A stretch of 64,000 nt of DNA from SAR86 cluster bacterium (GTDB taxonomy: Bacteria > Pseudomonadota > Gammaproteobacteria > Magnimaribacterales > AG-339-G14). This document shows, one piece after another, positions 1 through 64,000 of this stretch. The notes below the pieces were generated by a model that did not search any database, was not told the DNA's origin, and saw only the letters and a list, made by a program, of their open reading frames with translations. Position 1 is the stretch's first letter, and each line of letters starts with the position of its first letter. The stretch spans positions 725,288 through 789,287 of the forward strand of contig CP097974.1 of assembly GCA_023703675.1 (NCBI GenBank). The letters run 5' to 3'. The translations under genes were made by a program, and so were the position numbers.

Positions 1-52
1 ATTTAATAGATTTTCTGAGAACATTAGATATTTTAATTTGTTTTAAAGATTT

Positions 53-391
53 TTAAACTTTTACTCCAGCTTTTGTTAATTCTCTCTTTAAATTACCCGT
101 TAAAAGTAGATAAACCATATGATGATCACCTCTTAAAGACCAAAGAGGATAAGAGAAAGTTGCAGGTTTATTTTTTTCATAAAAAAAATGTCCAATCCAA
201 GCTGGACCGTATCCTGCAAGAAGAATCAAAGGGAGCAATAAAAAATTTTGTGAGAAGATTAGTGTCAAAAAAAGTGCCTGATAGCCTATTGTTCCAAAGT
301 AATGGAGCATGCGAGTACTTTTTCTACTATGTTCTCTCAAATAAAAAGGAAAGAAATCTTTGTAGTTTTGATATCTTTTATTATTTTCCAC
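53..391 (-). CDS. DUF962 / Mpo1-like small membrane protein
   Basis: Protein of 112 aa starting at GTG (389-391). The N-terminal half carries a conserved EH-x5-TR-x-LHYFGT block, followed by a hydrophobic segment (about residues 38-60) and a block with AWIGHFFYEKNKPATF and SLRGDHHM. These are hallmarks of the DUF962/Mpo1 family; yeast Mpo1 is an Fe(II)-dependent dioxygenase acting on 2-hydroxy fatty acids. The conserved His residues fit metal binding. A role in lipid alpha-oxidation here is inference; most bacterial members are uncharacterised. It lies downstream of the Nmad3-like gene on the same strand with a 28-bp gap. Confidence 0.8.
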   Translation of the reverse strand: MENNKRYQNYKDFFPFYLREHSRKSTRMLHYFGTIGYQALFLTLIFSQNFLLLPLILLAGYGPAWIGHFFYEKNKPATFSYPLWSLRGDHHMVYLLLTGNLKRELTKAGVKV

Positions 392-419
392 ACTTGATTA
401 TATCAATTTTTTTAGTTCA

Positions 420-1214
420 TCATCCATGGTTCAAGATTAGATTGATCGCCCATTTAGCTATTTTAGGATTTTTTTCTACGTCTAAGATAAATTCCTGACC
501 AAACCCTTTGTAAGAAACCTTTAAATTTTTTTTGTCATGCCATTTCAACCGATTAAGGAAAATGTTCTTGCTACTTAAAAAGTCGATTGGAAGCTTCCAA
601 TTTGACCTTGTCATCTGTGGTTCAGTTAAAATTAAATCTGTATGAGTTTTTTTGAACAAGCCAGATCCATTACAATTAAAAATTTTTTCATCAAAAGACA
701 GTTTTTTTGCACCTATATACAAAGTATTATTTTTATACCTACTGACGTCTTTGTAACCATGTGGATGCAGTAAATTATTTTCTAAAAGAAATTTTTTTAT
801 TTTTTTTTCACCTTCAATGATTTTATTTATTTGCAACCATCCAAATATGTGATGAAGGTCCTTTCCATATCTTGAATAATCTTTAAACCAACCAAAAAAT
901 AAAAATAAATCTCCAATTTGGATATCCCTATTTTTCAGCTCAGTTTGCGCAGCATTCGCTTGACCAAAAACACCTATTTCTTGATCAAGTCTTGGATCAA
1001 AATGACAAAAAGTCTCAGGCAAAACTGAACATTTAATTTTTTTTATGAAATCTTCTCCATTGAATTCATCAAATTTTAAATCTGAGTATCTGTGTGGAGA
1101 TTTTTCTTTTTGTGGGATTGGTAAAGAAAATATCCTCCCATCGTCTAAAATTGGAGAAGGACCTCCGCCAGCGCTTGAATCAAAGCCTTTACGACTTAAA
1201 ATTAGCCTCTTCAA
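420..1214 (-). CDS. Nmad3-like protein (nucleotide modification associated domain 3)
   Basis: Protein of 264 aa. The only plausible start is TTG at 1212-1214, and this fits the family because members begin with M-x-x-(I/L)LSRKGFDS. Visible blocks are LSRKGFDSS (about residues 6-14), PSPILDDGR-x2-SLPIP, HFDPRLD, a GQANAAQ-like stretch, GDLFLFFGWF, HHIFGWLQ, HPHGY and a C-terminal GQEFIL. I recognise this pattern as Pfam Nmad3, a domain predicted from comparative genomics to be linked to DNA base modification; its biochemistry is unknown. No methyltransferase, restriction or phage gene lies nearby. Family assignment is from memory and fairly secure; function is open. Confidence 0.65.
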   Translation of the reverse strand: MKRLILSRKGFDSSAGGGPSPILDDGRIFSLPIPQKEKSPHRYSDLKFDEFNGEDFIKKIKCSVLPETFCHFDPRLDQEIGVFGQANAAQTELKNRDIQIGDLFLFFGWFKDYSRYGKDLHHIFGWLQINKIIEGEKKIKKFLLENNLLHPHGYKDVSRYKNNTLYIGAKKLSFDEKIFNCNGSGLFKKTHTDLILTEPQMTRSNWKLPIDFLSSKNIFLNRLKWHDKKNLKVSYKGFGQEFILDVEKNPKIAKWAINLILNHG

Positions 1215-1223
1215 AACTTTTTA

Positions 1224-1886
1224 TTAGTTATTGTGGTAGTCGTAAAGAATAGGTATAAACTTTTCGCTTTCTCCTGACTCCTCAATATTGTGTTGCATCC
1301 AAGCTTTTAGCATCTCTTCTGAAACTAAAAACTTTGTAATCAACCAAGTAAATAATCTGCCTATGACTGGTATGTTGTTTCCTATGGTCAACTCAGTAAA
1401 AAACAAAACGCCCTCAGGGCTATCTTTGTAGGCATGTATTAACTCCCCCCCCTTAAAACCAAACATGCCCAATTGAAAATTGTATTCTTCATTATCGAAC
1501 CTTGTAATGAGCACGCTCTCATTTATTAAATGGCCCCCAAAAGTTTCTTTTATGTGCATTTTTGAACCCGGCAAAACTCTTCCATCGTCATCTAATAACT
1601 TCTTTTTCCAATAAACTTTAATATGGTCGTGAGGGTGCCAAAGATGATACCTTGGAACTTCTTGGCCATTGAAATCTAAACCGTTGTAAGTTGTATTTTC
1701 ATCAATGTGTTCAAACCACCATCTAAGATGTTTCACAGAAACGCCTTTCATCGGTGAATGATGAATTGTTGCTTTCAATCCACCATTTGATGTCTTCTCA
1801 AAAAAAGTTTTAGCAGAGTTAAAAGGCTTCATAGGCCCAAAAAAACCTATTTTTTGTTTGGAATTTTCTATCTCTATGTTTTTCAT
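1224..1886 (-). CDS. DAPG hydrolase (PhlG)-like protein
   Basis: Protein of 220 aa. It has LRWWFEHID (about residues 54-62), a WHPHDHIKVYW block (about residues 83-93), HIKETFGG and a C-terminal QHNIEES stretch containing an H-x3-E pair. This is the pattern of the DAPG_hydrolase (PhlG) domain, a Zn-dependent fold that in Pseudomonas cleaves a C-C bond in 2,4-diacetylphloroglucinol. The His/Glu pairs could supply the metal ligands. Substrate here is unknown: no phloroglucinol biosynthesis genes are present, so it probably acts on another acylated or aromatic compound. One bp separates it from the upstream DoxX gene, so the two are probably co-transcribed. Confidence 0.55.
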   Translation of the reverse strand: MKNIEIENSKQKIGFFGPMKPFNSAKTFFEKTSNGGLKATIHHSPMKGVSVKHLRWWFEHIDENTTYNGLDFNGQEVPRYHLWHPHDHIKVYWKKKLLDDDGRVLPGSKMHIKETFGGHLINESVLITRFDNEEYNFQLGMFGFKGGELIHAYKDSPEGVLFFTELTIGNNIPVIGRLFTWLITKFLVSEEMLKAWMQHNIEESGESEKFIPILYDYHNN

Positions 1887-1887
1887 T

Positions 1888-2283
1888 TTATCTGGAAGGG
1901 TTAAATTTAGGTGTAGTGATCAGATAAGCCCAATAAAATATCCCAAACTGTAAGACCAAACGAAAATATAGCAGATATAAAGGGTAATCAGGAAAACTTT
2001 CTGGGGAAAGAGCCATGTAAATATTTGCTGGATAAACCGCAACAATCAACGCTGCTAACCCCCATGCAGCAAATTTTCTTATTCTTGAAATTAAAATCCC
2101 AACTCCGCCGAGAATCTCAAAAAATCCGCTTATCAATACCGCTTCTAAGTGAAAAGGGAATCTTGGAGGCATTATATTTAGATAAAACTCGGGGTTAATG
2201 AAATGATCAAATCCAACATAAATAAAAATAAAAGAAAAAATTAATAAGGCGAATTTTCGCCAGATACCTTTAGGTAAATCCAT
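1888..2283 (-). CDS. DoxX family inner membrane protein
   Basis: Protein of 131 aa with four predicted membrane segments (about residues 10-25, 45-65, 70-90 and 100-122). It contains the FIYVGFDHFINPEFY and GFFEILGGVGIL blocks typical of DoxX/DoxX-like proteins. Family members are associated with thiol and redox homeostasis, but their molecular activity is poorly defined. It sits between the two GST genes upstream and the PhlG-like gene downstream on the same strand, with an 8-bp gap to the upstream GST gene. Confidence 0.75.
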   Translation of the reverse strand: MDLPKGIWRKFALLIFSFIFIYVGFDHFINPEFYLNIMPPRFPFHLEAVLISGFFEILGGVGILISRIRKFAAWGLAALIVAVYPANIYMALSPESFPDYPLYLLYFRLVLQFGIFYWAYLITTPKFNPSR

Positions 2284-2291
2284 TGATTCAG

Positions 2292-3035
2292 TTAGGAAGT
2301 CAATTCCAATATTCTTTTAAAACCTGTAATGTTCGCTTTTGCAATATTTTCCATGGATGGAGGATTCTCGCTGATATCGCCTAGCTCTTTTAAGACTAGA
2401 TGAGCATCGTCATGGCCTTCTACATTTGTCATATCTTCAATCCAACGCTCAACGTTCTTCAGAGGACTAAAATCATAAAGATTCGTATAACAATCTCGCA
2501 ATTGACCAATTTCAACATAGGCTGCTAAATCTGCTAATGTCACTTGATCTCCAGTGATAAACCTGTTCTTTTCTAACCAGTTGGTATCTAAAGCATTTAA
2601 TGAGTCTTTAAAAGACCTTTTAGCATTTCCAATTAAAATTTCAGGAAGATTTAAATCGGTTCTTACCTTTGGAGCAAAATAAGCTAAAGAAGCCTCCTTA
2701 ACTTTTCGATGATGATAATGAAGAAAATCATCAACTTTTGCACGTTTTTCGTTATCTTTCGGATAAAAGTCGAACCATTCAAATTTATTACATAGGTAAC
2801 ACATAATTGCGTGAGATTCAGAAAGCAAAAAACCTGTGTTTGGATCTTCCAATGCAGGAATTGTTGCGTTTGGAAACTTTTCTAAATAAGTTGGATGACG
2901 AGTTCCATTTTCTTTTTTGGATCCTGGCATTGTTAAAACTAATTCAAAAGACATTTTTTTATTCAAAACTAACCATATTAGGGACCTACAAGCTTGAGAC
3001 ATAGGGACGCCATAAATTTTTAAAAGGCTACTCAT
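2292..3035 (-). CDS. Glutathione S-transferase family protein (theta-like)
   Basis: Protein of 247 aa. The N-terminal thioredoxin-fold half contains a PMSQACRS active-site region (a Ser/Cys-type loop), the cis-Pro motif NATIPALED, and LLSESHAIMCYL for gamma-glutamyl recognition. The C-terminal helical domain has the TLADLAAYVEI N-capping motif. Length is normal for a theta-class enzyme. It is 2 bp from the upstream yghU-like gene, so the pair is one unit. Likely a cytosolic conjugation or dehalogenation enzyme; substrate unknown. Confidence 0.85.
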   Translation of the reverse strand: MSSLLKIYGVPMSQACRSLIWLVLNKKMSFELVLTMPGSKKENGTRHPTYLEKFPNATIPALEDPNTGFLLSESHAIMCYLCNKFEWFDFYPKDNEKRAKVDDFLHYHHRKVKEASLAYFAPKVRTDLNLPEILIGNAKRSFKDSLNALDTNWLEKNRFITGDQVTLADLAAYVEIGQLRDCYTNLYDFSPLKNVERWIEDMTNVEGHDDAHLVLKELGDISENPPSMENIAKANITGFKRILELTS

Positions 3036-3037
3036 AA

Positions 3038-3880
3038 TTAATCTAAATCACTGGCATCGTGACGTTCAAGTATTGCATTATCTTTTAATTGATCTGGAGA
3101 TCTATTGACTCTAGCACCCCTTTTGTAAGCTACACGATCTGAAACTTCAGATGCCCAGCGCACAACATTTTCATAAGAAGCAACATCTAAAAACTCTGCA
3201 GCATCATAAATGTTCCTAAGTACTAGAGTGCCATACCAAGGTGAAATAGCAATATCAGCAATAGTGTAGTCGTCTCCACAAATAAATTTCCTCTCCGCTA
3301 AATTTTTATCTAACACGTCTAATTGTCTTTTAACTTCCATAGCAAATCTATCGATGGGATATTGAAATTTTTCTGGAGCGTATGCATAAAAATGCCCAAA
3401 ACCACCTCCAAGGTATGGGGCACTCCCCATCTGCCAAAATAACCAAGACATGCATTCAGCTTTTTTCGATGGATCGGTTGGTAAAAGTTCTCCAAATTTT
3501 TCTGCCAAATAAACCAACATTGCACCAGATTCGAAAACTCTAGTATGTGGATTAGTACTTCGATCAAGTAATGCAGGAATTTTTGAGTTTGGGTTAATCT
3601 CTACAAAGCCACTTCCAAATTGGTCGCCTTTACCAATATTAATCAAGAAAGCGTCATATTCAGCTCCTTCGTGACCCAAAGCTAGAAGTTCTTCTAACAT
3701 GACGGTTACCTTTATCCCATTTGGTGTACCTAAAGAGTACAATTGAATTGGATGTTTGCCAACAGGTAATTCTTTCTCGTGTGTTGATCCAGAAATTGGT
3801 CTATTTATGTTTGCAAATTTACCGCCATTTTTGCTGTCCCACTTCCAGACTTTTGGTGGAATGTATTGTGAATCTGACAT
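3038..3880 (-). CDS. yghU: YghU-type glutathione S-transferase / disulfide-bond oxidoreductase
   Basis: Protein of 280 aa, the usual length for YghU/YfcG-type nu-class GSTs. Landmarks are an N-terminal extension (about 40 residues), the IQLYSLGTPNGIKVTVMLEELL loop where Thr and Asn of TPNG contact glutathione, NPNSKIPAL with the cis-Pro, FESGAMLVYLAEKFG, and YTIADIAISPWYG in the helical domain. YghU binds two glutathione molecules and reduces disulfides. Divergent start at 3880; the next gene upstream on this strand ends 49 bp away. Confidence 0.88.
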   Translation of the reverse strand: MSDSQYIPPKVWKWDSKNGGKFANINRPISGSTHEKELPVGKHPIQLYSLGTPNGIKVTVMLEELLALGHEGAEYDAFLINIGKGDQFGSGFVEINPNSKIPALLDRSTNPHTRVFESGAMLVYLAEKFGELLPTDPSKKAECMSWLFWQMGSAPYLGGGFGHFYAYAPEKFQYPIDRFAMEVKRQLDVLDKNLAERKFICGDDYTIADIAISPWYGTLVLRNIYDAAEFLDVASYENVVRWASEVSDRVAYKRGARVNRSPDQLKDNAILERHDASDLD

Positions 3881-3929
3881 TTTTTCTCCCGATTAAAAAA
3901 TATAAATTATCTTTTTTTATTATTCATTG

Positions 3930-5084
3930 CTAGCGAAATCTGATCATAGAAGGATTTAAATCACTTATTTTTTTTACTCCCATTAATTTCATATCTCTTT
4001 CGATTTCACTTTTCATATTTCCAAGGGCTTTTTCAACTCCTTCTTGTCCTGCAGCAGCTAGCCCAAATAAATACATTCTTCCCCCTGAGCAAGCTGTTGC
4101 GCCCATTGCCAACGCTTTTAATACATGTGTCCCTCTTTGTATACCTCCATCGAGAATCACCTCAATTTCTCCACCCACTTCTTGCAGAATTTCATCAAGT
4201 TGATCGAAAGAACTTCTTCCCCCATCAAGTTGTCTTCCCCCATGATTTGAGACCATAATTGCATCAGCCTTCATTTCTACTGCTCTTCTCGCATCCTTTG
4301 GACTCATTATGCCTTTGAGACAAAATTTTCTTCCCCAGTTTTCTTTGAGCTTGATAACTTCGTCCCAAGTCATACTCTGATCAAGCATAGTCGTAAAATA
4401 ATCTCCAACAGATATAGAAATATTTGTTCCTTCCTTTACGTGACTTGATAATTGAGAAAGTTCAAATTTTTCTCTGAATAAATAATTTAAAGCCCAAGCA
4501 GGTTTCATGCCGAACTGAAAAATGCTTTTCGGTGTTAATTTTGGAGGCGTAGTAAAACCTGTTCGCAAGTCTCTTTCTCGATTACCCCCAGTGATGGTAT
4601 CAACTGTTAAGGTTAAAATTTCAAAGTTAGCTTCCTGAGCCAGGGTAATCATTGAATCATTTAAACCTCTGTCCTTATGAAAATAGAACTGAAACATTTT
4701 AGGAGTATTGATCAGTTCATCTATATCTTTAAGTTTTACCGTTCCTAAAGATGAAACGCCAAACAAGGTATTGAACTTCTCAGCAGCTTTGGCCACCGCT
4801 CTTTCGCCTTGATAATGGAAGAGCCTTTGTAGAGCGGTCGGAGAACAAAAAATTGGTATTCCTAACTCATAACCCATTACTTTCACTGACATGTCAATAT
4901 TTTCTACGCCGGCAAGCACATTCGGAACTAAATCAACATCCTGAAATGCTTCTGTATTTCTTTTATAGGTTGTCTCATCTTCTGCAGCTCCATCAATGTA
5001 GTGATAAATTGGACCTGGCAGTCTTCTTCTTGCCAAGTCTTTTAAATCTTTGAAGTTGTTACAGTTTTTAAGTGATCTAGGCAT
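3930..5084 (-). CDS. FMN-dependent alpha-hydroxy-acid oxidase/dehydrogenase (LldD-like)
   Basis: Protein of 384 aa, full length for the family. Landmarks are YHYIDGAAEDE near residues 27-37, the FMN-binding TIM-barrel, Lys257 in CLKGI, and the signature SNHGGRQLDGG with catalytic base His281 and substrate-binding Arg284. This places it with L-lactate dehydrogenase, glycolate oxidase and mandelate dehydrogenase. It oxidises a 2-hydroxy acid to the 2-oxo acid; the exact substrate cannot be read from sequence. A C-terminal SGGRMYLFGLAA replaces the commoner IGRPYLYGLAA. It stands alone, with 73 bp to the next upstream gene. Confidence 0.88.
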   Translation of the reverse strand: MPRSLKNCNNFKDLKDLARRRLPGPIYHYIDGAAEDETTYKRNTEAFQDVDLVPNVLAGVENIDMSVKVMGYELGIPIFCSPTALQRLFHYQGERAVAKAAEKFNTLFGVSSLGTVKLKDIDELINTPKMFQFYFHKDRGLNDSMITLAQEANFEILTLTVDTITGGNRERDLRTGFTTPPKLTPKSIFQFGMKPAWALNYLFREKFELSQLSSHVKEGTNISISVGDYFTTMLDQSMTWDEVIKLKENWGRKFCLKGIMSPKDARRAVEMKADAIMVSNHGGRQLDGGRSSFDQLDEILQEVGGEIEVILDGGIQRGTHVLKALAMGATACSGGRMYLFGLAAAGQEGVEKALGNMKSEIERDMKLMGVKKISDLNPSMIRFR

Positions 5085-5157
5085 ATTAATTTTAGAAAAT
5101 CTTATTTAGGCAAAAAAATTCAATCTTTTAAGCATATTTAACTTAGAAGGATGAGAT

Positions 5158-5763
5158 TTAAAGATTTCTCGCAAACTCCTTTACCTTGTTCATATGATTA
5201 TCGAATTCTTGATTGCTCATATTTGGAAGAACTGAAAAAAATCTTAGATACTTAGTTTTTAGGCCTCCAAGTTGAAAAACTGTCTTCTTTAATCTCCTAA
5301 ATGGGATGTTTTTAAAAAAAGAAAAATTAAAATAGCTCACCATTGGTCCTCCATAGGTTATCGAAACAATTCCTATTTTATTTTTCATAGCACCTGGGAC
5401 TGGATAACCATAGTTTTTAAAGAATTTGTTATCCGGTAGAATTGATTTGTACGAAAAAAACCACGTTGGATGCAAAACCCAGTCTATCCAATTCTCAATG
5501 ATTACGTTCATTCTCAAATTATGACAGGCTCCCATCAAAAACATTGCATCTGATTTTTCTAACCTTTCCCTGTAATCTATTACTAATTTTGGTGGAGGAT
5601 TTATATCGCTTCGATAAAAAGGCAATTGCTCTTTCTCATCATATAAATTGATTAAGTCTATTTCATGTCCATTTTTTTTTGCTTCTTCAATAAAAGTATC
5701 TCTTACGGCAGCATTAAATGAGTTAGAGGTATTAAAATGACCAAAAATTAAGCAAATTTTCAT
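5158..5763 (-). CDS. Flavodoxin-fold NAD(P)H dehydrogenase (quinone) family protein
   Basis: Protein of 201 aa beginning MKICLIFGHFNTSNSFN, the phosphate-binding loop of the flavodoxin_2 family (NQO1/KefF/MdaB). Further landmarks are DAMFLMGACHN in place of the more common PLYW motif, ENWIDWVLHPTWFF and ITYGGP. It should bind FMN or FAD and reduce quinones or similar acceptors in the cytosol. Length is typical. The FMN loops are a little degenerate, so exact activity is uncertain. Confidence 0.7.
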   Translation of the reverse strand: MKICLIFGHFNTSNSFNAAVRDTFIEEAKKNGHEIDLINLYDEKEQLPFYRSDINPPPKLVIDYRERLEKSDAMFLMGACHNLRMNVIIENWIDWVLHPTWFFSYKSILPDNKFFKNYGYPVPGAMKNKIGIVSITYGGPMVSYFNFSFFKNIPFRRLKKTVFQLGGLKTKYLRFFSVLPNMSNQEFDNHMNKVKEFARNL

Positions 5764-5828
5764 AAATTTTTATATTTCATTTAATTTTAAAAAAGATTTT
5801 ATCTTTCTAACGAATTTTTGAGCAATTT

Positions 5829-6821
5829 TTATTCGTTTCCATAAATGGTGTTATGTGTATTGTTAACTCGAACAAAGGTTGTGCATTTAGAAAGTGTTTT
5901 GAGACGATTTGCACCTACATAAGTACATGCAGATCTGATTCCACTTAAGATATCTTTGATTGTATTGTCCGCTTTGCCTCGATATTGAACTTCAACTGTT
6001 TTGCCTTCTACCCCACGGTATTCATTATGATTGTGATGTTTATCCATTGCAGATTCAGAGGCCATTCCATAAAATTTCATTAATCCATTTTCTACTTCAC
6101 CTTCACATTCATCATGTCCAGCAAGCATTCCGCCTATCATCACAAAATCAGCGCCGCCAGCAAATGCTTTGACAATGTCACCAGAATTTACACAACCTCC
6201 ATCAGCAATGATGTGTGCTCCGAGGCCATGAGCAGCATCGGCGCATTCTATTACTGCGCTTAGCTGAGGATAGCCAATTCCAGTTTTTATTCTCGTGGTA
6301 CATACAGATCCTGGACCAATACCTACTTTTACTATATCTGCTCCTGCAAGTATTAATTCTTGAGTCATATCTGCAGTAACAACATTACCTGCAGCTATAG
6401 TTGCTTTTGGACATTTTTCTCTTAATTTTTTTACTGCATCTACGAATCGTATGGTGTAGCCATTTGCAACGTCCAAGCCTATAAAACCAGTTGAGGTTTT
6501 AGAGAGGCTAGAAATATCTTCAATGCCTCCAAACCAACAGATATTACTTTTTCCCTTTTTAAACTTCTCTGTTTCTTTTTTAAGATATTGTTTGGCGGGA
6601 CAAGTGATTAGATTATATCTAGATAGGACTTTATGCATTGCAGGGGTTCCAACTGTATCCATATTTGCAGACATAATAGGTATTCCTGTCCACTTCTTTT
6701 TACTCCATAAAAACTGATGTGTTCTCTCTAGATTGACTTCTCCCCGAGAGCTCATAGTTGACCTTTTTGGTCTTATGAGCACATCTGAATAATCAAGTTT
6801 TATGTCTTCATTTAATAACAA
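5829..6821 (-). CDS. guaC: GMP reductase
   Basis: Protein of 330 aa. NADPH-dependent conversion of GMP to IMP, part of purine salvage. The start is TTG at 6819-6821: it aligns residue for residue with the E. coli N-terminus (EEDLKL versus NEDIKL) and a stop codon lies directly upstream. Landmarks are YSDVLIRPKRST, SANMDTVG, the catalytic GIGPGSVCTTR loop (Cys about residue 173) and MIGGMLAGHDE. There are no CBS domains, which separates it from the guaB product also in this window. Divergent from the enoyl-CoA hydratase gene across 99 bp. Confidence 0.95.
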   Translation of the reverse strand: MLLNEDIKLDYSDVLIRPKRSTMSSRGEVNLERTHQFLWSKKKWTGIPIMSANMDTVGTPAMHKVLSRYNLITCPAKQYLKKETEKFKKGKSNICWFGGIEDISSLSKTSTGFIGLDVANGYTIRFVDAVKKLREKCPKATIAAGNVVTADMTQELILAGADIVKVGIGPGSVCTTRIKTGIGYPQLSAVIECADAAHGLGAHIIADGGCVNSGDIVKAFAGGADFVMIGGMLAGHDECEGEVENGLMKFYGMASESAMDKHHNHNEYRGVEGKTVEVQYRGKADNTIKDILSGIRSACTYVGANRLKTLSKCTTFVRVNNTHNTIYGNE

Positions 6822-6920
6822 TTAAAGCCTCTGGATCAGATGTAATCTTAAATCATTCACAAGTCCATTAAAATATTTTTTTGTGTATAGTATAAATACC
6901 TAAGAAGTCTTGTATTTGTT

Positions 6921-7643
6921 GTGATTACTTTAGAAAAGAAAAATCATGTTTACCTTTTGAAAATGAATGCTGGCGAAAATCGCTGGAATACCTCATTTGT
7001 AAGAGAATTTTCAGATGCTTTGGATGAAGTTGAATTGGATGATGGTCCTGGAGCATTAGTTACCTCTTCTACGGATGAAAAGTTTTTTTCAAACGGGTTG
7101 GATCTAGATTGGGTTAAAAATCCAGAGAAATATCCTCAAAGCGGAGACAGAGAAGTTTTCAGTGAAGAATTCATGTATCTCATGGGCAGAATGATTACTC
7201 TGCCAGTTCCAACTATATGTGCAATCAATGGTCACGCTTTTGGAGCTGGTTTCATGCTTAGTTTATCGCATGATGTAAGAGTAATGAGAGAAGATAGAGG
7301 TTTTATTTGTGCCAATGAGATTCAATTAGGAATGAAAATACCTAGACCAGAATTAGCTTTATTCCGACATAAAATTCCAGCTAATTCTTTTTTCGAAACA
7401 GTGCAGTTATCCAAACGATGGACTGGTCCTGACGCACTAAATGCTGGAATTGTTCAAGCAGTGGGAAGTATTGATGAATTACAAGAAATGGCTTTGCGAA
7501 AAGCAGTAGAATTAGCTCCTTTAGCAGCTGACCGAAAAAATTTTGGAGCTCATAAAGAAATGCTTTATGGAGAGAATGCCGCAATCAATTTAAATCATGG
7601 CCCAGCCCATATGCTTAAAAATTCCAAAGAATTTGACGTATGA
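6921..7643 (+). CDS. Enoyl-CoA hydratase/isomerase family protein
   Basis: Protein of 240 aa starting at GTG 6921. It has the crotonase fold: NRWNTSF near the N-terminus, FFSNGLDLDW (oxyanion hole, about residues 54-63), and INGHAFGAGFMLSLSHDVRVM (second oxyanion segment, about residues 99-119). A conserved-looking Glu in the CANEIQLGMKI stretch is a candidate catalytic residue, reminiscent of Delta3,Delta2-enoyl-CoA isomerases. The short length and isomerase-like features suggest auxiliary beta-oxidation of unsaturated acyl-CoAs. Specific reaction is inferred. Confidence 0.8.
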   Translation: MITLEKKNHVYLLKMNAGENRWNTSFVREFSDALDEVELDDGPGALVTSSTDEKFFSNGLDLDWVKNPEKYPQSGDREVFSEEFMYLMGRMITLPVPTICAINGHAFGAGFMLSLSHDVRVMREDRGFICANEIQLGMKIPRPELALFRHKIPANSFFETVQLSKRWTGPDALNAGIVQAVGSIDELQEMALRKAVELAPLAADRKNFGAHKEMLYGENAAINLNHGPAHMLKNSKEFDV

Positions 7644-7674
7644 ATTTAAAACTTAATAATTCTCATTCAATTTA

Positions 7675-9162
7675 ATGTACGAAAAAGAATTCGAGCTTTC
7701 AAAAAATAGTTTTTTTGGTCATCCAATAGGTTTAAGAACTTTATTCTTTACAGAACTTTGGGAGCGCATGTCTTATTATGGAATGCGCGGATTGTTAGTT
7801 CTTTACATGACTATTGGCGTAATTGGGAATCCAGGATTAGGATGGTCGAATTTAGAAGCCAATGCAATTTACGGGATTTATGCGGGAATGGTTTATTTCT
7901 TAGCGTTACCTGGCGGTTGGCTTGCGGATAACCTACTAGGCTATCAAAAAGCTGTCCTTTATGGAGCATTGATTATAATGCTCGGACACTTCACTTTAGC
8001 TATTCCTTTGGAACAAACTTTTATCTTAGGCTTGGCTTTTGTAGCCATCGGTACCGGGTTATTGAAACCAAATATTTCATCGATCGTTGGTCAACTATAC
8101 TCTGATCTAGACGAGCGAAGAGATTCTGGTTTCACAGTATTTTACATGTCCATAAATATTGGAAGTATGCTAGGTTTTGCTATTTGTGGTTATTTGGGAG
8201 AGCGTATTGGTTGGCATTGGGGTTTTGGAGCAGCAGGTGTTGGTATGTTATTTGGAGTAATGCAATTTATTTATTTCAAGAAAAATTTAGGTGACGCAGG
8301 TTTGTATCCCAATGAAATGTCTGAGAGTAAAAGAAACACTTTTAAATTTTGGTCTATTATTTCAATAATTTTTTTCTCTGCTGTAGTTATAACCGGAATG
8401 CTTGGATTATGGAGTATAGATCCAGTTTTTTTTGCTGAACGTTTTAGAGATTTTCTAGTGACTGTTTCTTTTATTTACTTTGGTTACTTATTTTTCTTTG
8501 CAGGTTTAACAAGTTTTGAGAAGAAAAACGTTTTGATGCTTCTATTATTGTTTGTTGGTGCCGCAGCTTTTTGGTCAGGATTTGATCAATCCGCTGGTTC
8601 TTTGTCTATTTTCACTAGAGATTATGTGAATCTTAACTTCGGAGCATTTCAAGCACCAGTAAGTTGGACCCAATTTCTAAATCCACTTTTTGTGGTTATG
8701 TTTGCTCCTTTTTTTGCTTATCTTTGGATTATCCTTGGCAAAAAAAACCTTAATCCAAACACTCCAATCAAATTTGCTATTGGTTTAATTTTTATGGGTT
8801 TAGGCTTTATTGTGATGCTTTATGCAGTAGAGTACGCCATGGTTTCAGCCCCTGTCGGAGTTCAATGGTTGCTTTTAACTTATTTGTTGCATACTTTTGG
8901 AGAATTGACATTATCGCCTGTAGGACTATCGGCTTTTTCTAGATATTCACCAAAAAGATATCTTGGCCAAATGATGGGGCTATGGTTTTTAGCTTCCTCC
9001 TTAGGTGGAGTATTAGCCGGATTATTTGGTGGAGAAGCCACAGAATCTGGTTTGAGCAGTATGACACCAATTTTTACTGAACTTATTTATTACTATCTGA
9101 TTTTGGCAGCAGTTTTGGTGGGTTTATCTTTTTTTGTAAAAGGTAAGATCAGTTCTTCATAG
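7675..9162 (+). CDS. POT/PTR family peptide:proton symporter
   Basis: Protein of 495 aa with about 14 membrane segments. The first helix carries the diagnostic FTELWERMSYYGMRGLL motif (ExxER-type, residues about 23-39) that couples proton and peptide binding; a later GTGLLKPNISS and a FGELTLSPVGLSA block are also family hallmarks. It imports di- and tripeptides at the inner membrane, a sensible nutrient strategy for an oligotroph. There is no visible Shine-Dalgarno sequence. Its 3' end overlaps the convergent CPBP protease gene by 14 bp. Confidence 0.93.
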   Translation: MYEKEFELSKNSFFGHPIGLRTLFFTELWERMSYYGMRGLLVLYMTIGVIGNPGLGWSNLEANAIYGIYAGMVYFLALPGGWLADNLLGYQKAVLYGALIIMLGHFTLAIPLEQTFILGLAFVAIGTGLLKPNISSIVGQLYSDLDERRDSGFTVFYMSINIGSMLGFAICGYLGERIGWHWGFGAAGVGMLFGVMQFIYFKKNLGDAGLYPNEMSESKRNTFKFWSIISIIFFSAVVITGMLGLWSIDPVFFAERFRDFLVTVSFIYFGYLFFFAGLTSFEKKNVLMLLLLFVGAAAFWSGFDQSAGSLSIFTRDYVNLNFGAFQAPVSWTQFLNPLFVVMFAPFFAYLWIILGKKNLNPNTPIKFAIGLIFMGLGFIVMLYAVEYAMVSAPVGVQWLLLTYLLHTFGELTLSPVGLSAFSRYSPKRYLGQMMGLWFLASSLGGVLAGLFGGEATESGLSSMTPIFTELIYYYLILAAVLVGLSFFVKGKISSS

Positions 9163-9745
9163 CCAAGTTTTCTATTTTTGGAGCGGTTGGTGTATTTAAA
9201 AAAGTGATTGCCCAATGCAAGATTATTAGTAGAGCTAAATCTTCTGTTGATTCCAATACTCTGCTAAAAGCCATTCCACCAAGAAAAGCCAAAATACAAG
9301 CTCTAATCTTCCAACGCAAAGTAAAGTAATGAATACTTGCGAAAAATATGTTGCTCAAAAAAACATAAAACCAAAACAATTCGGTTCCGAAAACTTCTGT
9401 CGCTATTAATGGTATCGACAATCTAAAGGCAATTTCTTCAACTAAAGAAATAATAAATAAATAAATTATCCAAAATATTTGTCGAAGATTTAAATCCCTA
9501 TTTGTACTTTTTAAAAAAATAAGAATCATTATGCCCACGCAAAAACTCCAAAAAAAATATTTATTGGGCGCAATAAACAAATTAGATAATGAAGAAAATA
9601 AAACTGAAGGGATGAAAGGAACGCATATGCAGATAACAGCAATTAAAGACATGGTCAAACCATGTCTTAAAAGTACCTGACGAAATTTTGAAATGTATAT
9701 TTCTGAATTCAAGCTCCCTCTTTGAAGCCGCCCTTCTTTAATCAC
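9149..9745 (-). CDS. CPBP family intramembrane metalloprotease (CAAX-protease-like)
   Basis: Protein of 198 aa starting at GTG 9743-9745. About six membrane segments. It contains the family motifs SLVEEIAFRL (EExxxR, about residues 101-110), FFASIHYF (FxxxH) and a C-terminal ILHWAITFLN (HxxxN/D). These residues form the Glu/His metal site of CPBP (Abi) proteases such as Rce1 and MroQ. Substrate unknown. Converges on and overlaps the peptide symporter gene. Confidence 0.8.
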   Translation of the reverse strand: MIKEGRLQRGSLNSEIYISKFRQVLLRHGLTMSLIAVICICVPFIPSVLFSSLSNLFIAPNKYFFWSFCVGIMILIFLKSTNRDLNLRQIFWIIYLFIISLVEEIAFRLSIPLIATEVFGTELFWFYVFLSNIFFASIHYFTLRWKIRACILAFLGGMAFSRVLESTEDLALLIILHWAITFLNTPTAPKIENLAMKN

Positions 9746-9755
9746 GTATTATTCT

Positions 9756-11336
9756 TTATAGAGAGATGCGAAAAAGTGATCGTTCCAGTTCACCTGAAAT
9801 ATACAAATAGTCGTCTTTAATGGCTAGGCCGTTAAATACCATTGAAGGGGGTTGGAATTCTGATTGAGCTGGGCTTCCTGACATTACTTTAGTAATTACC
9901 GAGGTTTTTCCATCTTGATATTTTTTTATTTCTCCAGTATTACCTTCAAAAATATAAATTGCATCATCTTTGATAGCGATACCTTCAGGAGAATTTAAAC
10001 CTTTAACCAAAATTTCTTTGTTTCCATTTTTTGAAATCTTAACTATTTCTCCTTTTGATCTATCTGAAACCAAAAGATCTTCCTTATAATTTATTACATG
10101 CGTTGGAGCAGAGAACCCGTCAGCCAATATCTCCCCTTTTCCTGTAGAAAAATCATAAAGAGTTATTGATCCATTTCCTTGAAGAGCAACTGCAACTAAT
10201 TCTCCATATTTTGTTGCCGACACAGGTATGTTGAGGCCTTCCAGGCTTTTTAATATTTCACCTGTATTAGGATTCATTATTTTTACGTGATTATCCAACC
10301 AGCTCGATAGAATTATATTTTCATTAAAATTAGACACAGATGTATTTGCTCCGTGAGGAGAAATTCGAAATACGTTCTTATAGTTCCAAGACTCAGATCC
10401 ATCATCTAAGCTATACGCCTTTACAGATTGTATGTCTGCTACAACTATGTTGTTACCTAAGATTGTCAATCCTCCTGCATGCGAAATTCCTCCGGGTAAA
10501 ATTTCTTCATTTGCTTCTGGAGAGACTTTCAACACACTTCCCTCTGAGTAACTTGAAACATAAATTTCGTCTTGATTATTTATGGCCAAATTATCTAATC
10601 CTAATTCTATATAGGCAAAATCAGACTTTAATCCATCAACTACTTTAACCACTTTGCCGGCACCAGTATCTAAAACAAAAAGCTCGCCTTTAGAATTGAA
10701 GTTTACAGCCGCAGGAACATTCAGTCCTTCTACTTCTTTTCGTATATCTCCTGTATCAACGTCAACACTTACTACTTCGTTATTGAACCACCTTGGTCCA
10801 TAAAGCCTTCCATCTGGTCCCCAATCCATACCGTTTAGGCCACAGAATTCGTCTATCTCTTCAAAAATAACTCTCGGCGCTTCGTCTCCAGAAGGATCCA
10901 TCTCAAAAAGCCCATTATCAAAGAAACATTGCGCAACGAATAATCTGTCGTCATCAGAAAATGTAATTGGGTTAACTCCTGGTCCAGGATTACCTGAAAA
11001 CACCTTATTTCCATTGACATCAAATCCTGAAACTTCTCCTGTAAGAATAGATGTCCAATAAAATTCCCCTTTTGAATTGAAAGCAACATCATCAGGTCCA
11101 ATAACTCCATCTGATAAACCGAATCTTTTAAGAATAACCTTACTTTCTGTGTCGATGACTGATATGTCAGATCCTATGACTGAAGCAGCATATAAATAAC
11201 CATCAGGCCCAAAATGCATTCCATTAACACCAGCAATTTGAGCGCCTGAAACAAATAGTTCTAATCCATATTCTTCTGAAGATCCACAGCTTATTAAAAA
11301 AGAGACAAATAGTATTTTTAATAAACGTTTAAACAT
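9756..11336 (-). CDS. Lipoprotein with SMP-30/NHL-like beta-propeller
   Basis: Protein of 526 aa from ATG 11334-11336, preferred over TTG at 11340-11342 because it gives a compact signal peptide. Residues 1-17 form a lipoprotein signal ending LISC-G, so it is probably lipid-anchored in the periplasm. The rest consists of repeated 40-50 residue blades with patterns such as GPDGYLYAAS, NSKGEFYW, GPDGRLYGP and NSKGELFVLDTG, typical of SMP-30/gluconolactonase/NHL propellers, probably two propellers in tandem. Enzyme or binding function cannot be decided; there is no clear quinoprotein signature. Confidence 0.7.
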   Translation of the reverse strand: MFKRLLKILFVSFLISCGSSEEYGLELFVSGAQIAGVNGMHFGPDGYLYAASVIGSDISVIDTESKVILKRFGLSDGVIGPDDVAFNSKGEFYWTSILTGEVSGFDVNGNKVFSGNPGPGVNPITFSDDDRLFVAQCFFDNGLFEMDPSGDEAPRVIFEEIDEFCGLNGMDWGPDGRLYGPRWFNNEVVSVDVDTGDIRKEVEGLNVPAAVNFNSKGELFVLDTGAGKVVKVVDGLKSDFAYIELGLDNLAINNQDEIYVSSYSEGSVLKVSPEANEEILPGGISHAGGLTILGNNIVVADIQSVKAYSLDDGSESWNYKNVFRISPHGANTSVSNFNENIILSSWLDNHVKIMNPNTGEILKSLEGLNIPVSATKYGELVAVALQGNGSITLYDFSTGKGEILADGFSAPTHVINYKEDLLVSDRSKGEIVKISKNGNKEILVKGLNSPEGIAIKDDAIYIFEGNTGEIKKYQDGKTSVITKVMSGSPAQSEFQPPSMVFNGLAIKDDYLYISGELERSLFRISL

Positions 11337-11455
11337 TTTCAATTATTAACTTTCTATTTCTAAATAATAACAAAAGTTTTCGAATAAGTTCTACTGCAAA
11401 ATTTTTAGATTTTTATTACAAAAGAGGCATATGCAACTTTATAATTTGTTGAAAT

Positions 11456-11872
11456 TTACTCAACTTTAAATACTTCTGCTTCCATTTCTCCTGCTATAAG
11501 ATCAATAGTCCCGCTCAAGAAATTTATACCATCAGTAACGCTATCAACTGACTTCACATTTATCTTTGTTCCGTCCATCGTCCATACACCCATTAAATCT
11601 CCTCTAGAGAGAACGCCATCTGGACTTATACCTCTGCCATAGCCAATCCATGTTCCCGAATTAGGTATGTTAGGATTCGATGTCAAAGTATAAGAGAGGT
11701 AGACTTTTCCATATTGACCTGTATCTGCGCTAGACATATTAATGGTACTCTCCAATTTTCCTACGGTTACTGAATCAATTGACCATTTGGCTGTAAAGCT
11801 TTCTCCTGTAACTTCAAATGCAAATGAAGAAATTGAAAACATTAAAATAGATGCAAAAATATATTTTTTCAT
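11456..11872 (-). CDS. Secreted protein of unknown function
   Basis: Protein of 138 aa. The N-terminus MKKYIFASILMFSISSFAF is a clear Sec signal peptide with a cleavage site near residue 18-19. The mature part is predicted beta-rich with many Thr/Ser/Gly and no cysteine, and I recognise no family. It has a good ribosome binding site (AGGAGAG, minus strand, about 11877-11883), unusual in this window, suggesting strong translation. Flanked by 113 bp and 82 bp of non-coding DNA, so probably monocistronic. Confidence 0.65.
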   Translation of the reverse strand: MKKYIFASILMFSISSFAFEVTGESFTAKWSIDSVTVGKLESTINMSSADTGQYGKVYLSYTLTSNPNIPNSGTWIGYGRGISPDGVLSRGDLMGVWTMDGTKINVKSVDSVTDGINFLSGTIDLIAGEMEAEVFKVE

Positions 11873-11954
11873 ATTTACTCTCCTAAATTATTAATAAATA
11901 TAATTACAAACATTTTAACCTTTTTTTCACCCGTTCCATAAAACGGAACATATA

Positions 11955-12869
11955 TTAAGGATTGGCTTGTATGAATTGATGAATTAGAGGCACTAAAATT
12001 TCTGGAATATCTTCCTGACAAAAATGACCAGCTTGTTCAAAAGTATTAATAGGAGCTATTGGAAACAGACCCCTAAAATCAGCGATCTGATTTTCTGGAC
12101 GAATTGCTCGATCTTTAAGACCCACGGCAAGCATTGCAGGTTTCGTCTTTAAAGCATCAATGTTTCCTGTTTCCACTCCTTCAATAATGTATTCAAATGC
12201 TCTTTGCAGATGAATATCAAGTGGAAATTCAATCCCCCCTTTACAAGAAGCACGATTAGGAAATGGTGATGAGTAAGCTTTTATCCAATCCGAATTTATA
12301 ACAGAAGAGTTTTCAAACCCAATGATTTTCATAACTGATAAAATTGTTGAACCAAGTTCGCCTAAAATACCCTCAAGAGTTCCAGCTTCATGATGCTTAG
12401 CAATCCACTGGAACCATTCTGTAGGCTCAGAATTAGCTGGTGGGCCGCCAAAGCCAAAAAGAGTATTCAAAAGAGCAACCCTTTTCACTTTATCTGGATA
12501 TCGAATTGCATAGGCACCGGTAATTGGTCCACCCCAGTCTTGGCAAACAAAAGTTATATTCTTCAACTCAAGTGATTCAACCAATGCAACAAGATTTTCT
12601 ACGTGTGTTTTTAAAGTGTAGATTTTGTCTTGTGGTGTTTCGCTTTTACCAAAACCCATATGGTCGGGAACAACCACTCGGTAATGTTTAGATAAATGGG
12701 GTATAAAATTTCGATATAAATATCCCCAAGTTGGTTCGCCATGCAAACAAACTATTACTTCTCCGTCTCTGGGACCTTCATCAACATAATGCTGTTTAAA
12801 GCCGGCAGATTCACAGAAATTAGCTCTATATGGCCACGTACCTCCAAAAGTTTCATTTTTCTCAATCAT
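11955..12869 (-). CDS. Haloalkane dehalogenase-like alpha/beta hydrolase
   Basis: Protein of 304 aa. The oxyanion motif HGEPTWGYLYR (residues 43-53) and the nucleophile elbow VCQDWGG with Asp111 mark the Asp-nucleophile branch of alpha/beta hydrolases (haloalkane dehalogenases, fluoroacetate dehalogenases, epoxide hydrolases). Catalytic His282 lies in EQAGHFCQED. Trp112 next to the nucleophile is a halide-stabilising residue in dehalogenases. The lid lacks an obvious Tyr pair diagnostic of epoxide hydrolases, so dehalogenase is favoured but not proven. Cytosolic, no signal peptide. Confidence 0.8.
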   Translation of the reverse strand: MIEKNETFGGTWPYRANFCESAGFKQHYVDEGPRDGEVIVCLHGEPTWGYLYRNFIPHLSKHYRVVVPDHMGFGKSETPQDKIYTLKTHVENLVALVESLELKNITFVCQDWGGPITGAYAIRYPDKVKRVALLNTLFGFGGPPANSEPTEWFQWIAKHHEAGTLEGILGELGSTILSVMKIIGFENSSVINSDWIKAYSSPFPNRASCKGGIEFPLDIHLQRAFEYIIEGVETGNIDALKTKPAMLAVGLKDRAIRPENQIADFRGLFPIAPINTFEQAGHFCQEDIPEILVPLIHQFIQANP

Positions 12870-12936
12870 AGTTGTCCGTTATTTAAAAAATTACATTTAA
12901 AACATTATATAAGCAACAGATGTCTATTATTTAAAA

Positions 12937-14490
12937 TTATTCCCACTCAATTGTTGCTGGTGGTTTACTAGAAATATCATAAACCACCCTAGAAACTTTC
13001 GGGATTTCATTGATAATTCGATCAGATACTTTGTTTAATAAATTGTGTGAAATTTTTGATGCTTTTGCAGTCATAAAGTCAATTGTTTCGGCCGCTCTGA
13101 GTGCTATTACATACTCATATCTTCTAGCATCGCCTACAACGCCAACACTTTTTACAGGAAGAAATACTGCGAAAGCCTGACTAACTTTATTATATAAATT
13201 TGCATTAATTAATTCGTCAATAAATATTTGATCTGCCTCTCTTAGTACTTCTAATTTTTCCTTAGTAATCTCTCCTAACATTCTGACAGCAAGCCCTGGT
13301 CCAGGAAAAGGATGCCTTCCGATCAAAGTCTTCGGCAGGCCTAATGCTAAGCCAATGTTTCTAACTTCATCTTTAAATAGAGAGTTTAGAGGCTCAACTA
13401 AGGGTAATTTTAAATACTCAGGCAAGCCTCCCACATTATGATGTGACTTAATCACATGGGCTTTTCCTCCTTTGATACCAGAAGATTCTATAACGTCAGG
13501 ATAAATAGTTCCTTGGGCTAAATATTCGACCTTTTTTAATTTTTTAGCCTCTTTTAAAAAAACATCAACAAAAGTTTTACCAATTATTTTTCGCTTTTCT
13601 TCGGGATCAGTTTTCCCTTTTAAGTTTTTCAAAAAAAGTTTTTCTGAATCTGCAAAGTTTATTTTCACACCTAAAGCTTTTTTTAAATCTTTTTTAACTT
13701 GCCTCGCTTCATCTTTTCTTAAAAGACCATTGTCTACAAAAATACACTCAAGCTTAGATCCAATTGCTTTGTGCATTAAAGCTGCTGTAACAGAAGAATC
13801 AACGCCACCCGATATTCCTAAAAGCACTTTGCTGTTTCCGACCTTTGTTTTGATTTCTTGTACTAATAACTCAACAATATTTTTTGATCGCCATTTTCCG
13901 GAACAACAACAGATTTCCTTAGTAAATACTTCTAAAATTTTTGAACCTTTTTCAGTATGAGTCACTTCCGGGTGAAACTGTAACCCGTATATTTTTTGTT
14001 TTTGATTTTCTATTGCGGCAATTGAACAATTATTGCTAAAAGCAACTCTCTTAAAACCTCGCGGAAGTTTTGTAACTTTGTCGCCATGGCTCATCCATAC
14101 GTTAAGCTCTTTTGTTGAGATTTTTTTGAATATTTTTCCTTTGTTAAGTTTCACTTTAGTGTCGCCAAATTCACTCTTATTAGAGGTTTTTACTTTACCT
14201 TTGAAATGTTGAGCGATTAATTGCATGCCATAACAGATGCCAAGTATTGGAATATTACTCTCCAAAATTTTGCTATCTATTTTTAAAGTTTTTTTTGTGT
14301 AGACCGATTCAGGTCCTCCCGAGAGAATAATTCCTTTGGGATTAAATTTAAGAATTTCTTTAAATGAAATTTGATGGGAAACAATTTCTGAAAAAACACC
14401 TATTTCCCTTACTCTTCTTGCAATCAATTGAGTATATTGAGATCCGAAATCTAAGATTAAAATTTTTTCAGAATCTATACTGTTTTTCAC
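12937..14490 (-). CDS. guaA: GMP synthase (glutamine-hydrolysing)
   Basis: Protein of 517 aa, start GTG 14488-14490. The glutamine amidotransferase domain (about residues 8-200) has Cys86 in GICYGMQL and the His-Glu pair in LQFHPEVTH. The ATP pyrophosphatase domain has the PP-loop GISGGVDSS (about residues 225-233). The C-terminal dimerisation domain ends with PPATIEWE, as in all GuaA proteins. It converts XMP to GMP. It follows guaB with a 2-bp gap, a classic guaBA operon. Confidence 0.98.
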   Translation of the reverse strand: MKNSIDSEKILILDFGSQYTQLIARRVREIGVFSEIVSHQISFKEILKFNPKGIILSGGPESVYTKKTLKIDSKILESNIPILGICYGMQLIAQHFKGKVKTSNKSEFGDTKVKLNKGKIFKKISTKELNVWMSHGDKVTKLPRGFKRVAFSNNCSIAAIENQKQKIYGLQFHPEVTHTEKGSKILEVFTKEICCCSGKWRSKNIVELLVQEIKTKVGNSKVLLGISGGVDSSVTAALMHKAIGSKLECIFVDNGLLRKDEARQVKKDLKKALGVKINFADSEKLFLKNLKGKTDPEEKRKIIGKTFVDVFLKEAKKLKKVEYLAQGTIYPDVIESSGIKGGKAHVIKSHHNVGGLPEYLKLPLVEPLNSLFKDEVRNIGLALGLPKTLIGRHPFPGPGLAVRMLGEITKEKLEVLREADQIFIDELINANLYNKVSQAFAVFLPVKSVGVVGDARRYEYVIALRAAETIDFMTAKASKISHNLLNKVSDRIINEIPKVSRVVYDISSKPPATIEWE

Positions 14491-14492
14491 TT

Positions 14493-15962
14493 TTAGCGAA
14501 TTCTATAATTCGGAGCTTCTTTAGTTACATTTACATCGTGAACATGGCTCTCATTGATTCCTGAAGCAGTAATTTTGACAAATTTAGTTTTCGTTCTCAT
14601 AGATTCAATATCTTTATTTCCTGTATAACCCATGCTTTGTCGCAAGCCTCCAAGCATTTGATGAAGAGTCGTTTCGACTGAACCTTTAAAAGGAACTCTT
14701 CCTTCAATGCCTTCTGGAACTAATTTTTCAGAAGTTGAGACATTTTCCTGAAAATATCTATCTCCAGAATTGCTTTCTCCTGACATTGCTCCGACCGAAC
14801 CCATGCCTCTATAAGATTTGTAACTTCTACCTTGATACAGTTCTACCTCTCCAGGCGCTTCTTCAGTTCCGGCTAAAATACTTCCAAGCATAATGGAGTT
14901 AGCCCCAGCTGCAATTGCTTTAGCTATATCTCCGGAAAATCTAATGCCGCCGTCGGCTATGACTGGAACGTCTTGTTCTTTTAAAGCTGACACTACATTA
15001 GCTATTGCCGAAATCTGTGGAACTCCAACTCCAGTAACGATTCTCGTCGTACATATGGAACCTGGACCAATTCCAACTTTTATGGCGTCTGCACCAGCTT
15101 CCACTAATTTCAAGGCTCCTGCTCCGGTTGCAACATTTCCTGCGATCAATTGCAGATCAGGATAGTCTTTTTTTATCAACTCAACTCTTTCAATAATGCC
15201 TTTCGAATGTCCATGAGCGCTATCTATTACAAGAACATTTACCCCTGCATTTACTAAAGCATCTATTCTTTCTTCAGTCTCTTCCCCATTACCAACTGCA
15301 GCGCCAACCATTAACCTTCCTTCGCCATCTTTAGTAGCTAACGGAAAATCTTTAGTTTTATTTATGTCCTTAAGGGTCACTAAGCCTTTGAGAGAAAAAT
15401 TTTTATCGACTAAAAGAATTTTTTCTATTCTATTTTTGTACAGAAGATCTTTAATCACGTCTAAACTTTCTTTTTCAGTGGCTGTTACCAACTTCTCCTT
15501 AGGAGTCATAATATTGGATACTGCTAGAGTTGAATCAAGAACATTCCTAAAGTCTCTTGAAGTCACAATCCCAACCAAATTTTCATTTTTGACAACGGGC
15601 ATACCTGAAATATTGTATTCCTGAGTTAACCTTATAAGTTCTCCTACAGTTTTGTCTGGAGAAATTGTAATTGGCTCTCTGACGATTCCGCTTTCAAATT
15701 TTTTTACAGAATTAACTTCTTTTGCCTGCTCTAAAATTGGCATATTTTTGTGAATAATTCCTATCCCTCCAAGTTCTGCCAAAGCAATAGACATTTTGCT
15801 TTCGGTGACTGTATCCATAGCAGCTGATACCACAGGAATTTTTAAATCTATGGCTCGAGTCAATTTTGTGCTTAAATCGGTGTCTTGAGGTAAAACTTCG
15901 GAATAATCGGGGAGCAGAAGCACATCATCGAAGGTTAAAGCTTGTTCTTCAATATGCAACAT
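14493..15962 (-). CDS. guaB: IMP dehydrogenase
   Basis: Protein of 489 aa from ATG 15960-15962 ([16 protein letters not shown]), preferred over TTG two codons upstream because it matches the usual length and N-terminus. NAD-dependent IMP to XMP oxidation, the first committed step to GMP. Two CBS domains occupy about residues 95-205. The catalytic loop [11 protein letters not shown] has Cys about residue 303, and the flap residues GYTG lie near the C-terminus. Divergent from the MFS transporter gene across about 47 bp. Confidence 0.98.
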
Positions 15963-16009
15963 CTTCAAATTATACAGAATGGTTTAAAAAAACAAAGGCA
16001 ATTAGAAAT

Positions 16010-17263
16010 ATGAGTTTTAAGGGTTGGAATATGGTGAGTATCGCAGTTCTCATGGAATTCTCTGTAATTGGTTTTACATTTTATTGTTATCCACTAATGT
16101 TTACTTCCTTAGAAAAAGAATTAGGTGCTTCTCAAGCTCAATTGTCTGGTGCCTTATCTTTGTTTTTTATCTGCTCCGCCGCAGCCTCCATAGTTTTAGG
16201 TAGGCTTTTAGACAAATACTCTGTAAAACATATTATGTTGATTGGTGGACTTATTTTTAGCTTAGGATTAATTTCAATTGCTTATGTCGAAAGTATTTTT
16301 TTCTTACTTTTAATATATGCGACCTTAATTGCTGTTGGTGGTCCAGCTCTAGGCAACTTATCTGTCACTAAACTTGTAGCAAATTGGTTTGACGCAAAAG
16401 CGGGAATCGCGCTTGGAATTGCAGCGATAGGTATATCTTTTTCTGGGGTAATGTTACCTATTCTCGTTGATCCGCTAATTAGCTTGATCGGTTGGAGAAA
16501 TGTGTATCTTGTTTTTGCGGCTATAGTTATTTTTCTACTTCTACCAATAATCTATTTATTTGTTGTAAACACTCCTGAAGAAATAAATCAATACAAAGAT
16601 AATGATACCAATCCCAATATTGAATCAGTGGCCGAAGAACCTCTGCCAATGATGGATTTTTTTAAACATAGTAGTTTTTGGTTTATTTCTATGGCCTTTG
16701 CTCTTCAATTTTTTTCTATGGGAGGTGTATTACTTCATTTAATACCTCATGCCGAAAATTTAGGATTTGAAGAAATTTGGGAGGCTTTTGGATTTCCTTT
16801 AAAACAAACTGTTTTTGCTTACTCTCTTGCTGCTTTTGGAGGAGTAGTTGGAAAAGTTTTATTTGGATATTTAATTGATAGGATGTCTGCAAATCGTCCC
16901 GTCATGATTATGATGACTATGCAGGCAGCAGGAATTTTTGGTTTAACAATTGTTGAAAGCTTCGATATGTTTTTAATATCATGTTTTATTTTTGGTTTGG
17001 GTTTTGGCGGAGCTATGGTTTTGATGAGCGCTTGTTTCTTAAAAGCTTTTGGTTCTCACAATCTAGGATCTGTAAGAGGTATTTCTGCACTTATAATTGT
17101 TCCAGTGCAGCCTCTAGGAATTTTAATAGTTGGTCAAGCATTTGATGCTGGCATTTACATAGAGTCTTTTATGCTGATGGGTGCTGCAAGTATTTTAGCT
17201 CTATTAGTCTCGTCAAGAATTTCTATCGAGAAAAAAGATTATCCGTCTTTGCAGCCGCAATAA
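16010..17263 (+). CDS. MFS transporter (monocarboxylate/OFA-like)
   Basis: Protein of 417 aa from ATG 16010. A longer reading frame begins at 15866, but its first 48 residues are polar, lie antisense within guaB and do not look like a transporter, so the downstream ATG is chosen. Twelve membrane segments; the loop GRLLDKYSVKHIML between helices 2 and 3 and a matching GYLIDRMSANRPVM in the second half fit the major facilitator superfamily. Overall style resembles oxalate/formate or monocarboxylate transporters. Substrate unknown. Its 3' end overlaps phhB by 41 bp in the convergent orientation. Confidence 0.85.
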   Translation: MSFKGWNMVSIAVLMEFSVIGFTFYCYPLMFTSLEKELGASQAQLSGALSLFFICSAAASIVLGRLLDKYSVKHIMLIGGLIFSLGLISIAYVESIFFLLLIYATLIAVGGPALGNLSVTKLVANWFDAKAGIALGIAAIGISFSGVMLPILVDPLISLIGWRNVYLVFAAIVIFLLLPIIYLFVVNTPEEINQYKDNDTNPNIESVAEEPLPMMDFFKHSSFWFISMAFALQFFSMGGVLLHLIPHAENLGFEEIWEAFGFPLKQTVFAYSLAAFGGVVGKVLFGYLIDRMSANRPVMIMMTMQAAGIFGLTIVESFDMFLISCFIFGLGFGGAMVLMSACFLKAFGSHNLGSVRGISALIIVPVQPLGILIVGQAFDAGIYIESFMLMGAASILALLVSSRISIEKKDYPSLQPQ

Positions 17264-17570
17264 AATCGTTTCTGTGAAGGCCTTTTATTTTATGGGACCA
17301 CCAAGATACTGTTACTTTGCCCCACTCCAAGGTAATTTCTGGGTGGTGATCTTCCTCTTCTGCCAAATTTGCAACTTTAGAAACAAATTCTAATCCGGCC
17401 AGATAGTTATCAAACGAAAAAGAGCAAATCAGGCGATCAATACCGTTTGTTTTTTGAATTTCCCAAGCTGGAATTTGTGGCTTTAATTCTTCAATTTCTT
17501 CTTGTGTTACAAGAGGAGCATCTTCTCGACAGGCTACACAAGAACTTTCAGTAAGTTTTTCTAGACTCAT
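17223..17570 (-). CDS. phhB: Pterin-4a-carbinolamine dehydratase
   Basis: Protein of 115 aa. The family signature EEDHHPEITLEWGKVTVSWW is followed by the SHKIKGLHRNDF block, with the catalytic His pair in DHHP and the His of the HKIKGL stretch. It dehydrates 4a-hydroxytetrahydrobiopterin during aromatic amino acid hydroxylation, or moonlights in molybdopterin-related chemistry. The start ATG overlaps the fumC stop (ATGA), so it is translationally coupled to fumC, an unusual pairing. No phhA is in the window. Confidence 0.93.
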   Translation of the reverse strand: MSLEKLTESSCVACREDAPLVTQEEIEELKPQIPAWEIQKTNGIDRLICSFSFDNYLAGLEFVSKVANLAEEEDHHPEITLEWGKVTVSWWSHKIKGLHRNDFIAAAKTDNLFSR

Positions 17571-18976
17571 TTAATACCCCCTTTAGTTAGTTTCTTTGGA
17601 TCTAAATATTTATTTAATTGAGCTCTGGTTAAATCTGTTTCTTCAAGAGCTACTTCTATTATTGGTAAGTTTTCCTTGTATGCTTTTTTGGCTATTTCGG
17701 CTGCCTTCGCATATCCAATCACAGGGTTTAGAGCGGTGACAAGAATTGGATTTTTATTCAAAACGCTTTCTAGGGCTTTTTTATTGACCTTAAAAGATTT
17801 AATAGTTTTATCAGCCAAGACTTTCATGCCGCCTGTTAACAAAGCCATGCTTTTAAGAAGGTTGTAAGCTATGACAGGAAGCATTACGTTTAGTTGAAAA
17901 TTTCCTGACTGTGCTGCAATTGTTATCGTTACGTCATTTCCAATAACGTCGGCAGAAGCCATGGCAACTGCTTCAGGTATAACAGGATTAACTTTACCTG
18001 GCATAATACTGCTGCCAGGTTGCAACGCTTTCAGCTCTATTTCTGATAGTCCTGCCAAAGGTCCAGAATTCATCCACCTAAGATCATTAGAAATTTTCAT
18101 TAAAACCACTGCAAGATTCTTAAGCTCCCCTGATACCTGAACCGCTGTATCTTGAGCGCTTAATTCATGAAAAAAATTTTCACTAGAAATTGCTTTGCAT
18201 TTACCTCCCATTAAAGTAGATAACTCTTTAGCAAAAGTTTTAGCAAATCTTGGATGTGCATTTATGCCTGTTCCTACCGCAGTACCACCCAATGGCATTT
18301 CTAAAAGTCTTTTCTCTAAAAAAACTAATGTTTTTTTAGAATTTTTGAGCTGAGAAGACCATGCAGACAATTCTTGAGAGATTTCTAAGGGCATAGCATC
18401 CATTAAGTGAGTCCTTCCTGTTTTAATAATCCCTTTAAGCGATGCTTCTTTTTTTTCTATTTCAATAATTAATTTTTCTAAAGCAGGATAAAGCTTCTCA
18501 GTTAAATCTTTGTAAGCACTAACTTTAATAGCAGTTGGAATTACGTCATTACTACTTTGACTCATATTTACATCATCGTTTGGATCAATTTGGACGCCAC
18601 CCAATTTAAAGGCCAAATTAGCAATCACTTCATTTGCATTCATATTTGAGCTCGTTCCAGAGCCGGTTTGAAATACGTCTAAAGGAAATTCTTTATTATG
18701 TTTACTTTGCCAAACTTCTCTGGCGGCTTTTGAAATTGCTAAAGCTTTTTTTGTGCTCAAAAGGCCTAATTTTTTATTTGCTTTAGCTGCTGCGTCTTTA
18801 ATTAATCCTAAAGTATCGACAAAAGAATTTGTAAAAGGAAAATCCATTTTTATGCCACTGATTGGAAAATTTTCTACAGCTCTTTGAGTTTGAGCTCCGT
18901 ACAAAGCATTTTTTGGAACATAAACCTCTCCGAGACTATCTTTCTCTATTCGAAATCCTTTTTTTATTTTTGCCAT
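17567..18976 (-). CDS. fumC: Fumarate hydratase class II
   Basis: Protein of 469 aa. Signature GSSIMPGKVNP at about residues 325-335 (the mobile catalytic Ser loop), GRTHLMDAMPL (catalytic His) and TGSGTSSNMN. An Fe-S-independent fumarase, so the TCA cycle step is oxygen-tolerant even though other steps nearby depend on Fe-S clusters. Divergent from the class II aldolase gene across 91 bp. Aspartase, a paralogue, is unlikely given the close match to fumarase motifs. Confidence 0.95.
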   Translation of the reverse strand: MAKIKKGFRIEKDSLGEVYVPKNALYGAQTQRAVENFPISGIKMDFPFTNSFVDTLGLIKDAAAKANKKLGLLSTKKALAISKAAREVWQSKHNKEFPLDVFQTGSGTSSNMNANEVIANLAFKLGGVQIDPNDDVNMSQSSNDVIPTAIKVSAYKDLTEKLYPALEKLIIEIEKKEASLKGIIKTGRTHLMDAMPLEISQELSAWSSQLKNSKKTLVFLEKRLLEMPLGGTAVGTGINAHPRFAKTFAKELSTLMGGKCKAISSENFFHELSAQDTAVQVSGELKNLAVVLMKISNDLRWMNSGPLAGLSEIELKALQPGSSIMPGKVNPVIPEAVAMASADVIGNDVTITIAAQSGNFQLNVMLPVIAYNLLKSMALLTGGMKVLADKTIKSFKVNKKALESVLNKNPILVTALNPVIGYAKAAEIAKKAYKENLPIIEVALEETDLTRAQLNKYLDPKKLTKGGIK

Positions 18977-19029
18977 AACTTTTCTGAGTGTTTAAAATAT
19001 AATTGTACAAAATATTTATTTAAATAAAC

Positions 19030-19048
19030 GATTTAAATTTTTTAAATC
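19030..19048. promoter_or_regulatory. Inverted repeat in the fumC/aldolase divergent region
   Basis: An 8-bp perfect inverted repeat, GATTTAAA (19030-19037) and TTTAAATC (19041-19048), separated by 3 bp. It lies in the 91-bp region between fumC and the class II aldolase gene, just before the aldolase ribosome binding site (GGGAG, about 19058-19062). It could be an operator, but the AT-rich background makes chance occurrence plausible. Confidence 0.25.
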
Positions 19049-19067
19049 TCTGCTACTGGGAGCAATT

Positions 19068-19886
19068 ATGTCAGAAAAAGAAATTCAATTACCTATCGAT
19101 ACAACTTTAGGGAAATTGCCTCAAAAAGAAAAAGGCTCATTATCACCAATAGAATGTAAATCGCCCGAAGAGCTCAGAAGACACCAATTGGAAAGGCTTG
19201 CTGCTGGCTTTAGGATGTTTTCACATTTTGGTTACGATGAAGGAATTGCAGGTCATATCACTCTAAGAGATCCAGAGTACCCTCATTATTTTTGGGTAAA
19301 TCCTTTTGGAATGCATTTTGGACAGATATGCATTTCTGATTTAATTCTTGTCGACAGAGAGGGGAATATTGTTCAAGGCGAAGGTAAAATGTTGAACACA
19401 GCAGCTTTTGCTATCCATTCGAGGCTGCACGAAGCAAGACCAGACGTGAATGCAGCGGCTCATTCTCATTCCATGTATGGTAAATCTTTTTCTAGCCTTG
19501 GTAGATTATTGGAACCAATTACACAGGATTCATGTGCTTTTTTTGATAATCATGTTTTATTTGATGATTTTACTGGAGTTGTCTTAGAGACAGATGAGGG
19601 AGATAGAATAGCTAAAGCTCTTGGAGATAAAAAAGCTGCAATTTTAAAAAATCATGGGCTTTTGACAACTGGTGAATCTGTGGATGCAGCTTTATGGGCT
19701 TTTTTATCGATGGACAGATGTTGTCAATCTCAGTTGATAGCAGAATCAGCAGGTCAAATGGAAAGAATCTCGGATGAGGTTGCAGAATTAACAAAATCGC
19801 AAGTAGGATCTGAATTTGCAATGTGGGCTAGTTTTCAACCTATTTATGATTTGATGCTTGAAAAAGACGATAGTTTCTTGAATTAA
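19068..19886 (+). CDS. Class II aldolase/adducin family protein
   Basis: Protein of 272 aa, the usual length. The zinc-site histidines appear in AAHSHSMYG (about residues 131-139) and in KNHGLLTTG (about residues 192-200); an AGHITLRDP block at the N-terminus completes the fold. Members act as fuculose-phosphate or ribulose-phosphate aldolases/epimerases or decarboxylases; substrate cannot be assigned. Ribosome binding site GGGAG is visible just before the ATG. Confidence 0.82.
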   Translation: MSEKEIQLPIDTTLGKLPQKEKGSLSPIECKSPEELRRHQLERLAAGFRMFSHFGYDEGIAGHITLRDPEYPHYFWVNPFGMHFGQICISDLILVDREGNIVQGEGKMLNTAAFAIHSRLHEARPDVNAAAHSHSMYGKSFSSLGRLLEPITQDSCAFFDNHVLFDDFTGVVLETDEGDRIAKALGDKKAAILKNHGLLTTGESVDAALWAFLSMDRCCQSQLIAESAGQMERISDEVAELTKSQVGSEFAMWASFQPIYDLMLEKDDSFLN

Positions 19887-19906
19887 AAATTTAAGGACAT
19901 TCAAAG

Positions 19907-21007
19907 ATGTTCTCATCCTATTTATTATTTTTGTTGGTGGGTTCTATTATTCACTTACTCATCCGTCATTTGTTTAAAAAAAGAAACTTCGTTGATGCGC
20001 CTGATGGCATTAAAAAACAACACAAGCTAGCATTACCAATTTCAGGGGGATTGTCATTTGGCTTAAGTTACTGTCTTTTCGTTTTTGTCGTTATCTTAAT
20101 ATTTTATTTCAACCTAAATGATGCTTTAAATATTCAATTACCAGTCATTGGCTATGGACCAAATTTTCCTTTTTTTTCTTTCATAATTTTGCTTCTACTT
20201 TCTTTTGTTTTATTAATCATTTGTTTAATTGATGATCTTATAAGCTTGCCAGTGTGGGTTAGATTGTTTGCGCAAATAAGTTGTTCTGTCTTATTTATAC
20301 AGCTAGGAGGTGTAAGCCTGATAAATTTGGGATCTTTGCTGGGAAGTGGGGAGATCGTTTTGCAAGAATATGTTGCTTTTATCTTTACTATTTTTTGTAT
20401 TGTGGGTGTGACTAATGCATTTAACTGGATTGATGGGATCGACGGTTTCTTTGGCTCACAGGTTTTGTTAGCACTTTTGGGGATGATAATCTTAAGCGGT
20501 AGAATATCTCTCTTTCATATTGCCTTTTTATCAGCTATTTCTCCTTATATTGTCATGAATCTTGGACTTTTAGGCGATAAATTCAAAGTGTTCATTGGTG
20601 ATCACGGCGCCATGATGATTGGATTTCTTATTGCTGGTTCTTTAGTTTTGCTTTCCCAAGCTACTGAGGGTATTTATGTGGAAGGAATTAGACCAGTGGA
20701 TGCTCTGTGGTGTGTAGGTCTAGTGCTGCTAAATGCGCTCAGAGTAATTTGGAAAAGATTAATTAAAAAAACTTCGATTTTTAGTTCCGATAGAGAACAT
20801 ATTCATCATTACTTTCTCGATTTAGGTTATTCAACAGAAAAAACTCTTATTATTGTTTCCTCCGTAAGTTTAATAATTTTTTCCGTAGGCATTGCATTTG
20901 CATTGCTTAAAGTTCCTGAATGGATTTCCTTATTAACTTTTCTAGGGATTTTTTTATTTTGGAACTTTTTTAGTAAATCTATTTACAGCAAACTTATGAA
21001 GCAGTAA
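19907..21007 (+). CDS. wecA: Undecaprenyl-phosphate glycosyl-1-phosphate transferase (WecA-like)
   Basis: Protein of 366 aa with about 11 membrane segments. Family motifs: FVDAPDGIKKQH (residues about 26-37), a DD pair in LIDDLISLP, NAFNWIDGIDG (catalytic Asp region) and GDHGAMMIGF, followed by the REHIHHYFLDLG loop. It transfers a sugar-1-phosphate from a UDP-sugar to undecaprenyl phosphate, initiating O-antigen or enterobacterial-common-antigen-like glycan synthesis at the inner membrane. MraY is less likely because of the HIHH loop. Has a Shine-Dalgarno AAGGA (about 19892-19896). Its 3' end overlaps the next convergent gene by 14 bp. Confidence 0.88.
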   Translation: MFSSYLLFLLVGSIIHLLIRHLFKKRNFVDAPDGIKKQHKLALPISGGLSFGLSYCLFVFVVILIFYFNLNDALNIQLPVIGYGPNFPFFSFIILLLLSFVLLIICLIDDLISLPVWVRLFAQISCSVLFIQLGGVSLINLGSLLGSGEIVLQEYVAFIFTIFCIVGVTNAFNWIDGIDGFFGSQVLLALLGMIILSGRISLFHIAFLSAISPYIVMNLGLLGDKFKVFIGDHGAMMIGFLIAGSLVLLSQATEGIYVEGIRPVDALWCVGLVLLNALRVIWKRLIKKTSIFSSDREHIHHYFLDLGYSTEKTLIIVSSVSLIIFSVGIAFALLKVPEWISLLTFLGIFLFWNFFSKSIYSKLMKQ

Positions 21008-21596
21008 GAATCTCTTCAATCATCCAAATAGTATCTTTTCCAAAATACATCTCATCATCGATAAAAAACGTAGGAATCCCGAATAATCCTCTTTTTACTG
21101 CGTCTTCGGTGTTTGAAATCAACTTAGCTTTAACGTCTGGATCCTGCATTTGCCCCAATAATTTTTCTGAATCAAATCCTGATTCCTCAAAAGCAGCTTT
21201 TATTACTTCGGGATCATCCATTTTTTTTGGTTCTTCCCACATGTGAACAAGGACTTTTTCAATGTAATCTTCTAAATATCCATCCATTTCTGCGGCAATA
21301 GCTCCACGAACAATTTGGAGACTAATCACTGGAAAATGGGGGTTCATTTTAAATTTTGTTAATCCATGACGATTAACAAATCTTTCTATTTCTAAAGATT
21401 GGTACTCGTTTTTATTCAAAACTCCAAAAAATTGTTCCATTGGAGGTTTATTATTCGTGGCTTTAAAAATTCCCCCCAATAGAACTGGAATGTAATTTAT
21501 TTCACAATCATATTTCTCGGGAAATTTTTTCAAAACATTAAACCCAAAATATGCATTTGGGCTTGCAAAATCAAAATAAAAATCTATTTTTTTCAT
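20994..21596 (-). CDS. 2-hydroxychromene-2-carboxylate isomerase (DsbA/GST-kappa family)
   Basis: Protein of 200 aa starting at ATG 21594-21596; a TTG one codon upstream also exists, but the ATG gives a tight TGATG junction with the esterase gene. Thioredoxin fold: DFYFDFASPNAYFG at the N-terminus (Ser catalytic in the family), GIPTFFIDDEMYFGKD at the C-terminus with the cis-Pro. It is glutathione dependent in characterised members and acts in naphthalene-type aromatic degradation; here substrate is unknown. Translationally coupled to the carboxylesterase upstream. Confidence 0.85.
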   Translation of the reverse strand: MKKIDFYFDFASPNAYFGFNVLKKFPEKYDCEINYIPVLLGGIFKATNNKPPMEQFFGVLNKNEYQSLEIERFVNRHGLTKFKMNPHFPVISLQIVRGAIAAEMDGYLEDYIEKVLVHMWEEPKKMDDPEVIKAAFEESGFDSEKLLGQMQDPDVKAKLISNTEDAVKRGLFGIPTFFIDDEMYFGKDTIWMIEEILTAS

Positions 21597-23470
21597 CAAG
21601 TCTCCTCTTCATTATCAATTGTAATTCTGGTTCTATCCGCATTAATAATCTCTATAGTGCGAGTATAGTTAATATCGCTGCAAAATCCATCCATAAACGA
21701 GTTAAAAATTTTGTCAGATACCCCAGTTCCGTCATCATAAGAAATTCCGAACAAAGTCTCACATTTTTCTACATCGGAAAGTCTGTCATCTTCTGCAAGT
21801 CCGTTTAGTAAAAAATCCACAGTGTACTCTTCATCAGACATTCGGATTCCTTTATCCAGACTAGAGTCTAAAATTAAATATTTATCGCCAGTTTCTGACC
21901 AGCTACTCCAAAGTGGCAGATTTTTTTCTCTACCCTTTCCTGGTTTTCCTGTGTAAGCAAATTCAGCCCAATATGACTGAATATCTTTTGAGAGTTGAAC
22001 TGCAGGAGCATAAGAACCTCGGCCAAATAAAAAGCTTCTAATTATAAAATTTTCAAAAGTTCCAAAAACAAACAAAATTTCCAATGCATGCGCTGCGCCA
22101 ACTAATTTAGACAATTCAACTCCATTTATTTCTTTCAATTCGTCCCAGTCGAAACGATAGGCATAAGTGTCTAAATGTCCGCTTTTGACGAGACTACTAG
22201 CAGGAATGTCTACTGCAGAGTTTTTCCAAAATCCTGATCCATAAAAGTTGATTGCATCATAATAATCTGGATCAATTATTTTCGTGGGCATTAAGTCAAT
22301 ACCGGCTGTTTTGAATAGTCCTTTTGCGGGTTTCCATTCTACAAAATTGGGGTTCATGGAATTGAAAAACTTATTTTCGTCTTTATTGGTTCCAAAAATA
22401 ATGGGTACTTTATTGAAATTTGAATCGGAGTAAGCTTGTTGAAAACCACCTTTTAAGATTACGTGACCATCTGGAAATACTCTGGGCATGCCAACTTTTG
22501 CTGGTCTATTATTTAAAAGTGCTTGAGTTAATTCTTCTGGTGATGCTTTGTAAAGAAATTCTTTTTGTTGAGCCTCACTCATACCTTCTTGAACAGACCT
22601 AGCTTCTTGTAAGTTATCGGCTAATTTTTGAGAAACAACTATTTTATTAAAAATGTCTAATGAACTATCAGTGGGAGCTTCTCTATTTTCTGGCAAGTAG
22701 CTTTCACTTGCTTTTATAGATGACACACTTGAGACTCCGCTTTGAACAATAACTTTGTGAAATAATCCTGCTGCCAATGGTGAAGCAAACAGCGCAGTCA
22801 CATTATGACCGCCAGCAGATTCTCCAAAAATTGTTACGTTATTAGGATCTCCTCCAAAAGCGTCTATGTTTCTCTTTATCCATTTGAGGGCAGCGATTGT
22901 ATCCAGTGTTCCGAAATTACCAGATTTCTCTTCGAGTGAGGAATTTTGATCTACTAAAGAAGGATGTCTGAACCATCCAAGAGCTCCCATTCTGTATTGA
23001 ATTGTGACAACGATCACTTCTTGTTCAGAGACTAACATGCTTGGATCATAAATCTTTGCATCCCCAACAATGTTCCCACCTCCATGAATCCACATCATGA
23101 CGGGTAGCGGTTTATCCATTTCATTTATTTCTTGCTCTGATAATCTAGGAGACCATATATTCAAATATAGACAGTCTTCACTACCGATGAATTTTTCTTC
23201 TGCAAAAATTATTTCTCTTTGGAAGCATTCATCTTTAAATTCATTTGCCTGCAACAGCCCATTCCAGCTTTCTGCAGGTTCTGGCGTTTTCCACCTAAGA
23301 TTTCCTATAGGTGCTTTAGCGAATGGAATTCCTTTCCATGCAAAAGTATTATTATCGTAATTTGTTCCGATCACTAATCCTTGAGAAGTGTCACGAATTG
23401 AGTCTTCATTAGATACGTTGCTGCAGGAAACAACAATGAAAACCATAATTGCGTAAACTAAGTACTTCAT
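21596..23470 (-). CDS. Carboxylesterase type B family lipoprotein
   Basis: Protein of 624 aa. Residues 1-16 form a lipoprotein signal ending VVSC, so the enzyme is probably anchored facing the periplasm. The alpha/beta-hydrolase core has the oxyanion motif WIHGGGNIVGD (about residues 127-137) and the nucleophile elbow FGESAGG with Ser218, typical of type B carboxylesterases. The His of GAAHALEI is a candidate catalytic residue. Hydrolyses esters of unknown identity. Divergent from the acyl-CoA dehydrogenase gene across 79 bp. Confidence 0.87.
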   Translation of the reverse strand: MKYLVYAIMVFIVVSCSNVSNEDSIRDTSQGLVIGTNYDNNTFAWKGIPFAKAPIGNLRWKTPEPAESWNGLLQANEFKDECFQREIIFAEEKFIGSEDCLYLNIWSPRLSEQEINEMDKPLPVMMWIHGGGNIVGDAKIYDPSMLVSEQEVIVVTIQYRMGALGWFRHPSLVDQNSSLEEKSGNFGTLDTIAALKWIKRNIDAFGGDPNNVTIFGESAGGHNVTALFASPLAAGLFHKVIVQSGVSSVSSIKASESYLPENREAPTDSSLDIFNKIVVSQKLADNLQEARSVQEGMSEAQQKEFLYKASPEELTQALLNNRPAKVGMPRVFPDGHVILKGGFQQAYSDSNFNKVPIIFGTNKDENKFFNSMNPNFVEWKPAKGLFKTAGIDLMPTKIIDPDYYDAINFYGSGFWKNSAVDIPASSLVKSGHLDTYAYRFDWDELKEINGVELSKLVGAAHALEILFVFGTFENFIIRSFLFGRGSYAPAVQLSKDIQSYWAEFAYTGKPGKGREKNLPLWSSWSETGDKYLILDSSLDKGIRMSDEEYTVDFLLNGLAEDDRLSDVEKCETLFGISYDDGTGVSDKIFNSFMDGFCSDINYTRTIEIINADRTRITIDNEEET

Positions 23471-23496
23471 ATTTTTTATTTTGATTTTATTTTAGA

Positions 23497-23526
23497 AATT
23501 TCTTAGCTATCATTATCCAAGAAATT
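23497..23526. promoter_or_regulatory. Inverted repeat in the esterase/acyl-CoA dehydrogenase divergent region
   Basis: AATTTCTT (23497-23504) and AAGAAATT (23519-23526) form a perfect 8-bp inverted repeat with a 14-bp spacer, so the centres are two helical turns apart. Position in the middle of a 79-bp divergent region suits a regulator of both genes. Evidence is only the symmetry. Confidence 0.25.
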
Positions 23527-23549
23527 AACTAAATAAGACAATAAAAATT

Positions 23550-24767
23550 ATGCAAATTGCTCCAATACCTACTCTTTCAAATGAAATTAATGACATCCGA
23601 ACAAAGACAGCAAATATAGTCTCCGAGCAAATAATTCCTAACGAATCCAAAATTTACAAAGGTGGAGACAATGCGAAATCTATCAGGTCAGAAATTAGAG
23701 AAACAGTAAAATCTGAAAATCTTTGGGCACCCCATTTACCTCAAGAGTATGGGGGCATGGGAATTGGTTTTATGGCTCATGCTTACATGAATGAAATTTT
23801 AGCTTGGTCGCCTCTTTCAAATAGGTTGTTTGGAGTAATCGCACCCAACTCAGGCAATCAAAAAGTTCTATTGAAATACGGAACCAATGAACAAAAAAAG
23901 AAATGGTTAGAACCCCTAGTTGCCGGTGAAATGGAATCCGCCTTTTCGATGACAGAACCCGATAGTGCTGGTTCCGATCCTAGATCTATAAAAACAACTG
24001 CAGTTAAAGATGGAGATGAATGGGTAATAAATGGTCATAAAGTGATGACTTCCAATGGAATAAGAGCAGATTTTGCAATTGTGATGTGCAGAACTGAAGA
24101 AGAATCTGATTCTGGAGAAGTAAATTCCAAGATGACTCAAATTATAGTCCCCACAAATTCTCCTGGATTCAATATCATAAGATCAGTACCAATTTGGGGT
24201 CATACTGGAGGCGACCACGTAGAAATCAAATATGAAAACGTGAGAGTTCCTTTAGAAAATCAACTAGGTGCAAGAGGATCTGGTCATGCTGCAGCTCAAG
24301 ATAGATTGGGTGCTGGAAGAGTTTTTCATTGCATGAACAGTATAGGTCAAATGTGGCGTGCTTTTGATCTTATGTCTAAGAGAACTACAACTAGAGAAGT
24401 TCATGGTGGTCTTCTTGAAAGCAAGCAAATGATTCAAGGTTTTATTGCCGACTCATACATAGACATCCAAACTGCAAGATTAATGACAATACATTGTGCT
24501 GAAGTTATGGACTCTGACGGTGATCCAAGAGTAGATATATCAGCAATCAAAATTTATGTTCCGGCAGCCATGCATAGAGTTGTTGATCGAGCTATCCAAG
24601 TTTACGGTTGGAAAGGTGTTTCTGCAGATTTACCTTTATTTGGAATGTATCAAGGAGCAAGGACATTGCGTCTAGCCGATGGTCCAGATGAAGTTCACAG
24701 AATTTTAATCGCTAAACAAATTCTCAAAAAATATAAAGACGGACTTTCTTGGGATTTCGGAGTTTAA
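23550..24767 (+). CDS. Acyl-CoA dehydrogenase (ACAD10/11-like)
   Basis: Protein of 405 aa. N-terminal helical domain with LPQEYGGMG, the FAD-contact block FSMTEPDSAGSDPRSI (about residues 131-146), the DRLGAGRVFHCMNSIGQ middle segment and the C-terminal QVYGWKGVSADLPL plus LRLADGPDEVHR. The pattern is that of ACAD10/11-type dehydrogenases, some of which act on 4-hydroxyacyl-CoAs. Catalyses FAD-dependent alpha,beta-desaturation of an acyl-CoA. Ends 4 bp from the convergent thioesterase gene. Confidence 0.9.
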   Translation: MQIAPIPTLSNEINDIRTKTANIVSEQIIPNESKIYKGGDNAKSIRSEIRETVKSENLWAPHLPQEYGGMGIGFMAHAYMNEILAWSPLSNRLFGVIAPNSGNQKVLLKYGTNEQKKKWLEPLVAGEMESAFSMTEPDSAGSDPRSIKTTAVKDGDEWVINGHKVMTSNGIRADFAIVMCRTEEESDSGEVNSKMTQIIVPTNSPGFNIIRSVPIWGHTGGDHVEIKYENVRVPLENQLGARGSGHAAAQDRLGAGRVFHCMNSIGQMWRAFDLMSKRTTTREVHGGLLESKQMIQGFIADSYIDIQTARLMTIHCAEVMDSDGDPRVDISAIKIYVPAAMHRVVDRAIQVYGWKGVSADLPLFGMYQGARTLRLADGPDEVHRILIAKQILKKYKDGLSWDFGV

Positions 24768-24771
24768 AGTT

Positions 24772-25218
24772 TTATCTTATTATTTTAACGTTTTTACCTA
24801 TCGTGTCGTCGATCCAATTTCTGGATTCAAAGTCTTTAAGTTTAATTGACGAACTAGCGGTTGCAATAAGCTCATCATCTTGAAACAAATCGGCAGAAGA
24901 GAATGCAATTGATTTCCCTATTTTATTAATTCTCGCTACTGCAATTGTCAACTTTGGTCCGCCAGAAGATAAAAAATTTACGTTTACGTCTATTGATAAG
25001 GGAACTTTCTTAAAATCAACCAATTGCATGACTAGAAAAGCCATACTGGCATCTAGCATAGTTGTAATGAATCCACCTTGAAGAATTGTGCCATCTGAAT
25101 GACAAAAAAATTCATCGGGGTTAAATGACATTTTTAACGTCTGTTCCTTGAAGTTCATTTCTAAAACTTCAGCATCCATCTTTTCTAAATAGGCTGGAAG
25201 GTTTTTATTTTTGCTCAT
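24772..25218 (-). CDS. PaaI/YdiI-type hotdog thioesterase
   Basis: Protein of 148 aa with the hotdog fold pattern: HSDGTILQGGFITTMLDASMAFLV (G-G-x-x-x-T-x-x-D core, about residues 40-63) and LSIDVNVNFLSSG. Hydrolyses acyl-CoA thioesters; chain preference unknown. The gene ends 2 bp from the photolyase gene upstream on the same strand and converges on the acyl-CoA dehydrogenase gene. Confidence 0.82.
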   Translation of the reverse strand: MSKNKNLPAYLEKMDAEVLEMNFKEQTLKMSFNPDEFFCHSDGTILQGGFITTMLDASMAFLVMQLVDFKKVPLSIDVNVNFLSSGGPKLTIAVARINKIGKSIAFSSADLFQDDELIATASSSIKLKDFESRNWIDDTIGKNVKIIR

Positions 25219-25220
25219 CG

Positions 25221-26618
25221 TTAAATATTGGAAAAAGCTTCTAAGGCTCTTTTTCTTGATTCTTTTAAATCAACTATCATTTTAGGGTAGCTTATATTTA
25301 GCCTAAAATCATTAGGAGGGTTATGAATTAATTTTTCAGGCACATCTTTAAGAACTGGTATAAATTTTTTTATAAACTCGCCCTTCTTATCGAATTTTTC
25401 TGACTGAGTTATTGGATTAAAAATTCTGAAATAAGGAGCTGCATCCACGCCAGTTGAAGCGCTCCACTGCCACCCTCCATTGTTTGAAGCATGATCTCCA
25501 TCTATGAGCCTTTTCATGAAATATTGTTCGCCTCGCCTCCAATCAATGAGTAAATTTTTTGTTAAAAACATAGCAACTACCATTCTTAATCTATTATGCA
25601 TCCAACCCGTTTCGTTCAATTGAGTCATAGCGGCATCAATTAATGGTATGCCCGTTCTTCCTTTACACCAATCTTGAAAATCTTTTTCATCATCTCTCCA
25701 TTTCATAAGATCATATTTTTCGCTAAAGGATTTATTTTGACTGACTCTTGGAAAGTGAAAAATAATATATTTGTAAAACTCTCTCCATAGAATTTCATTC
25801 ATCCAAGCATGCTGCCCTGTTCCCGGGGAATCATCAAAAGTTTCAAGTAATTTATTTAGACAATATTTTGCTGAAATCATACCCGAAGTTAAATAAGGAG
25901 AAAGCTTGCTAGTTGAATCAAGTGAAGGAAAATCTCTTAGTTTTTTATAATCCGAAACTTTATCTTTAACAAATTGTTCAAAAATATTAATTACAGTTTC
26001 AGAACCAACTGGGTACTTAGAAATTGCGTTTAAAAAATTCTCATCGGTTAATTCATAATTTGGTATGTCGTCGCTGTCTTCAACTAACAAATTTTGATCT
26101 AAAGGTTCGGGTAGAATTGCTAAATCCTTTTCGGTTAGTTCCGCTCTAAATACTTTTGAGTAAGGCGTAAAAACTCGGAAATAATTTCCAGTGCCTGTTT
26201 TTATCAACTCAGGATTAATTATAGAAGAATCAAAAATATTTAAGTTAACATTGATTTCTCCTAATTCACTTTTAAGGTTTTCGTCTCTTAATCTTTCATT
26301 GCAACCATATTCTCGATTAATAAAGACTTCGTTGATTTTGTATTCGCTGACAAAATTTAGAATCTTATCAACCTCCGTTTTAATTCCATCTGCATGAATT
26401 ACTTTAAAGCTGATATTTTTCCTTATTAATTCGTCTTTCAACTGATGTAGATGATTTAGCTGAAATTTAATTTTTAAGGGACTGTCATTATGATTTTCCC
26501 ATTTTTTCGGATTAAAAATGTATGCCGCGATTAATCCATTTTTACCTAATGAAGCATTATAAAGAGCAATGTTGTCTTGTAATCTGAGATCGTTAGAAAA
26601 TATAAAAAGTTTTTTCAT
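25221..26618 (-). CDS. phrB: Deoxyribodipyrimidine photolyase (CPD class I type)
   Basis: Protein of 465 aa from ATG 26616-26618 (MKKLFIFSNDLRLQDN); a TTG four codons upstream adds only MSPD and is less likely. The N-terminal alpha/beta antenna domain is followed by the FAD-binding domain with WREFYKYIIF, the WCKGRTGIPLIDAAMTQLNE block and HNRLRMVVAMFLTKNLLIDW. These match class I CPD photolyases. It repairs UV-induced cyclobutane dimers using blue light, as expected for a surface-water bacterium. A long structured leader precedes the gene. Confidence 0.93.
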   Translation of the reverse strand: MKKLFIFSNDLRLQDNIALYNASLGKNGLIAAYIFNPKKWENHNDSPLKIKFQLNHLHQLKDELIRKNISFKVIHADGIKTEVDKILNFVSEYKINEVFINREYGCNERLRDENLKSELGEINVNLNIFDSSIINPELIKTGTGNYFRVFTPYSKVFRAELTEKDLAILPEPLDQNLLVEDSDDIPNYELTDENFLNAISKYPVGSETVINIFEQFVKDKVSDYKKLRDFPSLDSTSKLSPYLTSGMISAKYCLNKLLETFDDSPGTGQHAWMNEILWREFYKYIIFHFPRVSQNKSFSEKYDLMKWRDDEKDFQDWCKGRTGIPLIDAAMTQLNETGWMHNRLRMVVAMFLTKNLLIDWRRGEQYFMKRLIDGDHASNNGGWQWSASTGVDAAPYFRIFNPITQSEKFDKKGEFIKKFIPVLKDVPEKLIHNPPNDFRLNISYPKMIVDLKESRKRALEAFSNI

Positions 26619-26686
26619 ATCTGGTGACAAGATGATGGTAACGCTTTGCCCAAAACTTTAATTTAACATCATCCTGTCATTAAAAT

Positions 26687-26798
26687 GGGTTGATGCTAGT
26701 TACACCAACCCGATAAATCTGAGATAGGAGAGATTTCTGGGGAGAAAAGAATCTCAGATTTGTTGTAATATTACTCTTACTCAGTGAGTAAACGGGTT
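26687..26798 (-). promoter_or_regulatory. Structured leader with alternative stems upstream of the photolyase gene
   Basis: In the 226-bp space between the saccharopine-dehydrogenase-like gene and phrB: an 11-bp perfect hairpin stem (26715-26725 with 26751-26761, 25-nt loop); a 7-bp stem (26777-26783 with 26785-26791); a closing stem AACCCG (26707-26712) with CGGGTT (26793-26798), giving a three-way junction; and a competing hairpin GGGTTG (26687-26692) with CAACCC (26706-26711) that reuses the same strand. Mutually exclusive pairings suggest a cis-regulatory RNA in the phrB leader. No known riboswitch class is recognised. Confidence 0.45.
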
Positions 26799-26844
26799 AT
26801 AAATATAAAAAAATTAGTTATTAAAAGTTATAAGAAAATTTGCC

Positions 26845-28014
26845 TTAATGGAATATTATTCCAGCGTTTTTCAACCTTTCAATTAATGGTTGGCCAAGAC
26901 CTGATGCAGGTGTTAAAAACCCACCAAAATTTTCTCCTCCAGGAAGATCATTGCAAAGTGCAATCGTTAAAGCTGATTCACATACCATTTTTGAAGTGGA
27001 TTTATAGCCCGGGTCTCCATCTCCATAAATTGTTGAAACCTGCTTTTCTCCATCCTCTGCTTCTGCAATGAATACACCCTTAAACCAACCTTTTTCTTGA
27101 ATTTCTGTTGAAGGCCCTTCTCCTGGTTTTGGCAAAAACCTTCTTACTAAGTGTTTTAAAGGCGTTGAAATTATTAAAAAAGCCGCGATTAACCCGAATG
27201 TAGCTAGCCTAGCTGCTGATTTAGATGAATATGCTCCATGCTCTTTAAAGGTAAAATTAGCTCCATACGGTTTTTGACTCATCTCCATCAATGCCGCAGA
27301 CCTTCTTACAACTCTTGTATTAGCAACGGCAAACAAACCTAATCCAGACCATTTTTTGGCTTCATCTATCCATTTTATTTTTATCGAATCTTTACCACTT
27401 TCTCTTTGGAGCTCAGAAACTGAGCCCTTTGGATTCAATAGGAATGGATCACGCATCTCTTTTGGCAATCTTCCCATAGTGAAAATTGATTCAATAGTTC
27501 CTCCAGAAGCACCTCCAAAAGCTGAATGGAAAACATCTACTTTTTTAACTGCTTTGTTCATTTTATTTATTGCAAACAAAGTTCCTAAATCAGAGGGTAA
27601 AGAATCATAACCACATGAGGGAATAATTCTTACTCCTCTAGCAACAGCTTCTTCATGATAAAGATCCATTTGCTTTTTTACCCAATGGTTCTCTCCGGTA
27701 ATGTCAACGTAATGAGTATTCTCGAAAACACAGGCTTTCATTAGTAATGACCCATACTTGGCATAAGGACCAGCAGTGGTCAACAAAACTTTCGTCGTCT
27801 TCGCTATATCGCGTAATTCTTCGTAATTATTTGCATCGGCAATTAACATGTCACAATCTAGATCTAGCTCCATTTTTACCTGTTTTAATTTATCTTCATT
27901 TCTTCCAGCAATTGCCCAAGATAAATCAGGATAATTTTCTTTTAAATATTTAGCACAAAGTTTTCCTGTAAAACCGGTAGCTCCAAAGACTAAAACTTTA
28001 TATTTTCTTTCCAT
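26845..28014 (-). CDS. Saccharopine dehydrogenase-like NAD(P)-binding oxidoreductase
   Basis: Protein of 389 aa. Begins with the Rossmann motif VFGATGFTGKLCAKYL (about residues 9-24), then IAGRNEDKL, TTAGPYAKYG, and CGYDSLPSDLG. This is the pattern of the saccharopine-dehydrogenase-like/trans-acting enoyl reductase family found in many lipid-handling bacteria and in eukaryotic SCCPDH. A hydrophobic segment near residues 270-290 suggests membrane or lipid association. True lysine biosynthesis is unlikely. Divergent from the CurA-like reductase across 67 bp. Confidence 0.8.
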   Translation of the reverse strand: MERKYKVLVFGATGFTGKLCAKYLKENYPDLSWAIAGRNEDKLKQVKMELDLDCDMLIADANNYEELRDIAKTTKVLLTTAGPYAKYGSLLMKACVFENTHYVDITGENHWVKKQMDLYHEEAVARGVRIIPSCGYDSLPSDLGTLFAINKMNKAVKKVDVFHSAFGGASGGTIESIFTMGRLPKEMRDPFLLNPKGSVSELQRESGKDSIKIKWIDEAKKWSGLGLFAVANTRVVRRSAALMEMSQKPYGANFTFKEHGAYSSKSAARLATFGLIAAFLIISTPLKHLVRRFLPKPGEGPSTEIQEKGWFKGVFIAEAEDGEKQVSTIYGDGDPGYKSTSKMVCESALTIALCNDLPGGENFGGFLTPASGLGQPLIERLKNAGIIFH

Positions 28015-28029
28015 AATTTTCTCAAATAG

Positions 28030-28067
28030 ATTTTTAAATATATTATATTGTGAGAGTATTTAAAAAT
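28030..28067. promoter_or_regulatory. 11-bp inverted repeat between divergent oxidoreductase genes
   Basis: ATTTTTAAATA (28030-28040) and TATTTAAAAAT (28057-28067) form a perfect inverted repeat with a 16-bp spacer in the 67-bp divergent region. The spacer holds TATTATATTG, a possible -10 region, so a dimeric regulator bound here could cover the promoter. Low sequence complexity lowers confidence. Confidence 0.3.
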
Positions 28068-28081
28068 TAATTGGAGATATT

Positions 28082-29107
28082 ATGATCAATAAACAGTTTA
28101 ATTTAGCGAAAAGACCAAATGGAATGCCTGAAGATGATTGTTGGGAGCTGCAAGAAAATGAAATACCTGATTTACTTGAAAATCAAATATTAATTGAAGT
28201 TAATTACCTTTCTGTTGATCCTTACATGAGAGGGCGCATGAACGATATGAAATCATATGCCGAGCCAGTAAAGATAGGTGGCATTATGGTTGGAGAAAGT
28301 GTCGGAAAAGTTATTCAATCTAGATCTGAAAAATACAATATTGGAGATTTCGTAACTGCTCATTTAGGATGGCAAACACATATAGTTGCTGACGATAACA
28401 GTTTATTTGTTAGAAGAATTTATCCTGATCTTGCACCAATACAGGCATTTCTTGGAGTAGCTGGAATGCCTGGTAGAACGGCGTATTTTGGTTTATTAGA
28501 TGTAGGAAAATTAAAACCTGAAGATACCGTAGTCGTTTCAGCGGCATCTGGAGCTGTAGGCTCAGTAGTGGGTCAGCTTGCTAAATTAAAAGGATGTAAA
28601 ACAATAGGAATCGCTGGAGGCAAAGAAAAGTGTTCATTTGTTAAAGACGAAATGGGATTAGATCATGCTATCGATTATAAATCTGGAGATCTTGAAAAGA
28701 GTCTTAACGATGCTTGTCCAAATGGTATAGACATCTATTTCGAAAATGTTGGTGGTGAGGTCTCGAACGCAGTAGCGCCTTTAATTAACCATGGAGCTAG
28801 AGTTCCTATTTGTGGTTATATTTCTGCTTATAATTCTTTTAATCCTGATATGGATAGCAGAGATGACCTTCCTGAAACCCCCTTTGATGTTTTTGGTTCT
28901 TTAGATCCAGTTCCAGAGCACAGATTTTTTGTAGTGACTGAATTTATGGACAAATGGGATATGGCTACCAAAGAACTTACAGAATGGATTAGAAAAGGCG
29001 AAATAAAATATAAAGAGTCTGTTTTAGAAGGATTTGAAAATATGCCTCAAGGTTTGAGAAACGTGCTCTCGGGTAAAAATTTTGGAAAACAGTTAATTAA
29101 GGTTTAG
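28082..29107 (+). CDS. NADP-dependent zinc-free MDR oxidoreductase (CurA/PTGR-like)
   Basis: Protein of 341 aa, standard length. Features: LSVDPYMRGRM (about residues 46-56), MPGRTAYFGL, the nucleotide-binding loop VSAASGAVGSVVGQLAKLKG (about residues 149-168), and DIYFENVGGEVSNAV. No zinc ligands. Homologues reduce alpha,beta-unsaturated ketones and enals (curcumin reductase, prostaglandin reductase), so a detoxification role is likely. Good ribosome binding site GGAGAT before the ATG. Converges on sucD with 18 bp between the stops. Confidence 0.88.
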   Translation: MINKQFNLAKRPNGMPEDDCWELQENEIPDLLENQILIEVNYLSVDPYMRGRMNDMKSYAEPVKIGGIMVGESVGKVIQSRSEKYNIGDFVTAHLGWQTHIVADDNSLFVRRIYPDLAPIQAFLGVAGMPGRTAYFGLLDVGKLKPEDTVVVSAASGAVGSVVGQLAKLKGCKTIGIAGGKEKCSFVKDEMGLDHAIDYKSGDLEKSLNDACPNGIDIYFENVGGEVSNAVAPLINHGARVPICGYISAYNSFNPDMDSRDDLPETPFDVFGSLDPVPEHRFFVVTEFMDKWDMATKELTEWIRKGEIKYKESVLEGFENMPQGLRNVLSGKNFGKQLIKV

Positions 29108-29125
29108 GTATTTAAAGATAAAAAT

Positions 29126-29998
29126 TTAAGAGTTTATTTCCTCAAAAATAGCTTTACCTATTTCAGCTGGGCTTTTTACAATTCTTACTCCGGCAAGCTC
29201 CAAAGCTTTAAATTTATCGATTGCTGTTCCTTTGCCACCCGAAATGATTGCTCCTGCGTGCCCCATTCTTTTTCCTGTAGGCGCGCTTACACCTGCAATA
29301 TAAGATACTACTGGTTTATTAATTTTTTCTTGGATATATTCAGCTGCTTCTTCTTCTGCTGTTCCTCCTATTTCACCAACCATAACAATCCCTTCTGTTT
29401 GCGAATCTTCTTCAAACATTTTTAAGATGTCTATAAAGCTCGATCCTGGAATTGGATCTCCTCCTATACCCACACAACTTGATTGACCTAATCCAATTTC
29501 GGTTGTTTGATCTACTGCTTCATAAGTAAGGGTCCCTGACCTAGAAACAATTCCTACTTTTCCTTTCTTGTGAATTTCCACAGGCATTATCCCCAATTTT
29601 GCTTCTCCCGGGGTTATTACCCCAGGACAATTTGGACCAATAATCTTGACTCCCATTTCATCTGCCTTTGCTTTTAAATACAGCATATCAAGTGTTGGAA
29701 TTCCTTCGGTGATTACAATGACTAACTTTAAACCAGAGTCTAAGGCATCATTTATTGAATCTTTACAATATGGAGCTGGTACAAATATTATCGAAGTATC
29801 TGCACCTGTGCTTTCAATTGCCTCTGAGGCATTTTCAAATACGGGGCGGTCAAGATGTATTTGCCCTGCCTTTCCTGGAGTCACTCCACCAACAATTTTA
29901 GTTCCATATTCAATTGATTGAGAACAATGCAACGTAGCTTGAGAACCAGTAAAACCCTGACAAATAGCAATTGTATTTTTGTTAATAAGGATACTCAT
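29126..29998 (-). CDS. sucD: Succinyl-CoA synthetase alpha subunit
   Basis: Protein of 290 aa. CoA-binding Rossmann domain ([20 protein letters not shown]), [19 protein letters not shown], and the phospho-histidine loop [12 protein letters not shown] near residue 248. With SucC it converts succinyl-CoA and ADP to succinate and ATP. Overlaps sucC by 4 bp (ATGA). It ends the long minus-strand array; there is no sucA or sucB in the locus. Confidence 0.97.
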
Positions 29999-31155
29999 TT
30001 AGATAGTTCCACAGCTTTTTTTGCTGCTTTAGATAAATCTAATTCTGTGAAGACATTCAATTTGCTCTTCTCGAGAAGGCTCTTTGCAATTTCTGAGTTA
30101 TTACCTTTTAAACGAACAACAACTGGTATCTTGATACCAACATCTTTAATAGCGGAAATTATTCCTTCTGCAACGACATCACATCTCACAATTCCGCCAA
30201 AAACATTAATCAAAATTGATTTAACTTTTGAGTCTGAAATGATTATTTTGAAGGCCTCAGTTACACTTTCTTTATTCACAGCCCCGCCTACATCAAGAAA
30301 ATTTGCTGGAAATCCTCCTGCTAATTTAATAATGTCCATTGTGCCCATTGCCAGCCCTGCTCCATTGACCATACATCCAACACTTCCATCCAAAGTTACA
30401 TAATTTAATCCCCACTTGGAAGCCTCTAACTCCAGAATATCTTCTTGGGACTCATCTCTCATTTTTTTTATCAAATCTTGTCTGTAAAGTGCATTGCTAT
30501 CTACATTAATTTTTCCATCCAAACACTTTAGCTTTCCTTCTTTATCTATGACCAACGGATTAATTTCAATTAAAGAAAAATCTTTTTCAGTAAATAGATT
30601 GATAAGGTTTTTTAACATTAAACTAAAATCTGATTTTTGAGAGTTATTTAAATTTAACCCCATAGAGAGCGAATCAACATCTTCCTCTTTAATTTGGTTA
30701 GATGAGTTTAAGAAAACTTTAAATATTTTTTCAGGGCTGTTTGTTGCAACTGTTTCAATATCTACTCCTCCTTCAGGTGACGCGATCAAAGCAATAGATC
30801 TTGTCGTTCTATCAATCACTAATCCTAAATAAAGCTCTTTTTCTATATCGGTACATTCTTCTAAAAGAATGCAAGAAACTGGTTGTCCTTTAGCATCAGT
30901 TTGATAAGTTACTAGATTTTTTCCTAACCATTTTTTACAAAACTCTCTTATTTCTTCGGGTGATTTGGTAAGCAAAACCCCTCCTGCTTTCCCTCTACCT
31001 CCAGCATGAACTTGAGCTTTTACAACATATTCTTTTACTTTTAAGTTTGTAGTGGCTTGTTCAATATCATCAATCGAAAAAATCAATTCTGATTTTGAAA
31101 CTGGAAGACTGTAACTTTTAAATAAAGACTTTGCTTGATATTCGTGTAAATTCAA
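29995..31155 (-). CDS. sucC: Succinyl-CoA synthetase beta subunit
   Basis: Protein of 386 aa starting at TTG 31153-31155; the N-terminus [12 protein letters not shown] matches the family exactly, so the TTG is accepted. ATP-grasp domain with [12 protein letters not shown] (about residues 50-61), IEINPLV, and a C-terminal [14 protein letters not shown]. Only 56 bp separate it from sdhB; in E. coli this interval holds sucA and sucB. Confidence 0.97.
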
Positions 31156-31211
31156 AGTGCCTGAATGGTAGCAAGAAAGAGAAAATAAAAAAAGAAGTTA
31201 GATTGGTAAAT

Positions 31212-31949
31212 TTATACCGCTCTCTTAATGAGCATTTTTTTTATCTCGTTTATCGCTTTGTTTGGGTTTAACCCCTTAGGACAAACTGATACACAATTCA
31301 TTATTCCATGACATCTAAAAACACTGAAAGCATCTTCCAATTGGTCTAATCTCTCCTCAGTCGCAACATCTCTGCTATCTGAAATAAATCTGTATGCTTG
31401 AAGAAGTGCAGCTGGACCCAAAAATTTATCAGGGTTCCACCAAAAAGAAGGACAGGCAGTCGAGCAACAACCGCACATTATACATTCATACAAACCATCC
31501 AATTTATCTCTATCCTCGATAGTTTGTGGAATCTCTTTTCCATCATTTGCTTTTTCAGTGATTAAATAAGGCTGAATTTTTTTGTATTGATCGACAAATT
31601 GAGTCATATCAACAATTAAATCTTTAACAACTGGCAGTCCTGGAAGTGGTCTAAGTTCCAATTTGTTTCCTTTAACTGCTTCTGATAGTGGAGTGATGCA
31701 TCCTAAACCATTTTTTCCGTTAATGTTCATTCCATCTGAACCACATACACCTTCTCTACAAGATCTTCTAAAAGAAATTGTTGGATCAACCTCTTTAGCA
31801 ATTTGAAGAGCGTCTAAAACCATAATGTCTTTATCCTTGGGGATATCGATATCAAGGGACTGCATATAAGGTTTGTTGCCCACATCAGGGTCATACCTAT
31901 AAATACTTATTTTCAGAGTTTTTAATTGTTCTGCGGCAATAGAATTCAT
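31212..31949 (-). CDS. sdhB: Succinate dehydrogenase iron-sulfur subunit
   Basis: Protein of 245 aa. N-terminal [2Fe-2S] plant-type ferredoxin domain with SCREGVCGSDGM and GCITPL; C-terminal domain with CIMCGCCSTACP, FRCHGIMNCVSVCPKG for the [4Fe-4S] and [3Fe-4S] clusters. Passes electrons from SdhA to ubiquinone. Its start overlaps the sdhA stop by 1 bp. Needs three Fe-S clusters, relevant to its co-directional linkage with isc genes. Confidence 0.97.
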   Translation of the reverse strand: MNSIAAEQLKTLKISIYRYDPDVGNKPYMQSLDIDIPKDKDIMVLDALQIAKEVDPTISFRRSCREGVCGSDGMNINGKNGLGCITPLSEAVKGNKLELRPLPGLPVVKDLIVDMTQFVDQYKKIQPYLITEKANDGKEIPQTIEDRDKLDGLYECIMCGCCSTACPSFWWNPDKFLGPAALLQAYRFISDSRDVATEERLDQLEDAFSVFRCHGIMNCVSVCPKGLNPNKAINEIKKMLIKRAV

Positions 31950-33751
31950 TAGTAAGTTCGGGTAAAGGGTTGAAAGGCTTGAACAATCTTTGGTCTAAAA
32001 TTTACGTCTCTCTTAGAAACTTCCTTTGAACCTTTAAAATAAATAGAATGTTTCAGCCAGTTTTCGTCATCTCTTTCTGGATAGTCGTCTCTGGAGTGAG
32101 CTCCTCTGCTTTCTTTTCTTTCGTAGGCACAAATTGCAGTAGCCTCCGCAACTTCGAGAAGATTTAAAAGCTCTAAAGCCTCTACCCTTGCAGTATTAAA
32201 TTTAGATGATTTGTCTGCAAGATGGAGACCTTCTGATCTTTCGCGAATCGTATTTATTTCTTCAATCCCTTGCTTCATATTTTCTTCACTTCTAAATACA
32301 CCAAAACTCATTTGCATAACTTCTTGAAGATCTTTTTTAATTTTTGGTGAGTTTTCTCCTTCGAGACTAGAATTGACACGATTGATATTTTTTAAAGATT
32401 CATTTATGTTTTCGCTGCTAGGCTCGGCTATTCCAATTCCCTGTTTAAAGGAATCTTCAATATGTAGTCCTGCCGATCTTCCAAACACAACAAGATCCAA
32501 AAGTGAATTTCCTCCCAGCCTATTTCCTCCATGAACAGAAACACAAGCCGCTTCTCCAGCAGCATAAAGTCCTTCAACCACTTTGTCTGAACCATCGGCT
32601 TGTTGAGTTAAAACTTGACCATGTACATTAGTAGGAATTCCTCCCATTGCATAATGGCAAGTAGGAACTACGGGTATAGGATGGTCTGCTGGGTCAACGT
32701 GAGCAAAGGTTTTTGAAAGTTCTGTTATACCAGGAAGTCTTTTGTGAAGTAATTCGGCTCCCAAGTGATCAAGTTTTAAAAAACAGTGATCTTTTTCAGG
32801 TCCACAACCTCTCCCTTCGATAATTTCTAGCATCATTGATCTAGCAACAACATCTCTACTAGCTAAGTCTTTTGCGTTAGGAGCATAACGTTCCATAAAC
32901 CTTTCACCATCTTTGTTTATCAAATATCCCCCTTCTCCTCTACATCCTTCCGTAACAAGCGTTCCTGCACCATGTATTCCAGTTGGATGAAACTGCCACA
33001 TTTCCATATCTTGAACAGCTAAACCTGCCCTTAAAGCCATTCCTGTGCCATCTCCGGTATTAATAAGTGCGTTAGTTGTAGATTTATAGATTCTTCCAGC
33101 TCCGCCAGTTGCTAAAACTGTAGCTTTAGCTTTTAAAAAGTAAGCCTCCCCAGATTCGATCTCAAACGCGATAACACCTGTGACCTGTTTTGAGTCATTG
33201 AGGACTAAATCAACGGCAAACCACTCGCTTAAGAAATTAGTTCCAGCCTTAATATTAGCTTGATATAGAGTGTGCAAAAGAGCATGGCCAGTTCTATCAG
33301 CAGCCGCACAAGTTCTTTCTGCTTGCCCGCCTTTTCCATAATCTTTCGATTGTCCCCCGAAAGCTCTTTGATAAATTTTTCCTTCTTCTGTTCTTGAAAA
33401 TGGTAGCCCCATATTTTCGAGTTCGAAAACCGTAGCAGGACCTTCTTGGCACATATATTCAATAGAATCTTGGTCTCCAATAAAATCTGAACCTTTAACT
33501 GTATCGTACATATGCCATCTCCAATCATCGTTGGGATCAGCACTTGCAATGGCACATGTTATACCTCCTTGAGCAGAAACTGTGTGCGATCTAGTAGGAA
33601 ATACTTTGGAAACAACAGCGGTATTCATGCCGGATTGAGCCAATTGTAGACCTGCCATAAGTCCCGAACCCCCACCGCCGACAATTATTCCATCGAATTC
33701 TTTGACGGGAAGACTTGACGCTTCTAAATATCCTTTTCCATTCATTGCCAT
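31949..33751 (-). CDS. sdhA: Succinate dehydrogenase flavoprotein subunit
   Basis: Protein of 600 aa. FAD dinucleotide motif [18 protein letters not shown] (about residues 21-38), [11 protein letters not shown] whose His binds FAD covalently, [22 protein letters not shown], and RSRGAHSR-type active-site block ([16 protein letters not shown]). Complex II catalytic subunit. Two adjacent ATGs are possible (33751 or 33745). Confidence 0.97.
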
Positions 33752-33760
33752 TTTAAATTC

Positions 33761-34123
33761 CTAAAATATTATAAAAATAGTACAAACAAAGGCTCCTAAG
33801 ATTTGCAGATAACTAAAGGCTAAAACTGAAATCTGAAGAAAATTAGAAGATTTTCCTACTCTAGCTACAGTTAGATAATCTTCAATAATATGATGAATAC
33901 CTTTTATAGAATGGTAAGAAATCGAAACTAAAACCAATAAAGTTCCTATCTTTATCCATAGGATATCAAAAAAACTTACCAGTTGAGCGTAATTTAAAGG
34001 CATATACATCAACCAATAATAGGTTATAACTGAAAAATATAGTGCTTGAATAACGGCTGAAAGTCTTACCATCAGGTAATCAAAAATACCTGTTCTTTTG
34101 AAAGTATAGACCTTTGTTACCAT
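33761..34123 (-). CDS. sdhD: Succinate dehydrogenase membrane anchor subunit D
   Basis: Protein of 120 aa from ATG 34121-34123 (MVTKVYTFKRTG). A TTG at 34141 would extend it by six residues and is less likely. Three membrane helices; the helix-2 block SYHSIKGIHHIIEDYL carries the candidate heme b ligand and quinone-site residues. Overlaps the sdhC stop by 7 bp. Confidence 0.9.
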   Translation of the reverse strand: MVTKVYTFKRTGIFDYLMVRLSAVIQALYFSVITYYWLMYMPLNYAQLVSFFDILWIKIGTLLVLVSISYHSIKGIHHIIEDYLTVARVGKSSNFLQISVLAFSYLQILGAFVCTIFIIF

Positions 34124-34488
34124 ATCAAAATTGAAAACCAAGCAATTAATAAGCCGCTAACTAAGAAAGTTCCATAAGCACTAAAAGAACCGGATCTTAA
34201 AGTCTCCCAGTATCCTAGGTCCATAATTAAATGTCTTATTCCAGCAACATAGTGGTAAGTAATGCCTGCCACAAACAAATTGAAGGCCAGTTTTATCACA
34301 ATTAAATCTGATAACTGAACAATTTGGTTAAAGCCTTCCTGTGAGCTAGTTGCTATAAGCAAGGCTGCTAAGAAGGGAAAAAGAAGAAAAAATACTCCAA
34401 TTGCAGAGATTCTATGTGTAATAGAGGCCTTGGCAGTTATTGGCAGTCTAATTTTAAGTAAGTTTAAAAAAAGAGGTGGTTTGGACAT
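34117..34488 (-). CDS. sdhC: Succinate dehydrogenase cytochrome b556 subunit C
   Basis: Protein of 123 aa with three membrane helices. SITHRISAIGVFFLL near residue 25 and YHYVAGIRHLIMDLG (heme-ligand His) are the SdhC signatures. First gene of sdhCDAB; 42 bp downstream of der, so it could have its own promoter or be read through from the isc-der array. Confidence 0.93.
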   Translation of the reverse strand: MSKPPLFLNLLKIRLPITAKASITHRISAIGVFFLLFPFLAALLIATSSQEGFNQIVQLSDLIVIKLAFNLFVAGITYHYVAGIRHLIMDLGYWETLRSGSFSAYGTFLVSGLLIAWFSILIW

Positions 34489-34530
34489 ATTTACAAAGTT
34501 TTAGGCATTATATTAAGTTAAAACTAAGGT

Positions 34531-35916
34531 TCAATGGCTTCTGACCCTTTTTCTCTTAGCATATTGCCTTTTTGTAAGTTGATTTTTTTTATCTTTAAAA
34601 GGATTAACGTTAGTTTTGTAAACAAATTTGATAGGAATGCCTTGAAGCTTTAACTTTTTTCTCAGAAAATTTTCTAAAAACTTTTCATAATTTTTATTTA
34701 TACCCTCAAGTTTGTTTCCATGAAAAATGAAGGTTGGCGGAAGAGAATTGCCTAAACTTACAAATTTTATAATTGGTCTAAACCTACCTATCATAGAAGG
34801 TGGATTGAGTTTTTGGGCTTCCTCTATAAGAAGATTTAAATGTTTAAGATTGAATTCTTTTCTACTTTTTTTGATGGTTTTTAGAAGCTTTGTAAGAATA
34901 TTACTCGTTCCAATTCCTTTCAAAGCAGAAATATAATCAACCTCAATGTGACTTAAAAAATTTAATTTTTTATTAAGATTTCTTCTTAAAAGCGATTTTT
35001 CATAATTACTCAAAGTTTCAGATTTATTTATACCAATAATTAAGGGTTTGCCGGAAGAAATAATTAAAGATAATAAATGGAGATCTTGATCAGTTACTAA
35101 TTCTCTTCCGTCTATTAGGTAGATAATTGCGTCTGAGCTCCTTATTGAACTTATGGCTTTCTTAGAAGAATATACTTCGTTATCTTTTTTAATTTTTCCT
35201 TTTTTCCTCAACCCAGCTGTGTCTGTTAAAAGTAAAGATTCTTGTTTAAAAATTAAATTTTCAGAAATAGAATCTACAGTTGTACCAGGAACGTTTGAAA
35301 CTATTGCTCTTTTATCTTTTAAAACTGTATTAAAAAAAGTAGATTTTCCTGCGTTCGGTTTCCCCAAAATTGAAATATTGTACTTATTTACTTCCTTTGA
35401 TTTTTCAAGATCTGGTGAATAATCTGAGAGGAAAATCTTCTTAATTTTATTTTTCAACTCGGATAATCCATTTTTGTTTTTTGCAGAAATGGGCAAAGAA
35501 TGTTCTACACCAAGTTCATAATAGTCTTGAAGGTTTAGTTTTGAGTTTTTTTTGTCTGATTTGTTGATACAAAGGAGATAGTTTTTACCTGATTTGCGAA
35601 GGATTTTGTTTATTTCTTCATCTAGAGCGCTCAACGGAGAAGTTGCATCGACTAAAAATAAAAATCCATCAGCTTCTTGTATTGCTTTATTTGTTTCTAA
35701 AAGAATCAGTTTTTCAAAATCGTCATCTGTATTACTAATACCCGCAGTGTCTATAAAAATATAAGATGAATTTTGTATATTGGTTGAACCGTATTTTCTA
35801 TCTCTTGTCAGACCAGGAAAATCGGCAACCAAGGATAAATTTTCGCCAATAAGAGAGTTGAATAATGTTGATTTACCTACATTAGGTCTTCCGATGATTG
35901 CAACTAAAGGTCCCAT
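34531..35916 (-). CDS. der: Ribosome assembly GTPase Der (EngA)
   Basis: Protein of 461 aa with two tandem GTPase domains: GRPNVGKSTLFN (about residues 8-19) and GKPNAGKSTFFN (about residues 185-196), each followed by DTAG (DTAGIS, DTAGLR) and NKxD/NKSE motifs, then a KH-like C-terminal domain. Essential for 50S subunit biogenesis. Follows bamB with 13 bp, the conserved bamB-der arrangement. Confidence 0.97.
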   Translation of the reverse strand: MGPLVAIIGRPNVGKSTLFNSLIGENLSLVADFPGLTRDRKYGSTNIQNSSYIFIDTAGISNTDDDFEKLILLETNKAIQEADGFLFLVDATSPLSALDEEINKILRKSGKNYLLCINKSDKKNSKLNLQDYYELGVEHSLPISAKNKNGLSELKNKIKKIFLSDYSPDLEKSKEVNKYNISILGKPNAGKSTFFNTVLKDKRAIVSNVPGTTVDSISENLIFKQESLLLTDTAGLRKKGKIKKDNEVYSSKKAISSIRSSDAIIYLIDGRELVTDQDLHLLSLIISSGKPLIIGINKSETLSNYEKSLLRRNLNKKLNFLSHIEVDYISALKGIGTSNILTKLLKTIKKSRKEFNLKHLNLLIEEAQKLNPPSMIGRFRPIIKFVSLGNSLPPTFIFHGNKLEGINKNYEKFLENFLRKKLKLQGIPIKFVYKTNVNPFKDKKNQLTKRQYAKRKRVRSH

Positions 35917-35929
35917 AGCAAATTATCAC

Positions 35930-37066
35930 TTAATTTACCTCAAGGTAAGTCAATCTACCTGCGTTGTCTAGACTCGCTAAAGTATTTTCGAAAACCTTGA
36001 GCTCAACAATTTGAGATCTTCCTGCTCTGAATCTTCCCTCAGTTTTACCGTTTTCAATATTTAAAAAGTGCAAATAACCTTCAAAGTCTCCAACCACTAA
36101 GTAATTGCCAATCTTAACGGGAGCGGTTAAATCTCTTTTGCGATAATCTTTTGACTTCCAGAGACTTATTCCAGTTAACCCTGAAAAGGCTTTTACTTCA
36201 CTATCTTCATCTACAAGAAATACGTTTCTATTAGATTCCAAGATATTTTTGGTCGAAGAAATATTTTCTCTCCATATAACTCCCCCACTTCTTACATTTA
36301 TTGCTGAAATATCTCCTTGATAACTTACAGCAAAAGCTATTCCTGAAGATATTGAGGGCCTTGAATCAACATCAATTAACCTTTCTATTTCCGAGGCACC
36401 TTTAGAAATAGTTATTGGTACCTCCCATTGAACTACCCCTGACCGTGGCTCTATCTTGGCCAAATTTCCATTGGCAAATCCGACATATAGATCCGAGTTA
36501 TCAAATACAGGAGTACTTGTTCCTCTCAAAGATAAACTAGGCAAAACACTTACATATTCCCATCTAAAATTTCCGTCTCTTAAATTCAATGCAGTTACCT
36601 TCCCATTGGTTGTTTGAACCGCTACTATGTCTCCATTAGAACTAGGAACTGATAAAATCTCTCCATCCACAGATGATGACCATTCTAAATTTCCATTATC
36701 GCTGTTCAAGGAATAAACCCCGCCATCTAAAGTTGTAACAAATAAGGACCCAAAACTTTTTCCTATCCCTGCAGATAGATTTATCTTTAAATCGGTCTCC
36801 CAATTTGACTTTCCAAGATGAGAAAAAGAATTTACCCGACCATTTGATGAAAAAGAAAAAATTCCATCTGAATCGACTACTATTTCTTGTCTTCCTAGAG
36901 AAATATCTGAAAATACTTTTTTAGACCATTTTTGATCTAAATCTATTTTAGAATCTATCCTTAACAGTTCTGCTGGCTTTTCTACTATTTCATCATCTGA
37001 CTGACAGCTAATTAAAAAAATTAGTACGAAACAAAAAAAAGATAACTTTATAAATCTAATTAACAT
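35930..37066 (-). CDS. bamB: Outer membrane assembly lipoprotein BamB
   Basis: Protein of 378 aa. Lipoprotein signal ending LISC-Q (Cys about residue 21). The mature protein has PQQ-like beta-propeller blades, e.g. GGVYSLNSDNGNLEWSSSV and GKVTALNLRDGNFRWEYV. BamB assists BamA in folding outer membrane proteins. Starts inside the 3' end of yfgM (11-bp overlap). Confidence 0.92.
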   Translation of the reverse strand: MLIRFIKLSFFCFVLIFLISCQSDDEIVEKPAELLRIDSKIDLDQKWSKKVFSDISLGRQEIVVDSDGIFSFSSNGRVNSFSHLGKSNWETDLKINLSAGIGKSFGSLFVTTLDGGVYSLNSDNGNLEWSSSVDGEILSVPSSNGDIVAVQTTNGKVTALNLRDGNFRWEYVSVLPSLSLRGTSTPVFDNSDLYVGFANGNLAKIEPRSGVVQWEVPITISKGASEIERLIDVDSRPSISSGIAFAVSYQGDISAINVRSGGVIWRENISSTKNILESNRNVFLVDEDSEVKAFSGLTGISLWKSKDYRKRDLTAPVKIGNYLVVGDFEGYLHFLNIENGKTEGRFRAGRSQIVELKVFENTLASLDNAGRLTYLEVN

Positions 37067-37703
37067 TGCTAGATGATGCCAAACTGGACAATTTAAAATT
37101 TAATAAATTTATTTGCGTTTGATTATCTGAAAGTTCGATGGCCTTATTATAGTAGTCCTCGGCCTTCTTGGGGTTCAAATCTTCTTTTTCTAAGTCACCC
37201 AATTTTTCTAATCTTAAAGAATCATAATAATCAAAATTTCTAATTAAAACCTCTCTTGCTTCATCAAACCTATCGAAATTTATATAAATCGAAGCTAATC
37301 TAATTCTAGATAAGTCTCTTAAAAAAGACTTAGACGAATTTTCTCGTTCAAGAGTAGAATTTAGTTCCAGAATTGTATTCAAAGCTTTTTCTTCTTCTCC
37401 ATTTTCAAAATAAATTTTCACTAAATAAAAATCAGCCATTAAGGAATAAGCTGATTCGTCATATATATCTTTTAATTTATATGACAAATTTTCTAAAGCT
37501 TCGATATCAATTTCCTCAAAAGAATTAATTTCCTCCAAATATTCTTCATAAACTTCTTGAGATTCATAAATCTTATTTCTTTCATTAGTTTTATATACAA
37601 AAAAGGATCCAAAAATAACGGCTAGTAAAAGAAAACCTATTAAAAAATAAAAATAATTATTTTTTAAGAATAAAAGGATGCTTTCTAAGTTAAAACTATT
37701 CAT
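37056..37703 (-). CDS. yfgM: YfgM family tetratricopeptide membrane protein
   Basis: Protein of 215 aa. One N-terminal membrane segment (about residues 16-33) followed by a helical TPR-like domain. In E. coli YfgM interacts with the SecYEG translocon and PpiD as a periplasmic chaperone. Assignment rests on domain layout plus its conserved place between hisS and bamB; sequence is rather divergent. Overlaps hisS by 4 bp. Confidence 0.8.
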   Translation of the reverse strand: MNSFNLESILLFLKNNYFYFLIGFLLLAVIFGSFFVYKTNERNKIYESQEVYEEYLEEINSFEEIDIEALENLSYKLKDIYDESAYSLMADFYLVKIYFENGEEEKALNTILELNSTLERENSSKSFLRDLSRIRLASIYINFDRFDEAREVLIRNFDYYDSLRLEKLGDLEKEDLNPKKAEDYYNKAIELSDNQTQINLLNFKLSSLASSSNVN

Positions 37704-38965
37704 ATTTTTAAATTTTTTTCTAAAATTTTAAAAATTTCTTGTTCTGGAAGTGATACTTGGTTATCACTTTTTGTTAAATCTTTGAATGAAAGTAATTTAT
37801 TTTTTATCTCTTCCTTACCAAGAATAATTACAAAATCATAATTTTCCTTTATCAGTTTTTTTAATTGAACTTTAAGATTGGACTCAAAGCCATCGTATCT
37901 TACAGATAATTGTTGGAATTGACTTCTTAATTTATCCGCAAGACTAGCCCCAAAAGAATAAAAACTATCCTCTAAAATTATGATCATAATTTTTTTCTTT
38001 AACTTCTTAAAAGAGTCGTCAGGGATCACGAGCATTAGCCTATCTAGACCAATTGAAAAACCTGCTGCAGAGATATCTCTTCCCCCTAATTTTTTTGATA
38101 AGGAATCATATCTTCCCCCAGCACAAAAAGTATTTTGACTCCCAAGTTGATTGGATTTCCATTCATAAACTACATCATTGTAATAATCTAATCCTCTGAC
38201 TAAATTTTCGTTAATGATAAAAGGTATGTTTTTTTTGGAGATTTCTTCTTTTAATTCTTCAAATTTCTCTAGAGAATGAGTTTCAATAAATTGAGAAAGT
38301 TTTGGTCCCTTTTTTAATAATTTTTGAGTTTCAGGATTCTTTGAATCTAAAATTCTTAAAGTATTTAATGATAGTCTCTTTTGACTATCTAGGTCGAGTT
38401 TATCTTTAAGAGGTAATAGATACTCTTTTAAAGCATCAGAAAATTTTTTTTGACTGGCTTCCGATCCCAATGAATTAATTTCTAAAATCGGTTCGAATAA
38501 ATTTAAATGAGAAAATAACTTATAAGATAAATCGATCATTTCTAATTCGATATTGAATTTCTTAAATCCATAAGCTTCGATACTTAATTGATAAAATTCT
38601 CTATTTCTCCCTTTCTGCGGTCTCTCATACCTATACATTGGACCGTGATAATAAAGTCTTTGAGGTCCTAAATCGGTAAGACCCATTTCAATGGCGGCTC
38701 TTAGGCAACTTGCTGTTCCCTCGGGTCTAAGAGATAAAGATTTCCCGCTTTTACTCTCAAAGCTGAACATTTCTTTGTTCACAATGTCAGTTTCTTCCCC
38801 TACTGATCTTGAGAATAAATCCGTATTTTCAATAATTGGTAATCTTATTTCTTCGTAGGAATAGGATTCAAAAAAACTAATTATTTTTTTGGTTGTTTCA
38901 CTCCATTTTTTTGCTTCGCTGGGATTTATCTCGTGAGCACCTCTTATTTTTTGTATTTTTTTCAT
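37700..38965 (-). CDS. hisS: Histidyl-tRNA synthetase
   Basis: Protein of 421 aa, class II synthetase. Motif 2 region YYHGPMYRYERPQKGRNREFYQ (about residues 105-126), the histidine-specific block LVRGLDYYND and motif 3 GGRDISAAGFSIGLDRL. C-terminal anticodon-binding domain. 3 bp downstream of ispG. Confidence 0.97.
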   Translation of the reverse strand: MKKIQKIRGAHEINPSEAKKWSETTKKIISFFESYSYEEIRLPIIENTDLFSRSVGEETDIVNKEMFSFESKSGKSLSLRPEGTASCLRAAIEMGLTDLGPQRLYYHGPMYRYERPQKGRNREFYQLSIEAYGFKKFNIELEMIDLSYKLFSHLNLFEPILEINSLGSEASQKKFSDALKEYLLPLKDKLDLDSQKRLSLNTLRILDSKNPETQKLLKKGPKLSQFIETHSLEKFEELKEEISKKNIPFIINENLVRGLDYYNDVVYEWKSNQLGSQNTFCAGGRYDSLSKKLGGRDISAAGFSIGLDRLMLVIPDDSFKKLKKKIMIIILEDSFYSFGASLADKLRSQFQQLSVRYDGFESNLKVQLKKLIKENYDFVIILGKEEIKNKLLSFKDLTKSDNQVSLPEQEIFKILEKNLKI

Positions 38966-38968
38966 GAT

Positions 38969-40090
38969 TTAGGAGCTTGCAATTAATTTTTCTTTTTTTG
39001 AAGCCATTTCCTTAATCTTTATCCTTACTTTTTTTTCTATTCGATCAACTATTTGATCATTACTTATTTTCTCATCTGGAGTTCCATCAACATAAATTAA
39101 ACTTTTCGGACTCGCCCCGGTGAGGCCTACATGAGCCGCCTTAGATTCGCCAGGACCGTTAACATAACAGCCTATGACTGCGACATCGATACTTTCTTTT
39201 ATATCTTCAAGCCTCACTTCTAACTCATTCATCGTTTTAATGACATCAAAGTTTTGCCTAGAACAACTTGGACAAGCAATAAAATTTATTCCTTTTTTTC
39301 TTAGTTTTAAAGATTTGAGTATGTCAAATCCAACTTTTATTTCATTGACTGGATCTGAGGCTAAAGAAACTCTAAGCGTATCTCCAATTCCTTCTTTTAA
39401 TAATTGGCTGATTGCTATTGTTGATTTAACGGTACCAGACCTAAAGCCTCCTGCCTCTGTTAAACCAAGATGTAGTGGTTGATCTATTTCTTTTGCAATT
39501 AAACGATAACTTTCGGTCATTAAATCTATATCGGATGCTTTGATACTTAACTTAAAGTTTTCAAAGTTATTTTTCTTCAAAATTTCAACATGGCCCATAG
39601 CCGATTCAACTAAGGCTTCGGGGCAAGGTTCTCCGTATTTCTTTTGGAGTTTTTTTTCAAGCGACCCTGCGTTTACTCCTATTCTTATTGGGATATCATG
39701 ATCTTCGGCACATTTTATTACAGCATTTACTTTTGTTTCCGATCCTATATTTCCTGGATTAATTCTCAAACAATCAGCTCCTGCCTTAGCGACTTCCAAT
39801 GCAATTTTATAATCAAAATGAATGTCAGCTATCAAAGGGACGTTTGTTAATTTTTTAATTTCTTTAAAAGCCTCTACCGAAGACATTGTAGGCGTAGAAA
39901 CTCTAATTAAATCGGCCCCGGCGGTTTCAAGGGAGGTTATTTGGTTTACTGTGGCTTTAACATCTTCGGTATCAGTATTTGTCATGCTCTGAACTGAGAT
40001 GGGAGAGCTGCCACCAACCGCTACCTTGCCAACGAAGATTTTTTTCGATTTTCTTCTTTTAATTTCAGTTTTTTTCGACATCATATCCAT
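38969..40090 (-). CDS. ispG: 4-hydroxy-3-methylbut-2-enyl-diphosphate synthase (flavodoxin)
   Basis: Protein of 373 aa. Converts MEcPP to HMBPP in the MEP isoprenoid pathway. N-terminal TIM barrel with [13 protein letters not shown]; the C-terminal [4Fe-4S] domain has cysteines in ACPSCSRQ and [10 protein letters not shown]. Three ATGs cluster at the start (40090, 40084, 40081). Overlaps rodZ by 26 bp. As an Fe-S enzyme it depends on the isc genes at the head of the same array. Confidence 0.97.
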
Positions 40091-40865
40091 TTATTGTATA
40101 GAAAGAAGCAAAATTTGAACTTCTATTTATAAATTTTTTAAAATTCAATTCTTTGTCAGAAATAAATATTTTCACTGCCGGAGCATATCCTACTTTAAAG
40201 GAGAATGGCGGAACGCCTCTAAGCTCATAGGAACCTGTTTGCATAAGTTCGTAAAGCAATCTTTCATTTTTATCTTCTAATACAATCCAACTTTCTCCTA
40301 CTATCTCTAAGTTTAGCTTCAAAGGTATATCTTCTAGGGGAGTAAAATTAGAGTACTTTTCCTCGGAATCTTCCTGAATTAGCTTTTCTGGTAAAGACTC
40401 ATAAATTTTTGCTTCTTGATCAGAGCTTAAATCAAAATTTTCTAAAAGTAATTCTTCACTATTTATATCCGATGAAGTTATTTCAGTTGAAGGGTTTGAA
40501 AAAATAAAAAATAAAAAAAGTCCAACTGCAAAAAGAGATCCAAAAGAAACTAGAAGGTAGTTATTCAAATTTTTAGATTCAAGAGCTTCTCTTTTTTTTG
40601 TATCCTTATCTTCATTTTTTTTCTTTTTTTTAGAAATATAACTTTCGTAATCCTTGAGACATTCATCTGCATTGACTTCAAGAAGATCAAAATATTTTTT
40701 TATATGAAATTTCGTATAAACCGCTGGAGGAAGCTTTTTGAATTTTTCTTTTTCTAAATTTTTTAAGAAGGCTACAGGAACATTAATAGCCTTAGAAGCT
40801 TCCTCTATTGATAAATTTTTTATTTTTCTGACCTCTCTGATTTTAGAGATCCAAGCTTTTTTCAT
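40065..40865 (-). CDS. rodZ: RodZ-like cytoskeletal protein
   Basis: Protein of 266 aa. N-terminal helix-turn-helix domain (about residues 1-75, [19 protein letters not shown]), a basic juxtamembrane stretch (KKKKK, KKRE), one membrane helix (about residues 103-121), an acidic periplasmic linker and a C-terminal DUF4115 beta domain. RodZ links MreB filaments to the cell-wall machinery. Position upstream of ispG-hisS matches E. coli. Confidence 0.88.
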
Positions 40866-40867
40866 AT

Positions 40868-41275
40868 TTAGTCGAAAATTTTCGACATTATATCAATTTC
40901 TCTTATCGCTGAGTCAGGTGAATCTGAACCATGAACTGCATTTTTAGATAGAGATTCTGCAAACTTTGCTCTTAGAGTCCCTTCTTCGGCATCTTCTGGA
41001 TTAGTGGCTCCCATAAGTTTTCTATATCTTGAAATCGCATCTTCTCCTTGTAATATCTGAACAACTGAAAAATCTGAAGTCATAAATTCAACTAGTTCAG
41101 AAAAGAATGGTCTTTTTGCATGCTCCGAATAAAAATCTTCTGCAATTTTTTTTGATAATTTTATTCGTTTTGAATTAATAATTTTTAAGCCATTAGATTT
41201 AATTAACTTATTGATATCCTCAACAAAAAAATTTTTTACAGCGTCAGGCTTTATTATGCAAAGTGTTTTTTCCAT
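40868..41275 (-). CDS. ndk: Nucleoside diphosphate kinase
   Basis: Protein of 135 aa, slightly short of the usual 140-143. IIKPDAVKN at the N-terminus, GATNPEDAEEGTLRAKF, and the phosphorylated His in NAVHGSDSPDSA (about residue 115). Equilibrates NTP pools. Sits between iscX and rodZ with 2-3-bp gaps. Confidence 0.96.
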   Translation of the reverse strand: MEKTLCIIKPDAVKNFFVEDINKLIKSNGLKIINSKRIKLSKKIAEDFYSEHAKRPFFSELVEFMTSDFSVVQILQGEDAISRYRKLMGATNPEDAEEGTLRAKFAESLSKNAVHGSDSPDSAIREIDIMSKIFD

Positions 41276-41278
41276 TGT

Positions 41279-41473
41279 TTAATCTAATTCATCTATCCAT
41301 GTTGCTTGGATTGCTTCTAAGATTCTCTCATTACATTTTTCAAAGTCATCTTCAAACCCTTTAATATTAAAAACTAAATATCTTAAGTCTGTGAAAAGAA
41401 TTTTCTCAGGATCTATGTCAGAGTGGTTCTCGATTAACTCATCGACAATCTCATACGTATCGGTCCATTTCAT
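41279..41473 (-). CDS. iscX: Fe-S assembly protein IscX
   Basis: Protein of 64 aa: MKWTDTYEIVDEL, then DLRYLVFNI and a C-terminal ILEAIQATWIDELD. This is the small acidic IscX (YfhJ), which binds IscS and iron and modulates sulfur transfer. Retained here although hscA and hscB are missing from the locus. Confidence 0.92.
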   Translation of the reverse strand: MKWTDTYEIVDELIENHSDIDPEKILFTDLRYLVFNIKGFEDDFEKCNERILEAIQATWIDELD

Positions 41474-41487
41474 TATTTAATTAAGAA

Positions 41488-42216
41488 TTAAGCTTTTTGA
41501 AAAAGCTCTTGATCAATGCTGAAACTTTCTCCACAACCACACTGAGCTGAAATGTTAGGATTATTAAAAATTAGCTCAGAATTTAGTCCATTTTGGACAT
41601 AATCAAGTTCTGTTCCCTTCAAAAAAATAAAACTTTCTTTGCCTATGAATAAATTTATATCAGAAAAGTTACCAGAGTAGTCATCTTGCTCTCCTTCTTT
41701 TACTAAACTGAGATCATAAGCATACCCTGAACACCCAGAAGTTTTAACCGTAATCCTTACTCCAGTAGATTTATCTTTCTTTAGTAATTTTGTAATATGA
41801 TTAACTGCGCTTTCCGAAAAACTAAAGTCATTATTTGAAATAGTATTTTGCATTGAACCAGTATCCTTTTCTTTCTTTGGGTGAATTTCAGAAACCATAT
41901 TAATTGTATATTTCGGAATTTCAATAGTTAAATCTTTGTCACCTACCAGAGTTTGACAGCTCAGTCTTGAATTAGGCTCCAATCCCCAAGCCTTATCTAA
42001 AAGATCCTCTTCATCGTCTGTTGATTCATTTAAAGTTTCAAAGCCTTCTCTAAATATTACATGGCATGTAGTACAAGCACATGATAGCTCGCATGCGTGT
42101 TCAATATCTATTGAGTTATCGAGAAGGTTTTCACAAACAGATTTTCCCGCTACAGATTCAAACTCTGCTCCGTCAGGGCAAAGTTCCTCGTGAGGTAATA
42201 TTTTTATTTTGGGCAT
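41488..42216 (-). CDS. Isc-type [2Fe-2S] ferredoxin-IscA fusion protein
   Basis: Protein of 242 aa. Residues 1-107 are an Isc-type ferredoxin (E. coli Fdx) with cluster ligands Cys42, Cys48, Cys51, Cys87 and the conserved extra Cys46; DKAWGLEPNSRLSCQ and EIPKYTIN are diagnostic. After a polar linker (about 108-130), residues 131-242 are an A-type carrier (IscA) with TSGCSGYAYDL (Cys162) and QCGCGESFSI (Cys226, Cys228). In E. coli these are separate genes with iscA upstream of fdx. One uninterrupted frame, its start overlapping the iscU stop by 1 bp. The fusion joins an electron donor to a cluster carrier. Confidence 0.92.
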   Translation of the reverse strand: MPKIKILPHEELCPDGAEFESVAGKSVCENLLDNSIDIEHACELSCACTTCHVIFREGFETLNESTDDEEDLLDKAWGLEPNSRLSCQTLVGDKDLTIEIPKYTINMVSEIHPKKEKDTGSMQNTISNNDFSFSESAVNHITKLLKKDKSTGVRITVKTSGCSGYAYDLSLVKEGEQDDYSGNFSDINLFIGKESFIFLKGTELDYVQNGLNSELIFNNPNISAQCGCGESFSIDQELFQKA

Positions 42217-42638
42217 TAATCATTATTTCTTCGACTTTTAAAATCATCTATAGCACGATGAATAGCTTCTTCTGCTAGAACGCTACAATGAATTTTAATT
42301 GCCGGAAGTTCTAAAATATCAACAATTTCTTGATTAGAAATTTTTTGAGCCTCTTCCAAAGTTTTGCCTTTAAGCATATCAATCAATTGACCGCTGGATG
42401 CTATTGCAGAGCCACATCCATAAGTTTTGAACTTTGCATCTACAATTACATTCTTGTCATCAACATTTTCACATTTAATTTGAAGCTTCATTACATCACC
42501 ACAAGCAGGAGCTCCAACTATCCCTGTCCCTACCCTATGGAAGTCTTTGTCGCCGGGCTTCCACCTGCCAACACTAGCTCCTTCTGGATTCTTTAATGTT
42601 TTTTCAAATTTATCTACAACTTTTTGCGAATAAGCCAT
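42216..42638 (-). CDS. iscU: Fe-S cluster scaffold protein IscU
   Basis: Protein of 140 aa. Cluster-binding residues Cys46, Asp48, Cys75 and Cys118 in GAPACGDVM, TYGCGSAIAS and KIHCSVLAEEAI. The HscA-recognition motif, LPPVK in E. coli, reads LPAIK here (residues 111-115). An insertion of about 13 residues follows the first 12 residues compared with E. coli. 24 bp downstream of iscS. Confidence 0.96.
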   Translation of the reverse strand: MAYSQKVVDKFEKTLKNPEGASVGRWKPGDKDFHRVGTGIVGAPACGDVMKLQIKCENVDDKNVIVDAKFKTYGCGSAIASSGQLIDMLKGKTLEEAQKISNQEIVDILELPAIKIHCSVLAEEAIHRAIDDFKSRRNND

Positions 42639-42662
42639 ATTTACCTCACCATAATAATTCTT

Positions 42663-43874
42663 CTACGCCCACTCTATTTTATCTAAATCTACGCCATCTT
42701 GATACATTTCCCATAGAGGAGATATTTCTCTAAGTTGGGAAACCGAATCTTTAACAAGGTTAATTGTAAATTCAACTTCCTCTTTTTTAGTGAACCTTCC
42801 GAAAGAAAACCTAATAGAGCTATGAGCTAATTCATCAGGTCTACCCAAGGCTCTTAGGACATAAGACGGCTCTAGGCTTGCCGAAGTGCAAGCAGAACCA
42901 GAGGAAACTGCGATGTTCTTTAAAGCCATTATTAGAGACTCCCCTTCAACAAAGTTAAAAGAAAGATTAAAAATTCCAGGATATCCAGTTTCCAAGCAAC
43001 CATTAATGTAAATTTCTTCCATGTCTTTTAATCCGTTCCACAAAAGATCTCGAAAAGAAGAAATGGTTTTAAAATCATTTTTCATTTCTGAATTAGCTAA
43101 TTTGAAGGCCTCACCCATACCAACAATTTGATGTGTTGGTAATGTTCCTGCTCTAATACCTCTCTCCTGACCTCCACCATGAAAAAGTGGTTGTAATCTT
43201 ATTCTAGGCTTTCTTCTAACATACAATGCGCCGATCCCTTTGGGACCATAAATCTTATGTGCCGAGAAGGACATAAGATCTATTTTTAATTTTGAGAGAT
43301 CAATGTTAACTTTTCCTGCGCTTTGTGCCGCATCGACATGAAATATAACTCCCTTATCTCTGCATAATTCTCCAATTTCATCTATGTCATTCAGAACGCC
43401 AATTTCATTATTAATGTGCATCAAACTTACTAGCGATGTGTCATCTCTTAGGTTGTTTTCAATAGATTCAAGAGAAACTAGACCCTTTTCATTTGTTTCA
43501 AGATATGTAACTTCGAATCCTTCACTCTCAAGCTGTCTGCATGTATCTAGGACAGCTTTATGTTCTATTTTTGAAGTAATAATATGTTTACCCTTATCCT
43601 TATAAAAATATGCTGCACCCTTTATAGCTAGGTTATCCGACTCAGTAGCACCAGAGGTCCAAATTATTTCACGAGGATCGCAATTTAAAAGTTCAGCAAC
43701 ATTAATTCTAGCTTCTTCAACAAGCTCTTCTGCCTGCCATCCAAAAGCATGAGATCTTGATCCAGGATTTCCAAAATTACCATCTATAGATAAGCAAGAC
43801 TTCATTTTTTCTATTACCCTTTGATCAACAGGGGTAGTAGAGGCGTAATCGAAATATAGAGGTTTCATTGTCAT
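42663..43874 (-). CDS. iscS: Cysteine desulfurase IscS
   Basis: Protein of 403 aa (start at 43874 or at ATG 43868). PLP Lys in [12 protein letters not shown], active-site Cys loop [17 protein letters not shown], and [10 protein letters not shown]. Supplies sulfur for Fe-S clusters and tRNA thiolation. First gene of the isc array; iscR is not upstream, where the divergent 2-oxoacid oxidoreductase operon sits instead. Confidence 0.97.
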
Positions 43875-43939
43875 ATTATGTTGCTTAAAAAGTTAAATAC
43901 AATAGAAGGTACATCATTAATATTCAAAATAATAACCTT

Positions 43940-43945
43940 ATTATA
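43940..43945 (-). promoter_or_regulatory. Candidate -10 element for the isc operon
   Basis: TATAAT on the minus strand, 65 nt upstream of the iscS start. No convincing -35 hexamer at the standard distance, as expected for an activated or atypical promoter. Adjacent upstream is one copy of the AAGGTACA repeat. Confidence 0.4.
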
Positions 43946-43968
43946 TCATCGAATTAAGGTACAATCTA

Positions 43969-44000
43969 ATTAAATGGTTTTTTTTTAAGAGCCATTTAAT
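43969..44000. other. Stem-loop between the divergent isc and kor promoters
   Basis: ATTAAATGG (43969-43977) and CCATTTAAT (43992-44000) form a perfect 9-bp stem with a 14-nt T-rich loop. It lies between the two divergent promoters, so it is not a conventional terminator for either operon. Could insulate transcription or be an operator. Confidence 0.35.
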
Positions 44001-44003
44001 ATC

Positions 44004-44043
44004 TCAATAATTATTGAAATATAGGGGTTTTTAAGTATATAAT
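44004..44043 (+). promoter_or_regulatory. Sigma70-type promoter with overlapping palindrome, kor operon
   Basis: TTGAAA (-35, 44014-44019), 18-bp spacer and TATAAT (-10, 44038-44043) form a near-consensus promoter. The expected start point near 44050 leaves a leader of about 44 nt before the ATG. A 14-bp perfect palindrome TCAATAATTATTGA (44004-44017) overlaps the -35 element, a classic repressor position. Confidence 0.6.
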
Positions 44044-44093
44044 CAGATTTTAACTCTGTAATTAAAGGTACATAAAAAAAATAAATTATTGCT

Positions 44094-46100
44094 ATGGATA
44101 AGAAATATTTATTTAAAAGGAACAATATTTGGTGGGTTAAAGTCGCTGTACCCAAAAGATATAGAGAAGAATTAGGTTACGATCTAAGACAAACTACCGG
44201 TGAAAAAGACTTAGAAAAAGCCCTTCTTGTTAGAGATAAAATAGTTTCTGAACTCAAATCTCATTTCGAAAAAAATCCAAAATTTGATACTGATAATAAA
44301 GATTTTTTACAAAAAACAGACATATCGGACCCTCAATATTTTCACAAGGTTGTAGATTGTCAATATGCATGTCCGGCACACACCAATGTCCCTGAATATA
44401 TAAGATTAATAGCTCAACAAAAATACACTGATGCTTATATGTTGAATTGGGAATCGAATGTTTTTCCAGGAATTTTAGGAAGAACATGTGATAGACCTTG
44501 TGAGCCAGCTTGTAGAAGGACAAGAACACATGACAAACCGGTTGCAATTTGCAGACTTAAGAGAGTTACTTATGACAATAAAGGCGACATTGAAGATTTA
44601 TTGCCAGAAGTCCCAGTTGTAAAAAATGGAAAAAAAATTGCTTTAATAGGTGCGGGTCCTGCATCTTTAACTGTGGCTAGAGATTTGCTGCCGTTAGGAT
44701 ATGAATGCACAATTTTTGAAAAGGATTCAAAACCAGGTGGTTTGATGAGGACTAACATACCCTCTTTTAGATTACCTGAATCAGTTTTAGATGAAGAAGT
44801 TTACAGAATTGTAAAAATGGGCGCAGAATTGAAAACTAATTCTTATATAGATGATCTTGAGCCTTTAATAAATAAATACGATTCAATATTTATTGGAACA
44901 GGCGCTCCAAAGGGAAAGGACTTAAATCTCCCTGGCAGAAAGGAAGCTTCTGAAAATATTCACATTGGTATCGATTGGCTAACAAGTATTGCTTTTGAAC
45001 ATACAAAAGAAATAGGTAAAAGAGTTTTAGTTATAGGAGGGGGTAATACTGCTATGGATTGTTGCAGATCCGCAGTTAGATTAGGTGCTAAAGATGTAAA
45101 AGTAACTGTAAGAAGTCCCTTTTCAAGAATGAAAGCTTCTGACTGGGAAATTGAAGAAGCTATGGAAGAAGGTATTCCAATTTTGGACAATACAAGCCCT
45201 AAAGAATTTCTTCTAGATGAAAATGGAAAATTAACAGGTATGAAGTTTGACAAAATGGTTGAAAAAGACATTGATGGTGTTTCTAAACTAGTTCCAAGTG
45301 GAGAAGAAGTAGTTTATGAATGCGATGATGTACTCTTAGCGATTGGCCAAGATAATGCGTTCCCTTGGATTAGAAAAGACATTGGTATTGAATTCGGTGA
45401 ATGGGACATGCCTGTAGTAGATAAAACTACTATGCAGTCTTCTCATCCTAAAGTTTTCTTTGGTGGAGACGCAGCTTGGGGTCCTGAAAATATTATTTGG
45501 GCAGTAGCTCACGGACATCAGGCAGCAATTTCTATAGATAATTTTTGTTCAAATGTTGATTTGCTTAACAGACCAGACCCTATAACAAACTTGGTTAGCC
45601 AAAAAATGGGAATTCACGAATGGTCTTATGATAATGACATATCGCAAGCTAAGAGATTCGAAGTGCCACATGCAGATCTTTCTAAAGCTCTTGATGATTT
45701 AAAAATGGAAGTCGAGCTTGGGTTTGATGAAAAGCTTGCTCTAGAAGAAGCGCAAAGATGCTTAAACTGCGACATGCAAACCGTTTTCGAGGATGACTTA
45801 TGTATCGAATGTGATGCTTGCGTAGATATTTGCCCCACAGATTGTATTAATTTTATCGATAATGATACTGAACAAGAGATCAGAGGTAAGTTAAGGGTGC
45901 CAGCATTAAATCTTGATCAAAGTCTATACGTGTCCGGTGAGCTGAAAACTAAAAGAAGAATGGTTAAAGACGAAGATATGTGCGTTCACTGTGGCCTTTG
46001 TGCTGAAAGATGTCCAACCGGTGCTTGGGATATGAAAAAAAATACTTATATTGAAGGGCACACTTTGAATAATAAGATTAAGGTCAAAGAAGTAGCCTAA
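44094..46100 (+). CDS. GltD-like NAD(P)/FAD/Fe-S oxidoreductase with N-terminal DUF6538-like domain
   Basis: Protein of 668 aa. Residues 3-60 (YLFKRNNIWWVKVAVPKRYR... TTGEKDLEKA) resemble DUF6538, the N-terminal arm domain of phage-type integrases. Then an Fe-S entry domain (Cys89, Cys93, Cys132, Cys136, Cys140, Cys153), an FAD motif ALIGAGPAS (about 183-191) and a second nucleotide motif VLVIGGGNTAMD (about 310-322), as in GltD and NfnB. The C-terminus holds two [4Fe-4S] ferredoxin motifs (Cys570/573/576/580 and Cys630/633/636/640). It probably passes electrons between the 2-oxoacid oxidoreductase encoded downstream and NAD(P)(H). No gltB is adjacent, so glutamate synthase is unlikely. The first in-frame ATG that keeps all cysteines is 44094; no Shine-Dalgarno is seen. 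Confidence 0.85.
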   Translation: MDKKYLFKRNNIWWVKVAVPKRYREELGYDLRQTTGEKDLEKALLVRDKIVSELKSHFEKNPKFDTDNKDFLQKTDISDPQYFHKVVDCQYACPAHTNVPEYIRLIAQQKYTDAYMLNWESNVFPGILGRTCDRPCEPACRRTRTHDKPVAICRLKRVTYDNKGDIEDLLPEVPVVKNGKKIALIGAGPASLTVARDLLPLGYECTIFEKDSKPGGLMRTNIPSFRLPESVLDEEVYRIVKMGAELKTNSYIDDLEPLINKYDSIFIGTGAPKGKDLNLPGRKEASENIHIGIDWLTSIAFEHTKEIGKRVLVIGGGNTAMDCCRSAVRLGAKDVKVTVRSPFSRMKASDWEIEEAMEEGIPILDNTSPKEFLLDENGKLTGMKFDKMVEKDIDGVSKLVPSGEEVVYECDDVLLAIGQDNAFPWIRKDIGIEFGEWDMPVVDKTTMQSSHPKVFFGGDAAWGPENIIWAVAHGHQAAISIDNFCSNVDLLNRPDPITNLVSQKMGIHEWSYDNDISQAKRFEVPHADLSKALDDLKMEVELGFDEKLALEEAQRCLNCDMQTVFEDDLCIECDACVDICPTDCINFIDNDTEQEIRGKLRVPALNLDQSLYVSGELKTKRRMVKDEDMCVHCGLCAERCPTGAWDMKKNTYIEGHTLNNKIKVKEVA

Positions 46101-47944
46101 TGTTCAATCCTAAAGTACTAGATTCAATACAATCTACTAATGATTTTGTAATTAAATTTGCAAACGTTAATGGAACTGGCTCAGCAAGTGCAAATCAAAT
46201 GTTTGCTAAGGCGATTTTTAGAATGGGCATTCCAGTTAGTCCGAAAAATATTTTTCCTTCTAATATTCAGGGATTGCCAACATGGTTTGAAGTTAGAGTA
46301 AGTGAAAAAGGATACTTGGGGCAAAGAGGTGGAGTTGATATTTCAGTAGCAATGAATCCTCAAAGCTACTCCAAGGATATAGAAGAAATATCTGAAGGTG
46401 GCTATCTTTTATATGACTCAACTTGGAAAAGAAATTTCAACAGAGATGACATTAACATTATTGAGATTCCATTGACTCAGCTATGTGTCGATACCTTTAA
46501 AAATCCAAAACAAAGAGCGCTTTTCAAAAATATTGCTTATGTTGGTGCATTATCTGCTTTGATGGAAATTGAATATGAAGTTTTAGAATCAATTATTTCA
46601 GAACAATTTATTAATAAACCTGCCTTGATAGAACCAAACATCAAGGCATTAAATTTAGGAAGAGACTATGTTCTTGAAAACTTGGATTATCCAATTGGAA
46701 TAAAATTATCAAGAAAAAATCTTCTGGAGAATAAAATTCTTATATCTGGAAACGAAGCAGCCGGTCTAGGCGCAGTATATGGTGGAGCAACATTTTGTTC
46801 TTGGTACCCTATCACTCCCTCCACTTCTCTTGCTGAAGGTTATGAAAAGTATGCAAAAAAATACAGAGTTCATGAAAAAAGTGGGAAAAACCTTTATGCA
46901 AGTGTACAAGCTGAAGACGAGCTTGCTGCTGTTGGAATGGCCATAGGGGCTAACTGGAACGGTGCTAGAGGTTTTACAGCCACGAGTGGTCCAGGAATTT
47001 CTTTAATGAGTGAATTCTTGGGTTTAGCTTATTTTGCTGAAATTCCTCTAGTAGTTTTTAATGTGCAAAGAGGTGGTCCCTCCACAGGCATGCCAACAAG
47101 AACGCAACAATCAGACGTTTTAGCCTGCGCATATGCTTCTCATGGAGATACCAAACATGTGTTACTTTTTCCAGCAGATCCTAAAGATTGTTTTGATTTT
47201 TCTGCGAAAGCATTTGATCTTGCTGACCAACTTCAAACTCCAGTATTTGTTGTCAGTGATTTAGATATGGGTATGAATGATTGGGTTTGTGACAAGTTTG
47301 AATGGGACGATACTGTTTCTTACAACAAGGGAAAAGTTTTAGATTATGAAGCGCTTGAGAAAATTGACTCTTTCGGAAGATATCTGGACTCTGATAATGA
47401 TGGTATTTGTTACAGAACCTATCCGGGCACCCACCCTGAAAAAGGAGCTTATTTTACTAGAGGAACTTCACATGACGAATATGCTAGATATACTGAAGAT
47501 GGAAATATAAACGCTCAAACCCTCACAAGATTGATGAGAAAATTTAGAACTGCTACTGATTTAGTTCCTGAGCCAATAATTGAAATTAATGGTGAAGACA
47601 GTTGTGGGGTGATTTACTACGGCAGTTCAAAACCTGCTGTATTAGAAGCCAAAGATATATTGAAAACTAAAAATATTAATTTAGATCTGATGCAAATTAG
47701 GTCTTTTCCTTTTAATCTAGATGTTTGGGAGTTCATTGCTAATCATGATCGAATTTATGTTGTGGAGCAAAATAGAGACAGTCAAATGAGAACTTTAATC
47801 ATGGCTGAAGGAGGAATTTCAGCAGAGATTTTAAGGCCTCTGGTTCATTTCACTGGAGACCCTATTGAGGCTTCATACATTGTGAATAAAATTTCGGAGA
47901 GAGAAGTTAATTACAAATCTCATAAGAATATTAAAGAAAGATAA
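46100..47944 (+). CDS. korA: 2-oxoacid:acceptor oxidoreductase, fused gamma-alpha subunit (KorA-like)
   Basis: Protein of 614 aa. Residues 1-200 form the gamma domain (VNGTGSASANQMFAKAIFRMG, GYLGQRGGVDISV). From about residue 212 comes the alpha domain with GNEAAGLGAVYGG, WYPITPSTSLAEGYE and the TSGPGISLMSE block; a C-terminal transketolase-C-like part ends the protein. Gamma-alpha fusions typify aerobic KorAB enzymes acting on 2-oxoglutarate. Start overlaps the previous stop (TAATG), so translation is coupled. Branched-chain 2-oxoacids or indolepyruvate remain possible substrates. Confidence 0.88.
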   Translation: MFNPKVLDSIQSTNDFVIKFANVNGTGSASANQMFAKAIFRMGIPVSPKNIFPSNIQGLPTWFEVRVSEKGYLGQRGGVDISVAMNPQSYSKDIEEISEGGYLLYDSTWKRNFNRDDINIIEIPLTQLCVDTFKNPKQRALFKNIAYVGALSALMEIEYEVLESIISEQFINKPALIEPNIKALNLGRDYVLENLDYPIGIKLSRKNLLENKILISGNEAAGLGAVYGGATFCSWYPITPSTSLAEGYEKYAKKYRVHEKSGKNLYASVQAEDELAAVGMAIGANWNGARGFTATSGPGISLMSEFLGLAYFAEIPLVVFNVQRGGPSTGMPTRTQQSDVLACAYASHGDTKHVLLFPADPKDCFDFSAKAFDLADQLQTPVFVVSDLDMGMNDWVCDKFEWDDTVSYNKGKVLDYEALEKIDSFGRYLDSDNDGICYRTYPGTHPEKGAYFTRGTSHDEYARYTEDGNINAQTLTRLMRKFRTATDLVPEPIIEINGEDSCGVIYYGSSKPAVLEAKDILKTKNINLDLMQIRSFPFNLDVWEFIANHDRIYVVEQNRDSQMRTLIMAEGGISAEILRPLVHFTGDPIEASYIVNKISEREVNYKSHKNIKER

Positions 47945-47946
47945 AA

Positions 47947-48999
47947 ATGTCATTTAAAAAACCAATTAATCATCATCCTAGACTTGAGGTAAATCAACTT
48001 GGGCTAACTAGAAGAGACTATGAAGGCGCCATATCTACTTTATGTGCAGGTTGCGGTCATGATTCTATCAGTGCATGTATTATTGAAGCTTGTTTTCAGT
48101 TAAATATTGAAGCTTATAAAGTTGCAAAATTATCTGGCATAGGTTGCTCTTCAAAAGCTCCTGCATATTTTCTAAATCAATCACATGGATTCAACTCAGT
48201 TCATGGCCGAATGCCATCTGTTGCTACTGGTGCAAATTGTGCGAATGGAGATTTGCTTTATTTAGGAATATCAGGCGATGGTGATAGTGCTTCTATAGGC
48301 ATTGGTCAGTTTATCCATGCGATTAGACGTCAGATTAATATGGTCTATTTTGTAGAAAATAATGGTACCTATGGTTTAACTAAAGGACAATTTTCTGCAA
48401 CTAATGATCTCGAATCAAAAAATAAATATGGAGAAGATAATCTTTTCAAGCCAATTGATTTAGCGTCTATGGCGATTCAATTAGGGGCAAGTTATGTGGC
48501 AAGAAGTTTTTCTGGTGACAGAGATCAACTCATTCCCCTTATAAAAGGAGCTATTCAACATAAAGGGTTTGCTTTGCTGGATATCATAAGCCCATGTGTA
48601 ACCTTCAATAATCATGATACTTCGACAAAAAGTTATGATTACATCAGAAACCATAACGAAGCAGTTGGAAAAACGGATTTCGTTCCACTAGGTGAAGAAA
48701 TTACTACTTCTTATGCCTCAGGATCATCGGTTGAAGTTAACCTTCATGATGGTTCTAAAATTTCTCTAGAAAAAGTAAATTCTAAATTCGATCCAACCGA
48801 TCAAGGAAAGTCACTGAGTTATATAAGAGAAAAAAGTGAAGAAGGTAAATTATTAACTGGCCTTCTTTATTTTGACGAAAACTCAAATGATCTTCATGAG
48901 ACTTTAAATCTTACAAAAAAACCATTAAATCAGCTCACTCAAGAGGAACTTTGTCCTGGGGAAGAAATACTTAGAGAAATTAATAATGGCTTAAGTTAG
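47947..48999 (+). CDS. korB: 2-oxoacid:acceptor oxidoreductase beta subunit (KorB-like, TPP-binding)
   Basis: Protein of 350 aa. TPP-binding motif GDGDSASIGIGQFIHA (about residues 110-125) ending in ENNGTYGLTKGQ. Cys33 and Cys36 in TLCAGCGHD, with Cys67 in GIGCSSK, could hold a [4Fe-4S] cluster. Lacks pyruvate-oxidoreductase-specific extra domains. Two bp after korA, and its 3' end overlaps convergent purC by 9 bp. With KorA it would convert a 2-oxoacid plus CoA to acyl-CoA and CO2, reducing ferredoxin centres. Confidence 0.9.
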   Translation: MSFKKPINHHPRLEVNQLGLTRRDYEGAISTLCAGCGHDSISACIIEACFQLNIEAYKVAKLSGIGCSSKAPAYFLNQSHGFNSVHGRMPSVATGANCANGDLLYLGISGDGDSASIGIGQFIHAIRRQINMVYFVENNGTYGLTKGQFSATNDLESKNKYGEDNLFKPIDLASMAIQLGASYVARSFSGDRDQLIPLIKGAIQHKGFALLDIISPCVTFNNHDTSTKSYDYIRNHNEAVGKTDFVPLGEEITTSYASGSSVEVNLHDGSKISLEKVNSKFDPTDQGKSLSYIREKSEEGKLLTGLLYFDENSNDLHETLNLTKKPLNQLTQEELCPGEEILREINNGLS

Positions 49000-49707
49000 C
49001 TCGATTCCTAATCTGTGAGCAATTTCTTGATAAGATTCAACTACATCGCCAAGGCCTAATCTAAATCGATCTTTATCGAGCTTCTTTTTTGTTTCTTTAT
49101 CCCAAACTCTACATCCGTCTGGGGTAAATTCGTCACCCAAATAAATTTTTCCATCTGAAAGTCCAAATTCAATTTTAAAATCCACTAAAATTAAATCAGC
49201 TTCATCAAAAAGAGAAACAAGAATTGAATTAGTCTTGAGGGTAAGATCTTTCATAATTTCAATGTCAGAATCTTTTGCCCATCCAAATGCCGTAATGTGG
49301 CAATCATTGATAAGTGGATCTCCAAGGTCATCGTCTTTATAAAAGAATTCAAAAATTGGAGGCTCCATTTTCATTCCCTCTTCTAATCCAAGGCGCTTGC
49401 AAATACTTCCTGCTGCGAAGTTTCTAACTACACATTCAATTGGAAACATATCTAAAGACATCACTATGCTTTCATTGGGACTAGATACTTCTAAATGATG
49501 ATTGGGAACATCATTGTCATTTAAATGTTCCATTATGTGGCTATTGAACCTATTATTAACAGTGCCTTTTCCCGCAATTTGTTCAATCTTCTTTCCATCA
49601 AATGCCGAAGTATCATCTTTGTATTCCATAACTAATTTTTTAGGATCTTCAGTAATGTAGAGTGACTTGGCTTTACCGGTTTTAAGTAATTCTTTTTTTT
49701 CTAGCAT
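48991..49707 (-). CDS. purC: SAICAR synthase (phosphoribosylaminoimidazole-succinocarboxamide synthase)
   Basis: Protein of 238 aa. GKAKSLYI near the N-terminus, DDTSAFDGKK, FPIECVVRNFAAGSICKR, and LVDFKIEFG followed by DEFTPDGCRVWD. ATP-dependent ligation of aspartate to CAIR in purine biosynthesis. Three bp downstream of bamC, the conserved dapA-bamC-purC order. Confidence 0.97.
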   Translation of the reverse strand: MLEKKELLKTGKAKSLYITEDPKKLVMEYKDDTSAFDGKKIEQIAGKGTVNNRFNSHIMEHLNDNDVPNHHLEVSSPNESIVMSLDMFPIECVVRNFAAGSICKRLGLEEGMKMEPPIFEFFYKDDDLGDPLINDCHITAFGWAKDSDIEIMKDLTLKTNSILVSLFDEADLILVDFKIEFGLSDGKIYLGDEFTPDGCRVWDKETKKKLDKDRFRLGLGDVVESYQEIAHRLGIELT

Positions 49708-49710
49708 GAT

Positions 49711-50667
49711 CTATGTAAGGACTTGATTTAATTGCGAAATGATCTCTCTCGAAATCTCAAGATCTTTATTTTCCATGAAAACTGAAATTATTGAAATATC
49801 TTCTTCCATTTTCTCTACTTTTACTTGAATCAATCTATCGCTTTGATTTCTTCCAAAAAAAGACGATTCGCCTTTCCAAGAAAGGTAAAATTTTCCTTCG
49901 TCTCTATTTTTATCCACCAGTTCAAAACCAGCGATTTTTATTGATCTCTCTACAGCAGCCCAAGCTCTTGGATAACTTATCATCACTTTAATTTTGGTAT
50001 CACCGTCTTCATCATCCTCAAAAACAAATGCTTTATCTTCATTATTTAAATTCAGCGCTACCAGAGATGTGCCGCTTACTGGATCCGAATTACTAAAAAA
50101 ATCTAAGATTTTTTTTACATTGTTCTCTATTAAATCTGTTTCTGTTTCTTCTTTAGCCCATGTGTTATCTTGTAAGACAAGATGAGAAATGAATAGCTCG
50201 GAACTTTCTCTTTGCAAACCCCTTTCAAGTTTAAATTGTATTTTTGACCTTTTTCCGAAATGATCAAATTCTTGACTTTCCATTGTCCCTAAATTTGCGT
50301 TTATATTTTCTAAGGTTACAAAAGAGTCAGTTTCAAAATACTCTCTCATAATTGGCCAAACTTTACTTGGTTCTAGACCTAAGTAAATCCACCTTATTTC
50401 TCCTAGAGAATGAAGTCTGATTTCGTTCGAATTATCTGCCGAAAAAAATTGCTTAGGCAAGGGTAAATCGTAAACTAATTGAGGAGATTTAATATTTGTA
50501 GCGGGAATTGGAAACAAGTCTATAGAATTATTTACATCTATATCAATTAGATCTTCTAAACTCTCATTATCCTTTTCTGAAAGATAAACGTTTGCTTTTG
50601 AATTGGAAGGATCAGAAGCGCAACCAATCAAAAAAACTAAAACAAAAATAGCGCAATAAATTTTCAT
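49711..50667 (-). CDS. bamC: Outer membrane assembly lipoprotein BamC
   Basis: Protein of 318 aa. Lipoprotein signal ending LIGC-A (Cys about residue 16). Then an unstructured segment, followed by two helix-grip-like domains (RWIYLGLEPSKVWPIMREYF and YPRAWAAVERSIKIAGFELVDKNR). Divergent in sequence, but layout plus position between dapA and purC support BamC (NlpB). Confidence 0.85.
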   Translation of the reverse strand: MKIYCAIFVLVFLIGCASDPSNSKANVYLSEKDNESLEDLIDIDVNNSIDLFPIPATNIKSPQLVYDLPLPKQFFSADNSNEIRLHSLGEIRWIYLGLEPSKVWPIMREYFETDSFVTLENINANLGTMESQEFDHFGKRSKIQFKLERGLQRESSELFISHLVLQDNTWAKEETETDLIENNVKKILDFFSNSDPVSGTSLVALNLNNEDKAFVFEDDEDGDTKIKVMISYPRAWAAVERSIKIAGFELVDKNRDEGKFYLSWKGESSFFGRNQSDRLIQVKVEKMEEDISIISVFMENKDLEISREIISQLNQVLT

Positions 50668-51558
50668 TCAGATTAAATCAAGTTTATTTAGTTCCTCTTT
50701 TATTTCATGGTGAAATTTATGATCTAGCCAAGTTAATGGAAGTCTTATTCCTTCATCAATTAACCCCATGTTTTTAAGGGCAAATTTTACTGGAATCGGA
50801 TTAGATTCAACAAATAAAAGTTTATTTATTTTCTCCAATCGTTTTTTTATTTCCTGTAAATCATCTGAATTATTGCTGGCAGCTTCACACATTTTGGCAA
50901 TCATATTCGGCAGGATATTGGAAGTTACAGAAATTGTTCCGTGCCCTCCTCTAGAAATAAATTCAAAAGAAGTTTCATCGTCTCCTGAAAATAAAGAAAA
51001 ATTATCTGATTCTATTTCTTCGATACATTTATGTTTTATCTCATCAAAGACTTTTAAATCTCCAGTAGCATCCTTTACACCAATAATGTTCGGATTTGAA
51101 CAAAGTCTCTTGATCGTATTGACATCAATATTGCTTGCTGTCCTTGAGGGTACATTGTAAATAATTTGAGGAATATCAACTTGATTTGCTATTTCTGTAA
51201 AATGTCTAAACAGGCCTTCTTGAGTAGGCTTATTATAATAAGGCGAAACTAAAAGAGCAGCATCTGCACCAAGGTCTCTAGCTTCTTTAGTCAGCTCAAT
51301 AGCTTCTTTAGTTGAATTTGCTCCAGTACCAGCAATTATGGGCACTCTATTATTAGAAATTTTTATGAAAAAACTAATTATTTCTAAATGTTCTTCTACA
51401 TCGACTGTTGCGGATTCTCCGGTCGTTCCTACTGCTACCAATCCATTAATGCCTTCGGATATCTGAAACTCAATTAATTTTTCTAAAGATGAAAAATCTA
51501 GAGACCCATCCATTTTCATGGGAGTAGCTAAAGCTGTGATGGCGCCTTTAATATTCAT
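50668..51558 (-). CDS. dapA: 4-hydroxy-tetrahydrodipicolinate synthase
   Basis: Protein of 296 aa. GTTGESATVD at about residues 44-53, the catalytic Tyr in IIYNVPSRT (about residue 133) and Schiff-base Lys in GVKDATGD (about residue 161). First step of the lysine and diaminopimelate branch. Adjacent to bamC without a gap. Confidence 0.97.
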   Translation of the reverse strand: MNIKGAITALATPMKMDGSLDFSSLEKLIEFQISEGINGLVAVGTTGESATVDVEEHLEIISFFIKISNNRVPIIAGTGANSTKEAIELTKEARDLGADAALLVSPYYNKPTQEGLFRHFTEIANQVDIPQIIYNVPSRTASNIDVNTIKRLCSNPNIIGVKDATGDLKVFDEIKHKCIEEIESDNFSLFSGDDETSFEFISRGGHGTISVTSNILPNMIAKMCEAASNNSDDLQEIKKRLEKINKLLFVESNPIPVKFALKNMGLIDEGIRLPLTWLDHKFHHEIKEELNKLDLI

Positions 51559-51606
51559 TAAAAACTTTATTTTATCTTAAATTTCATTAATAATTTAACG
51601 ATAAAA

Positions 51607-52074
51607 ATGAAAGTTAAAATTAATAAAAAAGTTCCAAATTTTAATGTCTCTGTAACAGGAAAGGATCGATTGAATTCTAAAGATTTACTGGGAAAAAAAG
51701 TTGTCATTTACTTTTATCCAAAAGACAACACACCGGGCTGCACAACTGAAGGTGAAAATTTTCGTGACTTCTATCCTCAATTTAAAAAATTAAATACTGA
51801 AATTTATGGTGTTTCGAGAGAAAGCATTAAATCTCATGAAAATTTTATCGATAAATATAGTTTTCCTTTTGAATTGATTTCTGACCCTGACGAGTCATTA
51901 TGTAATTTATTTGATGTGATTAAAGAAAAAAGCATGTACGGAAAAAAATACATGGGGATAGAAAGGAGTACATTTCTTATTGATGAAAAAGGAAAGCTAG
52001 TTAAGGAATGGAGAAAAGTAAAGATTCCTGGTCACGTGGAAGAAGTTCTAGAATCAATCAGTTCCAGCAGCTAA
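51607..52074 (+). CDS. bcp: Thioredoxin-dependent peroxiredoxin, BCP/PrxQ type
   Basis: Protein of 155 aa. Peroxidatic Cys45 in NTPGCTTEG; the usual resolving Cys at +5 (Cys50 in E. coli) is Glu50 here. Another Cys in ESLCNLFD (about residue 98) might resolve instead, or the enzyme is of the 1-Cys kind. Reduces hydroperoxides. Its last 21 bp overlap the convergent perM gene, and its stop codon lies at the edge of the perM duplication. Confidence 0.93.
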   Translation: MKVKINKKVPNFNVSVTGKDRLNSKDLLGKKVVIYFYPKDNTPGCTTEGENFRDFYPQFKKLNTEIYGVSRESIKSHENFIDKYSFPFELISDPDESLCNLFDVIKEKSMYGKKYMGIERSTFLIDEKGKLVKEWRKVKIPGHVEEVLESISSSS

Positions 52075-53415
52075 CTCATTTTTTGGCCAAACCCTAAATA
52101 TCGCCCTAATAAATGTAGCTATAGGAACCGCTAATAGTAGCCCCCAAAAACCCCAAATACCTCCAAATATTAATATTGCTAGAATAATTAATACTGGATG
52201 GAGATTAACCTCTCGGCCTAGCAAGAGTGGAAAAAGAAAATTTCCATCTAAAGTTTGGATTACTAAATAACTTCCTAAAAAAATAAAAAAAGTTGTGTCT
52301 AAACCATATTGAAAGAGTCCAATAGCTACAACTGGAATCGTCACAATTATTGCTCCAAATAAAGGAACTAACTCATTTTTTGGCCAAACCCTAAATATCG
52401 CCCTAATAAATGTAGCTATAGGAACCGCTAATAGTAGCCCCCAAAAACCCCAAATACCTCCAAATATTAATATTGCTAGAATAATTAATACTGGATGGAG
52501 ATTAACCTCTCGGCCTAGCAAGAGTGGAAAAAGAAAATTTCCATCTAAAGTTTGGATTACTAAATAACTTCCTAAAAAAATAAAAAAAGTTGTGTCTAAA
52601 CCATATTGAAAGAGTCCAATAGCTACAACTGGAATCGTCACAATTATTGCTCCAAATAAAGGAACTAAAACAGATAGTCCAACCATAATACCAAGCAAAA
52701 TAGAATAATTTACTCCTATTAGCTCGAATACAATTGATGTCACAACTCCAACAATAATCATCTCAAGAGCTTTTCCCCTCACGTAACCAAACAACTGAAC
52801 ATTTAAATCTCTCCACAAAGTAGATAAAAGTTTAGAATTTTTTGGCAAGAAATAAGTCGCATAACCAATCATTTCTTTTTTATCTTTCAAAAAAAAGAAA
52901 ACAAAAAAGGGAATCAAAATAATATAAATCAATGCATTCATTGCTGCTGAAAATCCTGCGTTCATTTGAATAAGAATTTGTTCAGCTATAGTCGGAAGAA
53001 AAGAAGTGACACTTCCAGCTAAGCTATCTACTTGACTCTGAGAGAACAATTCTGGGTACTCAAGAAGCAACCCTTGAGCAAGTTTTTCAACATAACTTGC
53101 TATCGCTGGTAACTCGTTTATTAGAGATCCAATCTGGGAAGTTATGAGAGGTAAAATCAAAAAGATTGAAACATAAAATACTGTAAATATTAAAAAAGCC
53201 AAAAATAAAGATAAATTATTCGATACGCCTCTATATTTAAAATAATTCATCGCTCCATTGAGTAAATAAGCTATTAATAAAGCTACAAAGAAAGGTGTTA
53301 TAAGGCTGCCAATAAAATAAATTAAAACAAGAGATATGATTATAAGCAGAAGAGCTACGTATTGTTCTTCTTTGAAAAAGTAAGTATCAAAGAAATTTTT
53401 CAAAAAATTAAACAT
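52054..53415 (-). CDS. perM: AI-2E family transporter (PerM) with internal tandem duplication
   Basis: Protein of 453 aa against about 350 for relatives. The N-terminal 250 residues have paired membrane helices, a soluble segment and the PLFGAIIVTIP block typical of the AI-2E (PerM/YdiK/TqsA) family. The last part is present twice: the 99 residues from LVPLFGAI to WPKNE recur perfectly before a short AAGTD tail. Removing one copy leaves 354 aa, the normal length. Members export small molecules or act as Na+/H+ antiporters; function here is unassigned. The duplicated protein would gain extra membrane helices. Confidence 0.88.
   Translation of the reverse strand: MFNFLKNFFDTYFFKEEQYVALLLIIISLVLIYFIGSLITPFFVALLIAYLLNGAMNYFKYRGVSNNLSLFLAFLIFTVFYVSIFLILPLITSQIGSLINELPAIASYVEKLAQGLLLEYPELFSQSQVDSLAGSVTSFLPTIAEQILIQMNAGFSAAMNALIYIILIPFFVFFFLKDKKEMIGYATYFLPKNSKLLSTLWRDLNVQLFGYVRGKALEMIIVGVVTSIVFELIGVNYSILLGIMVGLSVLVPLFGAIIVTIPVVAIGLFQYGLDTTFFIFLGSYLVIQTLDGNFLFPLLLGREVNLHPVLIILAILIFGGIWGFWGLLLAVPIATFIRAIFRVWPKNELVPLFGAIIVTIPVVAIGLFQYGLDTTFFIFLGSYLVIQTLDGNFLFPLLLGREVNLHPVLIILAILIFGGIWGFWGLLLAVPIATFIRAIFRVWPKNELAAGTD
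52071..52664. repeat. Perfect 297-bp tandem duplication within perM
   Basis: Copy 1 is 52071-52367 and copy 2 is 52368-52664, identical by eye throughout. The unit is 297 bp, exactly 99 codons, so the frame is kept. The tetranucleotide CTAA occurs at both outer edges and at the junction (52071-52074, 52368-52371, 52665-52668), indicating formation across 4-bp microhomology. Identity implies a very recent event or an assembly artefact. Confidence 0.97.
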
Positions 53416-53459
53416 GTAAATTCTCAGAATATTTAACTAAAATATCAACGTTTAAGAAT

Positions 53460-53465
53460 TATACT
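53460..53465 (+). promoter_or_regulatory. Candidate -10 element giving a leaderless bepA transcript
   Basis: TATACT ends only 7 nt before the bepA ATG at 53473, so transcription starting 7 nt downstream would begin at the start codon itself. No Shine-Dalgarno is present and no clear -35 hexamer is seen. Confidence 0.35.
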
Positions 53466-53472
53466 TTTTTAA

Positions 53473-54900
53473 ATGAAATATTTTTATTTATTTTTACTTA
53501 TATCTTTTTCTACGACTTCTTTTAATCAGACTGAAGATAATCTGCCTTTATTGGGGGATCCTTCGTCTGCAGCAATTTCATTATCTGGTGAATACGAACT
53601 TGGTCGACTTTGGCTTTCAATCTTTAGATCTTCTGTAAAAGAGTATGAAGACCCATTAACGACTACTTATTTGGAAGACCTGATATATAGAATTTCTGAA
53701 ACTAGTGAAGTAAGAGATAGAAGGTATGAATTTGTAATAGTAGATGATGAATCTATAAATGCTTTCGCCGCTCCTGGTGGAATCATTGGTGTTAATAAAG
53801 GTATGTTTTTAAAAACTGACTTTGAATCTGAGTTTGCGTCTGTGATGTGTCATGAATTGGCACATTTGAGCCAAAGACATTTCGCAAGGTCTCAATCTCA
53901 AATGACAGCCCTAGGTAATGCCCTGCTTATTCTAGGTAGTGTTGCCGTTGCTGCAGCTTCAGGAAGTCCCGAAGGGATTTACTTAGGCCCCGCTTTGATC
54001 CAACAACTCTCGATTAACTACACTAGAAGCAATGAAAGAGAAGCGGATAGAATTGGTTTTAACAATTTAGTTAGAGCAGGTTTTGATCCAAAAGGCATGT
54101 CAAGCATGTTTCAGAAACTTCAAAAATCTAGGGGTAATAATGATGAAGAATATTCTTATTTAATGAGTCATCCGCTTCCAAAAGAGAGAATAACAGATGC
54201 TAGACTTAGAGAATCAGAAATCAAAAAAGAAAACGAGTACAGAGATTCGCTAGATTTTTATTTAATAAAAGCTAGATCAATCGTTTCCTCCTCATCTAAC
54301 GTAAGAGATCTTATCAAAGGATATCAGAATATTCTTTCTTCAAACCTTGATCAAAAATCAATAATTGCAGCAGAGTACGGACTTGTACTTTCTTATAAAA
54401 AATTAAAAAATTTTCCAGTTGCTTTTAAAGCGTTAAGAAATTTACTTGATCAACTTCCCGATAATCTAATTTTTCAGACAACACTTATGGAGTTACATTT
54501 AGCTGAAGAAAATAATTTCGAGGCCGTATCTGTCGGCGAGACTTTACTTGGTTTAAATCAAGATAATTATGCCATTTCAAAAATTTTAGCTAGAGCTTAT
54601 TTACAAAACAACCAACCAAAAGACGCTGAAGGCATTTTAATAGAATTAAGTAGAAATAAGCCTTCTGATCCTTCAGTTTGGTACGAACTTGCAGAAGCAC
54701 AAGGTTTATCCGGCAATATTCTTGGTTTACACAGATCCCGTGCTGAGTTTTTCATGTTAACAGGAAGATATGACGCAGCAATTTTCCAGCTAAGAGAGGC
54801 TCTGAAACTTTCAAAAAATTTTTTTGAAATTAGAGAATCTATCGTTAGTAGGCTCGAAGATATATTTGAAACAAAAAAAGCTTTGAGAGAATTATCTTAA
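53473..54900 (+). CDS. bepA: Periplasmic M48 metalloprotease/chaperone BepA-like with TPR domain
   Basis: Protein of 475 aa. Signal peptide (about residues 1-17). Peptidase M48 domain with NAFAAPGGIIGVNKGM, the zinc motif CHELAHLSQRH (HExxH, about residues 136-140), a glycine-rich loop and the third ligand region NEREADRIG. The C-terminal third is made of TPR helices. BepA guards outer membrane assembly by degrading misfolded LptD and BamA-associated proteins. Ends 4 bp from convergent hinT. Confidence 0.9.
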   Translation: MKYFYLFLLISFSTTSFNQTEDNLPLLGDPSSAAISLSGEYELGRLWLSIFRSSVKEYEDPLTTTYLEDLIYRISETSEVRDRRYEFVIVDDESINAFAAPGGIIGVNKGMFLKTDFESEFASVMCHELAHLSQRHFARSQSQMTALGNALLILGSVAVAAASGSPEGIYLGPALIQQLSINYTRSNEREADRIGFNNLVRAGFDPKGMSSMFQKLQKSRGNNDEEYSYLMSHPLPKERITDARLRESEIKKENEYRDSLDFYLIKARSIVSSSSNVRDLIKGYQNILSSNLDQKSIIAAEYGLVLSYKKLKNFPVAFKALRNLLDQLPDNLIFQTTLMELHLAEENNFEAVSVGETLLGLNQDNYAISKILARAYLQNNQPKDAEGILIELSRNKPSDPSVWYELAEAQGLSGNILGLHRSRAEFFMLTGRYDAAIFQLREALKLSKNFFEIRESIVSRLEDIFETKKALRELS

Positions 54901-54904
54901 AAAG

Positions 54905-55258
54905 TTAGTTTGTTTTTAAATCATTAGGAATTTCTATATTTCCGCCTCCAAGCAAATGAATATGAAGATGGAAAACAGTCTGGCCCGCTTTTTCCCCATT
55001 ATTAATGATTACATTAAAAGCTTCATCAATTCCTTCTTTTTTAGCCATATTTCTAACAATTTTTAATAAATGCCCTAAAAGCTGGGTATCTTCATCTGAA
55101 CTCTCTGATAACTTCGATATAGGTTTTTTTGGAATAATTAATAAATGAACTGGGGCTTTAGGTGCGATATCTTTAATGACAATACATTGGGAATCTTCAA
55201 ACAAAATTTCAGAAGGAATTTCTCTATCAATTATTTTTTCAAAGATTGATTTATCCAT
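54905..55258 (-). CDS. hinT: HIT family nucleotide-binding protein
   Basis: Protein of 117 aa. Histidine triad HLHIHLLGG (about residues 97-105) and IIPKKPISKLSE. Hydrolyses purine nucleoside phosphoramidates. Last gene of the tRNA-Lys-crcB-hinT stretch, 5 bp after crcB. Confidence 0.93.
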   Translation of the reverse strand: MDKSIFEKIIDREIPSEILFEDSQCIVIKDIAPKAPVHLLIIPKKPISKLSESSDEDTQLLGHLLKIVRNMAKKEGIDEAFNVIINNGEKAGQTVFHLHIHLLGGGNIEIPNDLKTN

Positions 55259-55263
55259 AACAA

Positions 55264-55617
55264 TTAAAAAAATTTATAGCTTACATAGCTTGCTAGTAAA
55301 CAAAAAACGATACTCATCATAAAGTATATGATACTTGCAAAAACTCCAATTTGTTCGTAGAAAAGAATTGCCTCTTTCGTGAAAGCAGAAAAAGTCGTAA
55401 AAGAACCGAGAAATCCAATTCCAAAAAAAAACTGTATATGTTTTGAAAAATTGAGGTTGTCATTCATCAAAAAACCTATGAGAAAACAGCCCAATATATT
55501 GATAATCAATGTACCTGAAGCGAACCCAAGAATTGAGAAGTTATTGAAAAGGTTAGTTAAGAAAAATCTCGATCCAGCTCCAAGACCTCCTCCAACAAAT
55601 ATCAACAAATAACTCAT
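55264..55617 (-). CDS. crcB: Fluoride ion channel CrcB (Fluc)
   Basis: Protein of 117 aa with four membrane helices. GGGLGAGSRFFLTN (about residues 9-22), NILGCFLIGF and the FLGSFTTFSAF block near residues 71-81 are signatures of the Fluc dual-topology channel. Exports fluoride. Its ATG lies only 6 nt after the CCA end of the tRNA-Lys gene on the same strand; no fluoride riboswitch can fit between them. Confidence 0.93.
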   Translation of the reverse strand: MSYLLIFVGGGLGAGSRFFLTNLFNNFSILGFASGTLIINILGCFLIGFLMNDNLNFSKHIQFFFGIGFLGSFTTFSAFTKEAILFYEQIGVFASIIYFMMSIVFCLLASYVSYKFF

Positions 55618-55623
55618 AATTCC

Positions 55624-55699
55624 TGGTGGGTCGTATAGGATTCGAACCTATGACCAATTGATTAAAAGCCAACTGCTCTACCAACTGAGCTAACGACCC
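55624..55699 (-). tRNA. tRNA-Lys (anticodon TTT), CCA encoded
   Basis: 76-nt cloverleaf on the minus strand. Acceptor stem GGGTCGT/ACGACCC, D-arm with AGCTCAGTTGGTAGAGC, anticodon loop CTTTTAA giving anticodon TTT, T-arm with GGTTCGAATCC. CCA is encoded (55624-55626). The gene is embedded between cpoB (22 bp upstream) and crcB (6 bp downstream). Confidence 0.98.
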
Positions 55700-55721
55700 A
55701 AAAGGAAAGAATTATAACAAA

Positions 55722-56429
55722 TCAATTATTAAGTTTAACTAATTCTTGTTCGGAGAGAATAGCTGCAGTCGAATCAGGATAATTTTGTATAACATTATTA
55801 AAATTACTTATAGCCTTTACTTGATCTTCTAATTCAAGAAAAATTAATCCAATTTTATAAAATGATTCCGGTGCCCTTTCATTTTCAGGAAAATTTATTA
55901 AAAGGGAATTGAAGGTTTCTAAGGAATCTTGAAACATTTGTTGCAAGAGATAAATATCAGCTAAATAAAAATAAGCTTCAACTACATATTCCCCTTCAGG
56001 ATAAGACATTATCAATAGCCTTAAATTTTCTGCTGCTTCGGAGTATCTAGAGTTTTCTATTAACCTTAAAGAATTTGACCAGAGCGCGAATTCTTCTTCA
56101 GTTTCGGTATTATCTGTAAGTCCTGAAAGAGGATTTTCATCTCTTGTTTCACTTTCTTCTAAAACTTCAGAGTCTGCTTCGGATAATAAAATTAATGTTT
56201 CAAGTTGATGTATGCGTCTATCTAAATCAATATATCTAAGTTGATTCGCTTCTTCTATTCGTGACAACTCATAAGAATTTTGATCGATACTATTTGATAA
56301 ATTAGCGATTTCCTCTTCGAGTTTAATTAACTTTTCTAATAAAATTTCAAAAGATTCATTTTTCTGTTGAGCTAAGCCTAAACTCGAAAGAGTAAATATA
56401 GAAAGGATCAATATAAGATTTTTTATCAC
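55722..56429 (-). CDS. cpoB: Tol-Pal system protein CpoB/YbgF
   Basis: Protein of 235 aa starting at GTG 56427-56429. Signal peptide (about residues 1-20), an N-terminal coiled coil (about 25-75) for trimerisation, an acidic linker, then TPR repeats (NSRYSEAAENLRLLIMSYP, EAYFYLADIYLLQ, NNVIQNYPDS). Coordinates peptidoglycan synthesis with outer membrane constriction. Follows pal with 13 bp. Confidence 0.9.
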   Translation of the reverse strand: MIKNLILILSIFTLSSLGLAQQKNESFEILLEKLIKLEEEIANLSNSIDQNSYELSRIEEANQLRYIDLDRRIHQLETLILLSEADSEVLEESETRDENPLSGLTDNTETEEEFALWSNSLRLIENSRYSEAAENLRLLIMSYPEGEYVVEAYFYLADIYLLQQMFQDSLETFNSLLINFPENERAPESFYKIGLIFLELEDQVKAISNFNNVIQNYPDSTAAILSEQELVKLNN

Positions 56430-56442
56430 GTGATTTAAATTA

Positions 56443-56910
56443 CTAGAATAAGGCTATTTCAACTCTTCGGTTTTGTTTCCAATCGTCTTCAGTTGAGCCA
56501 AAACTTATTGGCTTCTCTTCTCCATAACTTATGATTTTTATTTTTGATGAGGGAACTCCTTGAATTATTAGATAGTTTTTTACTTCTATCGCCCTTTTTT
56601 CTCCTAAAGCTAGATTGTATTCCCTAGTTCCCCTCTCATCACAATGTCCTTCTAATCTGATAATACTGGCTTTTTTTGATTCTTCGACGTATTTGGAGAG
56701 AACTTCTTTAGTAGAGTTACTCAAAGCACTTTTATCGAAATCGAAATAGACTTTTTCTTGAAGACTTGTTTTTATTTTATCCGCTTCGTCATAGTCAATA
56801 CCATCAATTCCTAGATAATCTGTTGTGCTTACAGTATCACTCACTGTGGTAGCACAACCTATAAAAAAGGTTATAAAAAATAGCATTAAAAAATTCTTGT
56901 TAATTCTCAT
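56443..56910 (-). CDS. pal: Peptidoglycan-associated lipoprotein Pal
   Basis: Protein of 155 aa. Lipoprotein signal ending FIGC-A (Cys about residue 19). OmpA-like domain with YFDFDKSALS, EGHCDERGTREYN and GEKRAIEVKNYL, the peptidoglycan-binding motif. Anchors the outer membrane to the wall. A 60-bp gap separates it from tolB. Confidence 0.96.
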   Translation of the reverse strand: MRINKNFLMLFFITFFIGCATTVSDTVSTTDYLGIDGIDYDEADKIKTSLQEKVYFDFDKSALSNSTKEVLSKYVEESKKASIIRLEGHCDERGTREYNLALGEKRAIEVKNYLIIQGVPSSKIKIISYGEEKPISFGSTEDDWKQNRRVEIALF

Positions 56911-56970
56911 TAGATTTCCTCCAGATATTGTAAATTAAAGCATATAAATATTAGACAATTTTAAAAATCA

Positions 56971-58248
56971 TTAGTTCAAAAAAGGAGACCAAGCAGGCTC
57001 TCTAATAGAGCCTAATTTTACAGGAAGCTGAAATTTAGATTTTTTATCCACAGTAATTCCAGCTAAATATCCTTGCTCATCTTTTTTGGCAGAGTAAATA
57101 ATAATATGTCCATTGGGTGAAATTGTTGGAGATTCATCTAAAGAAGTTTTTGTAACAATATTAATAAACTTATTTTTAAGATTTTTTGTCGCAATGTGAA
57201 AGACTCCATTATTCCCATGTACCAGAACAATATTATTTCCATTTGGAAAAAATCTTGATCTTGCATTGTAATTTCCTTCCATCGTCAATCTTTTGACTCT
57301 TTTATTAGAGATCTTAACTTCAAAAATCTGAGGACTTCCTGATCGATTTGAAGTAAACAATAGTCGCTTTCCATTGGGAGACCATGCCGGCTCAGTGTCG
57401 ATACCATAATGATCAGTAAGGCGAGTTATTTTTTTAGTCTTTAAATTATAAATATAAATATCTGGGTTTCCTGACATTGAGATTACAAATGCTAAATATT
57501 TAGAATCTGGAGACCAAACGGGAGCACTTTTACTCATTCCAAGAGTTGGAATTGTTTCTCTTTGGCCAGTGACAAGGTTTTGAATAAATATCTCTGCAAA
57601 ACCTTTTTCAAAAGACACGTAAGCAAGTTTTTTTCCATCCGGTGACCAATCTGGCGACATTAAGGGTGAATTAGATGAAAATAAAATTTCTTCATTTTTC
57701 CCATCTATATCAGATACGCAAATACTGTATTCCTCTGGACCAGGATTCAAAATATAAGCTAGTTTTGTATTGAATATGCCTTTCAGGCCTGTAATGCTTT
57801 CATAAACTCTATCACTTATAATTTTTGTAATGAGTTCAATTTCTTCTTTGCTGCCGTTTACGTCTCCATTTAAGACAATTCTTTCTAAATTAATGTCTGA
57901 AACAAAGTAATTAATGTTAACGGTTTTATCTAAAGAAGTAATATTTCCAAAAACAACATAGTCTGAAGAGAGAAGTTTCCAGTCTCTAAAGAAAAAATCC
58001 TCTACTTTTGTGGGATAAGAAAGCATCTTCTCGGATGGTAATAATTCAAACTCTCCAAAAAGATTTAATTTTTCGTTAATTAAATCTCTAATTTGGAAAT
58101 TAAATTTATTATTCTCAATATTCATAAAAGGTACTACGGCAATATTTGGAAGCTTTTCAGTCCCTTTGATGATTTCAATCTGCAATTTAGCTTGTACGTC
58201 GAAAGAAGCAAAATAAATTAAAACAAAAAAGGAAAATTTTACAATCAT
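56971..58248 (-). CDS. tolB: Tol-Pal periplasmic protein TolB
   Basis: Protein of 425 aa. Signal peptide (about residues 1-20), N-terminal alpha/beta domain, then a six-bladed beta-propeller with repeated PDWSPDGKKLAYVS, PVWSPDSKYLAFV and PAWSPNGKRLLFTS blades. Binds Pal and TolA. Overlaps tolA by 4 bp. Confidence 0.96.
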   Translation of the reverse strand: MIVKFSFFVLIYFASFDVQAKLQIEIIKGTEKLPNIAVVPFMNIENNKFNFQIRDLINEKLNLFGEFELLPSEKMLSYPTKVEDFFFRDWKLLSSDYVVFGNITSLDKTVNINYFVSDINLERIVLNGDVNGSKEEIELITKIISDRVYESITGLKGIFNTKLAYILNPGPEEYSICVSDIDGKNEEILFSSNSPLMSPDWSPDGKKLAYVSFEKGFAEIFIQNLVTGQRETIPTLGMSKSAPVWSPDSKYLAFVISMSGNPDIYIYNLKTKKITRLTDHYGIDTEPAWSPNGKRLLFTSNRSGSPQIFEVKISNKRVKRLTMEGNYNARSRFFPNGNNIVLVHGNNGVFHIATKNLKNKFINIVTKTSLDESPTISPNGHIIIYSAKKDEQGYLAGITVDKKSKFQLPVKLGSIREPAWSPFLN

Positions 58249-58829
58249 GACTTAAATACCAAAGTTATTTCCCTAAAGTATTTTTCAAAGTCAGTCCTTT
58301 TTATTTCCGATAACTCAGTTAAAAAATTAACTTTTGAGACTGCCTTTAAAGCAGATTCATCAAATTTTTTATTTCCACTTGAACTTATTAAAGATGATGA
58401 AAGTATTTCTCCTGAAGGAGACAAAGTAAGTTTGATTGAAGCCTGGATATTTTCATTCAAAACAGATGGTTTGTTCCACAGATTAATAAATTTTGCTTGA
58501 ATCAAATTTATAGTCTTGAGATTTTTATTTAATTCAAGATTTTCGAGGGTTTCTTTCGCTGAAATCGATAAATTAGAATTATTAGGCTGACTCTCTAAGT
58601 TTTTCTTAAAAGGAGTATTTATTTCTTTTTTTTCTAAATCTAATAAAGAAATTATTTCGGAAGAACCTTTGATTTTATTTTCTTCTCTTTTTTCTTGTAC
58701 AAAACCAATTGGAATTACTTCGAAAATCTTCTCCTTAGGGAGAAAAATTGAAAAATCTAAAGTTATGACCAGCAAAATGAGTACATGTCCTAATAGAGAG
58801 AAAACAAAACCTAACTGATAATTAATCAT
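58245..58829 (-). CDS. tolA: TolA-like protein (short form)
   Basis: Protein of 194 aa versus more than 400 in E. coli. One N-terminal membrane segment (about residues 7-29), a short polar linker in place of the long Ala/Lys-rich helical domain II, and a C-terminal TonB/TolA-type domain (IKLTLSPSGEILSSSLISSSG, DESALKAVSKV). Links TolQR to TolB-Pal. The shortened linker may mean a narrower periplasm or a different mechanism. Confidence 0.82.
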   Translation of the reverse strand: MINYQLGFVFSLLGHVLILLVITLDFSIFLPKEKIFEVIPIGFVQEKREENKIKGSSEIISLLDLEKKEINTPFKKNLESQPNNSNLSISAKETLENLELNKNLKTINLIQAKFINLWNKPSVLNENIQASIKLTLSPSGEILSSSLISSSGNKKFDESALKAVSKVNFLTELSEIKRTDFEKYFREITLVFKS

Positions 58830-59241
58830 TTTCTGGTTCTGTGAGAAAATTAATTGAGTTAGGTTTTAACTTTTGCAAAGAAGACATTAATTTTGCTACA
58901 TCATCAAAAATTACTTGAGAATCCGCTCTTATAAAAACTTCGATTTTATTACTAGTTATAATTTTTTTTAATTCGTTTTCAATTTTTTCTAAAGTTAACT
59001 CTTGATCTTTGAAAGTATCAAGCTCTAAATAATATTTGCCTGAACTATTGATAGATATTGTCAAAGAATTATTTTCAAAATCGTCTATTGGTGCTGAATC
59101 TACTTTTGGCAGATCAACATTTATTCCCTGAATAATAAAAGGCGCAGTCACCATAAATATAAGAAGTAAAACCAACATGATATCTACATAGGGAATCACA
59201 TTAATTTCGGCAAGATATTTCTTAGGGTTATTGGCTCTCAT
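58822..59241 (-). CDS. tolR: Tol-Pal proton channel subunit TolR
   Basis: Protein of 139 aa from ATG 59239-59241; a TTG one codon upstream is less likely. One membrane helix with INVIPYVDIMLVLLLIFMV (Asp essential for proton use) and a periplasmic ExbD/TolR domain. Overlaps tolQ by 14 bp and tolA by 8 bp. Confidence 0.94.
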   Translation of the reverse strand: MRANNPKKYLAEINVIPYVDIMLVLLLIFMVTAPFIIQGINVDLPKVDSAPIDDFENNSLTISINSSGKYYLELDTFKDQELTLEKIENELKKIITSNKIEVFIRADSQVIFDDVAKLMSSLQKLKPNSINFLTEPEND

Positions 59242-59890
59242 CAATTTGGTTAGAAAAAATAATAATTAATTCTTCGGAGAAATTACTGTACTCGTTTACA
59301 AAGGAATTAATCTTGTTCAAATTCCAATTGTATGAAACCAAAGCTGGAATAGCTGCAAATAAACCCAATGCAGTCGCTATTAAAGCTTCAGAAATTCCTG
59401 GTGCTACAACAGTTATTGAAACTTGCGTTAACTGAGATAAACCTCCAAAGGCATTCATGATACCCCAAACAGTGCCAAATAATCCTATATAGGGGCTCAC
59501 TGAGGCAGCGGTAGAGAGAAAAGGTAGCCTTTTAGAAAATTCTTCTTCGCATCTAGAAATAGTTATTTCTAAAATTTTTTTAATTTGATCAAGATTTGGA
59601 GGTTTTTTTGCTTTTTTACTAAATTCTTTAAATCCAGATACAAAAACTTGCTCTAAACCTATTAGTTTTTCTTTTCTCTGAAGTTTAGTAAAAATTTTTT
59701 CAAGATCGTTGTTTGTCCAAAAAATTTTATTGAATTCATATATATCTCGCTCTGCTCTCTTAAAAGTTATATATTTTTCAACAATGAACCACCAAGATAC
59801 AAAAGAGATAATTAGTAAAGTTATTAAAACAAGTTTGACAACCAAACTTGCTTGAAAAAAAAGAGAAATTAAATCTATTTCAAATGCCAT
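59228..59890 (-). CDS. tolQ: Tol-Pal proton channel subunit TolQ
   Basis: Protein of 220 aa with three membrane helices. The MotA/TolQ/ExbB block YIGLFGTVWGIMNAFGGLS followed by APGISEALIATALGLFAAIPA (about residues 133-185) is diagnostic. Powers the Tol system with the proton motive force. Its 5' end overlaps the ybgC 3' end by 11 bp. Confidence 0.96.
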   Translation of the reverse strand: MAFEIDLISLFFQASLVVKLVLITLLIISFVSWWFIVEKYITFKRAERDIYEFNKIFWTNNDLEKIFTKLQRKEKLIGLEQVFVSGFKEFSKKAKKPPNLDQIKKILEITISRCEEEFSKRLPFLSTAASVSPYIGLFGTVWGIMNAFGGLSQLTQVSITVVAPGISEALIATALGLFAAIPALVSYNWNLNKINSFVNEYSNFSEELIIIFSNQIDESQ

Positions 59891-60287
59891 TACTTTTCTC
59901 CATCATTGAATTAAGAAGCTTTGAAGGTACTTTAGTAGGTTTTTTGTTATTTGTTTCCAAACATCCACATTTGACATCAGCTGTTAAAATTTTAAGACCA
60001 TTGGAATCTAAAACCTCTTGATAAAAGGAAAAAGTGACATTTTTTACTCCAAAGATTTTACTTCTAACCTCTATTATGTCGTCTAGTTCAGCTGGTTTTA
60101 TAAAATCTAGGCTAACTTTTTTCACTACAAAAATAATATCATTATCTAAAAGTTGTTTTTGATCGTAGCCAATTTCTCGTAAGAATTCGGTTCTACCTCT
60201 TTCTAAAAACTTTAAGTAATTTGAGTTGTAAACTACTCCTTGTGCATCAGTGTCTTCAAAATAAATTCTTATTTTTAATGACGACAT
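59880..60287 (-). CDS. ybgC: Acyl-CoA thioesterase YbgC
   Basis: Protein of 135 aa from ATG 60285-60287 (MSSLKIRIYFEDTDAQGVVY). An in-frame start at 60356 would add 23 residues inside the upstream gene and is not favoured. Hotdog fold with YFEDTDAQGVVYNSNYLKF, whose Asp is catalytic. Traditional first gene of the tol-pal cluster, 2 bp after the nuclease gene. Confidence 0.93.
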   Translation of the reverse strand: MSSLKIRIYFEDTDAQGVVYNSNYLKFLERGRTEFLREIGYDQKQLLDNDIIFVVKKVSLDFIKPAELDDIIEVRSKIFGVKNVTFSFYQEVLDSNGLKILTADVKCGCLETNNKKPTKVPSKLLNSMMEKSNGI

Positions 60288-60289
60288 TA

Positions 60290-60700
60290 TTAGCTTTTGT
60301 GAGACTTTATATCTTCTTGGTAGAGAGTTTTTATTAAATAAACAAAATCCTTCCACAATAAATCACACGTATTGGAATTGTCTTTGTCTAATGAAGGATT
60401 TACAGAATACAAAGGAACTCTAACTTTAATAGGTCTATTGTTAAATTTATAAATTAAAGCAGGTAATTCTCTTTCTTTTATCGAATCCAAAACTTGATTC
60501 CACCAATTTTCAATTGGCTCATTACCTTGGCCGTAACGTTTACATTCTAGGTGCCATCTACCAAGGATTAGGTCAGGTAAAAATTTTTCTCTTGTCTGTT
60601 CTAAGATTCGTTTTAAAGGAATTGTTAATTCAAGTTCTTCGTTTAATAAATTTGCGATTTCCCGCTCAAAGGCTGCTCCTTTATTTCTAGAATTTGTCAT
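60290..60700 (-). CDS. Putative PD-(D/E)XK endonuclease in the ruvCAB slot
   Basis: Protein of 136 aa. N-terminal SRNKGAAFEREIANLL (Glu12 in the ERE helix), then PDLIL (Pro42, Asp43) and HLECKRYG (Glu52-x-Lys54), followed by a WWNQ helix. This is the spacing of PD-(D/E)XK nucleases such as Hjc-type resolvases and small phage endonucleases. It occupies the exact interval between yebC and ybgC in which gammaproteobacteria such as Pseudomonas keep ruvC-ruvA-ruvB. A Holliday-junction resolvase role is inference from fold and position; it is not homologous to RuvC, which has an RNase H fold. Confidence 0.7.
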   Translation of the reverse strand: MTNSRNKGAAFEREIANLLNEELELTIPLKRILEQTREKFLPDLILGRWHLECKRYGQGNEPIENWWNQVLDSIKERELPALIYKFNNRPIKVRVPLYSVNPSLDKDNSNTCDLLWKDFVYLIKTLYQEDIKSHKS

Positions 60701-60701
60701 T

Positions 60702-61436
60702 TTAATTTATACCCTCTAGAGAAAATTCTGCGTTAGAAAAAACATTCTGCACATCATCTAAATCCTCTAAGCTTTCAATTAGATTTAAAACTTTTTCAGT
60801 TTCTTCAGAGTTTAATTTTATACTTTGACTCGAATCCATAATAATTTCAGTTTCTATCACCTCAATACTTTCTTTGAGTAATGCATTCTTTGTATTATGA
60901 ATACTATTTGGATCGGTATAAATAATTGTTAATTCTTCATCGGATGATTCAATATCTTCTATCCCCTCTGAAATTAATAAATCTAGTAATTTTTCTTGAT
61001 TAGATTCTCTAACAATTATTTGGCCTTTTTTCTTGAACAAATAACCTACTGAACCATCAGTTCCGAGGCTGCCTCCTGCTTTTGAAAAAGCATGTCTTAT
61101 TTCAGCTACTGTGCGATTTTTATTATCAGACATTGCTTCAATAAATACCGCAACGCCATTTGGTCCGTATCCTTCGTATGAAATCTCCTCTAAATTTCCC
61201 GAATCATTGTCTCCTGAACCTCTAGCAATTGCTCTTTCAATTGTATCTTTAGGCATATTTGCCCCTAAGGCTTTATCTAGAGCTAACCTTAATCTTGGAT
61301 TATCAGCAACTTCTGAACCGCCAAGCTTTGAAGCTACCGTAAGTTCTCTGATTAACTTAGAAAAGATCTTTTGTTTCTTCTCATCTTGCCGCCCTTTTCT
61401 ATGCTTTATATTCGCCCATTTGGAATGGCCAGCCAT
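60702..61436 (-). CDS. yebC: YebC/PmpR family protein
   Basis: Protein of 244 aa. N-terminal AGHSKWANIKHRKGRQDEKK is the family signature, followed by ANMPKDTIERAIARG and EGYGPNGVAVFIEAMSDNKNRT. Family members act as transcription regulators or as translation factors that relieve ribosome stalling. Directly abuts aspS. Confidence 0.95.
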   Translation of the reverse strand: MAGHSKWANIKHRKGRQDEKKQKIFSKLIRELTVASKLGGSEVADNPRLRLALDKALGANMPKDTIERAIARGSGDNDSGNLEEISYEGYGPNGVAVFIEAMSDNKNRTVAEIRHAFSKAGGSLGTDGSVGYLFKKKGQIIVRESNQEKLLDLLISEGIEDIESSDEELTIIYTDPNSIHNTKNALLKESIEVIETEIIMDSSQSIKLNSEETEKVLNLIESLEDLDDVQNVFSNAEFSLEGIN

Positions 61437-63200
61437 TTATTCTTTCTCCTCAAATGTAGACTTAATTGCCAAATCGTCTAATTCTTCTTCCGAAACTTTA
61501 TCTGGAGCTTCAGTCATTAAACACATCGCTGATTGAGTCTTCGGGAAAGCGATGACGTCTCTTATTGAATCTTCGCCTGCCATCAGCATAACAATTCTAT
61601 CCAATCCAAAAGCAATCCCTCCATGAGGTGGGCAACCATATTCTAAGGCTTCCAGGAAAAATCCAAATTTTTTATTTGCTTCTTTCTCTGAAATTCCGAG
61701 GATAGAAAAAATCTTTTTTTGCTCCTCAATGTCATAAATACGCATTGAACCGCCTCCAAGTTCGTATCCATTTAAGACCAAGTCATAAGCCTCGGAAAGA
61801 GCCTTACTTGGATTCTTTTCTAAAATTTCTAAAGAACTTAAGGATTTTGTAAATGGGTGATGTGAAGGTGTTAAAGAGCCGTCAGGGGTCTCTTCAAATA
61901 CTGGAAAATCTGTAACCCATACTGGCTTCCAATCCGACTTATCAATCAAGCTCAAATCAAATCCGAGTTCTTGTCTTAGTGCTCCTAAAGAATCAAAAAC
62001 TATCTTTTTATCTCCAGCACCAAAGAAAACCGTATCGCCCTCTTTTAAATTTAATCTAGAAATTAATTTACTTATTTCTTCTTCTGATAAAAATTTAACT
62101 ATTGGAGATTGAAGACCATTTTTTAGATCACTTAAATCATTTATTTTTATGTAAGCCAAGCCTTTTGCTCCAAAATTTCCTACGAATTTTGTATACTGAT
62201 CAATTTGACTCCTTGAAAGCTCTTTATCAATTTTTAAAGCCAATAATTTACTTTTCTCATCATTTGCCGGATCTTTAAATACTTTAAAATCAGATTCGAA
62301 AAAAATATCTTTTACGTCCTCTAAGACGAGTGGATTCCTTAAATCCGGTTTATCTGATCCATACTTCTCCATAGCTTCTGAGTAGGATATTCTTGGAAAT
62401 TTACTTAATTTTACTCCTAATATAGCTTTAAATAGATCTACCATTAATTTTTCAGAAATACTCATTACTTCTTCACAAGAAGTAAAAGACATTTCAATAT
62501 CAATCTGAGTAAACTCTGGTTGTCTGTCCTTACGCGTGTCCTCATCTCTAAAACATCTAGCTATTTGAAAATACTTATTAAATCCACTTACCATGAGCAG
62601 TTGCTTAAAAAGTTGTGGTGATTGTGGAAGAGCATAAAATTTACCTTGGTTCACTCGACTGGGTATCAAAAAGTCTCTAGCTCCTTCTGGTGTTGCTTTG
62701 GTCATCATTGGAGTATCTATTTCAATGAATTCTTTTTTAGCTAAAAAATTTCTGATGAAATTATTTATATTTGAGCGCATAACTAAATTATTATGCATTT
62801 CAGGTCTTCTAAGGTCTAAATAACGGTATTTCAATCTAATTTCTTCTCCAGCCTTAGAATATTCATCTAACTGAAATGGAAGAGGTTTGCTTTTAGAAAA
62901 AATATTTAATTTATTTGCATAAACCTCAATTTCACCTGTTGCCATTTTTTTATTCTGAGTTCCATCAGGCCTTGCTTTAACCTTCCCAGTAATTTCGATG
63001 ACAAATTCATTCCTAATTGTTTCAGCAATATTAAAAATTTCTTTTTCATCTGGCTCAATAACTACTTGAACTATCTCTAAATCTTTTCTTAAATCTATAA
63101 ATATAACTCCACCGTGATCTCTTATTTTTTCCACCCAACCATTAATGGTAACGATTTTGTCTTTATCTGATAGGGATAAATTAAAAACTGAAGAACTCAT
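61437..63200 (-). CDS. aspS: Aspartyl-tRNA synthetase
   Basis: Protein of 587 aa. N-terminal OB-fold anticodon-binding domain (about residues 1-105), class II core with RYLDLRR, QSPQLFKQLLMVSG, CFRDEDTRKDRQPEFTQID and the C-terminal GIAFGLDRIVMLMAG. GAD insertion domain present, so bacterial type. Abuts fmdB and yebC without gaps. Confidence 0.97.
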   Translation of the reverse strand: MSSSVFNLSLSDKDKIVTINGWVEKIRDHGGVIFIDLRKDLEIVQVVIEPDEKEIFNIAETIRNEFVIEITGKVKARPDGTQNKKMATGEIEVYANKLNIFSKSKPLPFQLDEYSKAGEEIRLKYRYLDLRRPEMHNNLVMRSNINNFIRNFLAKKEFIEIDTPMMTKATPEGARDFLIPSRVNQGKFYALPQSPQLFKQLLMVSGFNKYFQIARCFRDEDTRKDRQPEFTQIDIEMSFTSCEEVMSISEKLMVDLFKAILGVKLSKFPRISYSEAMEKYGSDKPDLRNPLVLEDVKDIFFESDFKVFKDPANDEKSKLLALKIDKELSRSQIDQYTKFVGNFGAKGLAYIKINDLSDLKNGLQSPIVKFLSEEEISKLISRLNLKEGDTVFFGAGDKKIVFDSLGALRQELGFDLSLIDKSDWKPVWVTDFPVFEETPDGSLTPSHHPFTKSLSSLEILEKNPSKALSEAYDLVLNGYELGGGSMRIYDIEEQKKIFSILGISEKEANKKFGFFLEALEYGCPPHGGIAFGLDRIVMLMAGEDSIRDVIAFPKTQSAMCLMTEAPDKVSEEELDDLAIKSTFEEKE

Positions 63201-63485
63201 TTAAGTATCTGATTTTGGCTGATCTTTTTTAATAGATTTTTTGTTTTGATCCTGTTTCTTTTGATTAGGTTCTTTAGATTGTACTAAATTTTTCTTCTTT
63301 CCAGTTTTAAAGTCTGTTTCATACCAGCCTTTTCCATCAAGCCTAAAGCTAGGAGCTGATACAACTCTTTGTAAGTTAGATTTTTTTTCACAATCACATT
63401 TTATTTTTTTGTTTGCTTCAGAAATACTGAGTATTTTTTCAAACTTTTTATTGCATTTTAAACACTGAAATTCATAAATTGGCAT
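63201..63485 (-). CDS. FmdB-type zinc ribbon protein
   Basis: Protein of 94 aa. MPIYEFQCLKC with Cys8 and Cys11, paired with Cys30 and Cys32 (the usual C-x2-C/C-x1-2-C ribbon). After a short SAPSFRLDGKGWYETDF block comes a Lys/Gln-rich tail. Function unknown in the family. First gene of the aspS-tol transcription unit, with only 30 bp to the divergent proS start. Confidence 0.85.
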   Translation of the reverse strand: MPIYEFQCLKCNKKFEKILSISEANKKIKCDCEKKSNLQRVVSAPSFRLDGKGWYETDFKTGKKKNLVQSKEPNQKKQDQNKKSIKKDQPKSDT

Positions 63486-63515
63486 AATTGATCTCTTCGA
63501 TTAACAAATTAAACG

Positions 63516-64000
63516 ATGATTAAATCAAATATGATTAAGCCAATAGCTTCTGGTATTTATAGTTGGCTTCCGTTGGGAACCTTAATTTTAAAGAAAGTAG
63601 AAAATATAATAAGAGCCGAACTTTCTAATGGTGGTTGTCTAGAAATAATTATGCCTTTAGTTCAGCCTAAAGATCTTTGGGATCTATCAGGAAGATCAAG
63701 TGAATATGGTCCAGAATTACTTGGGTTTAAAGATAGAAATGAACGAGACTTTTATCTCGGTCCTACTCATGAAGAAATAGTTACCGAATTAGCTAAAAAA
63801 GAAGTTAAAAGCCATAAGGATCTACCAGTAACTTTTTTTCAAATACAAAATAAATTTAGAGATGAAATTAGACCAAGATTTGGGGTTATGAGGGCTAGAG
63901 AATTTCTTATGAAAGATGCCTACTCATTTGGAAGTGATGAAAAATCTATGAATGATTCCTACTCTAAAATGAAAAAAATATATAAAAATATTTTTGACAG
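63516..64000 (+). CDS. proS: Prolyl-tRNA synthetase, 5' part (runs off the window)
   Basis: Open to the window end; 161 codons visible. Features: [83 protein letters not shown] (motif 2 region), all characteristic of bacterial-type ProRS. The ATG at 63516 (or 63531) follows an in-frame stop at 63510-63512. The frame begins where the E. coli protein reads MLRAGM, so about 25 N-terminal residues normally present are missing. Confidence 0.93.

Follow-up and report, generated by a model that had tools for sequence, protein, structure and literature searches.

The stretch of DNA analysed here (the window; 64,000 nucleotides) derives from a complete, single-contig genome of a SAR86 cluster bacterium of 1.19 Mb, and includes a small nuclease gene that is tightly packed between yebC and ybgC. 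The features of the locus that are relevant for this work are as follows:

60290..60700, minus strand: gene for a PD-(D/E)XK nuclease of 136 aa with an ATG start (PDDEXK_15; predicted Hjc-like Holliday-junction resolvase)
60665..60667, minus strand: codon of the catalytic Glu12 (motif I), invariant in 88 distinct SAR86 proteins
60572..60577, minus strand: codons of Pro42-Asp43 (motif II)
60539..60547, minus strand: codons of Glu52-Cys53-Lys54 (motif III, ExK)
60702..61436, minus strand: yebC (PF01709, 8e-53; PF20772), the upstream neighbour, whose stop codon ends at 60702, leaving a 1-bp gap
61437..63485, minus strand: aspS and an fmdB-like gene, which precede yebC in this operon arrangement
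59880..60287, minus strand: ybgC thioesterase gene (PF13279, 3.6e-16), the downstream neighbour, with its ATG at 60287 and a 2-bp gap
56971..59890, minus strand: tolQ, tolR, a tolA-like gene and tolB, continuing the operon (compare the gammaproteobacterial ruvCAB-ybgC-tolQRAB)

A preliminary description of this DNA had proposed a 136-aa protein with E12, P42-D43 and E52-x-K54, separated by 1 and 2 bp from its neighbours. Both the reading frame with its motifs, in which x is Cys53, and the gaps, as deduced from the coordinates of the yebC stop and the ybgC ATG, were borne out.

In a Pfam search, the 136-aa product was assigned to PF24608 (PDDEXK_15; E 1.9e-9, 38 bits for a cut-off of 27), which bears the title 'Phage putative PDDEXK endonuclease', and a search of PHROGs retrieved PHROG_244 (E 3.3e-12), labelled 'RusA-like Holliday junction resolvase', a name that appears to describe function and not fold. 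The Pfam searches gave no match to the profiles of RuvC (PF02075) or RecU, nor to that of Hjc (PF01870) up to E 10, and the comparison by sequence profile was also negative for RusA (PF05866); NCBIfam has no model for this protein, and no homologue was found among plasmid sequences. Residues R5, K7, G8, E12, R13, R31, Q35, P42 and D43, as well as E52, K54, Y56, W66, W67 and Q69, are intact in all 88 distinct SAR86 homologues. The gene is under purifying selection, with a median dN/dS of 0.067 that falls among the values for surrounding genes (yebC, 0.032; tolQ, 0.051; ybgC, 0.106).

The gene order fmdB-aspS-yebC-nuclease-ybgC-tolQ-tolR-tolB is held in 123 SAR86 loci from the four sampled families, scored as far as each locus reaches, and the nuclease is separated from the adjacent genes by only a few bases; the loci from family f4, which are part of these 123, gave no match with the ybgC query. 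No methylase or phage gene was seen beside the nuclease within the operon, either in the window or in the SAR86 loci. Among outgroup Gammaproteobacteria, yebC adjoins ruvC in 16 of 20 RuvC loci, and in 14 of the 20 ruvCAB is followed by ybgC and/or tolQ, so the nuclease does occupy the position that ruvCAB has in relatives, as had been claimed. YebC was itself predicted to be linked to RuvABC (PMC3403352).

We found the nuclease in 177 of the 199 genomes of the order, including 38 of the 40 good ones. A true absence from the other two good genomes (G046 and G054) was rejected, because their contigs stop in or just past yebC. An intact ruvABC elsewhere in the genome would have spoken against the replacement put forward in the preliminary description, and there was none: RuvC (PF02075) was detected in none of the 199 SAR86-order genomes, including that of the window, as compared with 343 of 369 genomes in the class sample, and RuvB did not reach the TIGR00635 cut-off in any of the 199. 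A concatenated query with the Escherichia coli proteins RuvA, RuvB, RuvC, YqgF, RadA, RusA, YraN, RecQ and TopB recovered RuvA, RuvB, RuvC, RadA, YqgF and YraN from all three control genomes. With the same query, RuvA, RadA, RusA and YraN were not found in seven SAR86 genomes, among them that of the window; these seven yielded YqgF, short P-loop cross-hits and, in most cases, a partial match to a type IA topoisomerase that is probably TopA. The recA gene, in turn, lies around 4 kb upstream of the nuclease on the same strand, just beyond the window.

An AlphaFold2 model of the SAR86 nuclease, built from 32 SAR86 sequences (pLDDT 89, pTM 0.85), was compared with solved structures. The nine best VIA-align alignments with PDB entries all corresponded to Hjc, Hje or ST1444 resolvases, with Z 10.2 and rmsd 2.7 over 102 residues for 1gef and Z 10.0 for 1ob8; beyond these Hjc-type proteins came the SPARDA nuclease (Z 7.7) and, lower, RecU (Z 6.3–6.5). 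The first Foldseek match was also 1ob8, though with an E value of only 1.1e-3, and T7 endonuclease I was not among the structural matches listed, which excludes nothing. The SAR86 profile matched no resolvase chain among PDB sequences, and its matches to L25 and Bud20 were rejected as spurious. In profile-profile comparisons, the SAR86 profile matched that of a phage Hjc_15-6-type group with a probability of 97.8% (E 1.2e-12). This group includes the Hjc of Thermus phage TSP4, which matches 7bgs (Hjc_15-6) at 1.5e-100 and whose catalytic residues align with the E, D, E and K of the SAR86 nuclease; Hjc_15-6, for its part, cleaves Holliday junctions (PMC8805305). The Hjc-like catalytic layout recognised earlier is thus borne out, with a predicted fold that is nearest to Hjc and Hje. 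Its tie to proven resolvases, however, passes through the modelled fold and the profile comparison and not through direct sequence matches, which counts against the assignment.

A second lineage without RuvC offers a parallel case. Two RuvC-less genomes of another gammaproteobacterial family (f42; 1.1 Mb) contain a PDDEXK_15 protein of 104 aa between yebC and ybgC (L181:1477-1791 and L223:2269-2583), which, in a tree of 100 sequences, belongs to a different phage clade from the SAR86 type (support 100/97). The f42 nuclease has a direct sequence match to Hjc_15-6 (E 2e-4) and its score with PF01870, 18.5 bits, is under the cut-off of 21.1; the best structural match of its model (pLDDT 73) was 7bgs (Z 9.4, rmsd 1.8). 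The two subtypes are found at the same genome place, before an exonuclease-SSB-helicase module, in the related Roseobacter phages CRP-811 (SAR86-like; L174:6001-6417) and CRP-831 (f42-like; L347:2992-3327), which suggests that they do the same job. A concatenated marker tree placed SAR86 and f42 together, albeit with weak support (82/96) and strong composition bias, so that the tree does not distinguish two separate disappearances of ruvCAB from a single one plus an exchange of the nuclease; the SAR86 and f42 nucleases are nevertheless likely to be two independent captures. Separately, genomes G201 and G221 (97–99% complete) matched neither RuvC nor yebC, and G270 is a further genome without RuvC.

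These data bear on whether the SAR86 nuclease acts on Holliday junctions or is a structure-specific enzyme for other branched DNA, such as flaps, stalled forks, or mismatch or replication intermediates, in which case SAR86 would lack dedicated junction resolution. The substrates of PD-(D/E)XK enzymes are indeed varied, a few reduced genomes are known to have lost RuvAB (PMC3403352) and several SAR86 genera also seem to be devoid of RecG (see below). However, Hjc and Hje rank above all other PD-(D/E)XK folds as structural neighbours, the gene fills the ruvCAB slot, the RuvC-less f42 has a recognisable Hjc_15-6-like protein in that same slot, and RecA is kept; we therefore regard a role restricted to other branched substrates as unlikely.

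The nearest annotated relatives of the SAR86 nuclease are phage genes. Those in Roseobacter phages adjoin genes for an exonuclease VIII-like protein and a ssDNA-binding protein and, in CRP-811 and CRP-831, also a RepA-type helicase gene; likewise, the neighbours of relatives in IMG/VR include exonuclease VIII, a Sak4-like annealing protein and DNA polymerase, together with many others without annotation. In two phages, a gene of another putative family of phage nucleases, PDDEXK_14 (PHROG_7141), sits next to the PDDEXK_15 gene (L303:6642-7064 and L173:6395-6844). In the 100-sequence tree mentioned above, the SAR86 proteins group in a single clade (100/100) nested among viral sequences; a few viral contigs (L133, L135 and L269-L276), whose nucleases are 59–64% identical to that of the window, belong to this clade as well. 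The idea that IMG/VR contigs L133-L139 and L269-L276 are mislabelled pieces of SAR86 chromosome was rejected, as they do not carry aspS, yebC or ybgC. Two of the nuclease-bearing viral contigs were scanned, and both contained phage structural genes and an endolysin gene; one of them, L135, also has CHASE2/adenylate-cyclase-like and curlin-repeat-like genes, named by eye. L133, L135 and L269-L276 are possibly SAR86 phages and, because the two contigs examined within the SAR86 nuclease clade are phages, genes have probably passed between SAR86 and phages, in one direction or the other.

This phage kinship, with closest homologues in phages and near relatives in viral contigs that carry structural genes and endolysin, could also be expected of a prophage remnant, or of an anti-phage or restriction nuclease, that sits in the operon by chance. 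Against this, the nuclease is a core gene, nearly universal in the order, with constant synteny and gaps of a few bases; its dN/dS is low, its motifs are preserved in every distinct protein, and the operon contains no neighbouring methylase or phage gene, all of which makes a chance resident very improbable.

The preliminary description had also left branch migration to RecG or a similar enzyme. This is compatible with the genome of the window, which does contain RecG, at a site away from the nuclease locus, but fails to extend to four SAR86 genera from which RecG is apparently missing. In a search of 61 genomes for RecG and RecA, no RecG was among the matches listed for 11 genomes from these four genera of family f3, though RecA was found; the matches listed reach approximately E 1e-60, and the RecG matches of other genomes were below 1e-150. 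The 11 genomes are G002, G006 (single-contig), G010, G014, G018, G022, G026, G042, G050, G054 and G058. It thus appears that four genera of f3 have lost RecG besides RuvABC, and in them the resolvase may act without any known motor. That the resolvase instead works beside an unrecognised RuvAB-like motor, the RuvABC pathway being replaced only in part, could be argued from the weak RuvB scores of several AAA+ proteins, but the three of these matches that we read were rejected as RuvB, being DnaX, ClpX and ClpA by sequence, none attains the TIGR00635 cut-off and the seven genomes searched yielded no RuvA, so that we give a hidden motor hardly any credence.

We consider it probable that a captured phage Hjc-type PD-(D/E)XK nuclease, small and metal-dependent, is the chromosomal Holliday-junction resolvase of SAR86, in replacement of the whole RuvABC. 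The proposal that it substitutes for RuvC is supported by its slot, by the absence of RuvC and by the predicted Hjc/Hje-like fold, and its scope turns out to be wider than first described, because the entire RuvABC is displaced. According to this scheme, the ancestor of the order would have lost ruvC-ruvA-ruvB and retained, at that position of the operon, an archaeal-type (Hjc) resolvase from a phage. RecA would make the junctions, and a dimer of the nuclease, to judge from Hjc, Hje and Hjc_15-6, would bind the four-way junctions and nick two opposing strands by means of Mg2+ held by E12, D43 and E52, with K54 in an assisting role. In the absence of RuvAB, RecG would move the junction in those genomes that retain it, or else the junction would be cut where it stands. 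We infer that the nuclease is the main or only junction resolvase of these bacteria, although the retained YqgF may contribute as a junction nuclease; the functional diversity of PD-(D/E)XK folds counts against this assignment. In a more complete picture, which our data somewhat favour, a single Hjc-type nuclease captured from a phage would handle Holliday junctions in an order devoid of RuvABC, no known motor would be left in the genera that lack RecG, given that RadA was not found in the seven SAR86 genomes searched, and the operon slot would be occupied by two branches of the phage family; the presence of these two branches in the slot of SAR86 and f42 may reflect independent capture or later exchange.

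Almost all bacteria have RuvABC. Bacteria without RuvAB amount to less than 2% and are mostly parasites (PMC3403352). By contrast, an abundant, free-living ocean group appears here to have swapped the whole RuvABC for a single small gene of phages, located within the same operon. The Hjc-type phage resolvases and RecU had already shown that a substitution of this sort is possible. Nevertheless, in the open-licence literature that we searched, we found neither papers linking SAR86 with ruvC or Holliday junctions, nor any whole free-living order with an in situ replacement of RuvABC by a phage Hjc-type nuclease. SAR86 offers a way to test whether bacterial recombination can manage with a resolvase that has no branch-migration motor, and also points to a likely function for the phage family concerned, of which Pfam says no more than 'putative PDDEXK endonuclease'.

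The SAR86 nuclease shares with RuvABC the slot between yebC and ybgC and, presumably, the task, and differs from it in having no match to RuvC and in occurring where RuvA, RuvB and RuvC are absent. RusA, also from phages, is a resolvase that can take the place of RuvABC; PHROG_244 is labelled after it, yet the SAR86 nuclease does not match the RusA Pfam profile. RecU, the RuvC analogue of Firmicutes and Mollicutes, is likewise a PD-(D/E)XK resolvase in the role of RuvC, although its fold match to the SAR86 model (Z 6.3–6.5) is weaker than that of Hjc and Hje. This known substitution of RuvC by RecU keeps RuvAB, with which RecU works from a gene located away from ruvAB (PMC3403352); SAR86 differs from this precedent because RuvAB is gone too, and the nuclease gene is in the ruvCAB slot itself. 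The archaeal Hjc and Hje (PF01870; 1gef, 1ob8, 2wcw and 2wiw) are the best matches among solved structures, with Z of 8.6–10.2 in the first eight alignments, and have the same catalytic layout, whereas the SAR86 protein has a bacterial host, no PF01870 match and only 13–23% identity to them. Finally, Hjc_15-6 from Thermus phage Tth15-6 (PDB 7bgs and 7bnx; PMC8805305), with relatives in Thermus, Geobacillus and Roseobacter phages, is similar in being a small phage nuclease with an E...D...ExK arrangement and an archaeal-type fold. It is, however, the product of a gene from a phage of a thermophile, with E-SD-EVK as catalytic signature and the RxPLSG loop of its group, unlike the SAR86 nuclease, which is encoded by a bacterial core gene and displays E-PD-ECK, a motif loop R-ILEQ-TREK-PD and a WWxQ-YKF region.
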